Assembly: GCA_944389275.1 (NCBI GenBank)
Contig: CALXLT010000022.1
Span: forward strand, 1 to 64,000
Reading direction: 5' to 3'
From: an uncultured Spirochaetaceae bacterium
Lineage (GTDB): Bacteria; Spirochaetota; Spirochaetia; Sphaerochaetales; Sphaerochaetaceae
Length of the DNA stretch: 64,000 nt
The notes under the pieces are model-generated. The model was given only the letters and a program-made list of their open reading frames with translations, made no database searches and was not told the origin of the DNA. Positions 1 to 64,000 of this stretch are shown here, one piece after another; within the stretch, counting starts at the first letter, position 1; every line of letters begins with the position of its first letter. Position numbers and translations under genes: made by a program.

Positions 1-1
1 C

Positions 2-361
2 AAGGTTAAACAGAGGCCTCAGACCCTCTCGGGCGGGGAAAAGAGGAAGTGCGCCATTGCCGGGATTCTTGCGATGGAGCCCGAAGTGATTCTTCTGGAT
101 GAACCTTTTGCCAATCTGGACTATCCATCCACGCTTTCAGTGATCCGTGCTCTGAATACGCTGCACGGGAAGGGTTATACGATCCTCGTAGTCTCACATG
201 AGGTGGAGAAGTTCCTGTTCCATGCAGATACCCTTTTCATATTGGAAGAGGGAAGGATGAAGGAGAAGGGCAGGGCGGATGAAATCTATTTTAAGCTTCC
301 ATCCTACGATATCTATCTTCCAAAAAATGCATCATTTGAGGAGCTCTCATGGCTCAGGTGA
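2..361 (+). CDS. bioM: ECF transporter ATPase (BioM/EcfA type), 3' part only
   Basis: The frame is open from base 2, so the N-terminus with Walker A lies outside the window. The visible 119 residues begin just before the ABC signature LSGGEKRK, followed by Walker B VILLDEPFANLD and a switch histidine (VVSHEVEKF). This is the C-terminal half of an ATP-binding subunit that powers vitamin uptake by energy-coupling-factor transporters. It overlaps the start of the T-component gene by 13 nt, and bioY follows, so the substrate is most likely biotin. Family membership is certain; the biotin assignment rests on the bioY neighbour. Confidence 0.9.
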   Translation, partial: KVKQRPQTLSGGEKRKCAIAGILAMEPEVILLDEPFANLDYPSTLSVIRALNTLHGKGYTILVVSHEVEKFLFHADTLFILEEGRMKEKGRADEIYFKLPSYDIYLPKNASFEELSWLR

Positions 362-1071
362 TGATTTTCCACTACAGGGTGTCAGATAATCTTCTTACCC
401 GCTTGAACCCGAATACCAAGCTTGTCGCTCTTCTGTCATATTCCATTGTGATATCATCATGTGGACCACTTGAAACCATTTTACTCTCCTTGGTTCCAAT
501 CTCCATTGCATTAGGAATAAGGCTGCCGTTTCGGGAGTATATCAAAGAGAGTCTGTTCTTCATCCTCCTGTCTGTGTTGATGGCGATAACATCTTTTCTC
601 TCTCAAAGAGATATTCTCCATGCATTCTCTTATGCCCTGTCATTTCTCTCCATGGTGCTCTCTTCCATGCTTCTTACCGATACGACAATGCCGGATGACC
701 TTGCAAGATCGATAGGAGGAGCACTTTCAAAACTCATTGGAAGATATGCGTACATATTCTCTACGCTGGTGGAAATCACGCTTTCCATGATTCCTATCAT
801 CATAGATAGCACAGCAGGTATTTTTGATGCCCGCAGAGCCCGCGGCGCATCATTCTTCTCCCATCCGTTGAAGACTGTTTCAGAATTATCCATCTCAATC
901 CTTTCTTCTCTTCTTGATAAGGCGGAAATCTATATCGACGCGCTCTACAGCCGTGGCTATGATGCTTCACAAATCAGAGACAGGGCAGGGTACAGGGCAG
1001 TCGATTTTATAATAATGGCAGTAAGCGTTATTTTCTTATCTCTCAAAATGATATTTGAACATATGAGGTGA
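349..1071 (+). CDS. bioN: ECF transporter transmembrane T component (BioN/EcfT)
   Basis: A 240-residue membrane protein with several hydrophobic helices. In the cytoplasmic part it carries two Ala/Ser-Arg-Gly coupling motifs, RRARGAS (about residue 162) and YSRGYDA (about residue 201). In EcfT proteins these helices dock on the ATPase grooves and transmit ATP-driven movement to the substrate-binding S component. The start at 349 overlaps the ATPase gene and the stop lies 4 nt before the bioY start, so the three genes form one translationally packed operon. Length and topology fit CbiQ/EcfT proteins. Confidence 0.88.
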   Translation: MAQVMIFHYRVSDNLLTRLNPNTKLVALLSYSIVISSCGPLETILLSLVPISIALGIRLPFREYIKESLFFILLSVLMAITSFLSQRDILHAFSYALSFLSMVLSSMLLTDTTMPDDLARSIGGALSKLIGRYAYIFSTLVEITLSMIPIIIDSTAGIFDARRARGASFFSHPLKTVSELSISILSSLLDKAEIYIDALYSRGYDASQIRDRAGYRAVDFIIMAVSVIFLSLKMIFEHMR

Positions 1072-1075
1072 CTGT

Positions 1076-1615
1076 ATGGAAAGAAACCAGATTACAAAGC
1101 TTGTCCTGATCTCACTATTTGCTGCTCTCATAGCAGCAGGGGCATTCATAAAGATTCCCCTGATTCCCGCACCTATGACGCTGCAGACACTTTTTGCTCT
1201 CTTAGCTGCATCGTGTCTTCCACCAATGATGGCCCTCTCAAGTGTCGTCGTATATCTTTTCCTTGGCTTAATAGGGCTACCGATTTTCACGACAGGTGGC
1301 GGCCTTGCGGCAATGCTGGGTCCTACCGGAGGCTATCTGATTGGAATGATTCCGGCAGTCCTCATCGGTGCCGTCATTATGAATGCCTTCCAAGCAAAAC
1401 CACGTCTGGCTGCAGCCCTCTCTTCAATAGCGGCAACTGTGATAGTATATCTTATAGGGCTTCCATGGCTCGGGGTGAAGATGGAGCTTTCATTTGTCGC
1501 AGCACTTACTGCAGGACTTCTTCCATTTTTACTCGGGGATACGATAAAAATCATAGTAGCAATTGTTGTCACACCTGCGATAAGGCCCCGGATAAGCGGA
1601 CTTTTGAGACAGTGA
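1076..1615 (+). CDS. bioY: BioY biotin-binding S component
   Basis: A 179-residue, six-helix membrane protein of the BioY family. Diagnostic segments are IPLIPAPMTLQTLFALLA near residue 27, the glycine-rich GGGLAAMLGPTGGYLIG near residue 74, and LLPFLLGDTIKI near the C-terminus. BioY captures biotin at the membrane and, with the upstream T component and ATPase, drives high-affinity uptake. It is the last gene of the bioM-bioN-bioY operon. A GAGGTG ribosome site overlaps the end of bioN. No biotin biosynthesis gene is in the window, which would fit an auxotroph, but that is inference. Confidence 0.95.
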   Translation: MERNQITKLVLISLFAALIAAGAFIKIPLIPAPMTLQTLFALLAASCLPPMMALSSVVVYLFLGLIGLPIFTTGGGLAAMLGPTGGYLIGMIPAVLIGAVIMNAFQAKPRLAAALSSIAATVIVYLIGLPWLGVKMELSFVAALTAGLLPFLLGDTIKIIVAIVVTPAIRPRISGLLRQ

Positions 1616-1738
1616 TTCCTTGAAAAGGGAGTTGTATATACTCTAGCGGAAACCACTCAGAGTGCAGAAACTTGTATGCTGAAGCCTGTTTTTGAGCTTT
1701 GAATGAATAAACTTGTAGCTTTCATGTTGTTCATCGGA

Positions 1739-1767
1739 TTGAACATGATGCTCATTACGCCTACCAT
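1739..1767 (+). promoter_or_regulatory. Possible promoter of the cstA leader
   Basis: TTGAAC (1739-1744), a 17 nt spacer, then TACCAT (1762-1767). Both boxes match consensus at four of six bases, so this is weak. A transcript from about 1774 would include the whole structured leader at 1808-1955. A TATATT at 1775-1780 with no clear -35 is an alternative. Confidence 0.3.
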
Positions 1768-1807
1768 TTCCCAATATATTTTTCATGCAGAAAGAGGAAT
1801 TCGTCAT

Positions 1808-1984
1808 ATGTGGAAAGGGCTCTGTTTCCACATGGTTTAAGGTTCCTCGTAAAAAGAGCCCGATGGATGCTTCCATTGCTTCCGTACGCGGAAGACCCGT
1901 GACAGGTAGGCGCGTACAACTGGTTGGGATTGCTCCCGTATGGGGCTTTCCATCCTTTGATCATACTCACTGCAGTATAGCAGT
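1808..1984 (+). promoter_or_regulatory. Structured 5' leader of cstA, possible riboswitch or attenuator
   Basis: The 388-base gap between bioY and cstA has no credible gene but contains dense perfect pairing. ATGTGGAAA (1808-1816) pairs with TTTCCACAT (1825-1833). The loop of that hairpin, GGGCTCT (1817-1823), is exactly complementary to AGAGCCC (1855-1861), which would give an H-type pseudoknot or a switch. Next come CTTCCG-TACG-CGGAAG (1879-1894), a long imperfect hairpin 1922-1955 (GGTTGG/CCATCC outside, GCTCC/GGGGC inside, one U-U mismatch) followed by TTTG, and ACTGC/GCAGT (1969-1984). I do not recognise a known riboswitch consensus. The pairing is read directly; ligand and function are unknown. 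Confidence 0.6.
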
Positions 1985-2003
1985 TTGATAAAGCGAGGTA
2001 TGC

Positions 2004-3689
2004 ATGAACGGAATTGCGATAATAATCATCGCACTTGTCGCACTTATTGCAGGTTATGTCTGTTATGGCAGATGGCTTGCAAAGAAGTGGGGTGTCGATA
2101 ACAGCAGGAAGACTCCGGCTGTTGAGATCAATGATGGTGTGGACTACGTTCCAACAAAGAAGCAGGTTGTATTCGGACATCAGTTCGCATCCATTGCCGG
2201 AGCCGGCCCGATAAACGGACCTATCCAGGCGGCTGTCTTCGGTTGGGTTCCTGTTCTCCTATGGTGTCTTATCGGAGGGATTTTTATTGGTGCTGTCCAG
2301 GATTTCTCTTCGATGTTCGCATCTGTGAGGAACAAGGGTCGTTCCATCGGCATCATCATCGAGAACTATGTCGGAAAGACAGGAAAGAGGCTTTTCCTCC
2401 TTTTCGTCTATTTCTTCTCAATCCTTGTCGTCGCGGCATTCTCAGATATCGTAGCAAAGAGTTTTGGAGTGTCCGAGGCCTTTTCGGAAGCTGTCAACTA
2501 TTCCAACTCCCAGGTCGCATGTACATCAACTCTGTTTATTTTCGTTGCTGTTGCTTTCGGATTCTTCATCAAGTATAAGCAGCCGGGAACAGCTTTAAAC
2601 ACAGCACTTTCAATCATACTTCTCATCGTATGTGTCGCTTTGGGATGTCTTCTTCCTTTCTCCCTGGGTGTGAACACTTGGATGATTCTCGTATTCATCT
2701 ATATCCTTATTGCATCTGTAACACCGGTATGGGCTCTCTTGCAGCCTAGGGACTACCTCAACAGCTATCTTCTCATTGCAATGATTGCCGCTGCTGTAGT
2801 AGGAATCTTTGCATCCAACCCTCCGATGGATCTTCCTGCATTCTCGGGATTCATGACATCTGCAGGTTCCCTCTTCCCGATTCTTTTCGTAACAGTCGCA
2901 TGTGGAGCTGTTTCAGGTTTCCATTCACTTGTATCTTCCGAGACTGCTTCCAAGCAGGTCGAGAAGGAGTCCGACATGCTTCCCATCTCATATGGTGCAA
3001 TGCTTGTGGAATCCCTTCTTGGAGTAATTGCACTGGTTGCTGTAGGCGCTGTCTCTGCAGGTGGAGTCATCCCAAGCGGTACGCCCCAGATGATCTTCTC
3101 CCAGGCTGTATCAGGATTTCTGACAGTTCTTCATATCCCTGCAGACATCTCATATACACTCATCTCCCTTGCGGTCTCTGCATTCGCACTTACTTCCCTC
3201 GATTCAGTTGCAAGAGTTGGAAGGCTTTCATTCCAGGAGCTCTTCCTGGATAAGGAGGATGATGAGAAGAACCTCCCTTCCTGGAAGAAGGTTCTTACAA
3301 ACAGATGGGTAGCTACAATCATAGTTCTCATCCCTTCTTATGTGCTTGCACAGGTTGGATATGCTGAAATCTGGGCGCTCTTCGGTTCTGCAAACCAGCT
3401 TCTTTCCGTACTTGCCCTTGCTGCTGTTGCCGTATACCTCAAGAAGGCGAAGAAGGACAACAAGATGATGTTTGTGCCGATGTTCTTCATGCTTGCAGCA
3501 ACTCTTGTCGCTCTTATCCAGTTGATTATGAACAACATTGTCAATTTCGGTACAAGCGCAACAGTTTCTGCACTCGGACAGGCGATGCAGATAATCCTTG
3601 GCATCCTTCTTGTGGCCCTTGCCGTGATAGTCGTAATCTCTTGCTGCAAGAAGCTTTTCGGCAAGGATGAAGAGAGGGCGGACGCTTAA
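2004..3689 (+). CDS. cstA: CstA-family peptide/pyruvate transporter (carbon starvation protein A)
   Basis: 561 residues with about 15 hydrophobic helices, colinear with the CstA family. Near the N-terminus are the family motifs TKKQVVFGHQFASIAGAGP (residues about 51-69) and VQDFSSMFASVRNKGRS (about 98-114). Family members (CstA, BtsT) import pyruvate or peptides when carbon is scarce. The ATG at 2004 follows a GAGG; another ATG lies at 2000 in a different frame. The gene is monocistronic, with a hairpin terminator at 3729-3764. The structured leader upstream suggests RNA-level control. The exact substrate cannot be told from sequence. Confidence 0.93.
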   Translation: MNGIAIIIIALVALIAGYVCYGRWLAKKWGVDNSRKTPAVEINDGVDYVPTKKQVVFGHQFASIAGAGPINGPIQAAVFGWVPVLLWCLIGGIFIGAVQDFSSMFASVRNKGRSIGIIIENYVGKTGKRLFLLFVYFFSILVVAAFSDIVAKSFGVSEAFSEAVNYSNSQVACTSTLFIFVAVAFGFFIKYKQPGTALNTALSIILLIVCVALGCLLPFSLGVNTWMILVFIYILIASVTPVWALLQPRDYLNSYLLIAMIAAAVVGIFASNPPMDLPAFSGFMTSAGSLFPILFVTVACGAVSGFHSLVSSETASKQVEKESDMLPISYGAMLVESLLGVIALVAVGAVSAGGVIPSGTPQMIFSQAVSGFLTVLHIPADISYTLISLAVSAFALTSLDSVARVGRLSFQELFLDKEDDEKNLPSWKKVLTNRWVATIIVLIPSYVLAQVGYAEIWALFGSANQLLSVLALAAVAVYLKKAKKDNKMMFVPMFFMLAATLVALIQLIMNNIVNFGTSATVSALGQAMQIILGILLVALAVIVVISCCKKLFGKDEERADA

Positions 3690-3728
3690 TCAATTAAATG
3701 TAAATCTTGATTCGTTTTATTCATGATG

Positions 3729-3764
3729 AAATCCAGCTTGTTTTGTGCAGGCTGGATTTTTCTT
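3729..3764 (+). terminator. Rho-independent terminator of cstA
   Basis: Nine-base-pair stem AAATCCAGC (3729-3737) with GCTGGATTT (3751-3759), a 13 nt loop, then a T-run. It lies 40 nt after the cstA stop. Confidence 0.85.
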
Positions 3765-3882
3765 TGCACTAAAAATTAAACAAACTGAAGGTTTTCTGTT
3801 TTTAAAGGATAAAAAGACTTTATTTCCCGATTGAAACATAACAGAGAGATGGTTATCATTAGCCCTGTTTCCAAGGTTTGAT

Positions 3883-5232
3883 ATGCATAGCACTGTTATT
3901 GATATGACAAAGGAGCCGTTCTGGCGAAATATCATAAGATTTACAATTCCACTTGTCCTGATGTCGATGCTCCAGATTCTTTTCATGGCATGTGACGACA
4001 TGTTCATACTTGGGCTTTTTGTCGGAAGTCAGGCACTTGCTGCAGTTGGAGCGACCACATACATTGTCAATCTTTTCATAAATGGTTTTGCCGGTCTTGC
4101 AGTAGGCGTGAATGTTGTCTCTTCCCAGGCAATCGGGGCTAAGAACAGTGAAGTCGTAAGGAAGGCTGTGCATACGGCAATCTCCTCAAGTCTTATTTTA
4201 GGAATTGTGGTTGTTGCAATAGGTGAGTTTTTCGCTCGCATTTCGCTTGAGGCGCTCAACACCCCCATAGATATAATAGATCAGTCGACGCTCTATTTGA
4301 GGATATATTTCTTCAGTGCTCCATTTAATCTTATCTTCAATTTTGCATCTGCGATCATGAGGGCGAAAGGGGACTCGAGACATCCATTTCTATATCTTAC
4401 GCTATCAGGAGTTGTCGACATAGTATTATGCACATCTTTTGTCCTCCTATTCGACCTTGGTGTGGCAGGAGTTGCTATCGGAACCCTTTTAAGCCAAGTC
4501 TTTGCAGCCATTCTTTCCGTTTCATATCTTTTAAGATGCGATGATGATACCCGTCTTATACTTAAGGATTTGAAAATCGATTTGAAAATATTCAAACGCA
4601 TACTTGTTATTGGAGTGCCTACGGCATTGAACAACATGGCGTTCTCTTTTTCGAATATGCAGATCCAGAGTGCAATCAACATATTCGGTTCTGCTGCGGT
4701 GGCAGGATGTTCTGTATCCACAACTATGGAGAATTTCATTTATGCCGCTACAAACTCCATAATGCAGGCTGTCATCAGTTTCACAGGACAGAATGTCGGA
4801 GCAGGGAAGCTTGATAATGTGCCGAAGATAGTACACCTTTCTCTTATCTATACATTTTCAACCGGTACTGTCCTAGGTGCTTTAGTGTACTTGTCCGGCT
4901 ATCCTCTTCTTCCTTTCTTCATCGACTCCGATGCGATAGGCTATGCAATGTCAAGGAACCTGGTTGCCATGCTTCCTTATGGGCTATGTGGTGTGATGGA
5001 GGTCTATGCCGGTGTGCAGAGAGGACTTGGAAAAGGGCTGGCCCCTACGATAATCACACTCCTTGGAGTCTGCATCTTCCGCGTAATCTGGGTCTATACC
5101 GCTTTTAGAGCTGTAATGACGATAGAAATGCTCTTTTTAAGCTATCCAATCTCCTGGTCTGCTACAGCTGCTGCGCATTATATTTGTTATAAACGCTCTC
5201 TGAAAACAATGGAGAGAAGGGCGATAAGGTAA
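3883..5232 (+). CDS. MATE family efflux transporter
   Basis: 449 residues with twelve predicted helices in two homologous halves, as in the multidrug and toxin extrusion family (DinF/NorM-like branch). Typical segments are DMFILGLFVGSQALAAVGA near residue 44, GLAVGVNVVSSQAIGAKN near 77, and INIFGSAAVAGCSVS in the second half. MATE proteins expel cationic compounds in exchange for Na+ or H+. The ATG at 3883 has a weak AAGG ribosome site. The gene stands between the cstA terminator and the promoter at 5264, so it is probably monocistronic. The drug or metabolite cannot be predicted. Confidence 0.9.
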   Translation: MHSTVIDMTKEPFWRNIIRFTIPLVLMSMLQILFMACDDMFILGLFVGSQALAAVGATTYIVNLFINGFAGLAVGVNVVSSQAIGAKNSEVVRKAVHTAISSSLILGIVVVAIGEFFARISLEALNTPIDIIDQSTLYLRIYFFSAPFNLIFNFASAIMRAKGDSRHPFLYLTLSGVVDIVLCTSFVLLFDLGVAGVAIGTLLSQVFAAILSVSYLLRCDDDTRLILKDLKIDLKIFKRILVIGVPTALNNMAFSFSNMQIQSAINIFGSAAVAGCSVSTTMENFIYAATNSIMQAVISFTGQNVGAGKLDNVPKIVHLSLIYTFSTGTVLGALVYLSGYPLLPFFIDSDAIGYAMSRNLVAMLPYGLCGVMEVYAGVQRGLGKGLAPTIITLLGVCIFRVIWVYTAFRAVMTIEMLFLSYPISWSATAAAHYICYKRSLKTMERRAIR

Positions 5233-5263
5233 GTCAGCATATCCTTTGGCTTAACATTGTTTG

Positions 5264-5292
5264 TTGACAAGTGAAAGAATTGGATACATTAT
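5264..5292 (+). promoter_or_regulatory. Promoter positioned for a leaderless mRNA (DUF1847 gene)
   Basis: Perfect -35 TTGACA (5264-5269), 17 nt spacer, -10 CATTAT (5287-5292), then seven bases to ATG at 5300. Transcription should start at or next to the ATG, and no Shine-Dalgarno sequence exists between promoter and start. Confidence 0.65.
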
Positions 5293-5299
5293 TTTACCT

Positions 5300-5938
5300 A
5301 TGAATAGCTATTATTGTGCAGAGTGTAGCCACTATGAATGCAGTAAGAAAGAAAAGGGGACTCTTCCCAAGCCTTGTCCAATGAGGGATGAAGATCTCAT
5401 GTCTTCCTCTTTCAAGGAATATGAGAAAGATGAGAACAAGGAGTTCTATGTCTCTTCAAGTGAGATGGAGGCGCTTGGTTATTGCCAATGGACAAGACTT
5501 AGGGAGATTATGGAGTTTGCCAAAAGAATGGACTACCATAGGCTTGGTCTTGCTTTCTGCAGAGGCCTGAGGAACGAGGCCCGCATAACCTCCAGGATCC
5601 TCAGGGAAAACGGGTTTGATGTCATAAGCGTAATATGCAAGACAGGCGGCATCGATAAGGATGCCATAGGTATCGCCCATAAGGTCCATCCGTGTGAGTA
5701 TGAGCCGATGTGCAATCCAATAGCTCAGGCTAGGTTCCTTGAGAAGGCGGAAACTGAGTTCAATATTGTTCTTGGCCTTTGTGTAGGGCATGACAGTATG
5801 TTCTTCAAATACAGCCATACTCTTGCAACCGTTCTAGCTGTAAAGGATAGGGTGACAGGGCATAACCCGCTTGCGGCAATATATAACAGTGAAGGATATT
5901 TCAAAGATAGATTGAAGGTGGAAGATGGAAAAGCTTGA
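5300..5938 (+). CDS. DUF1847 family metal-binding protein
   Basis: 212 residues from the ATG at 5300. The N-terminus has closely spaced cysteines, CAECSHYEC, followed by CPMRDE, a pattern typical of the DUF1847 family. Downstream CRGLRNEA (about residue 87) and VHPCEYEPMCNPIAQA (about 131) resemble a Rossmann-like fold with conserved Cys/His. The biochemical role of the family is unknown. I prefer the ATG at 5300 over an in-frame TTG at 5261, because that TTG would lie inside the -35 region. The gene overlaps the first GntR gene by 14 nt and so belongs to that operon. Confidence 0.8.
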   Translation: MNSYYCAECSHYECSKKEKGTLPKPCPMRDEDLMSSSFKEYEKDENKEFYVSSSEMEALGYCQWTRLREIMEFAKRMDYHRLGLAFCRGLRNEARITSRILRENGFDVISVICKTGGIDKDAIGIAHKVHPCEYEPMCNPIAQARFLEKAETEFNIVLGLCVGHDSMFFKYSHTLATVLAVKDRVTGHNPLAAIYNSEGYFKDRLKVEDGKA

Positions 5939-6485
5939 AAGTAGGACAACCAAGGAATCGATAGCATCCCAGCTAAGGACTCTGATTTTCTCCGGAGAGC
6001 TTGAAGATGGTGAGGAGATTACGCAGAACGAGGTTGCTGAGAGCCTGGAGCTATCCAGGATGCCGGTGCGTGAAGCGTTCCTTCTTTTGACGGAAGAAGG
6101 TCTTCTTACGAGACTTGCGAATCGTCATATCGCTGTAAACGGGATGACCTTTCCCCGCGCCGCAGCGTATTTTAAACAGCTTATTGCTTCTGACTGCATT
6201 GCAATTGACTACATGAAGAGCTTTGAAAATATATCAGATGAGATTCTTTGGCATAGAAATCTTCTCTCTGCAAGCTCTGATGCTTTGATATCATCAATCT
6301 GCACAGCAGCTCTCAGAGGATACACCGAGTATTTTTTCTCTAAGGAACATGATGAGAAGAGACTATCCATTTTAACAGGAATAGGAGAGTCCCTTATCTC
6401 TGGGGACATGGAAGGTGCGAAAAAGAGTTTGAAAGGGGAGTACCTTGATATGATAATCTCCCAGTTGGAGGTGGAATTTGCTTAA
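5925..6485 (+). CDS. GntR-family transcriptional regulator (first of two)
   Basis: 186 residues. The N-terminal winged helix is typical of GntR, with LRTLIFSGELEDGEEI and the recognition part LELSRMPVREAFLLLTEEG (about residues 40-58). The C-terminal domain is short and all-helical, resembling a reduced FCD domain that in FadR-like regulators binds a carboxylic acid. It overlaps both neighbours (DUF1847 by 14 nt, the next gntR by 8 nt). Two tandem GntR proteins directly before a tartrate-type operon suggest they sense its substrate, perhaps as a heterodimer; that is inference. Confidence 0.85.
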   Translation: MEKLESRTTKESIASQLRTLIFSGELEDGEEITQNEVAESLELSRMPVREAFLLLTEEGLLTRLANRHIAVNGMTFPRAAAYFKQLIASDCIAIDYMKSFENISDEILWHRNLLSASSDALISSICTAALRGYTEYFFSKEHDEKRLSILTGIGESLISGDMEGAKKSLKGEYLDMIISQLEVEFA

Positions 6486-7143
6486 AAGTCTTAGACCCAT
6501 CGAGATGCTTCCTGCAAGAGAGCGTGTTGCATCAGCCCTTAGAAAAGCCATTATGAGCCAGTATTTTAGAAAAGGGGAGGAGCTTAGCATAGACAAGGTC
6601 GCCGCAATGCTCGGGGTATCTGCAACTCCCGTGAGGGAAGCCTATCAAATACTTTCTTCAGAAGGACTTATAAAGCTTAGACCAAATAAAGGGGCAATCG
6701 TCATCGGGATGAACGAGAAATGGGTTCATGACCATTTCGGAGTGCGTGCCGTCCTTGAGGCGGAAGCCGCACGCCTTACTGCAATAAGGGCGACAGACAT
6801 ATCAAGTCTTGAACAGATAGTTACAAAATCCGGAAATCTTATTGAAGATGGGGATTACTCCTCATATGCCGATTTGAATCAGGCGTTTCATCTTGCAATA
6901 TGGAATCTATGCGGCAATGAGAAACTGAAATCAATGGTATCAAACCTATGGAACGGACTTTCCCTCGGTGCGAGAGTGACCGTTGAGGATTATGCAAGGA
7001 TATCAATAACAGAGCATATCGAGATCTTTCATAGGATAGAAGAGAAGGATGGGGATGGTGCTTATAGACTCATGTATAAGCATATAATCAGAAGTATGGA
7101 GAGCATGCTTACTCATCTTTCAGAAGAAGAGAGCGGAAATTAA
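6478..7143 (+). CDS. GntR/FCD-family transcriptional regulator (second of two)
   Basis: 221 residues from a TTG start at 6478, supported by a GGAGG about 7 nt upstream inside the preceding gene. The N-terminal HTH contains LGVSATPVREAYQILSSEG. The C-terminal FCD domain starts near VRAVLEAEAARLTA and has histidines (QAFHLAIW, KHIIRS) typical of metal-dependent acid binding in this class. It is likely the principal regulator of the adjacent SLC13-ttdAB operon. The inverted repeat at 7196-7217 is a plausible operator. Confidence 0.87.
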   Translation: MLKSLRPIEMLPARERVASALRKAIMSQYFRKGEELSIDKVAAMLGVSATPVREAYQILSSEGLIKLRPNKGAIVIGMNEKWVHDHFGVRAVLEAEAARLTAIRATDISSLEQIVTKSGNLIEDGDYSSYADLNQAFHLAIWNLCGNEKLKSMVSNLWNGLSLGARVTVEDYARISITEHIEIFHRIEEKDGDGAYRLMYKHIIRSMESMLTHLSEEESGN

Positions 7144-7151
7144 ATTTTTAC

Positions 7152-7179
7152 TTGACAACCTGGAATAATGGTATATTAT
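7152..7179 (+). promoter_or_regulatory. Promoter of the SLC13-ttdA-ttdB operon
   Basis: TTGACA (7152-7157), 16 nt spacer, TATTAT (7174-7179). An imperfectly centred ATAAT/ATTAT repeat overlaps the -10. The operon starts at 7235 with a strong AAGGAGG. Confidence 0.8.
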
Positions 7180-7195
7180 CGTAAATAAATGGATA

Positions 7196-7217
7196 CAATA
7201 TCAAAAATCAGATATTG
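7196..7217 (+). promoter_or_regulatory. Candidate GntR operator
   Basis: Perfect inverted repeat CAATATC-N8-GATATTG, 17 nt downstream of the -10 box and just before the ribosome site of the carrier gene. The position suits repression by one of the two adjacent GntR proteins. It does not match the classical FadR half-site spacing, so the assignment is tentative. Confidence 0.4.
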
Positions 7218-7234
7218 AATTTAAGGAGGGATAT

Positions 7235-8509
7235 ATGAGTTCTGCTGTTATCACACTTTTCTTTCTGGTTTTTGCAGTAGTGATGTTCGTATGGGAAAAG
7301 CTTCCGCTTGCCCTGACCAGCATGATTGTATGTATTGGTCTTGTGCTTACAGGAGTACTTGAGCCTGCTGCTGCTTTCTCTGGATTCGTGGACACGAACG
7401 TAATTCTGTTTGTCGCTATGTTCATCGTTGGAGGTGCCTTTTTTGAGACAGGCATGGCCGACAGGGTAGGTGGTCTTGTGACAAGGTTTGCAAAGACTGA
7501 GAGACAGACCATCGTAGCCGTAATGCTTGTCACCGGTCTTATGAGCGGTTTCCTTTCAAACACAGGGACTGCTGCTGTATTGATTCCTGTCGTAATTGGA
7601 ATCGCATCAAAGTCAGGATATTCGAGGTCGAGACTTCTTCTTCCTCTTGTATTCGCCGCAGCCATGGGAGGTAATCTTTCTCTTATCGGAGCACCTGGAA
7701 ACATGATTGCACAGAGTGCCCTTCAGGATGTAGGACTTAAGTTCGGATTCTTTGAATATGCTTTTACCGGTCTTCCACTCCTGATTTGTGGTATCGTATA
7801 TTTCGCTCTTTTCGGATACAAGCTCCTGCCAGATGCATCGAAGTGTGTTCCAACCGACACGATTTTCGATGAGAAACCCCAGGCAAAGGATGTCCCTGAA
7901 TGGAAGCAGCGGGCGAGTCTTATAATCCTTGTCCTCACAGTTCTTGCCATGATATTCGAGGATTTCATCGGCATCCCCCTCTATGTTTCAGGATGTATCG
8001 GGGCTATTCTCCTTGTCCTTACAGGAGTCATGACTGAGAAGCAGGCATACAAGAGCATCGACATGCAGACAATCTTCCTCTTCGGCGGTACTCTTGCCCT
8101 TGCAGAGGCTCTTGAGACAAGTGGTGCCGGTGCGATGGTCGCTGATGCCGTCATAGGGCTCTGTGGATCCAATCCTTCCCCGTTCATACTTACATTCGTT
8201 ATCTTCATGATTGCCTGTATCCTTACAAACTTCATGAGTAATACGGCAACAACAGCTCTCCTTGTTCCTATTGCACTAAGCATTGCTACAGAGCTTGGAG
8301 CCGATCCGAAGGCAGTTCTCATGGCAACGGTGATCGGAGGAAGCTGTGCATATGCAACACCTATAGGAATGCCTGCAAACACAATGGTAATCGGTGCAGG
8401 TGGATACCGCTTCATGGATTACGTCAAGGCGGGTCTTCCTCTGATTGTGATTGCTATAGTAGTGAATATGATTCTTCTTCCTATCTTCTTCCCATTCTTC
8501 CCGGGTTGA
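7235..8509 (+). CDS. SLC13/DASS-type dicarboxylate carrier, likely tartrate transporter
   Basis: 424 residues with about 11 helices in two repeats. Each repeat has the substrate/sodium loop typical of the ArsB/NhaD-SLC13 superfamily: SGFLSNTGTAAVLIP (about residue 105) and TNFMSNTATTALLVP (about 331). Matching second motifs are GGNLSLIGAPGNMIA and CAYATPIGMPANTMVIG. These proteins import di- and tricarboxylates. The ATG at 7235 follows AAGGAGG. ttdA starts 22 nt after its stop, so the carrier probably supplies L-tartrate or a similar C4 acid to TtdAB. Confidence 0.85.
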   Translation: MSSAVITLFFLVFAVVMFVWEKLPLALTSMIVCIGLVLTGVLEPAAAFSGFVDTNVILFVAMFIVGGAFFETGMADRVGGLVTRFAKTERQTIVAVMLVTGLMSGFLSNTGTAAVLIPVVIGIASKSGYSRSRLLLPLVFAAAMGGNLSLIGAPGNMIAQSALQDVGLKFGFFEYAFTGLPLLICGIVYFALFGYKLLPDASKCVPTDTIFDEKPQAKDVPEWKQRASLIILVLTVLAMIFEDFIGIPLYVSGCIGAILLVLTGVMTEKQAYKSIDMQTIFLFGGTLALAEALETSGAGAMVADAVIGLCGSNPSPFILTFVIFMIACILTNFMSNTATTALLVPIALSIATELGADPKAVLMATVIGGSCAYATPIGMPANTMVIGAGGYRFMDYVKAGLPLIVIAIVVNMILLPIFFPFFPG

Positions 8510-8531
8510 TTGAATATAAGTGAGGTTAAAT

Positions 8532-9431
8532 ATGGAAAACAAAACAGAAAGAGAAAAGATGACTCATCTTATGGCATCATTCATCTCATATGTCTCGAAG
8601 AAACTTCCTGATGATGTAGAGAATAAGCTCGCAGAGCTCAGGAAGATCGAGACAGGTGATCTGGCGAGCACCATCTATGACACAATGGCTAAGAACCAGA
8701 GTCTTGCATGGGATCTGAACCGTCCATGCTGTCAGGATACAGGTGTCCTGCAGTTCTGGGTCAAGTGCGGCACAAGATTCCCTCTTATAGATGAATTGGA
8801 GAGCCTTCTGAAGGATGCTGTTGTAGAATCTACGTTCTCAATGCCTCTCAGGCATAACAGTGTCGAGACTTTCGATGAGTATAATACTGGACGCAATGTC
8901 GGAAAGGGTACTCCGACCGTTTTCTGGGATATAGTTCCGAATTCCGACAAGGTCGAAATCTACACCTATATGGCTGGTGGTGGATGCACTCTCCCAGGAA
9001 AGGCTGGAGTCCTGATGCCGGGAATGGGTTATGAAGGGGTTACGAAGTTCGTTCTTGATGTAATGACGAGCTATGGGCTTAACGCATGTCCTCCACTTCT
9101 TGTCGGAGTAGGAGTTGCTACAAGCGTGGAGACTGCTGCTCTCCTTTCCAAGAAGGCTCTTATGAGGCCTATCGGAAGCCATAACAGCAATGAGCGTGCC
9201 GCAGCTATGGAGAAACTTCTTGAAGATGGTATCAACTCGATCGGCCTTGGCCCTCAGGGTATGGGTGGAAAGATGTCCGTGATGGGTGTCAATATCGAAA
9301 ATACAGCACGTCATCCTTCTACAATAGGAGTCGCTGTAAATGTCGGTTGTTGGTCACATCGCCGTGGTCATATCATTTTCGATAAGAATCTCAACTATGA
9401 GATTACCACACATTCAGGAGTTACATTATGA
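8532..9431 (+). CDS. ttdA: L(+)-tartrate dehydratase alpha subunit (class I fumarase family)
   Basis: 299 residues from ATG 8532 (GAGG 6-7 nt upstream). It corresponds almost end to end to E. coli Ttd[11 protein letters not shown] (first cluster cysteine), [18 protein letters not shown] (second), [15 protein letters not shown], and [10 protein letters not shown] near the C-terminus (third cysteine). With TtdB it forms an oxygen-sensitive [4Fe-4S] hydro-lyase that converts L-tartrate to oxaloacetate. Fumarase activity cannot be excluded, since the family is shared, but length and partner fit TtdAB best. It overlaps ttdB by 4 nt. Confidence 0.9.
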
Positions 9432-10042
9432 GCGAGAAGAAAATATTAACAACACCAATCAAAGATGAAGATCTGAAGGATATCCATGTCGGGGATATCA
9501 TATATCTTACAGGACATATCGTCACCTGTCGTGATGTAGCTCACCGCCGACTCATTGAAGAGAAGATGCCTCTTCCTGTAGATATCAGGGGCGGAGCTAT
9601 ATTGCATGCCGGTCCAATCATCAAACCACTTGAAAACGATAAGTTCCAGATGGTTTCAGTCGGTCCGACCACAAGCATGAGGATGGAAAAGTTCGAATAT
9701 GAGTTCATCAAGGAAACAGGGGTGAAACTCGTTGTCGGAAAAGGTGGAATGGGTGAGGGAACGCAGAGAGGATGCAAGGAGTTCAAGGCTCTCCATTGTG
9801 TATTCCCTGCAGGATGTGCAGTACTTGCCGCAACAGAGGTTGAGGAAATAGAGGATGCGCAGTGGAGGGATCTCGGAATGCCGGAAACCCTATGGGTATG
9901 CCGTGTAAAGGAGTTCGGTCCTCTTATCGTATCAATCGACACCGATGGACGCAATATGTTCGAAGAGAAGAAGATTGAGTACAACAAGAGGAAGGATGAG
10001 GCATATAAAGAGATCTGCAAGCATGTGAAATTCATCAAGTAA
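9428..10042 (+). CDS. ttdB: L(+)-tartrate dehydratase beta subunit
   Basis: 204 residues, close to E. coli TtdB (201) and very similar over its whole length. Shared segments include [15 protein letters not shown] at the N-terminus, [34 protein letters not shown] and [17 protein letters not shown]. This beta subunit completes the active site of the Fe-S hydro-lyase. The 4-nt ATGA overlap with ttdA couples their translation. A strong terminator at 10082-10122 closes the operon. Confidence 0.92.
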
Positions 10043-10081
10043 AATGGTTTGATGTAGGGATTCATAATTGTTTGACTGTTT

Positions 10082-10122
10082 CCAGGGGGCTTTATGCAAA
10101 ATGCCCCCTGGTCTTTGCTTTC
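10082..10122 (+). terminator. Rho-independent terminator of the ttd operon
   Basis: Nine-base-pair GC-rich stem CCAGGGGGC (10082-10090) with GCCCCCTGG (10103-10111), 12 nt loop, then a T-rich tail. It sits between convergent operons, but the minus-strand side lacks a T-run. Confidence 0.9.
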
Positions 10123-10128
10123 ATGTAA

Positions 10129-11253
10129 TCAAGCCAGACCTGTTGTTTTCAAGATATAGTCATACCCCAGGTCAAGCCCTGTCCTGTAGTTCGATATCCT
10201 CATGTACTCCTCTCGTGTATGCTGTCCGTGCATTTCCACAATTCCGATGCATATGGCGGGAATACCCAGTGAAAGAGGGATGTTGGCATCCGTACTGGAG
10301 GCCCGTCTCTCTGTACTGAGGCCATAGTCCCTCATAAGGTTTTCGGCGATATCTTCCATCCATGATATATCCACATCAGACCCGCATGGCCTTATACCGA
10401 TGCAGTCATAGTTGATTGAGACATCATTTTCCGAAGAGAATGAGTTGATTATGCTTTCAAATGATGAGTGCATTTTCTCAAGAGCGGCTTTGCTTGTCGA
10501 CCTGAATTCATATGTGCACTCCGCATATTCTGCGATAGTATTGACGCTTGTCCCTCCCGAGATTGTTCCTACGTTGTATGTCGTCCTTCCCTCTAGGGAA
10601 ACATCCTGCTCATAGAACTTTGCTATGATCTCAGATATAGCTGCAATTGCATTCCTGTTTCCGAAATCCTTGAATGAGTGCCCACCTTTTGTCTTGACCT
10701 TGATCAGATATCTTTCACTGCCGACAGCCGTATCTACAATACCTTTTCCAAGACACTCATCAAAGGTTGTAAAACTCCTTATCCTACCTCTATATGTATC
10801 GAAAAGCTTTCTTGTTCCTTTCAGGTTTCCAAGCCCTTCTTCTGCCGCATTGCAGACAAACAGTACGCCTCTTTCTGTTTTCGGCTTTTCTTTAAAGAAA
10901 TGGACGGCATACATCAATAGAGCTACGAATGATGCAGTATCGTCACCGCATCCGGGGGAGTGTATGAAATCCCCTTTCTCCCTAAAAGGAAGAGGGGATG
11001 TGTCTGGAAATACTACATCTGTATGAGCTGCGAAGACATCCAGTTCATTGTCCCCAGTGTCGTTATACGGGATGATGACATTCTTCGCTTCATCTTCAAA
11101 TGCAGATGCTATACCCTCTGCTCTGAGAAAACTTAAAATGAAGTCGACTCTTTCATCCTCGTTCAAGGAAGGGGCTGGAATAGGACAGACAGCTCTGAGC
11201 AAGGACAAGGCCTTCTCGAAATATAGAGATGAAAATAGTTTTTTACCAAACAT
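10129..11253 (-). CDS. M20-family metallopeptidase (tripeptidase T-like)
   Basis: 374 residues. The zinc-ligand pattern of the M20/M25/M40 clan is intact: AAHTDVV (His, Asp), GCGDDTASFVAL (bridging Asp), CNAAEEGLGNLKG (catalytic Glu pair), FDECLGKG and a late His in EMHGQHTREEY. A dimerisation insert begins near VKTKGGHSFKD. Such enzymes cleave di- or tripeptides in the cytoplasm. It is the last gene of the minus-strand cluster behind the kinase (23 nt gap), so it may be only co-transcribed and not functionally linked to sugar use. Substrate unknown. Confidence 0.82.
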   Translation of the reverse strand: MFGKKLFSSLYFEKALSLLRAVCPIPAPSLNEDERVDFILSFLRAEGIASAFEDEAKNVIIPYNDTGDNELDVFAAHTDVVFPDTSPLPFREKGDFIHSPGCGDDTASFVALLMYAVHFFKEKPKTERGVLFVCNAAEEGLGNLKGTRKLFDTYRGRIRSFTTFDECLGKGIVDTAVGSERYLIKVKTKGGHSFKDFGNRNAIAAISEIIAKFYEQDVSLEGRTTYNVGTISGGTSVNTIAEYAECTYEFRSTSKAALEKMHSSFESIINSFSSENDVSINYDCIGIRPCGSDVDISWMEDIAENLMRDYGLSTERRASSTDANIPLSLGIPAICIGIVEMHGQHTREEYMRISNYRTGLDLGYDYILKTTGLA

Positions 11254-11276
11254 TGTTTTTCCTGGTGATTTTGTTT

Positions 11277-12746
11277 TCAGTGGAACAAATCTGCAAGGGC
11301 CTTTGAATATTCAAGCCATTTCGCATAGCCCTGTTCATAAGTTCTCCTGTTTTTCAAATCCGGGCTTACAGCTTTTCCACTATCATATTCCACATGTTCC
11401 CTTACAACATCTTCGATACATCCTCCCTCTTTGCACCATAGTGCATGAAGAGCAGATCCAAATGCTGCAGATTCAGCTATCCTGGGAACATTTACAGGGC
11501 AGAGTGTCATATCTGAGACGATTTTCCTCCAAAGCCTGCTTTTCGAGCCCCCTCCTGTGAGTATCAGTTCTTTCACATCGATTCCGTTTTCTTTGAAGGC
11601 ATCGATTCCGAGCAGGAACTCATAGCTCACTCCCTCCATTGCGGCACGCATGATGTTCTCTTTTTTCACATTGGATTGTCTCATTCCAAAGAGGACGCCT
11701 TCTCCGTGAGGATAATCAGGAACCCTTTCTCCATTGAAGAATGGAAGCATCATCATACCATCCGACCCAGGTTTTGCGTCTGATGCGATGGCGTCTATAT
11801 CTTTCACTTCAACTTTGAACAGCTTTCGTATCGTTTCCGTCGCTACAGTGCAGTTCATTGTGCACAGCAGAGGAAGATATGTGCCCGTAGAGGAGCAGAA
11901 GGAGGCAAGGCGGTGTCCTTCGTCATAGAAAGCCTTTGATGAGGATGCAAAGAGGGTGCCGGATGTTCCTAGGCTCATCGTCAGGATCCCGTCTGAGACG
12001 CTTCCCGTTCCTATCGCACTCATCATGTTATCCCCACCTCCTGATGAGACAAGGCATGAAGTGGCAAGTCCTAGCTCTTCTGCGGTGCTTTTCCTGATGT
12101 TCCCGATGATTGCCGGTTCTTGGGAGATCTTCGGCATCTTATAGATTAGATCAGGTGCAATCAGAGATAATGTCTCCTCATCCCAGTCAGAAGAGAAAAC
12201 ATTCATCAATCCCGTTCCTGATGCATCCCCTCTTTCCATGGTTATCTCTCCGGTAAGATACCAGTTCAGATAGTCATGAGGAAGGAGTACACAGTCCATC
12301 TCATCATAGATTCCCCTGTGCCTCTTATAGAGCCAGAGGATCTTGCTTGCCGTATAGCCTGGAAGGATCGGGTTCCCGAGTTTCTTTGCCAAAGCCTCCC
12401 TTCCTCCTGCTTTTTCTTCAAGTTCCATGCATTCAGTGGCAGTTGAGGTATCACACCAGAGTTTTACATTATGCAGCACTCCTTTCCTCTTTGAGAAAGG
12501 GACGAATCCGTGCTGCTGTCCTGAGACTGCGATGGTTTCAATTCTCTCCCTTATCTCCCTGGGGATGCAGGAGAAACACTTTCTCAAGGCTTCAATCCAC
12601 CATGAAGCCTTCTGCTCCCTTACTCCTCCCTCTTCTTCAATGAGGGGAAGAGGGGAGGATGTCAGGGCTATGATTTCATGCTTGTCTGAATCATAGACCA
12701 GTACTTTTATGCTTTGTGTACCTGCATCTATTCCTGCTGCTATCAT
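11277..12746 (-). CDS. xylB: FGGY carbohydrate kinase, xylulokinase-like
   Basis: 489 residues in two actin-like ATPase domains. The N-terminal phosphate-1 loop is GIDAGTQSIKVLVYD. Substrate-domain motifs SGQQHGFVP and LWCDTST are those of proteins usually called xylulokinases. The C-terminal FGGY signature region is GVSYEFLLGIDAF followed by ELILTGGGSKSRLW. It phosphorylates a ketopentose with ATP. It starts 12 nt after the isomerase gene with an AGAGAGG ribosome site, so isomerase and kinase form one pathway. Ribulose is as plausible as xylulose, given the FucI-like partner. Confidence 0.85.
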   Translation of the reverse strand: MIAAGIDAGTQSIKVLVYDSDKHEIIALTSSPLPLIEEEGGVREQKASWWIEALRKCFSCIPREIRERIETIAVSGQQHGFVPFSKRKGVLHNVKLWCDTSTATECMELEEKAGGREALAKKLGNPILPGYTASKILWLYKRHRGIYDEMDCVLLPHDYLNWYLTGEITMERGDASGTGLMNVFSSDWDEETLSLIAPDLIYKMPKISQEPAIIGNIRKSTAEELGLATSCLVSSGGGDNMMSAIGTGSVSDGILTMSLGTSGTLFASSSKAFYDEGHRLASFCSSTGTYLPLLCTMNCTVATETIRKLFKVEVKDIDAIASDAKPGSDGMMMLPFFNGERVPDYPHGEGVLFGMRQSNVKKENIMRAAMEGVSYEFLLGIDAFKENGIDVKELILTGGGSKSRLWRKIVSDMTLCPVNVPRIAESAAFGSALHALWCKEGGCIEDVVREHVEYDSGKAVSPDLKNRRTYEQGYAKWLEYSKALADLFH

Positions 12747-12758
12747 GGAAGCCTCTCT

Positions 12759-14240
12759 TTAGAACGGACACTCGCCCTTATAGAGCATGCCTTTCGGCTG
12801 GTTGAATGATATGTCTGTGATTCCGAAATATGAGAGGACTGCGAAAAGGGGCTTACCTATATGAGAGAATGCAACCGCTCCATGGTGCGGGTAATGCTTT
12901 CCAATCAGGACGTGGCGGTAGAACCTTCCCATCTCAGGGATTGCAAAGACTCCGATCCCCCCAAATGACTTTGTAGGAACAGGGAGAACCTCTCCATGGC
13001 AGATATATGCCTGGATGGATGTGTCCGCATTTGAATGGATGCGGAAGAATGTGATTTCTCCGGCTTTGATATCCCCCTCGAGGGTCCCCCTTGTGAAGTC
13101 GGGTGTGTTTCCGTTTTCAAGAAGCCTGTTCTGTATCATCTGGTACTTCACCGCCCCTTCACTCAGGCAGCAGAGTGGGGTGTTGCCGCAATGGAATCCC
13201 ATGAATGTATCCTGTAGGGTATAGTCATATCTCCCCTTGATGCTATTTTCGAACATGTCCCGTGGAACTGTGTTGTTGATATCGAGAAGCGTTACAGGCT
13301 CCCCTGAGATGCATGTTCCGATATATTCGGAGAATGCACCGTAGATATCCACCTCACATGCAACAGGAATGCCTCGTGATGCCAGACGGCTGTTCACATA
13401 GCATGGCTCGAATCCGAATTGCTCAGGGAATGCAGGCCAGCATTTGTCTGCAAATACGACATAATCCCTTGCCCCTTTGTGGCTCTCCGCCCAGTCCAGG
13501 AGTGTGAGCTCGAACTGAGCCATCCTTTCAAGCAGGTCCGGATAGCTGTTTCCCTTTCCAAGCTCCTTCTCCATATCGGAGACGACATCCTTTATCCTCT
13601 TGTCATTCTTATGCTGATGATAGGATACAAGAAGATCCAGCTCGCTGTTCTCTTCAATCTCAACTCCTAAGTCATATAGTGCCTTGATAGGTGCGTTGCA
13701 TGCGAAGAAATCCTGAGGACGAGGACCGAATGTGATTATTTTAAGCCCTTTGATTCCAAGGATTCCCCTTGCAACAGGGATGAAATCCTTTATCATGATG
13801 GCACATTCCCTGGCATCTCCGACGGGGTAGGCTGGGATGTATGCTTTTATTTTCCTCAAATTAAGATTGTATGAGCAGTTGAGCATTCCGCAGTATGCAT
13901 CACCCCTGCCGTTCAAGAGGTTGTCTCCTCGTTCCTCTGCTGCGGCAATGAACATGACAGGACCGTCAAAGTGCTGAGCTATGATTGTCTCAGGAGTCTC
14001 AGGTCCGAAATTGCCTAAGAAGACGACAAGGGCATTACAACCTGCATTCTTGATTTCCTCAACAGCTTTAAGTGCATCCTTCTCCGTCTCGACCACAGTA
14101 GGTGCTTCATAGATTGATATACCGATATTCCCGCATTCCTCTGCTATCTTCTTTCTTCTATTTTCTGAAATGGAGATGACGAAACAGTCCCTGCTTACTG
14201 CAATCATTCCAAGTTTCACTTCTGGTATGTTACTGAACAT
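12759..14240 (-). CDS. L-fucose isomerase-like sugar isomerase (COG2407 type)
   Basis: 493 residues from ATG 14240, chosen because GGAGG lies 5 nt upstream; an upstream in-frame TTG (14261) would encode a translation of the ribosome site itself. The N-terminal domain resembles FucI/AraA Rossmann folds (ALVVFLGNFGPETPE). The C-terminal part has candidate metal ligands (CEVDIYGAFSEYI, LLDINNT, TFMGFHCGNT) and ends in HIGKPLFAVLSYFGI. Related enzymes interconvert aldoses and ketoses such as fucose/fuculose or arabinose/ribulose. The following kinase supports a ketose product. Substrate cannot be assigned. Confidence 0.75.
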   Translation of the reverse strand: MFSNIPEVKLGMIAVSRDCFVISISENRRKKIAEECGNIGISIYEAPTVVETEKDALKAVEEIKNAGCNALVVFLGNFGPETPETIIAQHFDGPVMFIAAAEERGDNLLNGRGDAYCGMLNCSYNLNLRKIKAYIPAYPVGDARECAIMIKDFIPVARGILGIKGLKIITFGPRPQDFFACNAPIKALYDLGVEIEENSELDLLVSYHQHKNDKRIKDVVSDMEKELGKGNSYPDLLERMAQFELTLLDWAESHKGARDYVVFADKCWPAFPEQFGFEPCYVNSRLASRGIPVACEVDIYGAFSEYIGTCISGEPVTLLDINNTVPRDMFENSIKGRYDYTLQDTFMGFHCGNTPLCCLSEGAVKYQMIQNRLLENGNTPDFTRGTLEGDIKAGEITFFRIHSNADTSIQAYICHGEVLPVPTKSFGGIGVFAIPEMGRFYRHVLIGKHYPHHGAVAFSHIGKPLFAVLSYFGITDISFNQPKGMLYKGECPF

Positions 14241-14384
14241 ATTTCCTCCCTGATTGAACAAACTAATACATCTAACATGCTACCTGAGAGGAAGGTAAAG
14301 TCAAGAAAATAATTCTTACGTCTTATGGAAAATCCTACAAATAGCAGCTAGGCAATGATGTATCGTTAATATACATATGAGATT

Positions 14385-14560
14385 TAATTAAAGATTACAA
14401 CAGTGACCGTACCACCTAAGCAAGCTTAGGGGCTTCCCCGGGTGCATCCCGGTTCTTTTTCCTCGTTCACGGAAACCATGCTTCTTATGCAGGTGCAAAC
14501 CCTGCTTTCGTCCACAGAGGGTTTCTCCGGAGGCTTCACTTCGCCAGCGTCCCTGGCTAG
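14385..14560 (-). ncRNA. Candidate TnpB guide RNA (reRNA/omegaRNA) at the right end
   Basis: On the minus strand the end of tnpB runs into two hairpins, CCGGG/CCCGG (14438-14452) and CCTAAGC-TT-GCTTAGG (14415-14430, overlapping the tnpB stop), followed by GGTGGTACGGTCAC. This layout is characteristic of the RNA that TnpB processes from its own mRNA 3' end. If the element ends at about 14403, the guide would begin TGTTGTAATCTTTAAT in flanking DNA. The 5' boundary is a guess. Confidence 0.5.
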
Positions 14561-15661
14561 GGCCTTCAGGCCAAAGGATCCAAGATTGAGCGCCGCATTG
14601 CGGTCCCGATCATGTTTGGTGTGGCACACCGGGCACTCCCACTCCCTGTCACGGAGCGTGAGGCCGTCGTTATGCCAGCCGCATGCGGAGCAGATCCTCG
14701 ATGATGCATAGAACCTGTCCGCTATGACGAGCGCCTTCCCGTACCAGAGGCACTTGTATTCGATCTGCCTCCGGATCTCGTGAAATGACGCATCCTGTAT
14801 ATGCTTTGATAGTTTATCGTTCCTCATCATTCCGGATACGTTCAGACCCTCGGCTACTATCGCATCCGCTTGGCTGTCGCAGACGATGCGTTTCGTCATC
14901 TTATGTATCGCATCATTCCTGATGTCCGCTATCTTCTCATACAGGGAAGACACCTCTCTTTTAAGCTTCATCCAGTTGTCCGAACCTTTCTTTTTCTTCG
15001 AAAGCATACGCTGAAGATGCTTCAGCTTCTTCTCATACTGCTTAAGTGTCCTCGGGTTCTCATAATCGCTGCCATCCGAGCATACTGCGAGCCTGTCAAG
15101 ATTGAGGTCGACTCCAACCACCTTAGGATTGTCAGGGACGGAAGGAACAGGAGCATCGGTTGCATCATCGAAGAGGCATGAGGCGTATGCTGTTCCAGAA
15201 GGATTGACCGTGACGGTGATGTTCTTGGGCTTTCCGATTGGAGTGCGGTGTATCACCGCATTGACCCAGCCGACTCCTTGGACATAGATCCTGTTTCCTT
15301 CCGTATCGACCTTTCCTCTCTGAGGTATCCTGAAGCTCTTCTTCGAGCGGCGCCTGGACTTGTACTTCGGGTAAGAAGCATCCTTCCTGAAGAACGCTTT
15401 GAATGCGGCGGAGAGGTCGGCAGAAACACACTGCAATGTCTGAGCAGGCGCATCGGAAAGCCACGGGTATGCTTTCTTGAGAGTATGGCATATGAAGTTG
15501 TTCAAATCGAAGGATGTATGGCTTTCTCCTCTTCTCTTATAAGACTTTGAGCAGTATTCCAGAAGGCGGTTATAGGTGAAGCGGCAGCAACCGATGATAC
15601 GGATCATCTGCTGCATTTCCCCGTCTGTCGGATAAAGCCTGAAACGGTACGCCTTCTGCAT
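14426..15661 (-). CDS. tnpB: TnpB RNA-guided endonuclease of a solitary IS200/IS605-type element
   Basis: 411 residues from ATG 15661 (MQKAYRFRLYP); ATG 15667 is two codons earlier. The RuvC-like catalytic triad is intact: Asp in VGVDLNLDR, Glu in VAEGLNVSG, Asp in DRDRNAALNL. The zinc finger has paired cysteines CSACGWH and CPVCHTKHD. TnpB is a programmable DNA nuclease that helps the transposon persist. The last 45-50 residues are low-complexity and overlap the predicted guide RNA, as usual. No TnpA accompanies it. It is probably transcribed from an extended -10 immediately upstream. Confidence 0.9.
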   Translation of the reverse strand: MQKAYRFRLYPTDGEMQQMIRIIGCCRFTYNRLLEYCSKSYKRRGESHTSFDLNNFICHTLKKAYPWLSDAPAQTLQCVSADLSAAFKAFFRKDASYPKYKSRRRSKKSFRIPQRGKVDTEGNRIYVQGVGWVNAVIHRTPIGKPKNITVTVNPSGTAYASCLFDDATDAPVPSVPDNPKVVGVDLNLDRLAVCSDGSDYENPRTLKQYEKKLKHLQRMLSKKKKGSDNWMKLKREVSSLYEKIADIRNDAIHKMTKRIVCDSQADAIVAEGLNVSGMMRNDKLSKHIQDASFHEIRRQIEYKCLWYGKALVIADRFYASSRICSACGWHNDGLTLRDREWECPVCHTKHDRDRNAALNLGSFGLKALARDAGEVKPPEKPSVDESRVCTCIRSMVSVNEEKEPGCTRGSP

Positions 15662-15667
15662 ATGCAT

Positions 15668-15676
15668 ATTATACCA
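15668..15676 (-). promoter_or_regulatory. Extended -10 promoter of tnpB, leaderless geometry
   Basis: On the minus strand TGG-TATAAT is followed after six bases by the ATG at 15661. There is no Shine-Dalgarno sequence and no good -35. Confidence 0.55.
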
Positions 15677-15734
15677 CAGGAGCAGAGCTTCATATAGTTT
15701 ACTATATGAAAAATCGCTGAACCGCATTCAGCCC

Positions 15735-15866
15735 CTATGCGTGCATAGGAGTTATCTGCGGTAGTTTTATATCCACACCGTTTCGAAAGCCAGCCTTTTC
15801 AAGTACATCCAACAGCATCCTGTACTGGCCATGGATGTCACCGATCATAAGTCTTCGTTGTCTCAT
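15735..15866 (-). pseudogene. Truncated metallophosphoesterase (PP2A/ApaH-like) gene fragment
   Basis: About 35 codons from ATG 15866 encode the start of a calcineurin-like phosphatase: LMIGDIHGQYRMLLDVLEKAGF, in which GDIHG is the first metal-binding motif. Reading continues into the left end of the tnpB element and stops at 15735, after a short nonsense tail. The next motif, GDxVDRG, and the rest of the enzyme are not found on the far side of the element (14262-14402). The gene is therefore broken and its 3' part deleted. Confidence 0.75.
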
Positions 15867-15913
15867 ATCAATATATATAGTCCCGATGCCTTCATCCTTA
15901 TCCATGGCTATAA

Positions 15914-15942
15914 TTGACTTGAACACGATTATCAGGTAAAGT
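15914..15942 (+). promoter_or_regulatory. Promoter of the ABC-F/coaX operon
   Basis: TTGACT (15914-15919), 17 nt, TAAAGT (15937-15942). A second set, TTGACC at 15957 with weak downstream -10 boxes, surrounds a perfect inverted repeat GGATGG-N7-CCATCC (15963-15981) that could be an operator. Confidence 0.5.
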
Positions 15943-16007
15943 GCCTGTTGGTCGCTTTGACCGGATGGCTTTATTCCATCCAGATAATAGATTTAGGGTA
16001 TAACGCA

Positions 16008-17645
16008 ATGATCACAGCTTCTAATATCTCGCTCTCATATGGAACACAGGTGCTGTTCAAGGAAGTGAATATCAAGTTCACCCCGGGCAACTGCTATGGA
16101 ATCATCGGCGCGAACGGTGCCGGCAAGTCTACTTTCCTCAAGATACTCTCAGGTGAGCTTGAGCCTGATACGGGTGAGGTCATCGTGACTCCAGGCGAGA
16201 GGATGGCTGTGCTCAGGCAGGATCACTTCGCGTTCAATGACTACAGGGTCATCGACACTGTCGTAATGGGCCATCAGAAGCTCTATGACGTGATGCAGCA
16301 GCGCGATGAGATCTATGCCAAGGCTGATTTCTCCGAGGAGGATGGCATAAAGGCCGCGGAGCTCGAGGGAGAGTTCGCGGAGCTCGGAGGCTGGGAGGCT
16401 GAGGCGAATGCCGGACAGATGCTCGATGGCCTGGGAATTCCCCAGGATATGCACGAGAAGAAGATGGCGGAGATCGAGGATAACCTCAAGGTCCGTGTCC
16501 TCCTTGCCCAGGCTCTCTTCGGCAATCCTGATATCCTCCTGCTAGACGAGCCTACAAACCACCTTGACCTGGAGTCCATCCACTGGCTCGAGGATTATCT
16601 GGAGGATTTCAACAACACCGTTATCGTCGTCTCGCACGACAGGCACTTCCTGAATACCGTCTGCACGCATATCTGCGACATCGACTACGGCAAGATCCAG
16701 CTTTATGTCGGAAACTACGATTTCTGGTATATGTCCTCGCAGCTTGCCGCAAAGCAGCTGAAGGATGAGAAGAAGAGAAGGGAGGAGAAGATCGCAGAGC
16801 TCAAGGAGTTCATCCAGCGCTTCTCATCCAATGTCGCCAAGGCCAAGCAGGCCACGAGCCGCAAGAAGCTTATAGACAAGCTCACGATCGATGATATCAA
16901 GCCATCATCGCGCCGCTTCCCGTATGTGGCGTTCAAGCCTAACAGGGAGATCGGAAAGAACGTGCTTGAGATAAAGAACCTTTCCAAGACGATCGAGGGA
17001 GAGAAGATCCTAGATAACCTCTCCCTTACCATCAATCCAGGGGACAAGGTCGCGTTCGTCGGTCCTAACCACTATGCCAAGACCGTGCTCTTCCAGATCA
17101 TCGCTGGAGAGATGGAGCCGGATGAGGGCTCGTACACATGGGGCGTGACCACATCGCTCTCGTACTTCCCGAAGGACAACACAGGGATGTTCAAGGACAA
17201 TGAGTCCATCGCTGATTACCTGCAGCAGTTCTCCACGGAGGATGATGACACGTACGTGCGTTCGTTCCTCGGCCGCATGCTCTTCACTGGCGATGAGGCG
17301 CTCAAGCCATGCAACGTGCTCTCAGGAGGAGAGAGGGTAAGGGTAGTGCTTGCCAAGATGATGCTCCAGGGTGCGAATTGCATGATCTTCGATGAGCCGA
17401 CATCACACCTCGACCTTGAGTCAATCCAGGCCCTTAACAACGGCATCATCGACTTCAAGGGTGTCGTGCTCTTCAACTCCCATGACCATCAGTTCGTCGA
17501 CTCCATTGCCAACAGGATCATCGAGTTCACTCCTGACGGGGTCATCGACAAGCTTATGAGCTTCGAGGACTACATCAACGATGAGTCCATCAACGCGCAG
17601 AGGGCCAAGGCATATAAGAACACGAAGCAGGTGGTGCTGATCTGA
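16008..17645 (+). CDS. ABC-F family ATPase (YbiT/YkpA-like)
   Basis: 545 residues from ATG 16008 (MITASNISLSYG); the upstream TTG at 15948 would add an atypical hydrophobic N-terminus. Two ABC domains without membrane segments: Walker A GANGAGKST (about residue 36), Walker B LLLDEPTNHLDLES, a charged linker (EKKRREEKIAELKEF), then domain 2 with LSGGERVRVV and MIFDEPTSHLDLES. The second Walker A reads GPNHYAKTVLF and lacks the usual glycines but keeps Lys-Thr. ABC-F proteins act on the ribosome E site in translation control or antibiotic protection. The TGATG stop/start links it to coaX. Confidence 0.9.
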   Translation: MITASNISLSYGTQVLFKEVNIKFTPGNCYGIIGANGAGKSTFLKILSGELEPDTGEVIVTPGERMAVLRQDHFAFNDYRVIDTVVMGHQKLYDVMQQRDEIYAKADFSEEDGIKAAELEGEFAELGGWEAEANAGQMLDGLGIPQDMHEKKMAEIEDNLKVRVLLAQALFGNPDILLLDEPTNHLDLESIHWLEDYLEDFNNTVIVVSHDRHFLNTVCTHICDIDYGKIQLYVGNYDFWYMSSQLAAKQLKDEKKRREEKIAELKEFIQRFSSNVAKAKQATSRKKLIDKLTIDDIKPSSRRFPYVAFKPNREIGKNVLEIKNLSKTIEGEKILDNLSLTINPGDKVAFVGPNHYAKTVLFQIIAGEMEPDEGSYTWGVTTSLSYFPKDNTGMFKDNESIADYLQQFSTEDDDTYVRSFLGRMLFTGDEALKPCNVLSGGERVRVVLAKMMLQGANCMIFDEPTSHLDLESIQALNNGIIDFKGVVLFNSHDHQFVDSIANRIIEFTPDGVIDKLMSFEDYINDESINAQRAKAYKNTKQVVLI

Positions 17646-18409
17646 TGCTTGTAGCTGCGGATATAGGGAATACGAATATAGTGATGGCCATCTTCGATGG
17701 TGGCCAGTTCATCCAGTCCTTCAGGGTCTATACCGATGCGAGGAAGACAAGCGATGAGTACTTCGTGGTCTTCAACGCGCTCTTCCGCGAGAGCGGGATA
17801 AAGCCCCAGAGCATCGACCGCGCGATAATCTCGTCGGTCGTGCCTAATCTCACGAGATCGGTTGAGAAGAACCTGCAGAGGCTTTTCCATATCAATCCGC
17901 TGATCGTGTCGCACGATGTGAGGACCGGGCTTGTGAGGGACTCCATCCCGCCAGAGCTCGGCTCCGATATCCTCTGCAATCTTGCCTATGCCCATCATGT
18001 GAAGGCGGATAGCGCTGTCATGGTCGTTGATTTCGGCACGGCTCTGACACTCTCTGCCGTGGATAGGCGCGGCAATGTGCTTGGCTGCTCCATCGCTCCA
18101 GGCCTTGTCACTGCCGTCAATGCCCTCTTCGGCAATACCGCGCAGCTTCCCCAGGTTGAGCTCAAGGTTACGGATAGGGCCATGGGCAGGGATTCGCAGC
18201 AGTCCATCCGCGGAGGCATAATGCTTGGCTACGCGGGCCTTGTCGAGTCGCTTATAGCGCACACGGAGAATGAGATAGGAGAGAGACTTTACGTAATCGC
18301 CACAGGGGGGCTCTCGCAGACGATCTCGGAGCTGATCCCGCGCCTCGATGCCGTCGATTCCCTCCATACGCTCAAGGGACTGAAGCTGGTTTCCGACCTG
18401 AACGCCTGA
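17645..18409 (+). CDS. coaX: Type III pantothenate kinase
   Basis: 254 residues, the usual CoaX length. The P-loop-like DIGNTNIVMAIFDGG starts at residue 5, followed by the central VVDFGTALTLSAVD with its catalytic Asp, and PGLVTAVNALFGNTAQLP. The enzyme phosphorylates pantothenate as the first step of coenzyme A synthesis; coaD is also in this window. Its ATG shares one base with the ABC-F stop. The stop abuts that of the convergent M29-like gene: the palindrome TGATCA (18407-18412) encodes both. Confidence 0.95.
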   Translation: MLVAADIGNTNIVMAIFDGGQFIQSFRVYTDARKTSDEYFVVFNALFRESGIKPQSIDRAIISSVVPNLTRSVEKNLQRLFHINPLIVSHDVRTGLVRDSIPPELGSDILCNLAYAHHVKADSAVMVVDFGTALTLSAVDRRGNVLGCSIAPGLVTAVNALFGNTAQLPQVELKVTDRAMGRDSQQSIRGGIMLGYAGLVESLIAHTENEIGERLYVIATGGLSQTISELIPRLDAVDSLHTLKGLKLVSDLNA

Positions 18410-19558
18410 TCAGTCCTCCCTGATGAATCCATCTTCCATTATCACAGTCTCGCCGCCGTCCTTTGCGATGGCGGTTATCGTTGTCGTATCGGAGCCTATC
18501 GGGAGGGTCAGCGTGAGAAGGGAGTCATTTGCCTTCCTCCTCGCTTCGTCTGACGCAAGGCTTTCAGGCCTTGGCCCGCCGATTGTCAGCGCCGCTCCTC
18601 TCATCCTGTCCCATTCAGGCTGCGCCATGATATCCATGGAAGCGGCTGTCGTCCCTTCCTCCGCAAGCACGAGCTCAGAGATCCTTCCAGCATTCTCTTC
18701 CTGGGCCAGGAAGAGCGAGAAGACGCGCCCTGACTCCTCATCGGATGTGAAATCGGTGATGCGTCCCTTCTCGACGCGGCAGGAAAGGCTTCTGATGACG
18801 TGTCCGAAGACCATTATCGGATGGGTGATCGTGAGGTATCCCTCAGCGGATGAGGGATCGATCGCGCGGAAGATATCCGAGGCGTAGACGGTCGGGACGA
18901 AGCGGCGCCCTGACCTGAGCGTTGATACGGAAGAGGCGAAGCGGGAGCCCGGGAGGAAGGAGAACGATATATCCGTCCCTTCCTCATCCTCTATGCGGCA
19001 TCCGCTGTATTCCCCTTCATTGAGCCTGTCGCGCTCATATATGATGATATCCTCCATCTCCTTCCTTTCCTCGAGGTATGTATCCTCAGAGAGTGAGAGA
19101 AGGTCGGAAAGCAGTATGGAAGCTTCCCGTATGCCTCCATCCTCATCAAGCATCCTTCCCCATTCCTCTGACGGCACAGGCGCTGTCACGAATGGGATTG
19201 ACGGCTCAGGGTTATCAAGAGGCTCGGAAAGATGCCTGAACGCCTGAAGCTCGGGAGGAGTGAGGATCTTTCCGTCCTCGACCTCTCCGAATGCCCTGTA
19301 GACCGGAAGATACAGCAGGGCGGTAGGACGCTGGCTTATCGGGTATTCGCTCTCAGCTTCCTCTGTCTCCGTCACCTTACCGTTCTCGATGTTCTGTATA
19401 TAGCTGCCGTTTCCAGTGATATCCCTCGCGATCCTTGCTATGGAATGGGCGATCTCGGAGTTCTCCTCCTCTGTATTGATCGACAGCACATCGCCCTTTT
19501 CAAGCTTCAGTGCGCTCTTGACTATAAGTTCGGCATAACGCTCAAGAAGAATATCCAT
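18410..19558 (-). CDS. Divergent M29-like aminopeptidase homologue, probably lacking metal ligands
   Basis: 382 residues from ATG 19558, chosen because a TATACT box lies 7 nt upstream. The N-terminal domain (LERYAELIVKSALKLEKGDVL) matches M29 thermophilic aminopeptidases (AmpS/AmpT), and the central SGRRFVPTVYASDIFRAID region is in the right place. In the C-terminal domain, where M29 enzymes use two histidines with Glu, Asp and Tyr to bind two metals, no histidine remains after about residue 275. The typical NxLxDENA-like segment is also replaced. It may be catalytically dead or use other ligands. Divergently transcribed from the GlpA-like operon. Confidence 0.65.
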   Translation of the reverse strand: MDILLERYAELIVKSALKLEKGDVLSINTEEENSEIAHSIARIARDITGNGSYIQNIENGKVTETEEAESEYPISQRPTALLYLPVYRAFGEVEDGKILTPPELQAFRHLSEPLDNPEPSIPFVTAPVPSEEWGRMLDEDGGIREASILLSDLLSLSEDTYLEERKEMEDIIIYERDRLNEGEYSGCRIEDEEGTDISFSFLPGSRFASSVSTLRSGRRFVPTVYASDIFRAIDPSSAEGYLTITHPIMVFGHVIRSLSCRVEKGRITDFTSDEESGRVFSLFLAQEENAGRISELVLAEEGTTAASMDIMAQPEWDRMRGAALTIGGPRPESLASDEARRKANDSLLTLTLPIGSDTTTITAIAKDGGETVIMEDGFIRED

Positions 19559-19565
19559 AGCTGAG

Positions 19566-19594
19566 AGTATATGCATTAGAAGGGGCAATGGAAA
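19566..19594 (-). promoter_or_regulatory. Promoter of the M29-like gene, leaderless geometry
   Basis: Minus strand: TTTCCA (19589-19594), 17 nt spacer, TATACT (19566-19571), seven bases, ATG at 19558. No Shine-Dalgarno sequence. Confidence 0.55.
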
Positions 19595-19615
19595 GGAAGC
19601 TCACGCGCTTTTCAT

Positions 19616-19643
19616 TTGACAACAGAAGCATCTGTTCCATCAT
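19616..19643 (+). promoter_or_regulatory. Promoter of the GlpA-like operon, leaderless geometry
   Basis: Perfect TTGACA (19616-19621), 16 nt spacer, CATCAT (19638-19643), seven bases, ATG at 19651. TATTAT at 19643-19648 is an alternative -10 but with a 21 nt spacer. No ribosome site before the ATG. Confidence 0.5.
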
Positions 19644-19650
19644 ATTATCT

Positions 19651-21105
19651 ATGACGGATAAGGACGCGTTTGATTTCATAGTCATCGGCGGTGGCGTGGT
19701 AGGCAGCGCCATAGCCCGGGAGCTCGCTAGATATGATGCCAGGATCGCTGTCATCGAGAAGAATCCTGATGTGGTCGATGAGACGAGCGGAAGGAACTCC
19801 GGAGTGATCCATGGAGGCTTTGCCTATGATACAGGCTCGCTGAAGGCAAGGTTCTGCGTGGAAGGCAACAGGATGATGGATAGCCTGGCATCGGAGCTTT
19901 CAGTCCCATTCAGGCGGACAGGCAAGGTCCTCGTGGGCAACACTGAAGAGGACAGGAAGAGCCTTGAGCGCACGATGGAGCAGGGAGCGGCTAACGGCGC
20001 ATCCGGACTGAGGATGATAGACGGCAGGGAGCTTCACGAGATCGTTCCCGCGGTCCTTGGCTCTTTCGCGCTCCTCTCATCATCCTCCGGGATAATCGAC
20101 CCATTTCTCCTGACGATACATCTTGCGGAGAATGCCGCGGCCAATGGTGTCCACTATTATCTCAGCCATAAGGTCATGTCGATCAGGAAAGAGAAGGATG
20201 GGCACATAGTCGATACGGATAAAGGCTCCTTCCGTACCCGCTGGGTGATAAACTCAGCAGGCCTTGGCGCTAAGGATGTAAGCGAGATGCTTGGCTTCTC
20301 CTCGTACCGCGTGATAGGAAGCAAGGGCAACTACCTTGTCCTTGATAAGACGATGGGCGCTCTTCTTCCGCTTCCTGTATATCCTGTTCCGAGCAACACG
20401 TACATGGGCATCCATGTCACTCCGACGATAGACGGCAATGTGACGGTTGGGCCTGACGCCTCGCCGACGATGGATTTCTCTTATTACGGGGTGCCTCAGG
20501 AGAAGATAGAGCTATTGGAGAACAGCGCGGGCGATCTCTGGCCCCACATACACAGGAAGAACCTGATCAGGACATTCTCTGGCATCCTCCCGAAGCTTGT
20601 CGACGAAAATGGCGCCATCCAGGATTTCCGTATCGAGATAGACGATAGGATAGATTCCCGTGCCGTGAATCTCATCGGGATAGAATCCCCTGGCCTCACA
20701 TCATGCGTTCCGATAGCGCGCCACGTCGTATCTCTGATCGCGGAAAGGGAGACGCTCCGGGATTCCTCCTCGTTCAATCCCTGCCATCCCCGTCCGATCA
20801 GGTTCAGCGAGCTTTCTGAAGAGGAGAAGGATGATCTAATAAGGAAGGACCTGGCATGGGGCCGCATCGTCTGCTCCTGCGAGATGGTAAGCGAGAGGGA
20901 GATCCTTGACGCGATTGCCAACCCGCTTGGGGTGAGGACCATGACAGGGATAAAGTACAGGACAAGGTCCATGATGGGGCTATGCCAGTCAGGATTCTGC
21001 CAGATGCGCATAGAGCAGCTTCTGGAGCGGTCAGGACTTGATGCGGATGAGGTTGAGTATATGTACCCCGGATCATGGGTGGTAAAAGGGAAGGTGAGGG
21101 CATGA
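19651..21105 (+). CDS. FAD-dependent GlpA/LhgO-like dehydrogenase with BFD iron-sulfur domain
   Basis: 484 residues from ATG 19651. The FAD-binding Rossmann motif is FIVIGGGVVGSAIARELA, followed by the DAO-family RNSGVIHGGFAY. The C-terminus (from about residue 400) is a BFD-like [2Fe-2S] domain with CSCEMVSE and GLCQSGFC cysteine pairs. Together with the next two genes it forms the COG0579-COG0446-DUF1667 trio often annotated as an anaerobic glycerol-3-phosphate dehydrogenase. L-2-hydroxyacid oxidation is an alternative. No glycerol kinase or facilitator is adjacent. It overlaps the next gene by 4 nt. Confidence 0.82.
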   Translation: MTDKDAFDFIVIGGGVVGSAIARELARYDARIAVIEKNPDVVDETSGRNSGVIHGGFAYDTGSLKARFCVEGNRMMDSLASELSVPFRRTGKVLVGNTEEDRKSLERTMEQGAANGASGLRMIDGRELHEIVPAVLGSFALLSSSSGIIDPFLLTIHLAENAAANGVHYYLSHKVMSIRKEKDGHIVDTDKGSFRTRWVINSAGLGAKDVSEMLGFSSYRVIGSKGNYLVLDKTMGALLPLPVYPVPSNTYMGIHVTPTIDGNVTVGPDASPTMDFSYYGVPQEKIELLENSAGDLWPHIHRKNLIRTFSGILPKLVDENGAIQDFRIEIDDRIDSRAVNLIGIESPGLTSCVPIARHVVSLIAERETLRDSSSFNPCHPRPIRFSELSEEEKDDLIRKDLAWGRIVCSCEMVSEREILDAIANPLGVRTMTGIKYRTRSMMGLCQSGFCQMRIEQLLERSGLDADEVEYMYPGSWVVKGKVRA

Positions 21106-22337
21106 TGGAAAGGGATGCGGTCATAATAGGAGGTGGTCCTGCAGGCCTCGCGGCTGCCGTGGCGCTTCACGGGAAGGGAATCAGAAGCATCATCCTGCTT
21201 GAGCGCGAGGCATCCCTTGGAGGGATTCTCAGGCAGTGCATACATGATGGCTTCGGCATAGACCGCTTCAAAGAGAGCCTCACGGGGCCTGAGTACGCAT
21301 CAAGGCTCATACATGAGGCTGAGGAAAGGGGCATAGAATACAGGACATCCACCACTGTGCTCTCGATATCTTCGGAAAGGGTGGTGACAGCCGCTGGTGC
21401 TGATGGGATGCTTCATATCCACGCAAAGGCCGTGATCCTCGCTGTCGGATGCCGTGAGCGTGACAGGGGAGCCATCGCCATACCAGGAGAGCGCCCTGCG
21501 GGGGTGTTCACCGCGGGGACTGCGCAGGCTTATATCAACCTGTACAACAGGCTTCCATGCCATGAGGCAGTCATCCTCGGCAGCGGCGATATCGGTCTGA
21601 TAATGGCCCGCCGCCTCACGCTTGAGGGCGTGAAGGTGCATGGGGTCTTCGAGATCCAGGATCATCCCAATGGGCTTGAGCGTAACACCATACAGTGCCT
21701 GGACGATTATTCGATACCGCTCTATCTCCGCCATACCATCACGGATATCCATGGATCCGGCAGGGTAGAGGGGGTTACGGTTTCAAAAGTCGATGATCGC
21801 CTTGTTCCTATCAAGGGAACCGAAAGGGAGTATCGCTGCGATTCCGTGATCCTCTCCGTCGGCCTTGTCCCTGATAACGCCCTTGCGCTTCCTCTCGGCC
21901 TTGATGTTGACGGGAGGACGAGAGGGGTATCTGTCGATGAGAACCTGATGACATCTATTCCCGGGATATTCTCCGCGGGCAACTGCCTTCACGTCCATGA
22001 CCTTGCAGATGACGCCGCGCTCGAGGCTGAGCGCCTGGCCTCTTCCGCCGCGCGCTGGATAAATGGAGATCTCCTCGATTCCTGCGCGATTCCCGTCATT
22101 CCCGGCTGCGGGATAGCAAGCATAGTGCCGATGAGGATATCAGGGAAAAGCGATGTCTTCTTCACGATGCGGCCATCTTGTGCTCTGCGGAACGCGGTAC
22201 TCCGCGTCACAGCAGGGGGAAGGACAGTATGGAAGAAGAGAATCTCGAGGGCGCTTCCTCAGAACATGCTCTCAGCAGAAGTCCCGAAGGAAAGTCTTTC
22301 CTCTGTATCTGGCCCATTGGAGGTGACACTATCATGA
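21102..22337 (+). CDS. FAD/NAD(P)-binding oxidoreductase, GlpB-like partner
   Basis: 411 residues. Two dinucleotide-binding motifs are present: AVIIGGGPAGLAAAVALHGKG at the N-terminus for FAD, and EAVILGSGDIGLIMARRL in the middle for NAD(P). The C-terminal FAD contact TSIPGIFSAGNCLHVHD also fits, with no redox-active Cys pair of the classical type. It likely passes electrons between the upstream dehydrogenase and NAD(P) or the DUF1667 subunit. ATG 21102 overlaps the previous stop (ATGA); ATG 21105 is equally possible. Confidence 0.83.
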   Translation: MMERDAVIIGGGPAGLAAAVALHGKGIRSIILLEREASLGGILRQCIHDGFGIDRFKESLTGPEYASRLIHEAEERGIEYRTSTTVLSISSERVVTAAGADGMLHIHAKAVILAVGCRERDRGAIAIPGERPAGVFTAGTAQAYINLYNRLPCHEAVILGSGDIGLIMARRLTLEGVKVHGVFEIQDHPNGLERNTIQCLDDYSIPLYLRHTITDIHGSGRVEGVTVSKVDDRLVPIKGTEREYRCDSVILSVGLVPDNALALPLGLDVDGRTRGVSVDENLMTSIPGIFSAGNCLHVHDLADDAALEAERLASSAARWINGDLLDSCAIPVIPGCGIASIVPMRISGKSDVFFTMRPSCALRNAVLRVTAGGRTVWKKRISRALPQNMLSAEVPKESLSSVSGPLEVTLS

Positions 22338-22702
22338 AGAGAAGCTATACATGCGTAATATGCCCGAACAGCTGTTTCCTGGATGTGGAGATCAGGGAAG
22401 GGAATGTCATATCAGTCTCAGGCAACCAGTGCGGAAGGGGCAGGGAATGGGTGATTGGGGAAGTCACAGATCCCAGGCGCAATTTCGCCACGTCGGTAAA
22501 GGTCCGGGGAGGGGAGATGGAAACCGTGAGCGTGCGTCTTTCGTCCCCGATTCCCCGCGCCATGATATTCCCCGTCATGGCGGAGATAAGGAAGGCTGAA
22601 GCCAAGGCCCCGGTGCATATCGGGGATGTGATCATCAGCAATGTCCTTTCCCTAGGATGTGATGTCATAGCGACTCGTGACGTGGCTGCTGTGGGGATGT
22701 GA
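22334..22702 (+). CDS. DUF1667 cysteine-rich small subunit
   Basis: 122 residues from the ATG at 22334, which overlaps the preceding stop by 4 nt. The upstream open reading frame is an artefact of the previous gene. The N-terminus CVICPNSCFLDVEI and later QCGRGREW form a Cys4-like metal or Fe-S site, and the domain VRLSSPIPRAMIFPVMAEI is typical of DUF1667. The family almost always accompanies the two FAD proteins found here, acting as an electron-transfer or assembly subunit. Function is known only by association. Confidence 0.85.
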   Translation: MKRSYTCVICPNSCFLDVEIREGNVISVSGNQCGRGREWVIGEVTDPRRNFATSVKVRGGEMETVSVRLSSPIPRAMIFPVMAEIRKAEAKAPVHIGDVIISNVLSLGCDVIATRDVAAVGM

Positions 22703-22709
22703 ATCAGCT

Positions 22710-23282
22710 TCAAGGCCTGGAGCCTTGCTGTTGGGACTGTCCCTGCGTCTCTGCCTCCTCAGCTCTGTCCCTTATCTCCTTCTCCCTTTCTTCATCGCTT
22801 GTCCTTGCCATCGCGAAGGCGATCAGTATGATGCCTACGAGATTCAGCGTGAAGCGCAGCAGCGTGAATCTTGCCCCTAGCTGGGTGATCTCAAAGAGCA
22901 TCATGGGGATCTTCGCCACCGACCATGTTCCGAGGAAGAGGAAAACATTGAAAAGAGACGCGCCTTTCCGTAGGAAGAGGGCTGCAAGCGGGAATGCCGC
23001 GTAGAGCGGGCCCGCGGAGAATGCGCCGAGAAGGAAGGAAAAGCATGCACCTAGGAATCCTGATCCCTTGCCTAGGTATTTCATCATCGTTTCCTTGCTT
23101 ATCCACACATCCATCAGCCCCATCAGGATGAATATAGGCGGGATTATCGAGAGCATCTCGATAAGGCTATCGAAGGATGATGACACAGCAAGGCTGCCTT
23201 TTTCTGACATCGCAAGGCAGAGCACGATATCAAGCAATATGAAGGACAGGAAGAATCGGTAGCGTGTCAGGAATGCCTTCAT
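22710..23282 (-). CDS. Permease half-protein, DUF318/COG0701 type (C-terminal half)
   Basis: 190 residues with about five helices. The segment FSFLLGAFSAGPLYAAFPLAALFLRKGAS carries the Gly/Pro-rich signature loop of COG0701 permeases. A hydrophilic Gln/Glu-rich tail follows. Its ATG overlaps the stop of the upstream gene by 4 nt, and that gene encodes a similar half with the related loop SITLIPGFVAFPLAAALLSAG. The pair together has the size of one complete permease. Substrate unknown. It is transcribed convergently to the DUF1667 gene, with 7 nt between stops. Confidence 0.7.
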   Translation of the reverse strand: MKAFLTRYRFFLSFILLDIVLCLAMSEKGSLAVSSSFDSLIEMLSIIPPIFILMGLMDVWISKETMMKYLGKGSGFLGACFSFLLGAFSAGPLYAAFPLAALFLRKGASLFNVFLFLGTWSVAKIPMMLFEITQLGARFTLLRFTLNLVGIILIAFAMARTSDEEREKEIRDRAEEAETQGQSQQQGSRP

Positions 23283-23755
23283 ATCAAGTCTCCGAGGATC
23301 ATGGATGAAACCAGCGCTGCCGCCAGTGACAGCATGTTGCGTTTCAGGGCTGTGGCTTTCCCGAAGTATCTTGCCTCAAGCGGCATGGTTGCCACGCCTA
23401 CCATCATCAGCGTTGATATGAACAAGGCTATCTGCGCGTATCCCGCCCCCGCTGAAAGCAGCGCCGCTGCAAGAGGAAAGGCTACGAAGCCCGGAATCAG
23501 AGTGATGCTGCCGACTGCAGCTGCGATGAGCATTCCGAGGATGCCTGAATCCGATCCGAGAAGCCTTGAGATCATCTCCTCGTCAAGGAACGTGAGGATA
23601 AGGCCGATTATCATCAGGACAGTCAGGATGGACGGCAATATGCTTTCAAATGATTTCCAGGCCTTTCTGAGAGCTGCTGCCGTCTTCTTCCTGTCCTTGA
23701 TGAAGGAGAAGAGCAGGAACGCCGCCGCGAGAGCGTAGAGAATATACGTGAACAC
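23279..23755 (-). CDS. Permease half-protein, DUF318/COG0701 type (N-terminal half)
   Basis: 158 residues from a GTG at 23755, chosen because AGGAGGA lies 6-7 nt upstream; an ATG at 23854 would add 33 residues of non-membrane sequence. It has four to five helices and the loop GFVAFPLAAALLSAGAGYAQ. It precedes its partner half with a 4-nt overlap. Each half contains one copy of the internal repeat found twice in full-length COG0701 permeases. Confidence 0.7.
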   Translation of the reverse strand: MFTYILYALAAAFLLFSFIKDRKKTAAALRKAWKSFESILPSILTVLMIIGLILTFLDEEMISRLLGSDSGILGMLIAAAVGSITLIPGFVAFPLAAALLSAGAGYAQIALFISTLMMVGVATMPLEARYFGKATALKRNMLSLAAALVSSMILGDLI

Positions 23756-23855
23756 CTTTTTCCTCCTGAAAGCGATCTGAGGCTGCGTAAAGAATATGCT
23801 AGCACAATGCTGAAGAAGCCTTAATGCAATCTGCTGAGGAAAATCAGAAATCATA

Positions 23856-23885
23856 TTGACAAGGAAATGACAAAAGAGCTATCTT
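23856..23885 (+). promoter_or_regulatory. Promoter of tRNA-Gly
   Basis: TTGACA (23856-23861), 18 nt, TATCTT (23880-23885). The tRNA starts 15 nt downstream. Confidence 0.65.
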
Positions 23886-23900
23886 CTTCCTGTTGATTTT

Positions 23901-23972
<72 letters not shown>

Positions 23973-23982
23973 TCCTTGATAG

Positions 23983-24015
23983 CCTCGTTCAGAGATGGAT
24001 GAGGTTTTATATTTT
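23983..24015 (+). terminator. Terminator of tRNA-Gly
   Basis: Eight-base-pair stem CCTCGTTC (23983-23990) with GGATGAGG (23997-24004), including two G-U pairs, then TTTTATATTTT. Confidence 0.7.
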
Positions 24016-24334
24016 CTCTGTATACTTTAAATATTTTTCTTATATAAAAATCATTAGATTGTTATTTTAATCATATCATAACGATATCAATACAGGAAGA
24101 AGCGCTATCATAGGGGGTGGTCATGCGAGGAGTCCTGAGTGAGAAAAATGATGCATTGTTTTTTAGGCAGTGCATCAATAATCCAAGACGGACGTCCCAA
24201 TAGCGTGTGCGTTTAATCCTGGGGAAGATTACGCTATTTTAGAAAATCTGCCTTTAATCAACTAATACTATCGTGCATGGATAGCAATCCGTCAAGGAAT
24301 TTCTCAGCACATTGTCTGAAATTGCTTTTTTTTC
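24016..24334. other. Gene-free stretch with inverted repeats
   Basis: No credible coding frame. The first 90 bases are very AT-rich. Two perfect inverted repeats follow: TGATGCA (24149-24155)/TGCATCA (24171-24177), and AATAGCGT (24199-24206)/ACGCTATT (24231-24238). Inside the second, AATC/GATT (24215-24218/24227-24230) extends the fold. This could be a small structured RNA or the remnant of a mobile element; I see no known family. Confidence 0.45.
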
Positions 24335-24337
24335 CGG

Positions 24338-24372
24338 AAAAAAAGATGGTACCGCCAGAGAGCAGTACCATC
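24338..24372 (-). terminator. Terminator of the RND efflux operon
   Basis: On the minus strand a perfect 8-bp stem GATGGTAC/GTACCATC (plus 24345-24352 and 24365-24372) with a 12 nt loop is followed by a run of T. Confidence 0.9.
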
Positions 24373-24392
24373 CTTTGTGAATTATATCACGA

Positions 24393-27300
24393 TCAGCCTA
24401 CGAAGTCGTCCAGCTTCTTGAGCCTTCTGCCATCGTATTCCCTCAGCTGGTTCGTCAGGGACTCAGGATCATCATATCTCTTCTCGCGTCTCTCGTTGAA
24501 GATCGAGTAGAGCACAGGGGAGAGAAGGAGCGTAAGGAACGCGCCTGTCAGGATTCCTCCCGTGAATGTCAGCGCTATAGGCTGGAGCATCTCCGCGCCT
24601 TCTCCCGGGAAGAACGCCATCGGGATGAGGCCGAGGATCGTCGTGAGCGTCGTCATCAGGATAGGCCTCAGACGCCCATATGCTGCCTGGAGGCATGCCT
24701 GACGCACCGGCACACGCTGCTTTACCAGCCTGTTGATGCAGTCGATGAGGACGATACCGTTGTTGACGACAACTCCTATAAGGGCGACGATGCCGACGAT
24801 CGAGAAGAGCGAGAACGACTGTCCATACATGAGATGAATGCCGATTACGCCAATCATCAGGAGCGGGATCGTAGCGAAGATGATGAACGGGTCGATCAGC
24901 GACTCGAACTGCGCAGCCATTACAGCGTAGACGAGGAAGAGCGCGAGGACGACGATCATGATGAGCGTTCCCATATAGCCCGCGAAATCACTCATCGAGC
25001 CGCTCTGCACGATCTCGATTCCCTCAGGAAGGATCAGATACTCATCAAGCGCCTTGTTCACCTCGTTCTGCACGACCGATGCCGAGTAGCCTGGCAGGAG
25101 GTCCGCCGTGACATGGTTGACCCTGACCCTGTTCTCCCTTGTGATCGATACAGGGGATGTCGTGCGCTCGAACGACGCGATCGTGTCAAGGCGGATCATT
25201 CCAGCGTTGGACGGGATCAGAAGCTGTCCCAGCTGATCTACAGTGGAAAGGGTCTCGGGATCGATCTCCACCACGACATCGTAGGTTTCCGTGCTGTTGA
25301 ACGTGGAGATCGTCGATGCCGTCGAGCCTGAGATAGCTGTCTGCATGATCGTCATGACAGTCTGAGGCGTTATGCCATAGTCTGATGCGAGGTCCTTATC
25401 GATGACGACGCTTACCTTCGGTGAGCCGTTATCAGCATCGCTGTCTATGTTCGTGGCGCCAGGCACATGCTCGTGCATTATCGCAACGATCTGGTCTGCC
25501 GTGTATTTCGCTGCATCCATATCCTCGCTGTGGATCTCCACGTCTATCGCGCTTGAGCCGCCGACAGCGGAGGACTCGAAGATCCAGTCCGCATTCGGGT
25601 CATCGTCCATGAATGGCCTGATCAGGTCCTGAACCTCTGTCGCGCTGACTGTCTGCTCCGTGATGTCAGGCAGCTTGATCGTTATGCTTCCCGAGTTCTC
25701 CGCAGTCGTGAGCATTCCTGTTCCGATATAAAGCTGGATGCTCTCATAGGAGTCCTCCGGAAGCACTGATACAACATTCTCGTACATATCCATCACGTAT
25801 TCGCGTGTGACGTCTATGCTTGTTCCCATCTCAAGCTCAACGTTGAGCGTGACCTCGTCATCGGTTGTCTGCTGCGGCATGAGATCGAAGCCGAGGAGCG
25901 GGAAGAGCTTGAGGCAGAATGCCAGAAGCAGCACCAGGAGCATGATGAGGAGGAAGCGGTGCCTCATGCAGTAGGCGAGGACACGCACATATCCTCTCTT
26001 CATCGAGCCCTCAAAGGCAGCCATCGCGTCATCGATTCTCTTCATCCACTTTATCCTCAGCGGCTTCTGCGTCCTTGTGTTGATGCGCATTATCGAGCCG
26101 CAGAGGGCAGGAACGAGCGTGACTGCGACAAAGAGCGAGCAGGCAAGCGAGAGGCAGACGGTGATGACGATATCCTGGAACATGATGCCAAGGAACTCAA
26201 GATCGTTCTTGAATATGATGACAGGCAGGAATACGCAAATCGTCGTGAGCGTTGAGGCCATGATCGCGTTGAACATGTTCTTGCTTCCGAGGATCGCGGC
26301 GACCGCGCTCTTCTCGCCAAGCTGGCGGTAGGAGTAGGTGTTCTCGAGGATGACGATCGACGCGTCGACTATCATTCCGATGCCGAGGATGAGTCCCGAC
26401 ATGCTCATCGCGTTGATCGTGACGCCGAATATCGACATGAGCATCATGGTTATGAGCACGCAGATCGGCATCGAGAGCGAGATGATGATCGTGGTTTTTA
26501 TCCCGCGGAGGAAGATCCAGATTATGAGAGCCGCGAGTATGACGCCCTGATATAGGGAGTTGAACGCCTCGCTCATCGTGCTCTGGACCATCTCCGTTGA
26601 ATCCCTGAGAAGCTCGAGGGACACTCCCTCAGGAAGCTCCGCCCTTATCGTATCAAGCTGGGCAAGGACCTCAGCCGCGACTGTGGTTGCATTGCTGTCG
26701 GAGTCGTTGGTTATGCTCATCGTGACGATCCTGTCGGTGCCGAGGTACGACTCGCTTCTGGAAGTGTCATCATTGCCGCGCACGACAGTCGCCACGTCAT
26801 TCACCTTTATCGGGGTCCCGTCGATCTTCGTTATGACGGTGTTCCCGATATCCGAGAAGCTGACGTATCTTGAATCTGCCGCGATCTGAAGATTCATGCC
26901 GTTCTCGGTGATCTCTCCGCCTGTCGCCTGCACGTTGTCCGAGGCGATTGCCGAGATGATCTGCGTGAGCGTAAGGCCATACGCCTCAAGCCTGTTCGGA
27001 TCGACGTCGATGTGGTACTCGATATCGCTTCCGCCCCTTACCGATACCTGGCCAACGCCGGCCATCCTCTCAATAAGTGGAGAGATGGTGTTCTCGCCAA
27101 GCATCTTCAGCTCATCAAGCGACATCACGTCGCTTGTAAGCGAGAGCGTGAGGGCGGAGGAGGCGCCCATCGAGTCAAGGCGGAAGTACTGCGGTGTCTC
27201 AGTCCATGTAGGCAGAAGACGTGAAAGGATCGTGATTATCGAGTTAAGGTCACGCTCGGAATCATCGAGATCGGTGCCATAGTCATATTGAAGGACCGCT

Positions 27301-27569
27301 ATGCAGCTTCCGTCGCTGGATATCGTGGTTATATCGCTCAGGTTCTCAAGCGAGCTGAAGTACTCCTCAAGCTCCTTGGCAACCTGCTGCTCGATCTCCT
27401 CAGGGCCGGCATCGTTGCAGTCAACGAATACAGTTATGACCGGGAGATCTATATCAGGATAGAGAGCGATCTCCATCCTTGGAAGGAAGACAAGCGCGAT
27501 GACAACGATCAGGAGATAGATCATCGTCATCAGCACTGGCCGTCTAACCGATAGTTCTGATAATGTCAT
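24393..27569 (-). CDS. RND-family efflux pump inner-membrane transporter (AcrB/BesB-like)
   Basis: 1058 residues, the standard HAE1 RND length. An N-terminal helix (VLMTMIYLLIVVIALVFLPR) leads into the first porter domain. A six-helix bundle around residues 330-540 contains GLILGIGMIVDASIVILENTY, whose Asp belongs to the proton relay, then a second porter domain and second bundle (GIVALIGVVVNNGIVLIDCIN). It exports drugs, bile-type compounds or lipids using proton motive force. It follows the adaptor gene by 13 nt; operon order TolC-adaptor-RND equals the Borrelia bes operon. Confidence 0.93.
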   Translation of the reverse strand: MTLSELSVRRPVLMTMIYLLIVVIALVFLPRMEIALYPDIDLPVITVFVDCNDAGPEEIEQQVAKELEEYFSSLENLSDITTISSDGSCIAVLQYDYGTDLDDSERDLNSIITILSRLLPTWTETPQYFRLDSMGASSALTLSLTSDVMSLDELKMLGENTISPLIERMAGVGQVSVRGGSDIEYHIDVDPNRLEAYGLTLTQIISAIASDNVQATGGEITENGMNLQIAADSRYVSFSDIGNTVITKIDGTPIKVNDVATVVRGNDDTSRSESYLGTDRIVTMSITNDSDSNATTVAAEVLAQLDTIRAELPEGVSLELLRDSTEMVQSTMSEAFNSLYQGVILAALIIWIFLRGIKTTIIISLSMPICVLITMMLMSIFGVTINAMSMSGLILGIGMIVDASIVILENTYSYRQLGEKSAVAAILGSKNMFNAIMASTLTTICVFLPVIIFKNDLEFLGIMFQDIVITVCLSLACSLFVAVTLVPALCGSIMRINTRTQKPLRIKWMKRIDDAMAAFEGSMKRGYVRVLAYCMRHRFLLIMLLVLLLAFCLKLFPLLGFDLMPQQTTDDEVTLNVELEMGTSIDVTREYVMDMYENVVSVLPEDSYESIQLYIGTGMLTTAENSGSITIKLPDITEQTVSATEVQDLIRPFMDDDPNADWIFESSAVGGSSAIDVEIHSEDMDAAKYTADQIVAIMHEHVPGATNIDSDADNGSPKVSVVIDKDLASDYGITPQTVMTIMQTAISGSTASTISTFNSTETYDVVVEIDPETLSTVDQLGQLLIPSNAGMIRLDTIASFERTTSPVSITRENRVRVNHVTADLLPGYSASVVQNEVNKALDEYLILPEGIEIVQSGSMSDFAGYMGTLIMIVVLALFLVYAVMAAQFESLIDPFIIFATIPLLMIGVIGIHLMYGQSFSLFSIVGIVALIGVVVNNGIVLIDCINRLVKQRVPVRQACLQAAYGRLRPILMTTLTTILGLIPMAFFPGEGAEMLQPIALTFTGGILTGAFLTLLLSPVLYSIFNERREKRYDDPESLTNQLREYDGRRLKKLDDFVG

Positions 27570-27582
27570 CGCTCACTCCTTA

Positions 27583-28572
27583 TCAAAGCACGTTGACGCT
27601 GCTGCCGTCAGAGACGGTTCCCGCTGTTATGACGATGTCCCCGGCCTCAAGCCCGCTGGTGATGACAGTGCGCGTGTCATTGCTGCTGCCTGTCGTTACA
27701 GGGGTCCTCACGGCCTTGCCGTTCTGGACTGTGTAGACGATGCTTCCATCGAGGACCTCGGTGATGGCATTGGACGGAACCGTTATGACGTCATCCTGCT
27801 CCTCTGTCACGAGGTCAAGCGTGACGAACATGCCTTCCTTGAGCTTATCCGCCCCGCTTGTTATCTCGAGCTCGATAGCTGATGTGCGGTTGAGCGTGCT
27901 GACGGAAGGGGCGATGAACGAAAGCCTTGCGTTGAATGTCTCGCCTGGATACGCGACGCTCGTGAAGTAGGCATCCATGCCGATAGCCGCGGTTCCCGTA
28001 TAGCGCTCAGGAAGCGCCGCCTCGATATGAAGCGTCTTGTCTCCTGATACCGTTGCCACTGCCGTTGTTGTGCCTACTGTCTCGCCGACAGAGACGGGGA
28101 TGGATGTGATCATGCCGTCAACAGGGCTTGTCACAGGGCTTTCCTTGTAGTTCATGCCCGGGCGGGATGGATCGATGTACGCGATCACCTGGTCCTTCGT
28201 GACGATATCGCCGCGCTTGACGAGGATCGATGCGACTGTTCCTGTGGCATCCGGAAGAGCCGCTACGTCGGAGTTATCGCTTCCGATCTCTCCATTAAGG
28301 CGCGTTAGGCGCTGGAAGAGCCCTGGCTCGGCTGTCTCGACATTGACGTTTATCGAGGTCGAGGCACTTGTCTCCTGCACGGCTCCTCCCGTTCCAGCGT
28401 TAACCGTGCCGAGTATCACATACAGGGCGAGCACCACGCAGATCAGCAGAAGCACGAGCGTCGTGATCTTGTCGAACCTGGACGATGATGGCGTCCTTCT
28501 TGCAAGCTTCTCGAATGATATCTTTGAATCCTCGACCTGTTCGGTCAGGTCCTTCTTGTTGTTATCGTCCAT
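27583..28572 (-). CDS. RND periplasmic adaptor (membrane fusion protein, BesA-like)
   Basis: 329 residues. A cytoplasmic N-terminus is followed by one helix (TLVLLLICVVLALYVILG, about residues 32-50). Next come a lipoyl/barrel-sandwich domain split into SILVKRGDIVTKDQVIAYID and GMITSIPVSVGETVG, a short hairpin, and beta-barrel and membrane-proximal domains (LKEGMFVTLDL, ALEVLDGSIVYTV-like region). It bridges the RND pump to the TolC channel. Its ATG overlaps the TolC stop (TAATG). The short helical hairpin matches small spirochaetal adaptors. Confidence 0.88.
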   Translation of the reverse strand: MDDNNKKDLTEQVEDSKISFEKLARRTPSSSRFDKITTLVLLLICVVLALYVILGTVNAGTGGAVQETSASTSINVNVETAEPGLFQRLTRLNGEIGSDNSDVAALPDATGTVASILVKRGDIVTKDQVIAYIDPSRPGMNYKESPVTSPVDGMITSIPVSVGETVGTTTAVATVSGDKTLHIEAALPERYTGTAAIGMDAYFTSVAYPGETFNARLSFIAPSVSTLNRTSAIELEITSGADKLKEGMFVTLDLVTEEQDDVITVPSNAITEVLDGSIVYTVQNGKAVRTPVTTGSSNDTRTVITSGLEAGDIVITAGTVSDGSSVNVL

Positions 28573-29978
28573 TAGATATTCTCCCCGCCAGCGGCGTATT
28601 CTGTGTAAAGGTCATTGATTCCTATGCCCAGCGTAGACGCAAGGGTATAGCAGGACTGGAGATGCCCAAGCTCCGCGTTGAGGAGGTTTATCTCGGCAGA
28701 GAGGGCGGCGTTGCGCGCGGATGCCAGGTCATCGGCTGTCATGAGTCCGGCGTCGTAGGATTCCTTGGCAAGCTCATATGACTTCTCAGCGGTGCCGAGT
28801 GCGTCCTCAAGCATCGATATGTTGCTCTGGTACTGGTTTATCGTGATCACGCTTTCCCTGATCGTCTCAAGAAGCGTGTCCTTGGCGCTCTGCAGCGAGA
28901 GCGAGTAGATCCTGACGCTGTCCTCAGCGTCCTTTATGGCCATTGATGCAGAGGATCCCGGAAGCATCGAGCTGATCGGAAGCGTGAGAGCCACGGTTCC
29001 TGTAAGCTGATGCGCGCTGTTGGAATACGGGTTGAACGGGCTGTCCTTGTATTTCTGGTAGCCGCTTCCGCTGTATGAGTATCCCACCGATGCCGTAAGG
29101 ACCGGGACATATGTGCTGAGCTTTGCCGTGTCGACGCTGTTTTCAGCGATGCTGAGGCTGCTTCTTGCCATCTTCACCGAGATAGCGTTCTCGCCATACT
29201 GGGCGAAGAGATCCTCAGGAGAAGGCAGGGAGAGCAGGGTAAGGCCCGGGAACGGGGCGACCGAGAAATCACCATCGATGCCTGTCATGTCTGAGAAGGC
29301 GGAGATCATGATCTCCCTCGCGTCCTCGAGGTTCCTGACCTGGAGCTCCGCGTTCTTCAGCGAGAGCTCAAGCTGCAGCAGCGATAGCTCATCTATGAGG
29401 CCTGAGTCATACATGTCGGAGGCGTTGGCGTACTGGGCTTTCGCGTCCTCGTATGAGATCCTCGCGCTCTCTATCGCCGCGTCCTGCGCCGCGATCTTCC
29501 AGTATGCCGCGGTTATCGCATCGGAAAGCGTGTTCCAAGTGTTCTCGTATGAGAGCCTTGCGCTTTCCTTCTCGAGCCTGCGGGTTTCGCCGTCATTTAT
29601 CATGTTGCCTGTGAAGGAGAACTGCGCGTTGAGCGATGCGTTCACGCTCAGCCCGAGGAATGCCGGTTCAGTGAGATCCGTGCCTATTCCGGTAAAGCCA
29701 AGGGCCACGGGATTCGTGCCCGGGAAGGCGCCGCCTGTGGTGACGCTTGCCGTTGCTGAGATATCCGGCATGAATGTCGTCATCACGGCATCAGCGTTGC
29801 GAAGCGCCATCGATAGCGATATCCTCGCGCTTTCAAGGCTTATGCTGTTCTCTTCTGCGGCTTCTATGGCCTCATCGAGCGTCACCGTAGGCGGCGTTGA
29901 GGCAAAAGCCAGGGGAGCAGACACGATCAAGAGAATCAGTGCCGCCATTATATTCTTCAATCTCTGTTTCATAGCCAT
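28572..29978 (-). CDS. TolC-family outer membrane efflux protein (BesC-like)
   Basis: 468 residues from ATG 29978 (ATG 29972 is the alternative). The signal peptide is MAMKQRLKNIMAALILLIV followed by an Ala-rich cleavage region. Two repeats of long coiled-coil helices follow, rich in Ser/Ala/Glu (AAEENSISLESARISLSMALR; SYELAKESYDAGLMTADDL). This forms the trimeric exit duct of the pump. It is first in the operon. There is no Shine-Dalgarno sequence; a consensus TATAAT overlaps the first ATG and lies 4 nt before the second, so initiation may be leaderless or nearly so. Confidence 0.85.
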   Translation of the reverse strand: MAMKQRLKNIMAALILLIVSAPLAFASTPPTVTLDEAIEAAEENSISLESARISLSMALRNADAVMTTFMPDISATASVTTGGAFPGTNPVALGFTGIGTDLTEPAFLGLSVNASLNAQFSFTGNMINDGETRRLEKESARLSYENTWNTLSDAITAAYWKIAAQDAAIESARISYEDAKAQYANASDMYDSGLIDELSLLQLELSLKNAELQVRNLEDAREIMISAFSDMTGIDGDFSVAPFPGLTLLSLPSPEDLFAQYGENAISVKMARSSLSIAENSVDTAKLSTYVPVLTASVGYSYSGSGYQKYKDSPFNPYSNSAHQLTGTVALTLPISSMLPGSSASMAIKDAEDSVRIYSLSLQSAKDTLLETIRESVITINQYQSNISMLEDALGTAEKSYELAKESYDAGLMTADDLASARNAALSAEINLLNAELGHLQSCYTLASTLGIGINDLYTEYAAGGENI

Positions 29979-30100
29979 TATAAAGGAATACCGTTTGTGA
30001 CGGTGAAAGTCCATTGACCTTATGTGTATTCCGTGTGTTTTTGCCCCTATAGCCCAAAATCGGGAAATAATGTACCGTAGAGGCACGGAGGGTTCCTTAT

Positions 30101-30388
30101 ATGGGAGAGCGTGGAGAGGTCTTCGCGACCAAGCTTACAAGAAACGACAGGACTTATTTCTTCAACGTCAAGGAGAATATCTACGGTGATCTTTTCCTTA
30201 ACATCGTCGAGTCAAGGCCGACGGACACCGAGGGCCGCTTCCTCAGGCAGTCTGTCATCGTTTACCAGGAGGACCTTGGTGAGTTCATCAAGGAGTTCCA
30301 GAAGTCCCTTGACTTCATCAGGCAGCATGGCACGAGGCGTGAGCCTCAGGCGCCGCGCGCGAGAAGGGAGGAGAGGACTGAGGGCTAG
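30101..30388 (+). CDS. PUR-domain nucleic-acid-binding protein (BpuR/DUF3276-like)
   Basis: 95 residues. The core GERGEVFATKLTRNDRTYFF, then NIYGDLFLNIVESRP and QSVIVYQEDLGEFIKEFQ, is one PUR-alpha repeat, very like Borrelia BpuR, which binds single- and double-stranded nucleic acid and affects translation. The C-terminal 20 residues are Arg-rich. GGAGGG precedes the ATG by 8 nt. Its stop and that of the convergent rnhB share the palindrome CTAG (30385-30388). This is a strong spirochaete/Bacteroidetes-type marker. Confidence 0.88.
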   Translation: MGERGEVFATKLTRNDRTYFFNVKENIYGDLFLNIVESRPTDTEGRFLRQSVIVYQEDLGEFIKEFQKSLDFIRQHGTRREPQAPRARREERTEG

Positions 30389-30993
30389 AACAGCTCCCTT
30401 TCCTTTTCCCCGCCTACGTGGAAGCTCATCCTCTCTATAGGGGATGGGCCATTTTCTTCTATGGCCTTCACATGCGCTTTCGTGGGATAGCCCTTGTGCC
30501 TGTCATATCCATAGGCGGGCCACTTCCTCGCCGCAAGCTCCATCAGCCTGTCGCGCTCACATTTGGCGAGTATCGAGGCGGCCATGATCTCCGGGACCTT
30601 GCTGTCGCCCTTCACGATCGCAGAGCATGGGATATCCACATCAGGCTTCCTGTTGCCGTCGACAAGGAGGATATCGGGCTGCATTATCTTCCTGACCTTC
30701 TCATACGCCTTCCTCATCGCGAGCATCGACGCGTTGAGTATGTTGATCCTGTCTATATCCTTATGGCTGACGGATGCGACGGCCCATATGGCCTTCTCCT
30801 TTATGATCCTCTCCGCTTCCTTTCTCTTCCTTTCGCTCAGCTTCTTGCTGTCGTCCAGGATATCAAGCGGAAAGCCTTCGGGGAGGATGACCGCGGCCGC
30901 CACCACAGGGCCTGCCAGCGGGCCTCTTCCCGCCTCATCGCTTCCGCACGCTATGCTTTTGATGCCCTCATTGCCGAACAAGCTCGCTTCCAT
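30385..30993 (-). CDS. rnhB: Ribonuclease HII
   Basis: 202 residues from ATG 30993 (GGAGG nine bases upstream). The catalytic acidic residues are in GSDEAGRGPLAGPVVAA (Asp, Glu), DILLVDGNR (Asp) and a later Asp near RHKGYPTKAHVKAI. The enzyme removes ribonucleotides and RNA primers from DNA-RNA hybrids. It is single-gene, convergent to the PUR protein gene, and divergent from smc with a short gap. Confidence 0.93.
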   Translation of the reverse strand: MEASLFGNEGIKSIACGSDEAGRGPLAGPVVAAAVILPEGFPLDILDDSKKLSERKRKEAERIIKEKAIWAVASVSHKDIDRINILNASMLAMRKAYEKVRKIMQPDILLVDGNRKPDVDIPCSAIVKGDSKVPEIMAASILAKCERDRLMELAARKWPAYGYDRHKGYPTKAHVKAIEENGPSPIERMSFHVGGEKERELF

Positions 30994-31050
30994 TGTCTTC
31001 AACCTCCCTAGATGCTATAATTCCCAAGATTTTCTTTCAAGGAGTTGGCT

Positions 31051-33882
31051 TTGTTCCTAAAATCCCTAGACCTCTTCGGCTTCAAGAGCTTCCCAGACAA
31101 GACCCATATAGACTTCGCTGATGGCATAACGTCGCTTCTCGGCCCGAATGGCTGCGGCAAGTCCAATATAGTCGATGCCGTCAAGTGGGTCCTTGGCGAG
31201 CAGAGCATGAAGACGATTAGGGCGGGAAAGAAGGAAGATGTCATATTCAACGGCACCGATACCCGGAAGCCGATGAGCTTCGCGGAGGTGACGCTTGTCA
31301 TAGACAACAGCGAGCACAGGCTGCCGACTGAGGTCGAGGAGATAGAGATCAGGCGCCGCGTCTTCCGCTCCGGCGACAGCGAGTATTATCTGAATAAGAA
31401 CAGATGCCTCCTTAAGAACATCGCCGAGCTTTTCTATGACACGGGAGTCGGCAAGAGCGCATACTCCATCCTCGAGCAGGGAAAGATCGACCAGATCCTC
31501 TCGAACAAGCCTGAGGACAGGCGCTACGTATTCGAGGAAGCTGCGGGGATATCGAGATTCAAGAAGCAGTGCACCGAGGCGCAGAACAAGATCGAGAGGA
31601 CCGATGAGAACATACGCGATATAGAGATACAGGCGCGCGAGGCGGAGCGCGTGTGCAACCGCACCCGCACTCAGGCAGAGAGGGCCCGGAAGGCCAAGGG
31701 CCTCAACGACAGGCTTTTCCAGCTTGATGTCGAGTTCAATATCGGGCAGCTTCGCAACTATCAGAACGTGAACGACAAGAGGATGCAGATGCTCCAGGAG
31801 GGGACTGCCCTTGTCGAGAAGTATAAGAAGGACAGCGAAGACCTTGACGCTGAGATAAACGCGATGCAGGAGGAGATGAGGGCCCAGGAGGAGACCGTGC
31901 ATCGCCTCATGGTCGAGATCACGACGATCGAGGGTAAGATCTCAGGCAATTCCCAGACTTCTGATATCCTCACCTCAAGTTACCTTGAGAACAACAGGCA
32001 GGCCCAGGAATTCGATGACAAGGCCGCCGCGATAAGAAGCCAGCTCGATAGGGACAAGGGAGAGCTTGACGAGTATATAGACTCCCTTTCGGATAAGAGG
32101 GAGCAGTTCGAGGAGAGCGAGAAGCACCTGCAGCGTCTCAAGGCGATGCTCGATGAGAGCAATGGCAAGGTCACATCGCTCCAGGAGGAGATATCCTCCC
32201 TTGAAAGCCGCAACGAGGAGCTGGACAACGAGCTTCTCTCCCTTTCGACGGAGCTCAAGGATGTCATCGAGAGCCTCATCGCGGAGGTCGATGAGAACAC
32301 CGGATCAGAGTACTCGAAGGAAAGGACCGACAGGGCCAGGAGCGAGTTCCTCAGGAAAGGAGAGGAGGCGAGGAAGCTCATAGGCGAGAAGATAAGCTAT
32401 CTCTCTTCACTCAAGCCGGACATCCCCGTCTCCCGCGATATAACCGTGAAGGATTTCCAGCACGTAAGCGATGCTGTCGAGACCCTCATATCGCTGTTCC
32501 AGGAGTATGTGGCGTCCATTCCCCCTGTTGTCGATACCCTTCTTTCCCCTGAGGGCCTTGTAGGCAGGAAGAAGGACATAGAGAAGAGGGAGACCAAGGC
32601 CAGGGAGGAGCTTGCCGCGAACAGGTACATGATCGCCGCCAAGCGAGAGGAAGTGCAGGCGACCCAGGCCGGGATAGCCACGCTGCAGTCAACGATAGAG
32701 GCCGCGAACCTGAGCTATTACGAGCTCAAGTCCTCGCTTGATGCCTCGAACGCCATCATAGAGGGCAGGAAGAGGGCTATTGAGGAAAAGGCCATCAATC
32801 TCGAGGAGTACGCCATCCAGGCCGAGAACTACAGGCGCAGGATGGATGAGATCCAGGAGGAGCTCCGGGCCAAGGACGAGGAGAAGAAGGCGCTTTCGGA
32901 TGAGCTTGCCGCCAAGAGGGCCGAGCATGCCGAGGCCAACAGGGGAAGGGGCGAGCGCGGCGAGGGGCTTTCCCGGAAAAGGACGGAGAGGGAGAACATA
33001 ATCCGGCTCATGACGCAGACACAGCAGGACCTTGCGAACCTACGCGGACAGGTCGAGTCAAGCGGCTCGTTCACAGAGACGATCATGAGCAGCTTCTTCA
33101 CCAAGCACGGACGCAACCTCGGCGAGTTCTTCAAGGATTATGAAGACAAGGAGATCCCTGACGAGAAGCTCATACAGAACGAGATGCAGGAGATCCAGAA
33201 GGAGCTTTCCGGCTATGGCAACATAAACTGGATGGCCGAGCAGGAGTATGAGGAGGCGCAGGAGCAGTATAAGTTCTACGCCAAGCATCTCGAGGACCTG
33301 GAGAAGGCCAAGGCCGACCTTGTCGAGGTCCTGAATGAGATACAGTCCCGCTCTGAGGAGCTCTTCACAAAGACATACAAGGAGATAAGCCAGAACTTCC
33401 AGGCCATGTTCCGCCGCCTCTTCGGAGGAGGCAAGGCTGAGATAACCCTTGAGGATCCGGAGAATGTCCTCACATGCGGCATCGATATACTCGCGCAGCC
33501 GCCAGGGAAGAAGCCCCAGTACCTCAATCTGCTTTCAGGCGGAGAGAGGGCCATGACCGCAGTCGCCCTCCTTTTCGCGACTTATCAGGTGAAGCCATCG
33601 CCGTTCTGTATACTCGATGAGCTCGACGCGCCGCTTGATGACAGGAACATCGGCTTCTTCCTTGATGTCCTCCAGGACTTCTCGCAGACCAGCCAGTTCA
33701 TAATCATCACCCATAATCCCCATACGGTCATGGGCTCCAAGACCCTTCTCGGCGTCACTCAGTATGAGGCGGGAGTATCGACGACGGTATCCTACAAGCT
33801 TGCCAACATCAAGGGCCAGCCTGTCATCATGGACGAGAACGAGAAGGCTGTCTCGTTCAACAGCGATGGCACTCGGAAGTAG
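31051..33882 (+). CDS. smc: SMC chromosome condensation ATPase, short form without a recognisable hinge
   Basis: 943 residues from TTG 31051, six bases after AAGGAG; the in-frame TTG at 31045 touches that site. Head domain halves are intact: LFGFKSFPDKT, Walker A GPNGCGKSN (about residue 31), the ABC signature LLSGGERAMTAVALLFA and Walker B FCILDELDAPLDD. Between them lie long coiled coils. The centre (about residues 440-500) is a short helical stretch rather than the roughly 150-residue SMC hinge with its conserved glycines. Typical bacterial SMCs have about 1,150-1,190 residues. ScpA and ScpB are at 56.8-58.4 kb. Confidence 0.9.
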   Translation: MFLKSLDLFGFKSFPDKTHIDFADGITSLLGPNGCGKSNIVDAVKWVLGEQSMKTIRAGKKEDVIFNGTDTRKPMSFAEVTLVIDNSEHRLPTEVEEIEIRRRVFRSGDSEYYLNKNRCLLKNIAELFYDTGVGKSAYSILEQGKIDQILSNKPEDRRYVFEEAAGISRFKKQCTEAQNKIERTDENIRDIEIQAREAERVCNRTRTQAERARKAKGLNDRLFQLDVEFNIGQLRNYQNVNDKRMQMLQEGTALVEKYKKDSEDLDAEINAMQEEMRAQEETVHRLMVEITTIEGKISGNSQTSDILTSSYLENNRQAQEFDDKAAAIRSQLDRDKGELDEYIDSLSDKREQFEESEKHLQRLKAMLDESNGKVTSLQEEISSLESRNEELDNELLSLSTELKDVIESLIAEVDENTGSEYSKERTDRARSEFLRKGEEARKLIGEKISYLSSLKPDIPVSRDITVKDFQHVSDAVETLISLFQEYVASIPPVVDTLLSPEGLVGRKKDIEKRETKAREELAANRYMIAAKREEVQATQAGIATLQSTIEAANLSYYELKSSLDASNAIIEGRKRAIEEKAINLEEYAIQAENYRRRMDEIQEELRAKDEEKKALSDELAAKRAEHAEANRGRGERGEGLSRKRTERENIIRLMTQTQQDLANLRGQVESSGSFTETIMSSFFTKHGRNLGEFFKDYEDKEIPDEKLIQNEMQEIQKELSGYGNINWMAEQEYEEAQEQYKFYAKHLEDLEKAKADLVEVLNEIQSRSEELFTKTYKEISQNFQAMFRRLFGGGKAEITLEDPENVLTCGIDILAQPPGKKPQYLNLLSGGERAMTAVALLFATYQVKPSPFCILDELDAPLDDRNIGFFLDVLQDFSQTSQFIIITHNPHTVMGSKTLLGVTQYEAGVSTTVSYKLANIKGQPVIMDENEKAVSFNSDGTRK

Positions 33883-33899
33883 TCTCCTGTTCCTGATTA

Positions 33900-33929
33900 T
33901 TGACAAGTCGAAACTTTTTGATGTATAAG
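33900..33929 (+). promoter_or_regulatory. Promoter of the ffh-rpsP-trmD operon
   Basis: TTGACA (33900-33905), 18 nt spacer, TATAAG (33924-33929); start expected near 33936, with ffh at 33964. Confidence 0.7.
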
Positions 33930-33963
33930 TTCCATCGTTGCCTTGGCAGCGCATGGAAGGAAG

Positions 33964-35304
33964 ATGTTTGACAGTATAACGACGAAATTCAGCGGTATCA
34001 TGAGGACTCTCTCCGGCAAGGGGAAGATCTCAGAGAAGAACGTACGCGATGCGGTAGAGGAAATCAAGGAAGCTCTCCTTGATGCGGATGTCAATCTCCG
34101 CGTCGTCCGCCGTTTCGTCAACTCGACCCTCGATGAGGCCCTGGGAGAGAAGGTCCTCAAGGCCGTCAATCCCGGACAGCAGTTCACGAAGATCGTCTAT
34201 GACAAGATGGTCCAGCTTCTTGGAGGGGATGAGTCCGCGAAGCTCAGCCTGAAGGGAAAGGACACGACATCGGTCATCCTCCTTATGGGCCTTCAGGGCT
34301 CCGGAAAGACCACTGCGGCGCATAAGCTTGCCCATCTCCTGAAGAAGGATGGACGCTCGGTGATGCTTGTAGCCGCTGACCTCGTGCGCCCCGCAGCCAT
34401 AACGCAGCTCCAGGTGCTTGGGGAGAAGGCTGGCGTTCCTGTCTTCACGATTCCAGGCGAGAAGGATCCTGTGAAGGTCGCCGAGGCCGCGATATCAAGG
34501 GCAAGGCATGACCTTATAGACACCGTCATCATCGATACCTCCGGCCGCATGCACCTTGACCAGGCCCTTATGGAGGAGATTCAGAGGGTAGCGAAGGCAT
34601 CCAGACCTGATGAGACGCTCTTTGTCGCTGACGCGATGACAGGACAGAGCGCTGTTGATATCGCGAAGGAGTTCGAGGAGAAGGTCGGGATATCCGGCGT
34701 GATCCTCACCAAGTTCGATTCAGATACCAGAGGCGGTGCGGCCCTTTCGCTCCGCGCCGTCGTAGGCAAGCCTATCAAGTTCATCGGAACAGGCGAGAAG
34801 ATGGAGGATCTAGAGGTCTTCCATCCTGACCGCATCGCTTCCCGCATACTCGGCATGGGTGATGTCGTATCCCTTGTCGAGAAGGCCCAGGAGCAGTTCG
34901 ATCAGGAAGAAGCCGAGAAGCTGCAGAAGAAGATGGAGAAGAACACCTTCGACCTGCAGGATTACCTTGACCAGCTTGAGAAGATGGACAGCATGGGCTC
35001 CATAGACAAGCTTATAGACATGATCCCTGGCATGAGCGGGAAGATCAGCGAGGACGATATAGATCTCTCGGAGATGAAGAGGGAGAAGGCCATCATCAAG
35101 AGCATGACCCGCTTCGAGAGGGAGAACTATAGGATCATCGGGCCTTCAAGGCGCAAGAGGATCGCCAATGGATCCGGGACATCGGTTGCGGATGTCAACA
35201 GGCTCCTGAAGAAGTTCGAGAAGACCAAGCTGATGATGAAGAAGGTCATGACAAACAAGAAAATGCAGTCAAGTATGCTGAAGATGTTCGGTATGCAAGG
35301 CTAA
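33964..35304 (+). CDS. ffh: Signal recognition particle protein Ffh
   Basis: 446 residues from ATG 33964, preceded by GGAAGGAAG. Domains in order: N-terminal four-helix bundle, G domain with GLQGSGKTT (about residue 102), DTSGRMHLDQ, TKFDSDTRGG (G4 region), and a methionine-rich M domain ending in KLMMKKVMTNKKMQSSMLKMF. It binds signal peptides on ribosomes with 4.5S RNA and delivers them to FtsY. It heads an operon with ribosomal and RNA-modifying genes. Confidence 0.97.
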   Translation: MFDSITTKFSGIMRTLSGKGKISEKNVRDAVEEIKEALLDADVNLRVVRRFVNSTLDEALGEKVLKAVNPGQQFTKIVYDKMVQLLGGDESAKLSLKGKDTTSVILLMGLQGSGKTTAAHKLAHLLKKDGRSVMLVAADLVRPAAITQLQVLGEKAGVPVFTIPGEKDPVKVAEAAISRARHDLIDTVIIDTSGRMHLDQALMEEIQRVAKASRPDETLFVADAMTGQSAVDIAKEFEEKVGISGVILTKFDSDTRGGAALSLRAVVGKPIKFIGTGEKMEDLEVFHPDRIASRILGMGDVVSLVEKAQEQFDQEEAEKLQKKMEKNTFDLQDYLDQLEKMDSMGSIDKLIDMIPGMSGKISEDDIDLSEMKREKAIIKSMTRFERENYRIIGPSRRKRIANGSGTSVADVNRLLKKFEKTKLMMKKVMTNKKMQSSMLKMFGMQG

Positions 35305-35321
35305 AGGATAAGGAGAAAATC

Positions 35322-35582
35322 ATGAGCACAGCAATGAGACTGAAGCGCTTCGGCACGAAGAAGAGACCTTACTACAGGATCGTCGTACAGGACAGCAGGG
35401 TAGCGACATGCTCCAAGACGATCGATGAGGTCGGAACATATCGCCCGATCGAGGAGAAGGATCAGATCATCCTCAACGAGGAGAAGGTCAAGAGCTGGAT
35501 CAAGAAGGGTGTCACGGTTTCCCCGACCGTAAAGGACATACTCAATTCACAGGGCATTACTCTGAGCCGCACTCAGGACTGA
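35322..35582 (+). CDS. rpsP: 30S ribosomal protein S16
   Basis: 86 residues, full length. Opens with MRLKRFGTKKRPYYRIVVQDS, the S16 hallmark, and continues with IDEVGTYRPIEEKD. It stabilises the 5' domain of 16S rRNA. A strong AGGAGAA lies before the ATG. Conserved order ffh-rpsP-khpA-rimM-trmD-rplS. Confidence 0.98.
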   Translation: MSTAMRLKRFGTKKRPYYRIVVQDSRVATCSKTIDEVGTYRPIEEKDQIILNEEKVKSWIKKGVTVSPTVKDILNSQGITLSRTQD

Positions 35583-35597
35583 CGTCCGGAGGCTCTC

Positions 35598-35831
35598 ATG
35601 GAGAAGGAACTGGTAGAGTTTTTGGTCAAGAGCCTTGTTGACAAGCCTGAGGAAGTGAACGTGAATGTCGTCGAGGGAGAGAAATCGACCGTGATCGAGC
35701 TTCGCGTTGCAGAGAGCGATATCGGCAAGGTGATAGGCAAGCAGGGGCGTATAGCTAAGGCGATACGCACTATACTGAGCGCAAGCGCCACGAAGGACGG
35801 CAAGCGTGCCGTGCTGGAGATTCTCGACTGA
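35598..35831 (+). CDS. khpA: KH-domain RNA-binding protein KhpA
   Basis: 77 residues, a single type II KH domain with the GxxG-containing loop [18 protein letters not shown] near residue 45. KhpA-type proteins bind RNA and, with KhpB, affect cell elongation and sRNA function in Gram-positives; in spirochaetes the role is inferred. Its stop overlaps the rimM ATG by one base (TGATG). Confidence 0.93.
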
Positions 35832-36334
35832 TGGACTCCCTTCTCTCCGCCGCTACAGTCGGCTCGACCCATGGCCTCAAAGGCTATCTGAAGGTCTATT
35901 CGCTATCCGGCGAATATGATCATCTATGCGCCCTCGACGAATGCATCCTCCGCCTCAAGGATGGAGGGGAGCGCACCGTCAGGGTTGAGGAGGCGAGGTT
36001 CTCAGGTTCTCTTTTCCTGATGAAGTTCGTTTCCTACGATACGCCTGAGAAGGCAAGGAGCCTTACTGGATCGACGATCCTCATACGCCGCGACCAGGCT
36101 TCCCCGCTAGAGGAGGGAGAGCTTTACGTGGCTGACCTGTATGGCCTCGAGGTTATATCCGAGGGACGCAGGGCTGGGGTTGTCGAAAGCACATCGGAGG
36201 GCGCACAGGCGCTCTACCTTCACGTCAGGACGGAGAACGGCATCCGCCTTGTCCCGTATCTTCCCGTATATATCGGGAAGGTCGATGCGGAGAACGGCAC
36301 GATCGAGGTCCTCATGCCGGAGCTTCTTGCATGA
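35831..36334 (+). CDS. rimM: 16S rRNA processing protein RimM
   Basis: 167 residues with the N-terminal RimM barrel (VGSTHGLKGYLKVYSLS) and the C-terminal PRC-like barrel (GELYVADLYGLEVISEGRRAG to VPYLPVYIGKVD). RimM assists assembly of the 30S head and binds S19. It overlaps khpA by one base and trmD by four. Confidence 0.95.
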   Translation: MDSLLSAATVGSTHGLKGYLKVYSLSGEYDHLCALDECILRLKDGGERTVRVEEARFSGSLFLMKFVSYDTPEKARSLTGSTILIRRDQASPLEEGELYVADLYGLEVISEGRRAGVVESTSEGAQALYLHVRTENGIRLVPYLPVYIGKVDAENGTIEVLMPELLA

Positions 36335-37089
36335 GGATCACGGTCCTTACGCTCTTTCCCGGCATGGTCGAGCCTTTCTTCAGCTCCTCGATAATGAAGA
36401 GGGCCGTTGAGAAGGGAATAATCGAGTACAGCATCGTGGATATCCGCGACTTTGCCGAGGGAGTGCACAGGAAGGCCGATGACATACCATATGGCGGAGG
36501 CGCCGGAATGGTGATGATGGCCGCTCCTGTGGCTGCAGCGATAAAGGCGGCAGGGGCTGAGGGTAGGCGCATAGTCTTCCCGACCCCTTCTGGCCGTATC
36601 CTCACGCAGCGTTACGCGGAGGAGCTTTCCAGGGAGGATGAGCTCTGCTTCATCTGCGGCCACTACGAAGGGCTTGATCAGAGGATCATAGACGAGTACG
36701 TGACCGATGAGATATCCATAGGGGACTATGTCCTGTCCTCCGGAGAGAGCGCCGCGGTTGTCATAATCGACGCGCTTTACCGGCTTGTGGATGGAGTCAT
36801 AGCCGAGGAAAGCCTTGAGGATGAGAGTTTTTCCTCAGGGCTCCTGGAATACCCTCAGTACACGCGTCCTGAGAGGTATTGCATGAAATCTGTGCCTAGT
36901 GTATTATTATCCGGTCATCACCGCCATATTACCGAATGGCGATGCATGAAAAGGCTGGAAAAAACGATGCTCAACCGGCCAGATCTGCTCTCTGATGCCT
37001 CTCTCAGCATCGAGGAGCGAAGAACTTTATTGAAGATACTGAATAATGATAAGGGGACTTGTCAGAGATGGACATTATCAGAGCTATAG
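36331..37089 (+). CDS. trmD: tRNA (guanine-N1)-methyltransferase TrmD
   Basis: 252 residues. The SPOUT knot motifs are complete: [47 protein letters not shown] and [14 protein letters not shown], with the C-terminal helical part [16 protein letters not shown]. It methylates G37 of tRNAs reading CNN/CGG-type codons and prevents frameshifting. Its last 22 nt overlap the rplS coding region. Confidence 0.97.
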
Positions 37090-37424
37090 AAGCTAAGCAG
37101 ATCAAGGAGAATGCCGAGAATTTCAGCGTTGGCGATACCGTCCGTGTTTCCTTCAAGATCGTTGAGGGCGCTACGGAAAGGATCCAGGTATTCGAGGGCA
37201 TTGTAATCGCGAAGAACAACACAGGCATCAGAAGGACTTTCGTTGTCAGGAAGATCAGCTATGGTGTTGGCGTCGAGAGAATCTTCCCTCTCCACTCTCC
37301 TCGCATCGAGAAGATCGAGGTCGTCCGCCGTGGCCGCGTCAGGAGGGCAAAGCTTTATTACCTCCGCTCACGCGTCGGCAAGGCCGCGAAGGTGCCAGAG
37401 CTTATCATCAAGAAGAATGCGTAA
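37068..37424 (+). CDS. rplS: 50S ribosomal protein L19
   Basis: 118 residues from ATG 37068 ([13 protein letters not shown]), the usual L19 start. A TTG at 37059 lies two bases from AAGGGG and is less likely. Core: [16 protein letters not shown] and [25 protein letters not shown]19 sits at the 30S-50S interface. It ends the operon at a strong terminator, 37433-37467. Confidence 0.97.
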
Positions 37425-37432
37425 GCAGACAG

Positions 37433-37467
37433 AAGGCTTCACATTGCGTGAAGCCTTTTTTCTTTTC
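37433..37467 (+). terminator. Terminator after rplS
   Basis: Ten-base-pair stem AAGGCTTCAC (37433-37442)/GTGAAGCCTT (37448-37457), 5 nt loop, then a T-rich run. Confidence 0.92.
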
Positions 37468-37493
37468 CAAGCCTCTGATAATATATCGTTGTC

Positions 37494-37940
37494 ATGAAGA
37501 GAACAGGTAGGAAGCAGAGAGGACAGGAGAGAGGCAAGCAGAGGCGCAGGAAGGAAGCTATATCGGGCTTCTCCACGCTCAATCAGGTCGCTGGCGTCTC
37601 ACGTCCCAAGCCCCATCATTCATCGCTCCCTGTAGAGGAGCCGAAGAGCATCGTAGAGCCTCATCCCGTATGCCAGTACTGCGGGACGGAGATCGACACG
37701 ATCGCCTCGTCGCTGTCCACGCCCGAAGGCGGATACGCTCACTTTGATTGCGTGCTTTCCTATCTGAGGGAAGGCGAGCATCTCGGTGAAGGCGAGATGA
37801 TCTCATATATAGGAGCCGGCGCGTTCGGAGTCATCGGCAAGGATGAGGAGGGGCGCCCGGTAATCATCCGCCGCATACAGTATGAGAGCATTGAGCGCTA
37901 CAAGGGCATGAAGGAATACGTGTCGGGGCTCAAGCGATGA
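37494..37940 (+). CDS. Small basic protein with zinc-ribbon-like Cys/His site, function unknown
   Basis: 148 residues. The first 25 are strongly basic (KRTGRKQRGQERGKQRRRKE), as in ribosome- or nucleic-acid-binding tails. The middle has CQYCGTEI and, 27 residues later, HFDCV, giving a possible Cys3His zinc site. The C-terminus (GAGAFGVIGKDEEGRPVIIRR) looks like a small beta domain. It overlaps coaD by 4 nt. I do not recognise a named family. The position between translation genes suggests an RNA-related role, but this is inference. Confidence 0.7.
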   Translation: MKRTGRKQRGQERGKQRRRKEAISGFSTLNQVAGVSRPKPHHSSLPVEEPKSIVEPHPVCQYCGTEIDTIASSLSTPEGGYAHFDCVLSYLREGEHLGEGEMISYIGAGAFGVIGKDEEGRPVIIRRIQYESIERYKGMKEYVSGLKR

Positions 37941-38428
37941 GAAGGGCGATGTTTCCAGGATCATTCGATCCTCCTACGATGGGCCATATAAACATAATCG
38001 AGCGCGCCGCGGCTCTTTTTGATGAGCTATATGTGGTTGTCGCCGACAATATCTCGAAGAAATGCATGTTCACCGCGGAGGAGCGCAAGGCGATGATCGA
38101 GGAGTCGCTCCCGGATGTGAGGAATATGCGCGTGATGATATACCAGGGGCTTACCGTTGACTTCGCCGCCGAGCATGATATCTCGGTGATAATCCGCGGC
38201 GTCAGGGCCATGGCTGATTTCGCATATGAGTTCGAGCTCGCCATGACCAACAAGATGCTCAACCCGCGCGTTGACGTGCTTTTCATCCCCACCGATCCCA
38301 AGTACTTCATAATCCGCTCATCCCAGATCAAGGAGATGGCGCGCTTCGGCGCTGATTTCTCTCCTATGGTACCAGAGCCGGTGCAGAGGCGCATGAAGGA
38401 AAAGATGAAGGATATCTCGTTGCAGTAA
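37937..38428 (+). CDS. coaD: Phosphopantetheine adenylyltransferase
   Basis: 163 residues, the standard length. The nucleotidyltransferase motif is FPGSFDPPTMGHINII (TxGH) at the N-terminus; IIRGVRAMADFAYEFELAMTN and the C-terminal FIIRSSQIKEMARFG (ISSS/T-like) complete the site. It makes dephospho-CoA from ATP and 4'-phosphopantetheine. Together with coaX it gives two CoA pathway steps in this window. Confidence 0.97.
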   Translation: MRRAMFPGSFDPPTMGHINIIERAAALFDELYVVVADNISKKCMFTAEERKAMIEESLPDVRNMRVMIYQGLTVDFAAEHDISVIIRGVRAMADFAYEFELAMTNKMLNPRVDVLFIPTDPKYFIIRSSQIKEMARFGADFSPMVPEPVQRRMKEKMKDISLQ

Positions 38429-38470
38429 AGGAAAATAGTACATAATGTGCAAAAATTTCGGCAAAGTGTA

Positions 38471-38499
38471 TTGACTCTTATCCGACTTTACTGTTAAAT
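38471..38499 (+). promoter_or_regulatory. Promoter of tRNA-Tyr
   Basis: TTGACT (38471-38476), 17 nt, TTAAAT (38494-38499), 13 nt before the tRNA. Confidence 0.7.
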
Positions 38500-38512
38500 A
38501 TCAGCGTTCAAT

Positions 38513-38594
38513 GGAGAGGTTCCCGAGCGGTCAAAGGGGGCAGACTGTAAATCTGTTGGCTTAGCCTTCGAAGGTCCGAATCCTTCTCTCTCCA
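38513..38594 (+). tRNA. tRNA-Tyr (anticodon GTA)
   Basis: 82 nt with a long variable arm, as expected for bacterial tRNA-Tyr. Acceptor GGAGAGG pairs with TCTCTCC. Anticodon loop CTGTAAA gives GTA. T arm GAAGG-TCCGAAT-CCTTC. CCA is not encoded. Confidence 0.95.
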
Positions 38595-38598
38595 CTCA

Positions 38599-38632
38599 GC
38601 CATATACATTTTCGTATATGGCTTATTTTTTT
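38599..38632 (+). terminator. Terminator of tRNA-Tyr
   Basis: Nine-base-pair perfect stem GCCATATAC (38599-38607)/GTATATGGC (38614-38622), loop of six, then TTATTTTTTT. Confidence 0.93.
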
Positions 38633-38732
38633 GATGCGATAACGCGTCGTGGGCCTTCGGTGCATATATCTCATTGAATTCCTTAGTGGTATGGTATGAT
38701 TGAAGCGTTTTTCCTTTCACGAGGGAGTGGAC

Positions 38733-39434
38733 ATGAGAAAAGCGTCATTGCTGCTGCTTGCCATTCTCCTGCCGCTCAGCCTGTACGCGTCATCGGGCTT
38801 GAATGTCGGCATAGAAGGCGGCTACACGATGGGATTCTACGACCAGCGAGGCGGAGAGCGGCCTTTCCGGGAATTCTCAATGGGACATGCGTTCGAGCTG
38901 GCCATTCCTGTGGAATACCGGGTCAACGGCTGGTTCAGCGTCGCCTCGGGATTGAGGTATATAGGCAAGCCGTACAATATGGCGGAGGACACCACTGCAG
39001 CGGGCGGATTCGATTTCTACAGCTCCCGCAATGTAAGCCATTTCCTGGAGGTGCCGGTCTCTGCGAGGTTCTCGCTCGGAAACGGCACGATGCGCGGCTT
39101 TCTGGGCGCTGGCGCGTGCATAGGCGTCAGGTTCCTCTCGACAGAGAGCGGCAGGCTGAATTCCCAGGGATTTTTGACGACAGCAGGCACGGATCCTGGC
39201 TTCTGGGGAGCTTCAGAGCTCAATCCGTCAAGCGATAACCTATTCGACGCCGGGCTTCTTGCAGAGGCCGGGTTCGGCTGCAGGCTCGGCGGCGGCGAGC
39301 TTATCATAAGCGCTAGGTACCAGTATTCATTCACATCGCTTGACAGGGAATACCAGAAGGGCCTGGTATACAGGTACATCGACACGCTGAGCGTAACAGC
39401 AGGCTACAGCTTCAGCATCGGAGGCGGAAAATGA
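38733..39434 (+). CDS. Outer-membrane beta-barrel protein, cassette copy 1
   Basis: 233 residues from ATG 38733 (GAGGGAG upstream; an earlier TTG at 38700 is rejected). Signal peptide MRKASLLLLAILLPLSLYA. The mature part is an alternating amphipathic pattern like eight-strand outer-membrane barrels (GGYTMGF, VASGLRYIGK, HFLEVPVSARFSL, FLGAGACIGVRFLS, ISARYQYSFTSL). The second copy at 47851 shares these landmarks. It ends in Gly-Gly-Gly-Lys, whose codons form the GGAGG for the next gene. Function is unknown; a partner for the S41 lipoprotein is inferred from the duplicated pairing. Confidence 0.75.
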   Translation: MRKASLLLLAILLPLSLYASSGLNVGIEGGYTMGFYDQRGGERPFREFSMGHAFELAIPVEYRVNGWFSVASGLRYIGKPYNMAEDTTAAGGFDFYSSRNVSHFLEVPVSARFSLGNGTMRGFLGAGACIGVRFLSTESGRLNSQGFLTTAGTDPGFWGASELNPSSDNLFDAGLLAEAGFGCRLGGGELIISARYQYSFTSLDREYQKGLVYRYIDTLSVTAGYSFSIGGGK

Positions 39435-40834
39435 TCAGGAAAGCATTTCTTATAGCCTTCGCGGCGCTGCTGCTTCTCTCGGGTTGCCGCCCTGGGATCA
39501 CGATGAGAGACGGGAATCCTGAGATCACCACATGGGCAGGGTTCTTCTCCTCATGGTGGTCGGGGATGAACGCGAACTACGTTTTCTGGGATCTCGACTC
39601 GCCCGGGAACGAGTGGGACACAGTATATGAAGAGACGCTCCCGAAGATGGAGAGGTATGGGGTTATCGGGAGCTCCGCAGCATCCGACAAGGCGGCCATA
39701 AGGGATCTCTACGATATCGTGAAGACCCTCAAGGACGGGCATTATGTGCTCACGATAAGCAACGGCAAGGGGATTACGGGAAACTTCCGCCCGGTTTACT
39801 GCCGGGTGATGCGTAATGCCGGCATGACCGATGACGAGATCTTCGAGGCGCAGCTCACTCCATCCCCGGAGACATACTCGAGGCTCATCGAGGAGAGTGA
39901 TTTCCATTCTGAGAATACCGCGGCGATAATGGAGCGCGTATTCGGCATCGCGGGAGCCTCTGGAACAGCAGGCCTCAGCCGTGGGTTCGGGCCGGCGGAG
40001 GGCGGCCCTGCACACTATTTCAGCAGAGCCGGATACGTCAAGACGCCTTCTGGCCTGATGATAGGCGAGGAGAGCGTGGGTGATTTCTCGTTATTCGTCG
40101 GCATGACGGATGATGATATCCTCTATCTCGGCTTCTCAGGCTTCTCTCTTTCGGCGTTCGTGGATGATGCCACGCAGAACGGAGATGATGCTGACGCGTG
40201 GTCGCTGAGGGTCTATGACCTTGTAAAGGAGTATGCATCCATCATACTGGACTATGAGAACGGGAAGGCGGATCTTGGTGGCATCATCATCGACCTCAGG
40301 GGAAACGGCGGCGGCGATCCCATGGATTTCTCCCTTTTGTGGAGCCCTCTGCTTCCCGAGGATCTCACTGTTGCCCGCATAAGGATCAAGACGAGCGACA
40401 ACAGGCTCAGCTATTCGCTGTGGCATGATATGGAGATAGAAGGCAGGAGCGCCAATGGTTCAGGCAAGGCCCTGAAGCTGCCTATCGCCGTCCTTGTGAA
40501 TCCCCGCTCGGTCTCATGCAGTGAGATCAGCACGATGGCGTTCATGGCGATGAGGGATACATACGGCGCTGACGTGAGGATCATAGGTGGCACCACCGCA
40601 GGGGGCAATGGCCCGCTTGCCGCGAATGAGATCCTGAACGCCGGCACTTTCCAGGTCGGGGAGAGCAGGACAAGATGCGCGGGGATTGAGCTGCGATATA
40701 TCGATGGCAGGAGCTTTGAGGGAATCGGGATCGCCCCGGATATCCCCGTCAGCTTCAATTATGGATCGTTCATGAGCGGTACCGACGCAAGGCTCCGCGT
40801 AGCCTTCGATTCCATAAGAAGCAGGATGTATTGA
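39431..40834 (+). CDS. S41-type protease-like lipoprotein, cassette copy 1
   Basis: 467 residues. The lipoprotein signal has the lipobox LLSGC near residue 18, so it is membrane-anchored. After an N-terminal helical domain (NANYVFWDLDSPGNEWDTVY), the C-terminal half is an S41/C-terminal-processing-peptidase fold: GIIIDLRGNGGGDPMDF, then NPRSVSCSEISTMAF with the candidate nucleophile Ser, GGTTAGGNGPL, and IGIAPDIPV. No PDZ domain is obvious. It overlaps the barrel gene by 4 nt. Whether the catalytic Lys is present is not clear to me. Confidence 0.78.
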   Translation: MIRKAFLIAFAALLLLSGCRPGITMRDGNPEITTWAGFFSSWWSGMNANYVFWDLDSPGNEWDTVYEETLPKMERYGVIGSSAASDKAAIRDLYDIVKTLKDGHYVLTISNGKGITGNFRPVYCRVMRNAGMTDDEIFEAQLTPSPETYSRLIEESDFHSENTAAIMERVFGIAGASGTAGLSRGFGPAEGGPAHYFSRAGYVKTPSGLMIGEESVGDFSLFVGMTDDDILYLGFSGFSLSAFVDDATQNGDDADAWSLRVYDLVKEYASIILDYENGKADLGGIIIDLRGNGGGDPMDFSLLWSPLLPEDLTVARIRIKTSDNRLSYSLWHDMEIEGRSANGSGKALKLPIAVLVNPRSVSCSEISTMAFMAMRDTYGADVRIIGGTTAGGNGPLAANEILNAGTFQVGESRTRCAGIELRYIDGRSFEGIGIAPDIPVSFNYGSFMSGTDARLRVAFDSIRSRMY

Positions 40835-40922
40835 GCTCTTTCCTCTTAGCATATAGAATTCCCGAGTACCGAAATGGAGGTATATGGCTGGTAGATGCGA
40901 TCTGAATCCCTCTCTCAGCTCC

Positions 40923-40944
40923 AAGCCTCCTCAGGGAGGCTTTT
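40923..40944 (+). promoter_or_regulatory. Hairpin that contains the ribosome site of the YkgJ-type gene
   Basis: Perfect 8-bp stem AAGCCTCC (40923-40930), loop TCAG, GGAGGCTT (40935-40942), then TT. The 3' arm is the GGAGG that serves the ATG at 40948. It looks like a terminator for the S41 gene and at the same time would hide the ribosome site. Confidence 0.65.
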
Positions 40945-40947
40945 CAT

Positions 40948-41406
40948 ATGTCCGGATGCTTCTACGAAAATGGCCTTAGGTTCGAATGCCAGCGCTGCCT
41001 GTACTGCTGCTCCGCAGAGCCGGGCTATGTCTATCTTTCCCGTGAGGATATAATCAGCGGCGCCAACGCGACGGCGCTTTCCCCTCGTGATTTCATCTCC
41101 GTTTACTGCCGCGTGATTGATTTCGGCACGTTCTCCATGGTCTCTCTGAAGGAGAAGGAGAACTACGACTGCATCTTCCTCACCAAGGATGGTTGCTCGA
41201 TATACCAGTCGCGTCCGCTGCAGTGCAGGACGTATCCGTTCTGGCCCAGCGTGATAGAGAGCAGGGAGAGCTGGGAAAGAGAAGGACGCTCATGCCCGGG
41301 GATCGGCAAGGGGAAGGCCCTCCCGCGCGAGGAGATAGAGAGAAGGGCATCTCTCAGGACCGAGCCGTATATGATACTTAAGGGAAAGGATATCTGGCAG
41401 GAGTGA
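40948..41406 (+). CDS. YkgJ-family cysteine cluster protein (UPF0153)
   Basis: 152 residues. Cysteines follow the family pattern: CQRCLYCC near residue 14, CIFLTKDGCSIYQSRPLQC with RTYPFWP near residue 75, and a later Cys (SCPGIG). Such proteins bind zinc or iron in a CxxC/CxxCC cluster; their biological role is poorly defined. Start ATG 40948, eight bases after GGAGG that is buried in a hairpin. It precedes dnaG by 43 nt. Confidence 0.87.
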   Translation: MSGCFYENGLRFECQRCLYCCSAEPGYVYLSREDIISGANATALSPRDFISVYCRVIDFGTFSMVSLKEKENYDCIFLTKDGCSIYQSRPLQCRTYPFWPSVIESRESWEREGRSCPGIGKGKALPREEIERRASLRTEPYMILKGKDIWQE

Positions 41407-41449
41407 CTATCTTTCCTTTCATTGCTATATTCTATACTGGAGTCTTGTT

Positions 41450-43285
41450 TTGCCAGTTTATTCGGACAGTACGATAAATGCTATCAAGGCACGCCTTACG
41501 ATGAGCGAGGTCGTGCAATGGTTCATCCCTGTTGTCACCAGGAGCGGGAGGCATTGGGCCAAGTGCCCGTTCCATGGAGGCGGAAACGAGAAGACGCCGT
41601 CCTTCGCGATCAATGACAAGGATGGCTTCTACCATTGCTTCGCGTGCCAGGAATCCGGCGACATGTTCACATTTGTCGAGAAGATGGAGCATCTGAGCTT
41701 CTTGGAGGCGGTGGAGTTCCTTGCCTCGAAAGCCGGCGTGGAGCTGGTGAGCGAGAAGGGCCGCGCCCAGGGAAGGGAAAAGGGGGAGACCGAGGCGCTT
41801 CTTGACCTTAACCAGCGCCTTCAGGGCACGTTCCATCACATCCTCCTGAAGACGGACATGGGAAGGAAGGCCCTGGATTATCTCAGGCGGAGGAGGATAT
41901 CCGACGAGATGATAGAGCGCTTCTCCCTTGGCTATGCCCCTGCAGATACCTCTTGGCTCCATAGGTTCCTCTCGTCCAAGGGATACTCCGATGAGATCCT
42001 CCGCAAGTCCGGCCTGTTCTCGCAGAACCATTTCCCGTACCCGCTTTTCGCGGATAGGCTGATGTTTCCCGTACGTAACAGGCAGGGCAAGACCATAGCG
42101 TTCTCTGGCCGAGATCTTTCGGGCAGGGAGAACTCACCTAAGTACGTCAATTCGCCCGAGACCCCAGTCTATTCAAAGCGCCATAACTGCTTCGGGCTCT
42201 ATGAGGCTCTCGATACGCTCAAGAAGGGGGGCGTGCCGGCGATCCTTGTCGAGGGGAACTTCGATGTCGTTTCGATGCATCAGGCGGGACTCTCTTCAGC
42301 CATCGCTCCGCTTGGCACGGCCTTCACCGAGGAGCAGGCGGATCTCCTTTCCCGCTATACCGACCGCATAGATCTGCTGTTCGACAGCGATGGGGCCGGG
42401 GAGAAGGCGACTGTCAAGGCGCTCTCGATAATACATGCCAAGGGCCTTGAGTGCTATGTGCATAGGCTCTCAAGGGGCAAGGATGCGTCGGAGATAATCG
42501 AGAACGAGGGCGAAAAAGCTCTCAATGAGGACTTCAATGCGTGCGATAGTGCATTTGACTATCTTGTAAACAATACGGCAAAAAGCTATGATATCAGAAC
42601 GCCTAGGGGAAAGTCCGGCTTTGTACGGGCGATCTCTCCGTTTCTGATGAGCACGGGATCTAATGTCGAGAGGGAGTCGTACATACTCTCCTTGAGCACT
42701 TATCTTTCCGTCCCGGAGGAGACGATACGGGAAGATATGGTGAACTCTTCGGAAAGAAGGGCTCCAAGGGAGGAGGATGCAGCAGGTCCTGGCGAGGGAC
42801 CGGTGAGGAGATTCAGCAGCGCCGCTGCCAGCATTGATCTCTATGCGATGCTTTTCCTTGCAAGCCACAGGGATCTCTTCCGGCAGTACCGCACCCGGAT
42901 CAGCTTCGGCGATCTCAGGGACCGTGAGGCGCAGATGATCTACATGGCACTTGAGAATGCCATGAGGAATGAGATATCAAGCAATGAGCTTTTCCTTTCG
43001 CTCATAAGCGATGAGAGGGTAAGAAACGATGTGGCCACTTCCTTCGTGCTCGATGAGTACAGATCCGGGAAGATAAGCGCCCTGGATGAAGCAGTAGACA
43101 GGATAGCCCTCAGAGGATTGGAAGAGCAGCGCAGGGTGCTTTCCACCCAGCTCAGGTCCTTCTCGGACTCTTTGGATGGGGAGCAGATCACCGAAACGCT
43201 TGAACGCAAGACAGAACTCGACAGACAGATAGCTGATCTTAAGGCTGTGCTGTATGGACGCACGGCTAGAGAGGATGAGGATTGA
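41450..43285 (+). CDS. dnaG: DNA primase
   Basis: 611 residues from TTG 41450 (GGAG upstream). CHC2 zinc finger [16 protein letters not shown] with HCFACQE; RNA polymerase core; TOPRIM motifs [16 protein letters not shown] and [10 protein letters not shown]; a C-terminal helicase-binding region. It makes RNA primers for replication. The stop overlaps the rpoD ATG (TGATG), giving the classical dnaG-rpoD macromolecular synthesis arrangement without rpsU. Confidence 0.96.
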
Positions 43286-45702
43286 TGGCAGAACAGGATC
43301 TTAGGAACACTTCATTCTATAAGGAGCTTTTGCAGACAGCAAAGGAACAGGGCGTCATTACGCTTCTTGATATCGTGGCAGAGATGAAGAAGCATAAGGA
43401 TGCCCCTTCCGATCTGGACAAGGTCATCGACCTGCTTAAGGAGGATGGCGTCCAGTATACCGAGTCTGAGGACTCCGAGCCGGATTTCATGGACGAGCCG
43501 AGCGAGGAGGATCTCGAGGCATTCGATGACGATGGCTTCTCAGATGATGCGGATGTCGATGATGAGGACGAGGAGCCTACCGATGACGATCTGAAGGACA
43601 TCGAGGACGAAGAGGACGAGGAAGACGAAGAGGAAGGAGAGCGGAAGAAGCGTTCCTCCGATGATGACGAGGATGAGGAAGACGAAGAGGACGAGGATGA
43701 GGAAGAGGAGAACATCAACGAGTGGAAGGGCACCGATGATGACACCGAGTCTTCCGCTGAGCGCTTCATAGATATCTCATCATTCTCAGAGAGCGCATCG
43801 GACCATAAGGGCCACTCATCCCAGACCAGGTTCGACGCAAGCCAGGATGATCCGATAAGGCTCTATCTCAAGGAGATCGGAAACGAGAATCTCCTTACCG
43901 GCGAACAGGAGGTTGAGCTTGCCATGCAGATGGAGAAGGGCGCGCAGATCGTCCTTTCAGTGATCAGGGAGAGCGGCATACTCATCTCCTTCTTCTCATC
44001 GGTCATCGAGAAGATGAACTCCAAGATCGAGGAGGACACGGAGGAGACGCTCTCGACAGAGGAGCTCAAGGAATTCCTCTCCGTGCAGAAGAGATACAAT
44101 ACATACTACAGGGAAGCCCTTGGCAAGGACACTCCGCGCGAGATAAAGGAGTACAACGAGTTCAAGAGCCGCACCCTTCTTGCCGGCGATACGCCGGAGG
44201 CAGACAAGGAGCTTCTGAAGCTCCGTGAGAACCTTTTGGATAAGCTTGGTGGCTATCCTGATGAGGCCTCTCCTCTTTATGAGGGCAAGAAGCGCTCTGA
44301 CTTCCCGTCACGTGAGGACTGGATCGAGTACTGCAGGGAGAAGAGCAGGGAGGACCGCATCCGCAAGGTCGAGGAGAAGCTTGACGAGATCCGCAAGGAA
44401 GAGGCGCAGCTGAACGCGAAGATCGCGGAGGGCGTCACGCAGAAGGACAGGCAGTTCAGGGAAGAGCATCCTGACATGAAGGAAGCCGACCTTGAGAAGG
44501 AGATACAGAAGATCCACAGGAAGGTCCGCGAGGACAACGCCGCGACCGGTGCCGAGCTTGGAAAGCGCTATGCTGATTTCAAGAAGGAGCTGGAGTCCCT
44601 CTCTTCAGGTGAATACCTGCCAGTAAGCGACTGGGTGACTCCTATCGAGCTCCAGCAGGAGGAGATTGATGACCTCACGGATATCTTCATCTCCGCGCGC
44701 GACAAGATAATCAGGTGCAATGAGCGCAAGAAGATCTCGGAGGAGCATCTGAAGGTCTCCTCGACAAGGGAGCTCAGGCAGCTTGGCCGCGATCTGGCGA
44801 CCCCGAGCAAGGCGCCGGCTATAGAGGAAGCCCTTGGCATGTCCAGCGACCAGATCAAGGAGGAGATCAAGGATCTCCAGCTTACTGAGAAGGAGCTCAG
44901 GACGATCGAGACCGACTTCGAGTGCGATTCCTCCGTGGTCATCCAGAACGTGAAGAACATCCAGTTCGGGCAGCGCATCCTCAAGAGCGCGAAGGACAGG
45001 CTCATAAAGGCCAATCTCCGCCTTGTCGTGTCGATTGCCAAGAAATACACGAACAGGGGACTCCAGTTCTTCGATCTCGTGCAGGAAGGCAACATAGGGC
45101 TGATCAAGGCCGTCGAGAAGTTCGAGTATGAGAAGGGATTCAAGTTCTCGACATACGCGACATGGTGGATCAGGCAGGCGATCACGAGATCCATATCCGA
45201 CCAGGCTAGGACGATCAGGGTCCCTGTCCACATGATCGAGCAGATCAACAAGGTCGTCAGGGAGTCTAGGGTCCTCATGCAGTCCCTTGGCCGCGAGCCG
45301 ACTGACAAGGAGGTCGCAGAGCATCTCGGGTGGCCTGAGGCGAAGGTCAAGAACGTCAAGTCCGTTGCCCGCGAGCCTATCTCGCTCGAGACCCCTGTGG
45401 GAGAGGAGGAGGATAGCGTCCTTTCCGATTTCATCGAGGACAAGGATGCTGAGAACCCTGCCAACCAGACGGCTTTCGTGCTACTGCAGGACAAGATCCG
45501 CGAGCTTCTCTCCACGCTGCCGCAGAGGGAGCAGGAAGTGCTCAGGATGAGGTTCGGCCTTGATGATGGCTACGCGCTCACCCTTGAGGAGGTAGGTCTC
45601 TACTTCGATGTCACGAGGGAGCGTATCAGGCAGATCGAGGCGAAGGCTCTCAGGAGGCTCAGGCATCCTAAGAGAAGCCGCCAGCTTAAGGATTGGAACT
45701 AG
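43285..45702 (+). CDS. rpoD: RNA polymerase primary sigma factor, with very acidic N-terminal tracts
   Basis: 805 residues from ATG 43285. After a helical N-terminus, residues about 60-155 are almost entirely Asp/Glu. Region 1.2 begins at [19 protein letters not shown] (about 191). A long non-conserved region follows, then region 2 ([35 protein letters not shown]), region 3, and region 4 with [19 protein letters not shown]. coli RpoD has 613 residues. It directs housekeeping transcription; promoters found here are close to TTGACA/TATAAT. Co-transcribed with dnaG. Confidence 0.96.
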
Positions 45703-45760
45703 GTAGATTACATTTCGATAATCCGCTATCATCAGCGGTTAGTGAGGAGATGAGTAGAGT

Positions 45761-46627
45761 ATGGCAGAGAATGACAAGCTTGAGTGCCTGAAGGAACTTC
45801 AGGAAGCTCTCAGGGTTAAGTTTGAGCTTGAGCAGCAGGTTGAGATGATGCCTGTAAACCTCAGGAAGGAGGAGGCAAATCTCAAGGAGGCTAACGAGAA
45901 GTATCTCGAGCTTACCGAAAAGTTCAACTCCGTCACCGAAGAGGTGAAGTCACTCTCAATCAGATACGAGGATGCCTTCCAGACGAGGACAGGCTACGAG
46001 AAGCAGATGGAGTTCCTCAATACCCAGAGGGAATACGAGGCTCTGTCAAAGCAGCTTGACGAGGCTAAGGTGCAGGAGCAGACGCTTCTTAAGCAGCGCG
46101 GATCCAAGAACGCCGAGCTTGACAAGCTCAGCGCCGAGCTCGATGAGCAGGAGAAGGTATGCGATGAGGTGAAGGCACGTGTCGAGGCGGAGAGGGAGAA
46201 GGTCAATTCCCTTCTTGATGATGCCAATAAGCGCCTCGAGGAGATGAATGCCAGATGCGAGGAGATAAAAGGCACATCCATTTCCGATGAACTCTATAAC
46301 AAGTTCGCCAATATTGTGCGCAAGAAGAAGGGCGAGGGCATTGTCCCTGTCCATGGCCAGGTATGCACTGGCTGTGACCGCGTGCTGCCGATGCAGTTCG
46401 TGATCGACCTGCGTCTTAAGCAGGAGAGGAACGAGATCGAGTATTGCCCATACTGCTCAAGGATCATCTGGTACGAGAAGCTTGATGACGAGCTCGAGAA
46501 GAGCTATATCTTCGAGCAGCTTGAGCCTACCAAGAGCGATGGCAAGGGTGTTGTCCAGGAGGATGCATCCAAGACCGAGGGCGACAGCTACGACGAGTCG
46601 ATGGGCGAGGGCTTCGAGGATTTCTGA
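45761..46627 (+). CDS. Coiled-coil protein with C4 zinc ribbon (CT398/DUF164-like)
   Basis: 288 residues. Residues about 10-190 form a long antiparallel coiled coil. The C-terminal zinc ribbon has CTGCDRVLP and, about 30 residues later, CPYCSRIIWYE. An acidic tail follows. The family structure resembles DksA/GreA-type coiled coils and is suggested to bind RNA polymerase or membranes; function unproven. A small hairpin CCGCT/AGCGG lies upstream. It directly precedes the RNase P RNA gene. Confidence 0.87.
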   Translation: MAENDKLECLKELQEALRVKFELEQQVEMMPVNLRKEEANLKEANEKYLELTEKFNSVTEEVKSLSIRYEDAFQTRTGYEKQMEFLNTQREYEALSKQLDEAKVQEQTLLKQRGSKNAELDKLSAELDEQEKVCDEVKARVEAEREKVNSLLDDANKRLEEMNARCEEIKGTSISDELYNKFANIVRKKKGEGIVPVHGQVCTGCDRVLPMQFVIDLRLKQERNEIEYCPYCSRIIWYEKLDDELEKSYIFEQLEPTKSDGKGVVQEDASKTEGDSYDESMGEGFEDF

Positions 46628-46634
46628 TGCAATC

Positions 46635-46963
46635 TTCCAGGTCTTGGAGGTAATCGCTGGAAACAGAGGAAAGTCCGGGCTCCACAGGACGATGGTGCTG
46701 GCTAACGGCCAGGAGCAGCAATGCTACAGATAGTGCAGCAGAGAGTAGACCGCCTCGAAAGAGGTAAGGGTGAAACGGCGGTGTAAGAGACCACCGCCTG
46801 CCCAGTGATGGGCAGGGCATGGTAAACCTCACCAGGAGCAAGGCCAAGTATGCAGTCGGCTGGTCCGGCCATGGCTGCGGGTAGGCTGCTTGAGCGTACG
46901 GGCAACCGTGCGCCTAGATAGATGATTACCTAAACAGAACCCGGCTTATCCGAGGCCTGGATT
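46635..46963 (+). ncRNA. rnpB: RNase P RNA (type A)
   Basis: About 329 nt. The conserved blocks are GAGGAAAGTCCGGGCTCCAC (start near 46667), the central GAGCAAGGCCAAG region, and ACAGAACCCGGCTTAT near the 3' end. P1 is formed by CCAGGTC (46637-46643) with GGCCTGG (46954-46960). It is the catalytic RNA that matures tRNA 5' ends. It begins about 10 nt after the zinc-ribbon gene, so it may share that transcript. Confidence 0.95.
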
Positions 46964-46983
46964 TTGTATATATAATTCAAAGA

Positions 46984-47020
46984 GGCATAGGGAATCTGGT
47001 TTCCTTATGCCTTGTTTTGT
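46984..47020 (+). terminator. Terminator after rnpB
   Basis: Eleven-base-pair stem GGCATAGGGAA (46984-46994) with TTCCTTATGCC (47001-47011), one G-U, then TTGTTTTGT. Confidence 0.9.
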
Positions 47021-47050
47021 TACCTATAGTGTTACCTATCCGTTACTTAG
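47019..47050. repeat. Three short tandem copies GTTACYTAK
   Basis: GTTACCTAT at 47019-47027 and 47031-47039, GTTACTTAG at 47042-47050, about 11-12 nt apart, spanning the terminator tail and the antitoxin stop codon. They may mark an old insertion boundary or a binding site. Confidence 0.5.
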
Positions 47051-47424
47051 AACCCGAAAAAACGATGTGGGGAGACATTGAAAAGCTTTCCAAGCTCTCG
47101 TGCAGTGTTGCGGCTGATGGGACGCTTATTGTTCTCCATGAGCGATATTGCCTGCTTGCTTGTTCCAAGCTTCTCTGCTAGTTCAGGCTGTGTCATTTTC
47201 AGCAGTTTCCTATAGAAGCGGAGATTGCCGCCCGGAGTCTGCCTTGCCTTTACTTCCTTATAGAAATCCATTTCAGTAGGATCAAGAAGCTCGTCTCCAT
47301 CATCATTCATAATGGAGATATTCTCCTTGCTGTATTTGCTTTCTACATAGTCAAGAATATCTTTTGGAACACGACCTTCAATCCTGAACCCATCAGTATG
47401 GGGCTGATTCACGACTACCAACAT
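47047..47424 (-). CDS. HigA-type antitoxin, XRE helix-turn-helix
   Basis: 125 residues. The N-terminal 60 are a linker/toxin-binding part. Residues about 67-120 are an HTH_3 domain: LRFYRKLLKMTQPELAEKLG then TSKQAISLMENNKRPIS. It overlaps the toxin gene by 32 nt and has its own GAGG six bases before the ATG. Toxin-first order and the HTH antitoxin are the HigBA layout. It probably represses the operon by binding the repeat at 47669-47685. Confidence 0.85.
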   Translation of the reverse strand: MLVVVNQPHTDGFRIEGRVPKDILDYVESKYSKENISIMNDDGDELLDPTEMDFYKEVKARQTPGGNLRFYRKLLKMTQPELAEKLGTSKQAISLMENNKRPISRNTARELGKLFNVSPHRFFGF

Positions 47425-47659
47425 AATACACCTCTATGACATATTCTCCATTCTGACATTCCCAGCAAGCTACCCAATGATAGCTCAAATGGCAATGGTA
47501 TTTCCCTTTGCCGAGCTTACTGAAATTTCTGTAATTCGGCTGAATAGGCCCTTTTTCCCTGAGATCATCAATGAGATTGACCAGCACTTCTTTATCAGCA
47601 TCAGATAATTTCCTGATTGCTTCCCGGCTTTTGGCTGTCAATTTCACTATATATCTCAT
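47393..47659 (-). CDS. RelE/HigB-like toxin (putative ribosome-dependent mRNA nuclease)
   Basis: 88 residues: MRYIVKLTAKSREAIRKL at the N-terminus, a Gly-Lys core NFSKLGKGKYHCHLS, and a C-terminal strand ending in VYYVGSRESAPY. Size and pattern fit the RelE/ParE superfamily, HigB branch. His and Tyr in the core could be catalytic. The ATG at 47659 has no ribosome site; a -10 box ends six bases upstream. Confidence 0.82.
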   Translation of the reverse strand: MRYIVKLTAKSREAIRKLSDADKEVLVNLIDDLREKGPIQPNYRNFSKLGKGKYHCHLSYHWVACWECQNGEYVIEVYYVGSRESAPY

Positions 47660-47665
47660 GATTGA

Positions 47666-47694
47666 ATATTATCAAATATTGATAACTCTGTAAA
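47666..47694 (-). promoter_or_regulatory. Promoter and operator of the toxin-antitoxin operon
   Basis: Minus strand: TTTACA (47689-47694), 17 nt, TAATAT (47666-47671), six bases, ATG. A perfect inverted repeat TTATCA-N5-TGATAA (47669-47685) overlaps the -10 and spacer, as expected for autoregulation by the HTH antitoxin. Confidence 0.6.
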
Positions 47695-47815
47695 GCGTCA
47701 TAAAGTCTTTAAAGGATGCGGAGCTATATGTTCGAAGTGTTGATTAATTAATATCATGCCAATATGGAAGAGGTGCTTGGAAGTATTTTCCTGTACCTTT
47801 TGCCATTCTATGGCA

Positions 47816-47844
47816 TTATCAAATGAAGCTGTATCCTTTACGAT
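47816..47844 (+). promoter_or_regulatory. Promoter of cassette copy 2, leaderless geometry
   Basis: TTATCA (47816-47821), 17 nt, TACGAT (47839-47844), six bases, ATG at 47851. Both boxes match consensus at four of six, so it is moderate at best. There is no ribosome site. Confidence 0.4.
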
Positions 47845-47850
47845 ATTCCC

Positions 47851-48543
47851 ATGAAGCGGCTGTTTACTGTGCTCTTGCTTATCAGCATCGTGATTTTTTC
47901 CGTGTCAGCTTCGTCATGGCGCATAGGAGGCGAGGCTGGCTATGCCCTGAACTTCATGGATACCGTCACGATATGGCCGCGCACCGAATACAGGCCAGGG
48001 CATGGCGCTGAAGCCGCGTTCATCGCTGAATATTGTTTCGATAACGGCCTTTCCCTCTCGACAGGTCTTCGGTATATAGCGAAAAGCTTTACTTATCATC
48101 ATGAGAACTCAGGCCAGGTCGTGAACGATTATATGGAGATGGACCATTTCCTTGAGTTACCGCTTGTGCTTCGCTATTCCTTTAGACTCGGCGATGTGAG
48201 CCTGTTCCTCGGTGGCGGCGGTTACATTGGCGTATGGTTTCTGTCCCAGTGCTTCGGCACCAACAGAAGCGCTGCGACCGATGATAGCGGTTCACTCATC
48301 TATGACAGCCATGGAGACATCATTCCATTCGGCAGCAATGACAGCCTCTTCGCCGCGGGCCTGATCGCTGAGACCGGTGTTTCCTGGAATCCCCTTGATG
48401 ATATCCGGCTGGACTTTGCCATCCGCTATGAGCGCAGCCTGACAAGCCTTGTGAAGCCTGTGCAGGAGAATACGGCTCATCGATACAATGATACGCTCCT
48501 GTTCTCTGTCGGATGCATGGTCGCGGTTGGAGGTGGGAAATGA
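47851..48543 (+). CDS. Outer-membrane beta-barrel protein, cassette copy 2
   Basis: 230 residues with signal peptide MKRLFTVLLLISIVIFSVSA. Shared landmarks with the protein at 38733: STGLRYIAKSF, HFLELPLVLRYSF, GGGGYIGVWFLS, NDSLFAAGLIAETG, RYERSLTSL, AHRYNDTL, and the same terminal Gly-Gly-Gly-Lys. It has no ribosome site of its own. The two barrels are clear paralogues though much diverged. It overlaps the S41 gene by 4 nt. Confidence 0.75.
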   Translation: MKRLFTVLLLISIVIFSVSASSWRIGGEAGYALNFMDTVTIWPRTEYRPGHGAEAAFIAEYCFDNGLSLSTGLRYIAKSFTYHHENSGQVVNDYMEMDHFLELPLVLRYSFRLGDVSLFLGGGGYIGVWFLSQCFGTNRSAATDDSGSLIYDSHGDIIPFGSNDSLFAAGLIAETGVSWNPLDDIRLDFAIRYERSLTSLVKPVQENTAHRYNDTLLFSVGCMVAVGGGK

Positions 48544-49889
48544 GACAGATATCCAGCGCCATCCTGATCATCTTTGTTCTCCTTGCAGCCTCGTGCCGGC
48601 CTCAGGCGGAGATATCTACAGAGGAAGCGTTTATCGAGACATGGGGCGATATTTTCACTAGCTTCTGGGACAAGATGAATACCCAGTACGTATTCTGGGA
48701 TCTGGATTCACCTGGAGGCGAATGGGACGATGTCTATTTTGAGTATCTTCCGAAGTTCAGCTCGCTCAAGGGCCTGATAGGGGAGAGCGAGGAGGAGACC
48801 GATACCGCTCTCAGATACTTCTATGATATCCTCAGTGATCTCAGCGATTGCCACTATAGCCTCAGCATAAATGACGGCGGCAAGGCCCCTGTCCTCACAT
48901 TCTCAAAGTATCACCAGAATCTCCTGAGCTTATCAGGGCGCAGCGATGAGGATATCTTCAGCATATTCAGGTCAGGATCCCTTCCGGAGATCAGTGACCT
49001 CAGGAAGACGATAGGGACTGTCCTTTCCGATTCCTTCGGCGTCTCAATTGATACAGCAGCTCCTTTCTTCTCTGGCGAGGTATCCCCGTCATCCTATCTT
49101 TCCTTGTGCCATGTCTTCGCCTTGCCTGAAGCCAACGCATACTATGTCCTTGGAAAGACCGAGGATGAGATCCTTTATATAGGCCTTTCAGATTTCAACA
49201 TGGCCTTATTCCGATCAGGGATCTCCGGAGAGGAGGTCCGGAAGGGGATCGAGGATTTCATCAGTATATGGCGAGGGTTTATACAAGACTATCTCGCTGG
49301 AGAGGGAGCTGAGATAAAAGGCCTTGTCGTGGATCTCCGGGGAAATACCGGGGGATATAACTCGGATATCCCTCTTCTATGGAACTGCCTCATAGCCGAG
49401 GACGTGCATATCTGCGATTACCGCAGCAAGGATGGCATGAACCGCACTGACTATGGTCCTTGGGTGAAGTATATCGTTCAGCATGACGAGAACACCAAGC
49501 GCAATTTCGATATGCCTATAGCGGTTCTGGCCAACAAGGCGACAATCTCCAATGGAGAGATCTTTGCGATGTTCTTCAAGGCCTTGGGCGATTACTATGG
49601 ATTCTGCACCGCATCCTTCGGGGAGGCGACAGCAGGAGGCTTAGGGACAGCCAACAGCAGCCCGGATGGGAATATTTACGAATTCTTCGATCCTTATGTC
49701 TTCAATGCCGGTCAGTTCAATATAGGGTCTGCGGTATGCCAGACGCAGAGCATGCATGCCAGATACCGCAATGGCGAGATCTACGAGAACATAGGAATAT
49801 CCCCTGATTATCCCGTCGCGGAGGACGGAGCAGGGGATGCCGTGCTTTCAAATGCTCTATCATGGATAAGGAAGGATAGCCAGCCTTGA
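48540..49889 (+). CDS. S41-type protease-like lipoprotein, cassette copy 2
   Basis: 449 residues from ATG 48540 (GGAGG six bases upstream, inside the barrel gene). Lipobox LLAASC near residue 18. N-terminal domain with NTQYVFWDLDSPGGEWDDVY, nearly identical to copy 1. S41 core GLVVDLRGNTGGYNSD, NKATISNGEIFAMFFKAL with candidate Ser, EATAGGLGT, IGISPDYPV. Copy 1 and copy 2 align along their length. The gene ends 13 nt before the convergent mazG. Confidence 0.78.
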   Translation: MRQISSAILIIFVLLAASCRPQAEISTEEAFIETWGDIFTSFWDKMNTQYVFWDLDSPGGEWDDVYFEYLPKFSSLKGLIGESEEETDTALRYFYDILSDLSDCHYSLSINDGGKAPVLTFSKYHQNLLSLSGRSDEDIFSIFRSGSLPEISDLRKTIGTVLSDSFGVSIDTAAPFFSGEVSPSSYLSLCHVFALPEANAYYVLGKTEDEILYIGLSDFNMALFRSGISGEEVRKGIEDFISIWRGFIQDYLAGEGAEIKGLVVDLRGNTGGYNSDIPLLWNCLIAEDVHICDYRSKDGMNRTDYGPWVKYIVQHDENTKRNFDMPIAVLANKATISNGEIFAMFFKALGDYYGFCTASFGEATAGGLGTANSSPDGNIYEFFDPYVFNAGQFNIGSAVCQTQSMHARYRNGEIYENIGISPDYPVAEDGAGDAVLSNALSWIRKDSQP

Positions 49890-49902
49890 TGGCTGCCAGC
49901 CA

Positions 49903-50718
49903 TCATTTCTCTTCCTTCTTGGCCTCTTCCCAGAGCTCATTCATCTCATCGACGTGTTCCTTGTCGATAGGGATCCCTCTCTTTGTTGCCATGTCAAAGA
50001 GGAGCTGGAAGCGTGCCTTGACCTTCTCATTGCACCTATGGAGCGCGACATTCGGCCTGATCTTCATAAAGCGGCAGAGGTTGACTACTGAGAAGAGAAG
50101 ATCGCCAAGCTCCATCTCGATGTGGTCATCATCGCCCTCGGCAATCGCCTGATTCACCTCCTCAAGCTCCTCCTCGACCTTTACAAGGACGCCGGAAACA
50201 TCAGGCCAGTCAAAGCCGACCTTCTTAAGCTTCTTCTGTATCTCATAGCTTTCCTCAAGAGGAGGGAGGGAAGAGGGAATATGAGAGAAAAATGACTCAG
50301 CCTTGTCTTTATGTCCCTCGACATTCTCCTTTACGCTGTTCCAGAGCGACAGGACCTCCGAGGCATTCTCCGCGTGCTCATTGCCGAAAACATGCGGATG
50401 ACGGCGTATGAGCTTGTCACAGACCTCATTCACAGCTTCCTCCGGCTTGAAATCCTTGCTTTCCTCGTGGATGCAGAGATTCATGAAGACGTTTATCATC
50501 ACATCTCCGATTTCCTCGCGCTCCGCCTGTATATCCTTATTTATGACGCCATCAAGGTATTCATAGCTTTCATCGATAAGTGAGATCGTTGCGCTCTTGT
50601 TTGTCTGTATCCTGTCCCATGGGCATCCACCCGGGGCACGGAGTATGGAAATGATCGTATAAAGCCTGTCAATGCTTTCCGTGAAGTTAGGAGCATGATT
50701 GAAGTAATTGCTGTACAT
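49903..50718 (-). CDS. mazG: MazG nucleoside triphosphate pyrophosphohydrolase
   Basis: 271 residues, two MazG domains like E. coli MazG. The first has GGCPWDRIQTNKS and the metal-binding helices DESYEYLDGVI with EREEIGDVMINVFM; the second has KVEEELEEVNQAI with EMELGDLLFSVVNL. It cleans the nucleotide pool or lowers alarmone levels. No ribosome site; a TATATT box ends six bases before the ATG (50725-50730), suggesting a leaderless message. Confidence 0.93.
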   Translation of the reverse strand: MYSNYFNHAPNFTESIDRLYTIISILRAPGGCPWDRIQTNKSATISLIDESYEYLDGVINKDIQAEREEIGDVMINVFMNLCIHEESKDFKPEEAVNEVCDKLIRRHPHVFGNEHAENASEVLSLWNSVKENVEGHKDKAESFFSHIPSSLPPLEESYEIQKKLKKVGFDWPDVSGVLVKVEEELEEVNQAIAEGDDDHIEMELGDLLFSVVNLCRFMKIRPNVALHRCNEKVKARFQLLFDMATKRGIPIDKEHVDEMNELWEEAKKEEK

Positions 50719-51570
50719 GCTCTGAATATATCATCAATGGTAGAGGCATTCCATATATCCAGGCCATTCTCAAAGTTTTTATGCATAGAATCAGAATTCA
50801 CTGGATAGAGCGATCAGCAGCTTCCTAAAAGGCAAATATCGGCTTATTTCGCGTTTTCGTTCGAAGATACAGAATACAAAACATGAGAGTAGGATGGACC
50901 AAATAAAAACTAATAATATGATTAATCATATTCTATATATTCGAATTATGAATCAAATAAAATGTTTAAAAGTAATAGAATTAACTTTATAACATACAAA
51001 TTAAGATTATTTTTAATTTTAATGCATTAATTTCCAAACTTCCTAATAATCCAACAGTATGTTGTTATTTATATACTAATTGACAGAATATACATTATAT
51101 CCATTAAAAATTGCTTTGAATCTGACCGTTATACGACCTCATAATTCCTTATAAATAGAGCAATAAGTAATATAGGATTGAAAATACGGTTAAAGATTCA
51201 AATTAATAAATATAAAAGAATATCATTCAAAATAATTATTACAATAAAAATGAAATGATAAATCATTATAAACATAATAATATTATTAAAATTCAGAAAT
51301 TTTCCATTTTACTATCCAGTGTTTCTATCGGATTCTGTATCTATTGATAGTAATTGTGTGAATATAACAGGAATTAGTCATGTATAGCATAAAACGGCTG
51401 TAAAAGCTTTGATTATCAGTAGATGAGATTCTTGTCGATCAAGAGGTTTTGATCGCTCTACGGCTTTCTATTGCGCTCTAAAGGGCCATTTTGCTATTTG
51501 CGCGCTGATATAATCCATAATTCCATCAGATTCTGTTCCTTGGGATAGTAATGATATGGATTCCCCTACC
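50719..51570. other. AT-rich gene-free island
   Basis: 852 bases with no credible gene. From about 50,880 to 51,320 the sequence is extremely AT-rich; bases 51241-51300 contain only 7 G or C. Inverted pairs lie at its edges: TAGAGCGATCA (50806-50816) with TGATCGCTCTA (51450-51460), and CACTGGATAG (50799-50808) with CTATCCAGTG (51312-51321). Two 31-nt imperfect direct repeats with 23 matches start near 51325 and 51522. No DnaA-box cluster was seen. Confidence 0.7.
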
Positions 51571-52062
51571 CTATCGGATTTTCCTCACTGGAATCCAGAT
51601 ATAGCTTGTGAAATCAGGCTTGTTTCTATCCGTGTCCTCATTAGAGAGCATCTCAGGGCCTCCTGTGAGCTCGTAGGACGATTTCCCGAGCCATTCCGAA
51701 TAGATTCTCGCCCAGGTGCTCTGAAGCGCTTCTGGATAGCTTCCTGTAGCTCTGAAGACCGCCCAGTCAGATGGATCGACAGTAAGGATTGGGAAGTTCC
51801 CATGATCGGAGCATGAAGAGGCAACTCCTATGTATTGATCGAGGAAGCTGCCTTCACGGGTCCTGTCCTCAAATGATGCTGAGACGCTTATCAGTCCTTT
51901 GGGCTCGGTATCGTTCAGCTTGAGAAGAGCCTCTTTGATTTCAGGTGTCATCCTTTTCTCAAGCTCAAGGATCTCCTCGTTCTCCCCTGTGAATCTAAGC
52001 TGTACGCGGCTTCTGAGGCCGATGATGTAGAATCTATCCTTGGTGATTATCCTGCAGTCCAT
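51571..52062 (-). CDS. Stand-alone GyrI-like/AraC effector-binding domain protein
   Basis: 163 residues. The N-terminus CRIITKDRFYIIGLRSRV, the central GVASSCSDHGNFPILTV and the C-terminal ARIYSEWLGKSSYELTGGPEML then SYIWIPVRK match the SOUL/GyrI-like ligand-binding domain found at the end of AraC activators. No DNA-binding part is present. It could sequester a ligand or inhibitor, or be a decayed regulator. It follows the lipoprotein gene by 39 nt. Confidence 0.72.
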   Translation of the reverse strand: MDCRIITKDRFYIIGLRSRVQLRFTGENEEILELEKRMTPEIKEALLKLNDTEPKGLISVSASFEDRTREGSFLDQYIGVASSCSDHGNFPILTVDPSDWAVFRATGSYPEALQSTWARIYSEWLGKSSYELTGGPEMLSNEDTDRNKPDFTSYIWIPVRKIR

Positions 52063-52101
52063 AGCCTGATGATAATCCGGAAGAACAGAGCAAGCAATGA
52101 T

Positions 52102-52857
52102 TCAGATATTGAAGCTGGCTATCTCGATCATCTCAGCGTACATGAAGTTGGTGTACGATCTGAAGCCTGCCGTTGAAGCGAGATATACCCTTATCCTTGG
52201 CGTGACAATGTTCTGGACATTGCCGTCATTAGGATCCTGGGAGAACTCATCATCGGAATCATTGTCATAGTTCGTAATGCCATACTCAAATGGATCATCG
52301 TTGAATCTATAGAGATCCATCTGGTTCCCGTCTCCGTATTCAAGTGATATCACGAACCCTTCGGGCACAGCGCGCTGCGTCACCCTTATATTGTAGTTCC
52401 CTGATGAGTCGAACTGGTATATATCCGCGGCGAGGTTGACCTGGTCACCATCCTCATCATGGAACGGGAAGAGCGTGAAGTAGATCGAGTCGGCCCCTGA
52501 TACAGGCGCAACGCTTCTCTTGATGAAGTTCTCGTAGTCGCTTGGATAGTTGCTTATCGAGGATCGGTATGCTGAGTTGAACGCACTTATAAGCGAAGTG
52601 TTCGAGCTATCTGTTCCAGAGATTGAATATAGCAGGTAAATCTTTGGCGTGAACGGTATCGGCCTGAGATCGCCATTCTCGACACGGGCTATGATGCCAG
52701 GCTCGAGGAATATCGCGGCATGGTTGTCAGCAACTGAGATATTGTTTGCCTTGAAGTCGACATTCCTCTCGTAGTCGAAGTAATTAGGTATCCCGCATGA
52801 TGGGATAAGGAAAAGAGCGGCAAGAAGCAATAATGAAAGGATTCTCCTTCTTATCAC
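52102..52857 (-). CDS. Predicted lipoprotein of unknown function
   Basis: 251 residues from a GTG start at 52857 (AGGAG eight bases upstream). The signal ends in the lipobox FLIPSC, so the mature N-terminal Cys would be lipidated. The rest is rich in Asn, Asp, Ser and Tyr, with an acidic stretch YDNDSDDEFSQDPNDG, and looks like an extracellular beta-domain. No family recognised. It follows the TPR protein gene by 34 nt in the rpsA run. Confidence 0.7.
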   Translation of the reverse strand: MIRRRILSLLLLAALFLIPSCGIPNYFDYERNVDFKANNISVADNHAAIFLEPGIIARVENGDLRPIPFTPKIYLLYSISGTDSSNTSLISAFNSAYRSSISNYPSDYENFIKRSVAPVSGADSIYFTLFPFHDEDGDQVNLAADIYQFDSSGNYNIRVTQRAVPEGFVISLEYGDGNQMDLYRFNDDPFEYGITNYDNDSDDEFSQDPNDGNVQNIVTPRIRVYLASTAGFRSYTNFMYAEMIEIASFNI

Positions 52858-52891
52858 CCTAAGCCGCTCCTATAAATAGATCCAGTAAGGA

Positions 52892-53602
52892 TTACTCCAT
52901 TGTCACAAGATATGCCTCGGCCATCCTCGCGTATTCGCTAGGCTGTCCGCCATTCTCCGGAACAAGGTAAAGTCCAGTAAGCTGCTCGAAAGTAGCCTTC
53001 GCGAGCTCCGCATTCCCTGTTGCTTCATAAAGGCGCGCTGCGTTGAAGAGCGCCTTAGGAGCATATGGGGAGCCCTGGCCATAGGTATCGAATACCTGGT
53101 TGTAGAGCTCGAGTGCGCGGTCCTGATCGCCGAGGTTCTCATAGGAGGCAGCCTCGTTCATCAGGGCAAGCTGTCCAAGGTATGTATCGGCCTGGGCAGC
53201 CGCCACAGAAGCATAGCCATCGGCCGCAGCCTGGTACTCTTCCCTGTTGTATGCTAGGTCAGCTGCAAGGAGCTGCGCCTTCGCGCCAGGATAGCTGTCA
53301 AGGCCTGCGGATGCGATAAGCGCTGCGGATGCAGCCTGGAACTCATCATAGCTTGCCTTGTATTCCTCGCTTTCAGCATCGAGGGAATAGAAAGCGCTGT
53401 ACTGGCCTTCGAGATCAGAGAGGGCATTGAACTTCTTCTCCACGTTGTTCTGCATTATGACAACTGCCACGCAGATCGCGATGATCACGACAACGATGGC
53501 GATTGAGATGCCAATGACAAGCTTCCTGTTCCTGACAAGGAAATCATTGAGCTTGTTGGCTACCTTCTCCGATCCTGTAAGGTTCTTGTCTTTATCTTTC
53601 AT
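52892..53602 (-). CDS. Membrane-anchored TPR protein (YfgM-like)
   Basis: 236 residues. A short basic cytoplasmic N-terminus precedes one helix (VIGISIAIVVVIIAICVAVVI, about residues 29-50), then a periplasmic domain of three or four tetratricopeptide repeats (AYNREEYQAAADGYASVAA; NEAASYENLGDQDRALELY; KALFNAARLYEATGNAELA). Topology resembles YfgM, a helper of envelope protein export. The downstream lipoprotein suggests an envelope role. AAGGGG precedes the ATG. Confidence 0.8.
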   Translation of the reverse strand: MKDKDKNLTGSEKVANKLNDFLVRNRKLVIGISIAIVVVIIAICVAVVIMQNNVEKKFNALSDLEGQYSAFYSLDAESEEYKASYDEFQAASAALIASAGLDSYPGAKAQLLAADLAYNREEYQAAADGYASVAAAQADTYLGQLALMNEAASYENLGDQDRALELYNQVFDTYGQGSPYAPKALFNAARLYEATGNAELAKATFEQLTGLYLVPENGGQPSEYARMAEAYLVTME

Positions 53603-53620
53603 AAACGCCCCTTTGAAGTA

Positions 53621-53642
53621 CTGCGGGCCATTCGACCCGCAG
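53621..53642 (-). promoter_or_regulatory. Hairpin between rpsA and the TPR gene
   Basis: Seven-base-pair stem CTGCGGG (53621-53627)/CCCGCAG (53636-53642), no T-run. It may be a processing site or a partial attenuator that lowers expression after rpsA. Confidence 0.4.
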
Positions 53643-53649
53643 CTGCACC

Positions 53650-55350
53650 TTACTCTTCGTCCTTAGCCTTGAGCATGTCAGCGAAGGGGTTGTATGTATC
53701 ATCATCCTCCTTCGTGTCTGCCATGTACTTAGCCATCTCGGACTCCTGGGAGCGCTTGATCATCTCCTTGATGGAGAGGCTGAGCTTCTGCGCCTGAGGA
53801 TTGATGTCCACGACCATAGCGGTGATAGGCTCGCCGATCTTCTCCTTATAGCTCTCAAGGACCTCATCCTTATACTCCTCATCCGGTCCGACGAGGTTGT
53901 ACTTGGAGATAAGTCCCTCGATATCGCCAAGGACCTTCACGAACACGCCGAAATCAGCGACGGAAGAGATTGTCCCCGTGATAGTCGAGTACTTAGGATA
54001 ATCCTTCTTGAGCGTCTGCCATGGGTTGCCCTCGAGCTGCTTCACGGAAAGCCTGATCCTTCTGTTATCCGGCTCGACGCGTGAGATAGCGACCTCGATC
54101 ACATCCCCTTCCTTGCAGAACTGGTCCATGTTCTTGATCTTCTTTGTCCAGGAGACATCGTCGATATGGAGGAATCCATCGATTCCATCCTCAAGGTTGA
54201 CGAAAGCGCCGCTGTTGGTGACCTTCACGACAGGTCCCTTGACTACCTTGCCCTCTGGATAGCGCTCGGTGATGGTGTCCCAAGGATTCTCCTGAAGCTG
54301 CTTGAGCCCAAGGGAAACCCTCTTCTTGTCGAGGTCGTATCCAAGGATCTTCGCCTCAACGACATCGCCGATGTTCACGACTTCCTTCGGGTTGGTGATT
54401 CTCTTCGTCCATGAGAGCTCGGAGATATGGGCAAGGCCCTCGATTCCAGGCTCAAGCTCGATGAAGACGCCGAACGACGTGATCTTCGTGACAGGGCGTG
54501 TGATGACATCGCCTACCTGATACCTCTCCTCGAACGTGGTCCACGGATCCGGGGTCATGTGCTTGAGGGAAAGGTTGATCTTCTGTGTCTCTGGATCGAT
54601 GTTGATCAGGCGGAGCTGGACGATCTGTCCCTTCTTCACGAAATCCTTAGGCCTTGTGACATGTCCCCAGGACATATCGTTGATGTGGAGAAGGCCATCG
54701 AATCCGCCGAGATCGATGAACGCGCCGAATGATGTGAAGGACTTGACCTCACCCTGCACGACGTCTCCGATCTGGACGGTCTGGAAGAACGCGTCCTTGT
54801 TCTCCTTGATCTTCTTCTCAAGATACTCGCGCCTTGAAACCACGCTCTTGAGCTTGGTTCCCGCGTGGAACTTGTCGATGATGAAGTAGTCCGTCTTGCC
54901 GATAAGGCTCTCAGGATCCTCTACACGGACGACATCTGCCTTCGAGAGCGGGCAGAATCCCTTGTAGTCAGCTCCGAGATCGACCTCATAGCCGCCCTTG
55001 ATGACCTTGACGAACTTGCCAAGCACAGGAGACCTGTCCTCCGCTGCCTTCTTGAGAATCTCTGTCCTCTCCTTCGCTTCAGCTCTCTTCTTGGAAACGA
55101 CAACCTGGCCGCGTCCGTCGTCGAGCTTGACTATAGTAACGGCTACCTTGTCTCCGAGCTTAGGCAGTTCCATGAATTCGTCTACAGGGATCTTTCCTTC
55201 GCTCTTATAGCCGATATCAACCAAAACTGATTCGTCATTTGTCTGTACAACAGTACCGGTTACGATCTGACCGACTTCCAATTCGGGAATTGACATAAGA
55301 TGCTGCTGCAGATAGGACTGCTTCTCAGTCATCTGATTTTCATTTTCCAC
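53650..55350 (-). CDS. rpsA: 30S ribosomal protein S1
   Basis: 566 residues from a GTG start (GGAG eight bases upstream). Six S1 domains are visible, beginning roughly at VGQIVTGTVVQTNDES, VLGKFVKVIKGGYEVDL, GDVVQGEVKSFTSFGAFID, GDVITRPVTKITSFGVFIE, GKVVKGPVVKVTNSGAFVN and YSTITGTISSVADFGVFVK. S1 unfolds and docks mRNA leaders on the 30S subunit. The gene follows cmk, a widely conserved order. Confidence 0.96.
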   Translation of the reverse strand: MENENQMTEKQSYLQQHLMSIPELEVGQIVTGTVVQTNDESVLVDIGYKSEGKIPVDEFMELPKLGDKVAVTIVKLDDGRGQVVVSKKRAEAKERTEILKKAAEDRSPVLGKFVKVIKGGYEVDLGADYKGFCPLSKADVVRVEDPESLIGKTDYFIIDKFHAGTKLKSVVSRREYLEKKIKENKDAFFQTVQIGDVVQGEVKSFTSFGAFIDLGGFDGLLHINDMSWGHVTRPKDFVKKGQIVQLRLINIDPETQKINLSLKHMTPDPWTTFEERYQVGDVITRPVTKITSFGVFIELEPGIEGLAHISELSWTKRITNPKEVVNIGDVVEAKILGYDLDKKRVSLGLKQLQENPWDTITERYPEGKVVKGPVVKVTNSGAFVNLEDGIDGFLHIDDVSWTKKIKNMDQFCKEGDVIEVAISRVEPDNRRIRLSVKQLEGNPWQTLKKDYPKYSTITGTISSVADFGVFVKVLGDIEGLISKYNLVGPDEEYKDEVLESYKEKIGEPITAMVVDINPQAQKLSLSIKEMIKRSQESEMAKYMADTKEDDDTYNPFADMLKAKDEE

Positions 55351-55376
55351 TTCTTTACTCCTACCAACTGATATAC

Positions 55377-56015
55377 TTACGCAGAGGGACTCTGCAAAGC
55401 ATTTAACACTTTCTCACAAACTTGGTTTAGCGTCAATAGAGATGTGTCGATTACGAAGGCTCCATCTGCGATTTTCAGGGCCCCTACGGCCTTCTCCCTG
55501 TCCATCCTGTCGCGCTCTATGATCCCCGCGAGCACTGCCTCGTAATCGCTGCCTTCCTGATCGGCCATGCGGCGCCTCGCCCTGATCTCCGGGCTGGCGT
55601 CGAAATAGAAGCGGTAATCGGCATCGGGGAAGACGACTGTTGTGGTGTCCCTGCCCTCCGTCACGATATCCAGGCCCTTGGCGATCGAGCGTACCGTCTC
55701 GTTGACCATCTCACGGATGCGTGGGTCCGCGGAGACCGGGGACGCGTACCTGTCGACAAGCGGCGTGTGCAGCCTCGCCTCCTCATCCTTGCCATCTATG
55801 CATACGGCCCCATCCTTGACGCTGAGCCTGATGCTCTGCGCGTTCTCGAGGACCTTCTCCCTATCCAGGGGATCGATGCCCCTGTCAAGCGCGGAGAGCG
55901 TGTATGCCCTATAGAACGATCCTGTGTTCAGGAAATAGAAGCCGAGCTTGTCGGCCACCATCCTCGCTACCGTGCTTTTCCCTGATCCTGCGGGTCCGTC
56001 AATCGCGATTACCAT
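55377..56015 (-). CDS. cmk: Cytidylate kinase
   Basis: 212 residues. P-loop AIDGPAGSGKSTVARMVA at the N-terminus, NTGSFYRAYTLSA, the CMP-binding insert, and LID arginines near SPEIRARRRMADQ. It phosphorylates CMP and dCMP. The start overlaps rluB by 17 nt, so the two are translationally coupled. Confidence 0.96.
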   Translation of the reverse strand: MVIAIDGPAGSGKSTVARMVADKLGFYFLNTGSFYRAYTLSALDRGIDPLDREKVLENAQSIRLSVKDGAVCIDGKDEEARLHTPLVDRYASPVSADPRIREMVNETVRSIAKGLDIVTEGRDTTTVVFPDADYRFYFDASPEIRARRRMADQEGSDYEAVLAGIIERDRMDREKAVGALKIADGAFVIDTSLLTLNQVCEKVLNALQSPSA

Positions 56016-56808
56016 CTTCTGCCGTCCTTATTGTATGGCGCCTTGGACGCCTTTCCTTGCCGTCGCTTCCCGTAAGAAGCCCCTTGACCTCCTCGCGTGT
56101 CAGGTCACGCCACTCGCCAGGGCGGAGCTCATCGAGCTCGACGGAGCCGATCCTGATGCGCGTCAGGGCCTTAACGTCATAGCCGAGGAAGGAGAATATC
56201 TTCCTGATCTCCCTGTTCTTCCCTTCGATGAGCGTTATGCGTATGAATTCCTTCGTGCGGGGCATGAGGTCATAGCGCTTGATCCTGTATGGCTTCGGGA
56301 TATCGATATATATGCCCTTGAGCGCCCTGTTCAGGTCATCGATCGCGACTGGCCTGTCGAGCTTGACTATATACTCCTTCTCGACCTCATAGCGGGGATG
56401 CATCATCTTGTTCGCGAAATCGCCGTCATTCGTGAAGATGATCAGGCCATTGGAGTCCTTATCGAGCCTTCCGACATTGAAGAGCAGGTTATTGTCCCTG
56501 ATGTCTATAAGGTCACGGGCGTACTTCGTCTCATTCGGATCGTAGTTCGTGCACACGTAGCCGCGCGGCTTATTGAGCGCGATGTAGTAAAGTTCATCCG
56601 CCGGCTCTATCGTCTCGGTATCGACCTGGACGACATCATCCTTCTCGACCTTCACGCCCATCTCGCGGATGATCTTGTTGTTGACCATGACGCGCCCTTG
56701 CCTGATAAGCTCCTCGCAGGCTCTTCTGGAGCCTACTCCGCATTTAGCCATATATGCCTGTAGCCTGATTGGGTAGATATCCGTATCAGCCTTGATCTTC
56801 TGTGCCAT
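55999..56808 (-). CDS. rluB: Ribosomal large-subunit pseudouridine synthase (RluB type)
   Basis: 269 residues. An S4-like RNA-binding domain (RLQAYMAKCGVGSRRACEELI) is followed by the RsuA/RluB catalytic motif VGRLDKDSNGLIIFTNDG with the nucleophilic Asp, and NREIRKIFSFLGYDV. It isomerises uridine in 23S rRNA. It overlaps scpB by 23 nt and cmk by 17 nt, the usual scpB-rluB-cmk linkage. Confidence 0.92.
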   Translation of the reverse strand: MAQKIKADTDIYPIRLQAYMAKCGVGSRRACEELIRQGRVMVNNKIIREMGVKVEKDDVVQVDTETIEPADELYYIALNKPRGYVCTNYDPNETKYARDLIDIRDNNLLFNVGRLDKDSNGLIIFTNDGDFANKMMHPRYEVEKEYIVKLDRPVAIDDLNRALKGIYIDIPKPYRIKRYDLMPRTKEFIRITLIEGKNREIRKIFSFLGYDVKALTRIRIGSVELDELRPGEWRDLTREEVKGLLTGSDGKERRPRRHTIRTAEDGNRD

Positions 56809-57376
56809 CTTCTTCCTTCTCCTCGTCCTCTTCGTCTGACATCTTATCCTCGAATCTCATCTTATCGATCTCCGAGAGCTTCGGCAGGTCCTGTATGCTC
56901 TTGAGATTGAACTCATGGAGGAATTTCTTGGTCGTGTGGTAGAGCCATGGATGCCCTGGGGCGTTCTTCCTGCCCTTCACCATTATATATTCCCTGTCGC
57001 GCAGCATCTTGACGATCGTGTCAGAGCCCACGCCCCTGATCTTCTCGATCTCGCCGCGCGTTATCGGCTGGCCGTACGCGATGATCGCGAGTATCTCCAT
57101 GGCCGCGCGGGAGAGCCTCCTGTCGACCTTGCGTCCATAGCTCGCCTTGAGCTTCGGGTATAGGTCCACGGCCGGGGAGAACGAATAGAGCTCATCATCG
57201 TCCAGCGTTAGAAGGAGACCCCCTTCCCTTCTCTCGTACTCGTCCCCGAGCTCCGCAAGCGCATCCTCAGCCATGTCAGGCTTCAGCCCTGTAAGCTCGC
57301 ATAGCCTATCAAGGGATGTCGGCTGGTTCTCGATGAATAGTATCGCCTCCAGCAGCCTCGCCTCGTCACTGAGCAT
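56786..57376 (-). CDS. scpB: Condensin subunit ScpB
   Basis: 196 residues from the third ATG of an ATGATGATG run (57376), six bases from AAGGAGG; an upstream start at 57406 would be an artefact. Two winged-helix domains (EARLLEAILFIENQPTS; AAMEILAIIAYGQPITRGEI with RGVGSDTIVKML). The C-terminus is acidic. ScpB dimers bind ScpA to regulate SMC. It overlaps scpA by 11 nt. Confidence 0.93.
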   Translation of the reverse strand: MLSDEARLLEAILFIENQPTSLDRLCELTGLKPDMAEDALAELGDEYERREGGLLLTLDDDELYSFSPAVDLYPKLKASYGRKVDRRLSRAAMEILAIIAYGQPITRGEIEKIRGVGSDTIVKMLRDREYIMVKGRKNAPGHPWLYHTTKKFLHEFNLKSIQDLPKLSEIDKMRFEDKMSDEEDEEKEEDGTEDQG

Positions 57377-58352
57377 CATCATCCTCCTTGTCGCCGTCAT
57401 CATCATCGTCGATGAGGTCTATCTCCTCTTCCTCCCCGATGAACTCGACCTTCTCCTCCTTCTCGGCCTCCTCCTCTTCCTGCTCCGCCTTCAGGATCGC
57501 TTCCTCAGCTTCCTTGGTAAGGATCGAGTAGGATGTGGGGCGGCCCTTTGAAGGCTTTATCAGCTCCTCGAACTCCTCATCGTCTATCTCCTCCTTGTCA
57601 GGCCCCCAGTCCTGAGGCCTTTCCTGGATATAGATAGTACCATACTCAACCGTCTGCGATATAAGGATCTGCCTGTCCTTCGTCATCTCGAGGATCGCGA
57701 AGAACGAGCAGATTATATGCATCTTGCTCTCCGGGTGGACGATGACTTCCTCGATCGTTATGACTTCCTTGTCCTGTAGGAGCTCGACTATGAGGCTTTT
57801 CTTCTCATTTATGGAGACTTCCTCGAATACGTTGAATATCTTTCCGGCATTCCCCGTCTCCTTGATCATCTCAAGGAAGGCCTCCAGCAGGTCGGACGCG
57901 TCGACATCGCCGAAGATATCCGCGTCATCGTACGGGACGCTGAAGAAGTTCTCGTTGCGGCTTATGTAGAGCCTGTCGGCAGAGCCTCCGTTTATCAGGA
58001 GATCCGTGTATCTCCTGTACATCTGGTACTCTATGAGCCTGTCGACGAGCTCCTGGCGCGGATCCTCGTATTCCTCGTCCATCTCCGTGGTCACGGGAAG
58101 AAGCATGCGGCTCTTTATATACAGCAGGTCCGCGGCCATCTTATAGAACTCCGCGATCTCTGCCAGCTCAGCCTCATGCTTCCCTATGTAATCGAGGAAC
58201 TGCTCCGTTATGAGCGAGACATCCAGATTGTATATGTTTATCTTGTTCTCCTGTATGAGAAAGAGAAGGAGGTCGAGTGGCCCGTCGAATACAGGCGTGT
58301 GGAACTCGTATCTCTCCTTCCTCTCCAGGAGCCTATCCGCAGCTTCGCTCAT
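57366..58352 (-). CDS. scpA: Condensin kleisin subunit ScpA
   Basis: 328 residues, somewhat longer than typical (about 250). The N-terminal SMC-binding part has FDGPLDLLLFLIQENKINIYNLDV; the C-terminal winged helix is around SLIVELLQDKEVITIEEV and CSFFAILEM. The last 60 residues are a strongly acidic tail (EEEEAEKEEKV, DDDDDGDKEDDD). It closes the SMC ring by linking head and neck. Its partner SMC is encoded 25 kb away. Confidence 0.93.
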   Translation of the reverse strand: MSEAADRLLERKERYEFHTPVFDGPLDLLLFLIQENKINIYNLDVSLITEQFLDYIGKHEAELAEIAEFYKMAADLLYIKSRMLLPVTTEMDEEYEDPRQELVDRLIEYQMYRRYTDLLINGGSADRLYISRNENFFSVPYDDADIFGDVDASDLLEAFLEMIKETGNAGKIFNVFEEVSINEKKSLIVELLQDKEVITIEEVIVHPESKMHIICSFFAILEMTKDRQILISQTVEYGTIYIQERPQDWGPDKEEIDDEEFEELIKPSKGRPTSYSILTKEAEEAILKAEQEEEEAEKEEKVEFIGEEEEIDLIDDDDDGDKEDDDAQ

Positions 58353-58378
58353 ATGTGGCGATTATAGCTGAGGATGGT

Positions 58379-59431
58379 TCATTGCTCAACATCAGCGTCG
58401 GTTCCGCCTTCCTTCTTTGAGAACATGGTCTCCCTGAGCTTCCTCTCAAGCTCATCGGTGAACTCCTTGTTGCTCTCAAGGTATTCGATGGTCTTGTCCC
58501 TGCCCTGCCCGATCTTCTCTCCGTTGAAGCTGTACCAGGCGCCGGACTTCTCGATCATCTCATACTTCAGGGCCGCGTCCAGAAGCGATCCCACGCGCGA
58601 TATGCCAGAGCCGAACATAAGGTCAAGCTCGCACTTGCGGAACGGGGGCGCGACCTTGTTCTTGACGATCTTCACGCGCACGCGGTTGCCCTGGATATCA
58701 TCGGCGTTCTTCCCGATCGACTCGATGCGGCGCACATCCATTCGGACCGAAGCGTAGAACTTGAGGGCGTTGCCTCCCGTCGTCGTCTCGGGGTTGCCGA
58801 ACATGACACCGATCTTCATCCTTATCTGGTTGATGAAGATGATCGTGGTGTTGCTCTTGGAGAGTATGCCTGTAAGCTTGCGGAGCGCCTGGCTCATCAG
58901 GCGCGCCTGGAGCCCGACATGGCTGTCTCCCATATCCCCTTCGATCTCCGCCTGCGGCGTGAGCGCCGCGACGCTGTCCACGACTATGATGTCGACAGCT
59001 CCGGACCTCACGAGCGACTCCGTTATCTCCAAGGCCTGCTCGCCGTTGTCCGGCTGCGATATCCACAGCTCATCGATGTTGACCCCGAGGTTGCGCGCGT
59101 AGACAGGATCGAGCGCGTGCTCCGCGTCGATGAATGCCGCGATCCCTCCCGCCTTCTGGCTTTCGGCGATGGCCTGGAGTGCAAGCGTCGTCTTTCCCGA
59201 TGATTCCGGCCCATAGATCTCGATGATCCTTCCCTTCGGGTAGCCTCCTACCCCCAGCGCCTCATCCAGGAGGATGGATCCTGATGGGATGACCTCGACA
59301 TCAAGCGTCTCCTTGCTGTCGCCGAGCTTCATCAGTGAACCCTTCCCGAACTGCTTGTCAATCTGGAGCCTTGCGGCTTCCAGCGCTTCCATCTTTCCTT
59401 TCGCGTTATCGTTATCGGCTATCCGTGCCAT
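58379..59431 (-). CDS. recA: RecA recombinase
   Basis: 350 residues. Walker [14 protein letters not shown], Walker [15 protein letters not shown], loop L2 region [21 protein letters not shown]-terminal regulatory domain. It drives homologous recombination and the SOS response. Ribosome site AGGAGGAG. The 37-bp gap behind dtd has no obvious LexA box or promoter, so recA is probably transcribed from upstream. Confidence 0.98.
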
Positions 59432-59468
59432 AAACTCCTCCTGATATATATACGCCTAAAACCCGCAA

Positions 59469-59933
59469 TCAATCCAATGATCTGGGAAAAATCCTCTCAG
59501 AATCCAGGATAATCGTCACAGGCCCATCGTTTTCCTGCTCTATCACCATGTGCTCGCCGAAGGCTCCCGTCCCGCACTCGACTCCCTCGCTTCTTACCAT
59601 CTCTATGGCTTTCACGTAAAGCGCTTTGGCCTCATCCGCCTTCATGGCATGGGAGAAAGATGGGCGGTTCCCGCTTCTGCAGTCCGCAAGGAGCGTGAAC
59701 TGGCTGATCATCAGCACCGATCCTCCTATGTCCCTGACAGAGAGGTTCATCTTGCCGTTCCCGTCCTCGAATATCCTCAGGCGTAGGATCTTCTGCACCA
59801 TCTTGCCAAGAACATCCTCGTCATCCCCTTCCCCGCAGCCGAGGAAGACGACAAGCCCCTCGCCTATCGAGCCTGTCTCACTGTCATCCACCGTGCATCT
59901 CGCGCGCTTCACCCGCTGCACGACCGCTATCAT
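59469..59933 (-). CDS. dtd: D-aminoacyl-tRNA deacylase
   Basis: 154 residues, close to the usual 145-150. MIAVVQRVKRARCTVDD at the N-terminus, the SQFTLLADCRSGNRPSF motif, and the Gly-cis-Pro-like ENDGPVTIILDS near the end. It removes D-amino acids (and Gly from tRNA-Ala). It overlaps rpe by 4 nt. Confidence 0.96.
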   Translation of the reverse strand: MIAVVQRVKRARCTVDDSETGSIGEGLVVFLGCGEGDDEDVLGKMVQKILRLRIFEDGNGKMNLSVRDIGGSVLMISQFTLLADCRSGNRPSFSHAMKADEAKALYVKAIEMVRSEGVECGTGAFGEHMVIEQENDGPVTIILDSERIFPRSLD

Positions 59934-60598
59934 GAGAGGGCCTCTTCCGTCATGCGCTGTATGAAGAGGCTCTTGTCATCTTCCTTGAAGAATGATGAGC
60001 CGGATGCTATGACATCGGCGCCTTTCTGATAAGCCAGCCTGACGTTCTGCAGCGATAACCCCCCGTCCACCTCTATCAGATAGCTGTAGCCGGAGTTCTC
60101 CCGAAGGGCGTTGAGAATCTCCACCTTCTTGAGGCATTCCGGGATGAAGCGCTGCCCGCCCCAGCCTGGATTGACCGTCATGACAAGGACATAGTCCGCG
60201 ATGTCCAGAAGAGGCTCTATTGCGGACACTGGAGTGCCTGGGTTTATGGCGATTCCCGCCTCAGCTCCTCCTTCCCTTGCCATCATCATGGCCCGCCACG
60301 CGTGCGGCGTGCTCTCTGCGTGCACAGTTATTATGCCGGCTCCGGCGTCGAGGAAGGACTGGATGCATCTTTCTGGACGGTCGATCATCAGGTGCACATC
60401 GAACACCAGGTCCGTATGCGGCCTTATATCCTTTATGAACTTGGCCCCGAATGTTATCTCAGGCACGAATGAGCCATCCATTACATCGAGGTGGACATAG
60501 TCAGCCCCTGATGACGCTATATCATCAAGCGCCTTCAGCGGAGCTGAGAAATCAGAGCCGAGAAGCGATGGGGAGAAGATCAGGTTCCTTTCGCGCAT
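59930..60598 (-). CDS. rpe: Ribulose-phosphate 3-epimerase
   Basis: 222 residues. TIM barrel with FSPSLLGSDFSAPLKAL, the metal-site VHLDVMDGSFVPEITFG, VFDVHLMIDRPE, VLVMTVNPGWGGQRFIP and EVDGGLSLQNV. It interconverts ribulose-5-P and xylulose-5-P. It heads the long minus-strand run. No ribosome site: an extended -10 TGC-TATAAT ends six bases before the ATG. Confidence 0.97.
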   Translation of the reverse strand: MRERNLIFSPSLLGSDFSAPLKALDDIASSGADYVHLDVMDGSFVPEITFGAKFIKDIRPHTDLVFDVHLMIDRPERCIQSFLDAGAGIITVHAESTPHAWRAMMMAREGGAEAGIAINPGTPVSAIEPLLDIADYVLVMTVNPGWGGQRFIPECLKKVEILNALRENSGYSYLIEVDGGLSLQNVRLAYQKGADVIASGSSFFKEDDKSLFIQRMTEEALS

Positions 60599-60604
60599 GG
60601 CCCG

Positions 60605-60613
60605 ATTATAGCA
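60605..60613 (-). promoter_or_regulatory. Extended -10 promoter of rpe, leaderless geometry
   Basis: Minus strand TGC-TATAAT (60605-60613), six bases, ATG at 60598. The hexamer is perfect consensus; the -35 is poor, which extended -10 promoters tolerate. Confidence 0.65.
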
Positions 60614-60644
60614 CAGCGGATGCCTTTTCCCTAGTGGATATTGT

Positions 60645-60673
60645 TTGCCAAATCAATAAACCTATGCTATATT
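60645..60673 (+). promoter_or_regulatory. Promoter of greA
   Basis: TTGCCA (60645-60650), 17 nt, TATATT (60668-60673). Expected start about 60680. Confidence 0.75.
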
Positions 60674-60685
60674 CAGAATAGCGGT

Positions 60686-60720
60686 CCGAGCAGTGAGATT
60701 CTGCCCGGTTTTATTTTTTA
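60686..60720 (+). terminator. Terminator-like hairpin in the greA leader
   Basis: CCGAGCAG (60686-60693) pairs with CTGCCCGG (60701-60708) with one A-C mismatch, 7 nt loop, followed by TTTTATTTTTT. It lies only a few bases after the predicted transcription start and 38 nt before the greA start, so most transcripts might end as a roughly 40-nt RNA. Confidence 0.6.
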
Positions 60721-60757
60721 TGTCCTACGGGACAATTCTTAAGGAGTGTATCTGATT

Positions 60758-63487
60758 ATGGATTTCAAAAGTCTGCTTGCTGAGGAGAGAAGCCTTGGGA
60801 AGAACCCTGCCGCATCATACTCCGTAGCTAAGTTCGAGGCCATAGATAAGGAGCTTGCATCCATCAAGGATGAGGAGAGCAAGATCGAGCTGAGGGAAGA
60901 GGCAAGGAAGGCCCAGGAGGAGAACAAGGATTCCATCATCCTCGTGTATATCGCGGAAAGGATACTCATATCCCTCCGTCCCCATGAGTACAATCTCCGC
61001 CTCAACAACATGCTGCTTACCTTCTATGAGGCAGGCAACTGGGATGTCGTCAAGTATCTTGGCGATCTCATACTCTCCCACAGCGAGTCAAGCAAGGCGC
61101 TGCGCGTTCTGGCGGATGTTGCAGAGCATCAGGGGGACGAGGATAAGAAGTGGGAGTATTACGAGAGATTCGTCAAGGCTGACTCCTCCGATAAGGACAT
61201 CATCATAACCCTTGCCGACCACTACGAGGAGATCGGGGACCGCAAGGCTGCCATGAACTACTATCAGAGGGCCCTTCTCAGGCTCCAGAAAAGCGATGAC
61301 GCTGATAGGATAAAGGACGTGTTCGGCCGCCTGCTTGAGAATGGCCGCTCCGCCTATCCTTTCTATTCATCATTCACGGAGAGCATGGCTGAGCGTGACA
61401 GCGCTACCGGCCTTGAGCTTTACCGTATGCTGCTCTCCTATCTGTCGAACGCGCTCTCCGCGTTCGATCCCAAGTCCTCTGAATACAGGAGCTCTCTTGA
61501 TTCTATTATCGAGATATCGCGCCGCATACTCGCTGTCGACAGCTCCGACGATGAGACAAGGAAGAAGGCAGAGGAAGCCCTCCGCCTCAAGTATGCCTCA
61601 TCATCACGCCTTGATGAGTGCATGAAGAAGCACAGGATAGCCAAGGCCCAGGATGCCGCGAAGGCCATAGATGCCTTCGAGAAGGATATCGCGTACTCAT
61701 CCGGGACATATGTGCTGCAGAAGGCTACAAGGCGCATCGGATTGATCGTTGACGTCAAGGGCGGCATGGTGACTGTGCGCTACAGCTCCTCCGATACGCA
61801 GAACACGACGCTTGAGAGCGCGTACAATACGCTCACTCCGCTTACAAAGCAGAACATCAAGGTCATCAAGAAGGGAGTGCCTGCGCAGAAGATCAAGGCG
61901 AAGATCCTCGGAGAGGGAGGGATCGAATGGCTTGTCCGCACCCTGCTCTACTCCGCCAATGACCATAAGGCCACGCTGAAGGACATGAAGGCCGAGGTTG
62001 TCCCGTCCATCCTCGAGGAGAGCGACTGGAAGGGCCTTTCGGACAAGATCAAGGCAGAGCTCAGGGAGAACAGCTACGTGCGCATCATCCCGGGGTCGAC
62101 CGATGTCTACCAGCTGACAGCTTATCCTTCCACGCAGGAGGAGAAGGTCTCCTATATCTTCCGCAACGAGCCTTCGTTCTATAAGAAGGTCGCTGTCATT
62201 CTCGACTCCGTGTCCACGGGAGGCATAGAGAAGTCCTCAGACGCGTTCATGGAGATGGTCTCCTACTTCCAGGACGTCCTCGCGAATGACAAGAAGCCTG
62301 TTTCCGAGCGTGTCGCGTCCGTCCTTCTTCTTGACTACATATCGGAGAAGGAGGTACCTGTGTCGTTCGAGATCTCGTTCGAGATGCTTTACTCCTCGCT
62401 CTTCGAGAATGAGAGGAAGGATGTGTTCTCCTCGATAGACAGCCCGGCACTCAAGAAGGAGTTCGTGGATCAGGTGATATCCTATGACAAGAAGAAGGCT
62501 GCCGATACGCTTGTACAGCTCTTCCCGAGCTATATCAACTCATACATCCCGAATAAGCTCAGGAGGCTCAACAAGGGCGCTGATTACTATGCCCTGATAA
62601 AGCGCTCTGTGGAGTCATTCAGGGATAATATCCCCATATTCATCTTCTTCGCGACCGAGGCGAATCTCTCACGTGAGGACCTCCAGAAGGCCGATGTCGA
62701 TGAGAACAAGGTGCTTCGCGCAGAGCTGATGGAGCTCTCGCATATAACGAAGTCCCCGGATAACCCAGAGAACAGGAAGCATATCAAGGCGCTGAGGAAA
62801 GACCTTGTCGAAGGCGGGAAGCTCGATTCGTTCATCTCCAGGGCACCGCGCTCTGATATCGATGACTTCATGTCCCTCATCATCTTCAATGAGGGTCTCG
62901 AGAACGATGAGAAGGCTGGGTACAGGAACCGCATAAAGGAGCGCTTTGCTGATATCTCCTTCAGCGATGAGAAGAGGCCTGAGCCGAAGCCTCATGAGAT
63001 CAAGGTCGCTTCCGGTTTCCTCTGCACACAGGAGAGCTATGACAGGAAGAAGGAGGAGCTCAAGGATATCAACACGGTGCAGATGCCTGAAATCCTCAAG
63101 GAGATCAACTTCGCGCGCGAGCTTGGCGACCTGAGGGAGAACAGCGAGTACCAGTATGCCAAGGAGCATAAGAGGGAGCTCGAGAGAAGGATCGGAGAGC
63201 TCAACAACGACCTCACGACCGTCCGCATCATGACGATGGACGATGTGCTGCCCGGCATGATCGGCTTCGGCACGAAGGTCACGCTCCATGACAACGCGGA
63301 AGGCAAGGATATCGTCTACACCTTCATGGGCAGGTGGGAATCTGACCCGGAGAACGGCATCATCGACTTCAACGCTCCACTCGGGCAGAAGCTCGTGAAC
63401 CACAAGGAGGGAGAGGACGTAAAGTTCGAGATAAACGGCAGGGCCTATGACCTTACGGTCATGAAGATCGAGCCAGTCCAGTTCTGA
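60758..63487 (+). CDS. greA: GreA transcription elongation factor with giant N-terminal extension
   Basis: 909 residues from ATG 60758 (AAGGAG 12 bases upstream; GTG 60746 is directly against that site). Classical GreA has about 158. Residues about 1-300 are helical, TPR-like (MNYYQRALLRLQKSDD); about 320-420 include a small beta domain RIGLIVDVKGGMVTVRYSS. The last 160 residues are complete GreA: coiled coil with intact acidic tip ELGDLRENSEYQYAKEH, then the FKBP-like domain. GreA rescues backtracked polymerase. Long GreA is known from other spirochaetes. Confidence 0.93.
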   Translation: MDFKSLLAEERSLGKNPAASYSVAKFEAIDKELASIKDEESKIELREEARKAQEENKDSIILVYIAERILISLRPHEYNLRLNNMLLTFYEAGNWDVVKYLGDLILSHSESSKALRVLADVAEHQGDEDKKWEYYERFVKADSSDKDIIITLADHYEEIGDRKAAMNYYQRALLRLQKSDDADRIKDVFGRLLENGRSAYPFYSSFTESMAERDSATGLELYRMLLSYLSNALSAFDPKSSEYRSSLDSIIEISRRILAVDSSDDETRKKAEEALRLKYASSSRLDECMKKHRIAKAQDAAKAIDAFEKDIAYSSGTYVLQKATRRIGLIVDVKGGMVTVRYSSSDTQNTTLESAYNTLTPLTKQNIKVIKKGVPAQKIKAKILGEGGIEWLVRTLLYSANDHKATLKDMKAEVVPSILEESDWKGLSDKIKAELRENSYVRIIPGSTDVYQLTAYPSTQEEKVSYIFRNEPSFYKKVAVILDSVSTGGIEKSSDAFMEMVSYFQDVLANDKKPVSERVASVLLLDYISEKEVPVSFEISFEMLYSSLFENERKDVFSSIDSPALKKEFVDQVISYDKKKAADTLVQLFPSYINSYIPNKLRRLNKGADYYALIKRSVESFRDNIPIFIFFATEANLSREDLQKADVDENKVLRAELMELSHITKSPDNPENRKHIKALRKDLVEGGKLDSFISRAPRSDIDDFMSLIIFNEGLENDEKAGYRNRIKERFADISFSDEKRPEPKPHEIKVASGFLCTQESYDRKKEELKDINTVQMPEILKEINFARELGDLRENSEYQYAKEHKRELERRIGELNNDLTTVRIMTMDDVLPGMIGFGTKVTLHDNAEGKDIVYTFMGRWESDPENGIIDFNAPLGQKLVNHKEGEDVKFEINGRAYDLTVMKIEPVQF

Positions 63488-63496
63488 TTATCAATG

Positions 63497-63524
63497 CAGC
63501 AGGCGAAAGCCTGCTGATCTTTTT
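63497..63524 (+). terminator. Terminator of greA
   Basis: Eight-base-pair stem CAGCAGGC/GCCTGCTG with a GAAA tetraloop, then ATCTTTTT. Confidence 0.93.
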
Positions 63525-63618
63525 GATATGGATATAGCAGTCTGACATATATAGCGGCCAATGTCATAAGACAATATCCGTATTTCTGCATGGTAAATGT
63601 GACGATGGCTAGGAAAAG

Positions 63619-64000
63619 TCAGAGCCTATCAGCAAGGTAATCGCCTAAAAGGAAATCCACGATCCCTACATGTATTATGCCGTTCTCATCGTAATGAGGG
63701 ATAAGTTCAGATCTTGTCACGACTAGCTTCTTGAATGAATTCCCAACGATGCTGAAAGGATAAAGCTCCCTTTGTGCCTTTTCCTTGGAGTCCAGGGTAA
63801 ATGCTGACTGTATGTAGTACTGATACATCCCCTTGTTCACGACAAAATCTATCTCATATTGCTCTCTTCTTCTCTTTCCGTCCTTATCTTTCTGATACTT
63901 CTCAACCATACCGACATCGACAAGGAATCCTTGCTGTATGAGATAGTTGTATATGACATTCTCCATGAGGTGTGTCTCTTCAATCTGCCTGAATCCAAGA
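63619..64000 (-). CDS. DUF4143-type ATPase/DNA-binding protein, C-terminal part
   Basis: The frame is open to the right window edge, so only the last 126 residues are present. FRQIEETHLMENVIYNYLI and the restriction-endonuclease-like EIDFVVNKG core are typical of the C-terminal DUF4143 domain of AAA+ ATPases (COG1373). These proteins are abundant in gut bacteria and archaea and of uncertain function, possibly toxin- or defence-related. The ATP-binding half lies outside the window. Confidence 0.8.
   Translation of the reverse strand, partial: LGFRQIEETHLMENVIYNYLIQQGFLVDVGMVEKYQKDKDGKRRREQYEIDFVVNKGMYQYYIQSAFTLDSKEKAQRELYPFSIVGNSFKKLVVTRSELIPHYDENGIIHVGIVDFLLGDYLADRL

Follow-up and report, generated by a model that had tools for sequence, protein, structure and literature searches.

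The stretch of DNA analysed here, referred to as the window, spans 64 kb and carries two co-directional forward-strand genes, bioY (1076-1615; Pfam PF02632, E 1.3e-35) and cstA (2004-3689), separated by an intergenic stretch of 388 nt. The latter gene codes for a protein of 561 aa belonging to the carbon starvation protein/pyruvate transporter family, and had been labelled a pyruvate/peptide transporter in the initial annotation. Its membership of the CstA family was clear (PF02554, E 1.9e-146), but the score of 247 bits (E 4e-73) against NF011590 fell short of the equivalog cut-off of 1188 bits for the E. coli-type pyruvate symporter; since this cut-off lies well above the score, family membership does not establish the substrate. 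The same genome contains a second CstA-family gene (contig 35, 7126-8796; 50% identical); inspected by eye, its upstream DNA is rich in A and T close to the start and carries no similar leader. The closest named relative is Candidatus Ornithospirochaeta stercorigallinarum, one contig of which shows 99.5% identity to the window across 5531 bases. In the two copies of the region ahead of cstA, positions 1774-2030 are identical and a single upstream difference was found at 1708. An assembly error is unlikely, as the identical leader sequence is present in this second, separately deposited MAG. Over window positions 1-5531, the two near-identical genomes differ at 3 positions in 1-3856 and at 25 in 3857-5531, a sharp rise that could be due to recombination or to a contig-end effect.

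The region between the two genes is probably non-coding, judging by its codon usage and by a Pfam search. Its open frames scored -0.12 to -0.37 per codon, compared with -0.02 for the 5th percentile of the window's long ORFs, on a scale where a genuine gene can itself approach zero (bioY, 0.017). The Pfam search of the leader's open frames returned no significant domain. A gene remnant was also considered and rejected, on account of the poor codon usage, the lack of a significant Pfam domain and a plasmid match at chance level only.

The central feature of the leader is a hairpin, which we named P2. Checking by script showed the coordinates reported earlier, 1808-1833, to be exact: the arms ATGTGGAAA (1808-1816) and TTTCCACAT (1825-1833) form a perfect 9-bp stem around the loop GGGCTCTG (1817-1824). 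With one further U-G pair added to the nine Watson-Crick pairs, P2 extends over 1807-1834 of the forward strand (loop GGGCUCUG). Seven of the eight loop nucleotides are able to pair downstream, as GGGCTCT at 1817-1823 is indeed the exact complement of AGAGCCC at 1855-1861, the putative pseudoknot strand on the same strand of the DNA. An alternative partner for AGAGCCC, GGGGCUU, lies near 1943-1949, and the calculated duplex energies are -12.0 kcal/mol with the P2 loop and -11.7 kcal/mol with this alternative. P2 is in turn enclosed by an outer stem, P1, made of 1794-1801 paired with 1841-1848 (GAGGAAUU/GGUUCCUC; six Watson-Crick and two G-U pairs), which was absent from the initial annotation and has a core pairing probability of about 0.99. 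When the forward strand of the window was scanned for perfect stems (9 bp or longer) whose loop finds a 7-nt complement no more than 60 nt away, this was the single occurrence, and among 20,000 dinucleotide-shuffled versions of 1774-2003 one contained the 9-bp/7-nt pattern, a figure that overstates the surprise because the pattern was picked after 64 kb had been read. With a looser 7/6 threshold, several matches were found on each strand of the window. The combination of hairpin and loop complement is better than chance and not a common coincidence.

A second pairing reaches the start of cstA itself. The 5′ arm TTCATGCA (1782-1789, forward strand) can form an 8-bp closing helix with 2001-2008, with predicted pair probabilities of 0.73-1.0. 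The cstA translation signals on that strand (1995-2008) consist of the Shine-Dalgarno sequence GAGG at 1995-1998 and the ATG at 2004-2006, the ATG lying within the 3′ arm of the helix. Given transcription from 1774, the closing helix would cover the start codon and part of the Shine-Dalgarno sequence; the predicted unpaired probability has a mean of 0.0 for the AUG and is 0.4 for CGAGGU at 1994-1999. An 8-mer complementary to the cstA start region was found in 118 of 5000 shuffles (2.4%). No terminator was called within the leader.

The folding of the leader as a whole was less distinctive. We obtained a z-score of -3.3 with the closing helix and of -2.6 when the final 7 nt of the outer helix were omitted, and the reverse strand folded just as well (z -3.1). 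Among 277 arbitrary 230-nt segments of the 64 kb, about 12-14 scored at or below the leader; the strongest fold of all (36801-37030, z -4.5 to -5.0) is inside a 252-aa ORF (36331-37089) that by eye resembles trmD. Overall, the folding of the leader is no stronger than that of several coding stretches of the window. Three further hairpins ahead of the cstA ATG had been taken as a sign of dense structure, a view that did not hold, as 1862-2003 alone gave a z-score of -1.6, which is at chance level. The first 75 nt of the leader are notable; the later hairpins are unremarkable.

Transcription of this structure would depend on the position of the cstA promoter. We trained a two-box promoter matrix on 16 upstream regions of cstA from the same genus, and the best match in the window was a putative sigma-70 type promoter at 1739-1767 on the forward strand (-35 box TTGAAC at 1739-1744, 17-nt spacer, -10 box TACCAT at 1762-1767). 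This match sits 236 nt before the cstA ATG, with a predicted transcription start near 1774. It scored 10.3, against 10.6-15.9 in the orthologues; in intergenic shuffles this value lay above the median and close to the 95th percentile (11.2), so the match is within reach of chance and suggestive only. Nothing comparable was found downstream of 1861, in agreement with the upstream start that the initial annotation requires; the structure would therefore be transcribed, and with a promoter at 1739-1767 a 5′ UTR of about 230 nt is plausible. A repeat search also located an imperfect palindrome, CATGTTGTTCA-N6-TGAACATGATG, at 1722-1750, which overlaps the putative -35 box and may be a transcription-factor operator.

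We then turned to the relatives. Many genomes of the same genus carry orthologues of cstA, 73-92% identical at the protein level, and in these the leader sequence is absent, the upstream DNA being unrelated to that of the window. The predicted distance from the -10 box to the ATG is 24-45 nt in 15 of the 16 orthologues, too little space for a leader of this kind, and 74 nt in the remaining one. DNA searches with the stretch found nothing in the family beyond the near-identical relative and nothing in phages or plasmids, and an exact scan of viral contigs for the hairpin core returned no match. Two covariance models, both built from the single known sequence, also failed to reveal any credible homologue in 48 same-genus genomes (R1), 139 genomes of the family (R2) and 395 genomes of the class (R1). 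Their best matches, which had E-values at chance for the genomes searched and did not keep P2, the loop and its complement together, were discarded, as were weak DNA matches within the family, whose unrelated surroundings make them look like chance. The leader is thus known from two genomes only, both of one gut-spirochaete lineage, and conservation of its stems, the lack of which the first description had named as a refutation, was not seen in any relative outside the near-identical genome. A dispersed or mobile element was also rejected, with one copy in the genome and, apart from the near-identical relative, none in other family members, phages or plasmids. The Rfam 15 scan bore out the statement that no known riboswitch class could be recognised: there was no relevant match even at E 10, the only match being an irrelevant one to mir-590 (1651-1707, E 8.6) far below the gathering score, and T-box and other Rfam classes gave no match in the leader.

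The genes on either side of cstA are common to no same-genus orthologue except that of the near-identical relative, and when bioY was used as the anchor, the sequence following it was unlike the window's in every other genome examined. Beyond the closest bioY relative (77%; contig 5 of its genome) the opposite strand carries a putative TnpB/OrfB-type transposase gene, identified by eye, which suggests that the DNA 3′ of bioY is prone to rearrangement.

We tentatively favour the reading that 1774-2003 is a lineage-specific long 5′ UTR of cstA, situated at a rearranged bioY-cstA junction and perhaps damping translation, without rating it as high as an even chance. Under this proposal, one Ornithospirochaeta lineage would have cstA in a new position, downstream of bioY, and an unusually long 5′ UTR formed at that site. 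Transcription would start near 1774 and the RNA would fold into the strong two-part hairpin P1/P2, while the 8-bp helix would close the RNA over the cstA start codon and lower translation unless something, such as an RNA-binding factor, a pairing partner or the ribosome, opened it. The analysis shows the sequence itself, its complementarities, its absence from relatives and the short spacing between promoter and ATG in the orthologues, whereas we infer where transcription begins, how the RNA folds in vivo and whether translation is affected. In favour of this reading are the promoter match at 1739-1767, the stable P1/P2 hairpin, the helix covering the AUG, the lack of a called terminator, the probably non-coding character of the stretch and its presence in a second MAG. 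Against it stand the absence of conservation beyond two genomes, a promoter match that could be of chance level, and a fold matched in strength by other parts of the window, some of them coding, and by the reverse strand.

Nearly as likely is a neutral junction, where cstA came to follow bioY by rearrangement and the 388 nt between them are DNA that was inherited or is decaying, with inverted repeats of no regulatory role. The unusual neighbours of cstA, the variation between genomes of the sequences that follow bioY, the failure of every search to find a homologue of the stretch and the short leaders on which the orthologues manage are all in keeping with this, as are folding z-scores of only -2.6 to -3.3 that are alike on the two strands. 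What such an origin accounts for poorly is the rare 9-bp/7-nt complementarity seen once in the 20,000 shuffles, which decaying DNA would not be expected to keep.

The leader also contains a possible short reading frame, MWKGLCFHMV (1808-1840, forward strand; 10 codons), preceded by a Shine-Dalgarno-like GAGGA at 1794-1798. Ribosomes moving from this GAGGA and the ATG at 1808 through P2 might free AGAGCCC for pairing with 1943-1949 rather than with the P2 loop and so alter access to the cstA start. The frame spans exactly P2, and AGAGCCC would gain almost as much energy from either partner, but a similar small ORF occurred in 235 of 3000 shuffles (8%) and is not significant, no regulatory amino acid is repeated in a run along the peptide, the ATG at 1808 is itself paired and nothing of the arrangement is conserved. 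We regard control by a leader peptide as unlikely. Slightly less probable still is a young, single-lineage RNA switch that originated with the move of cstA to its place behind bioY, in which the pseudoknot or translation of the 10-residue leader peptide would compete with the start-codon helix and so set CstA synthesis.

The initial annotation had instead suggested ligand- or protein-controlled expression, which in its ligand form would mean a pseudoknotted riboswitch that binds pyruvate, amino acids or peptides. The preQ1-I and SAM-II riboswitches are H-type pseudoknots, with pairing between a hairpin loop and a strand further downstream, and the P2 loop of the window is likewise complementary to a strand downstream of it. 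Unlike them, it combines a stem of 9-10 bp with the lack of a loop 1, and shows no covariance-model match and no conservation. The sequence permits the H-type layout, but there is no free first loop, as stem 2 starts right after stem 1, and unless a pair were given up no nucleotide would be left to cross the groove of stem 2. With P1 intact, the 6-nt linker at 1849-1854 would have to bridge the gap between the foot of P1 and the P2 loop. Keeping both P1 and P2, freeing the two seven-base strands costs 3.4 kcal/mol for a duplex worth -12.0 kcal/mol, so the pseudoknot could form if its entropic penalty were below about 8.6 kcal/mol. With P1 opened, the predicted sum of -65.7 and -12.0 kcal/mol (-77.7) compares with -79.8 kcal/mol for the ordinary fold, before any pseudoknot penalty, and the pseudoknot is predicted to lose if the strong P1 must open. 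We consider the pairing of the loop with its 3′ complement as optional and unproven. For a riboswitch, the exact 7-nt loop complement and the location before a transporter gene have to be set against an Rfam scan with no relevant match, a structure found in no relative although the gene is conserved, and the lack of a free loop 1 together with a pseudoknot whose predicted gain would not repay the loss of P1. Support for a leader that responds to a ligand is weak, and a riboswitch of this kind is very improbable.

Least probable of all is control by CsrA: the cstA leader of Escherichia coli is repressed by CsrA, for which it has as many as four sites, including one that overlies the Shine-Dalgarno sequence (Dubey et al. 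2003, described in PMC7652899), and GGA motifs are present in the window's leader, one of them in P1, but CsrA (PF02599) was not found in this genome (87.7% complete) by a search whose controls were positive in E. coli, B. subtilis and T. maritima.

The gene family is the same in the E. coli case, and the translation start may be occluded within the 5′ UTR in both; here this would be by pairing inside the leader, in a genome where no CsrA gene was found. Control at the RNA level over the cstA ribosome-binding region has similarly been proposed in Bacillus subtilis, where ncr22 is predicted to act in trans on the start region of cstA (PMC2784878). In that case the pairing RNA is a separate molecule, whereas in the window the cstA transcript would supply the partner itself, with its 5′ end. 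In Bacillus methanolicus, a T-box lies upstream of cstA1 and its authors suggested that it could be a leftover of genome rearrangement (PMC4342826). This is again a structured RNA before cstA and a parallel to the junction proposed here, with the difference that the T-box is a recognised class, whereas the Rfam scan of the window's leader found neither a T-box nor any other relevant family. By analogy, it offers a useful caution for reading that leader.

With nothing similar in relatives, the leader gives no pointer to a new riboswitch class, and the folded stretch is at most a local quirk of cstA control rather than a new family of molecular sensors. If real, the long 5′ UTR would add to the structured leaders known to limit translation of an individual gene, and would illustrate how a single species can acquire a leader following genome rearrangement.
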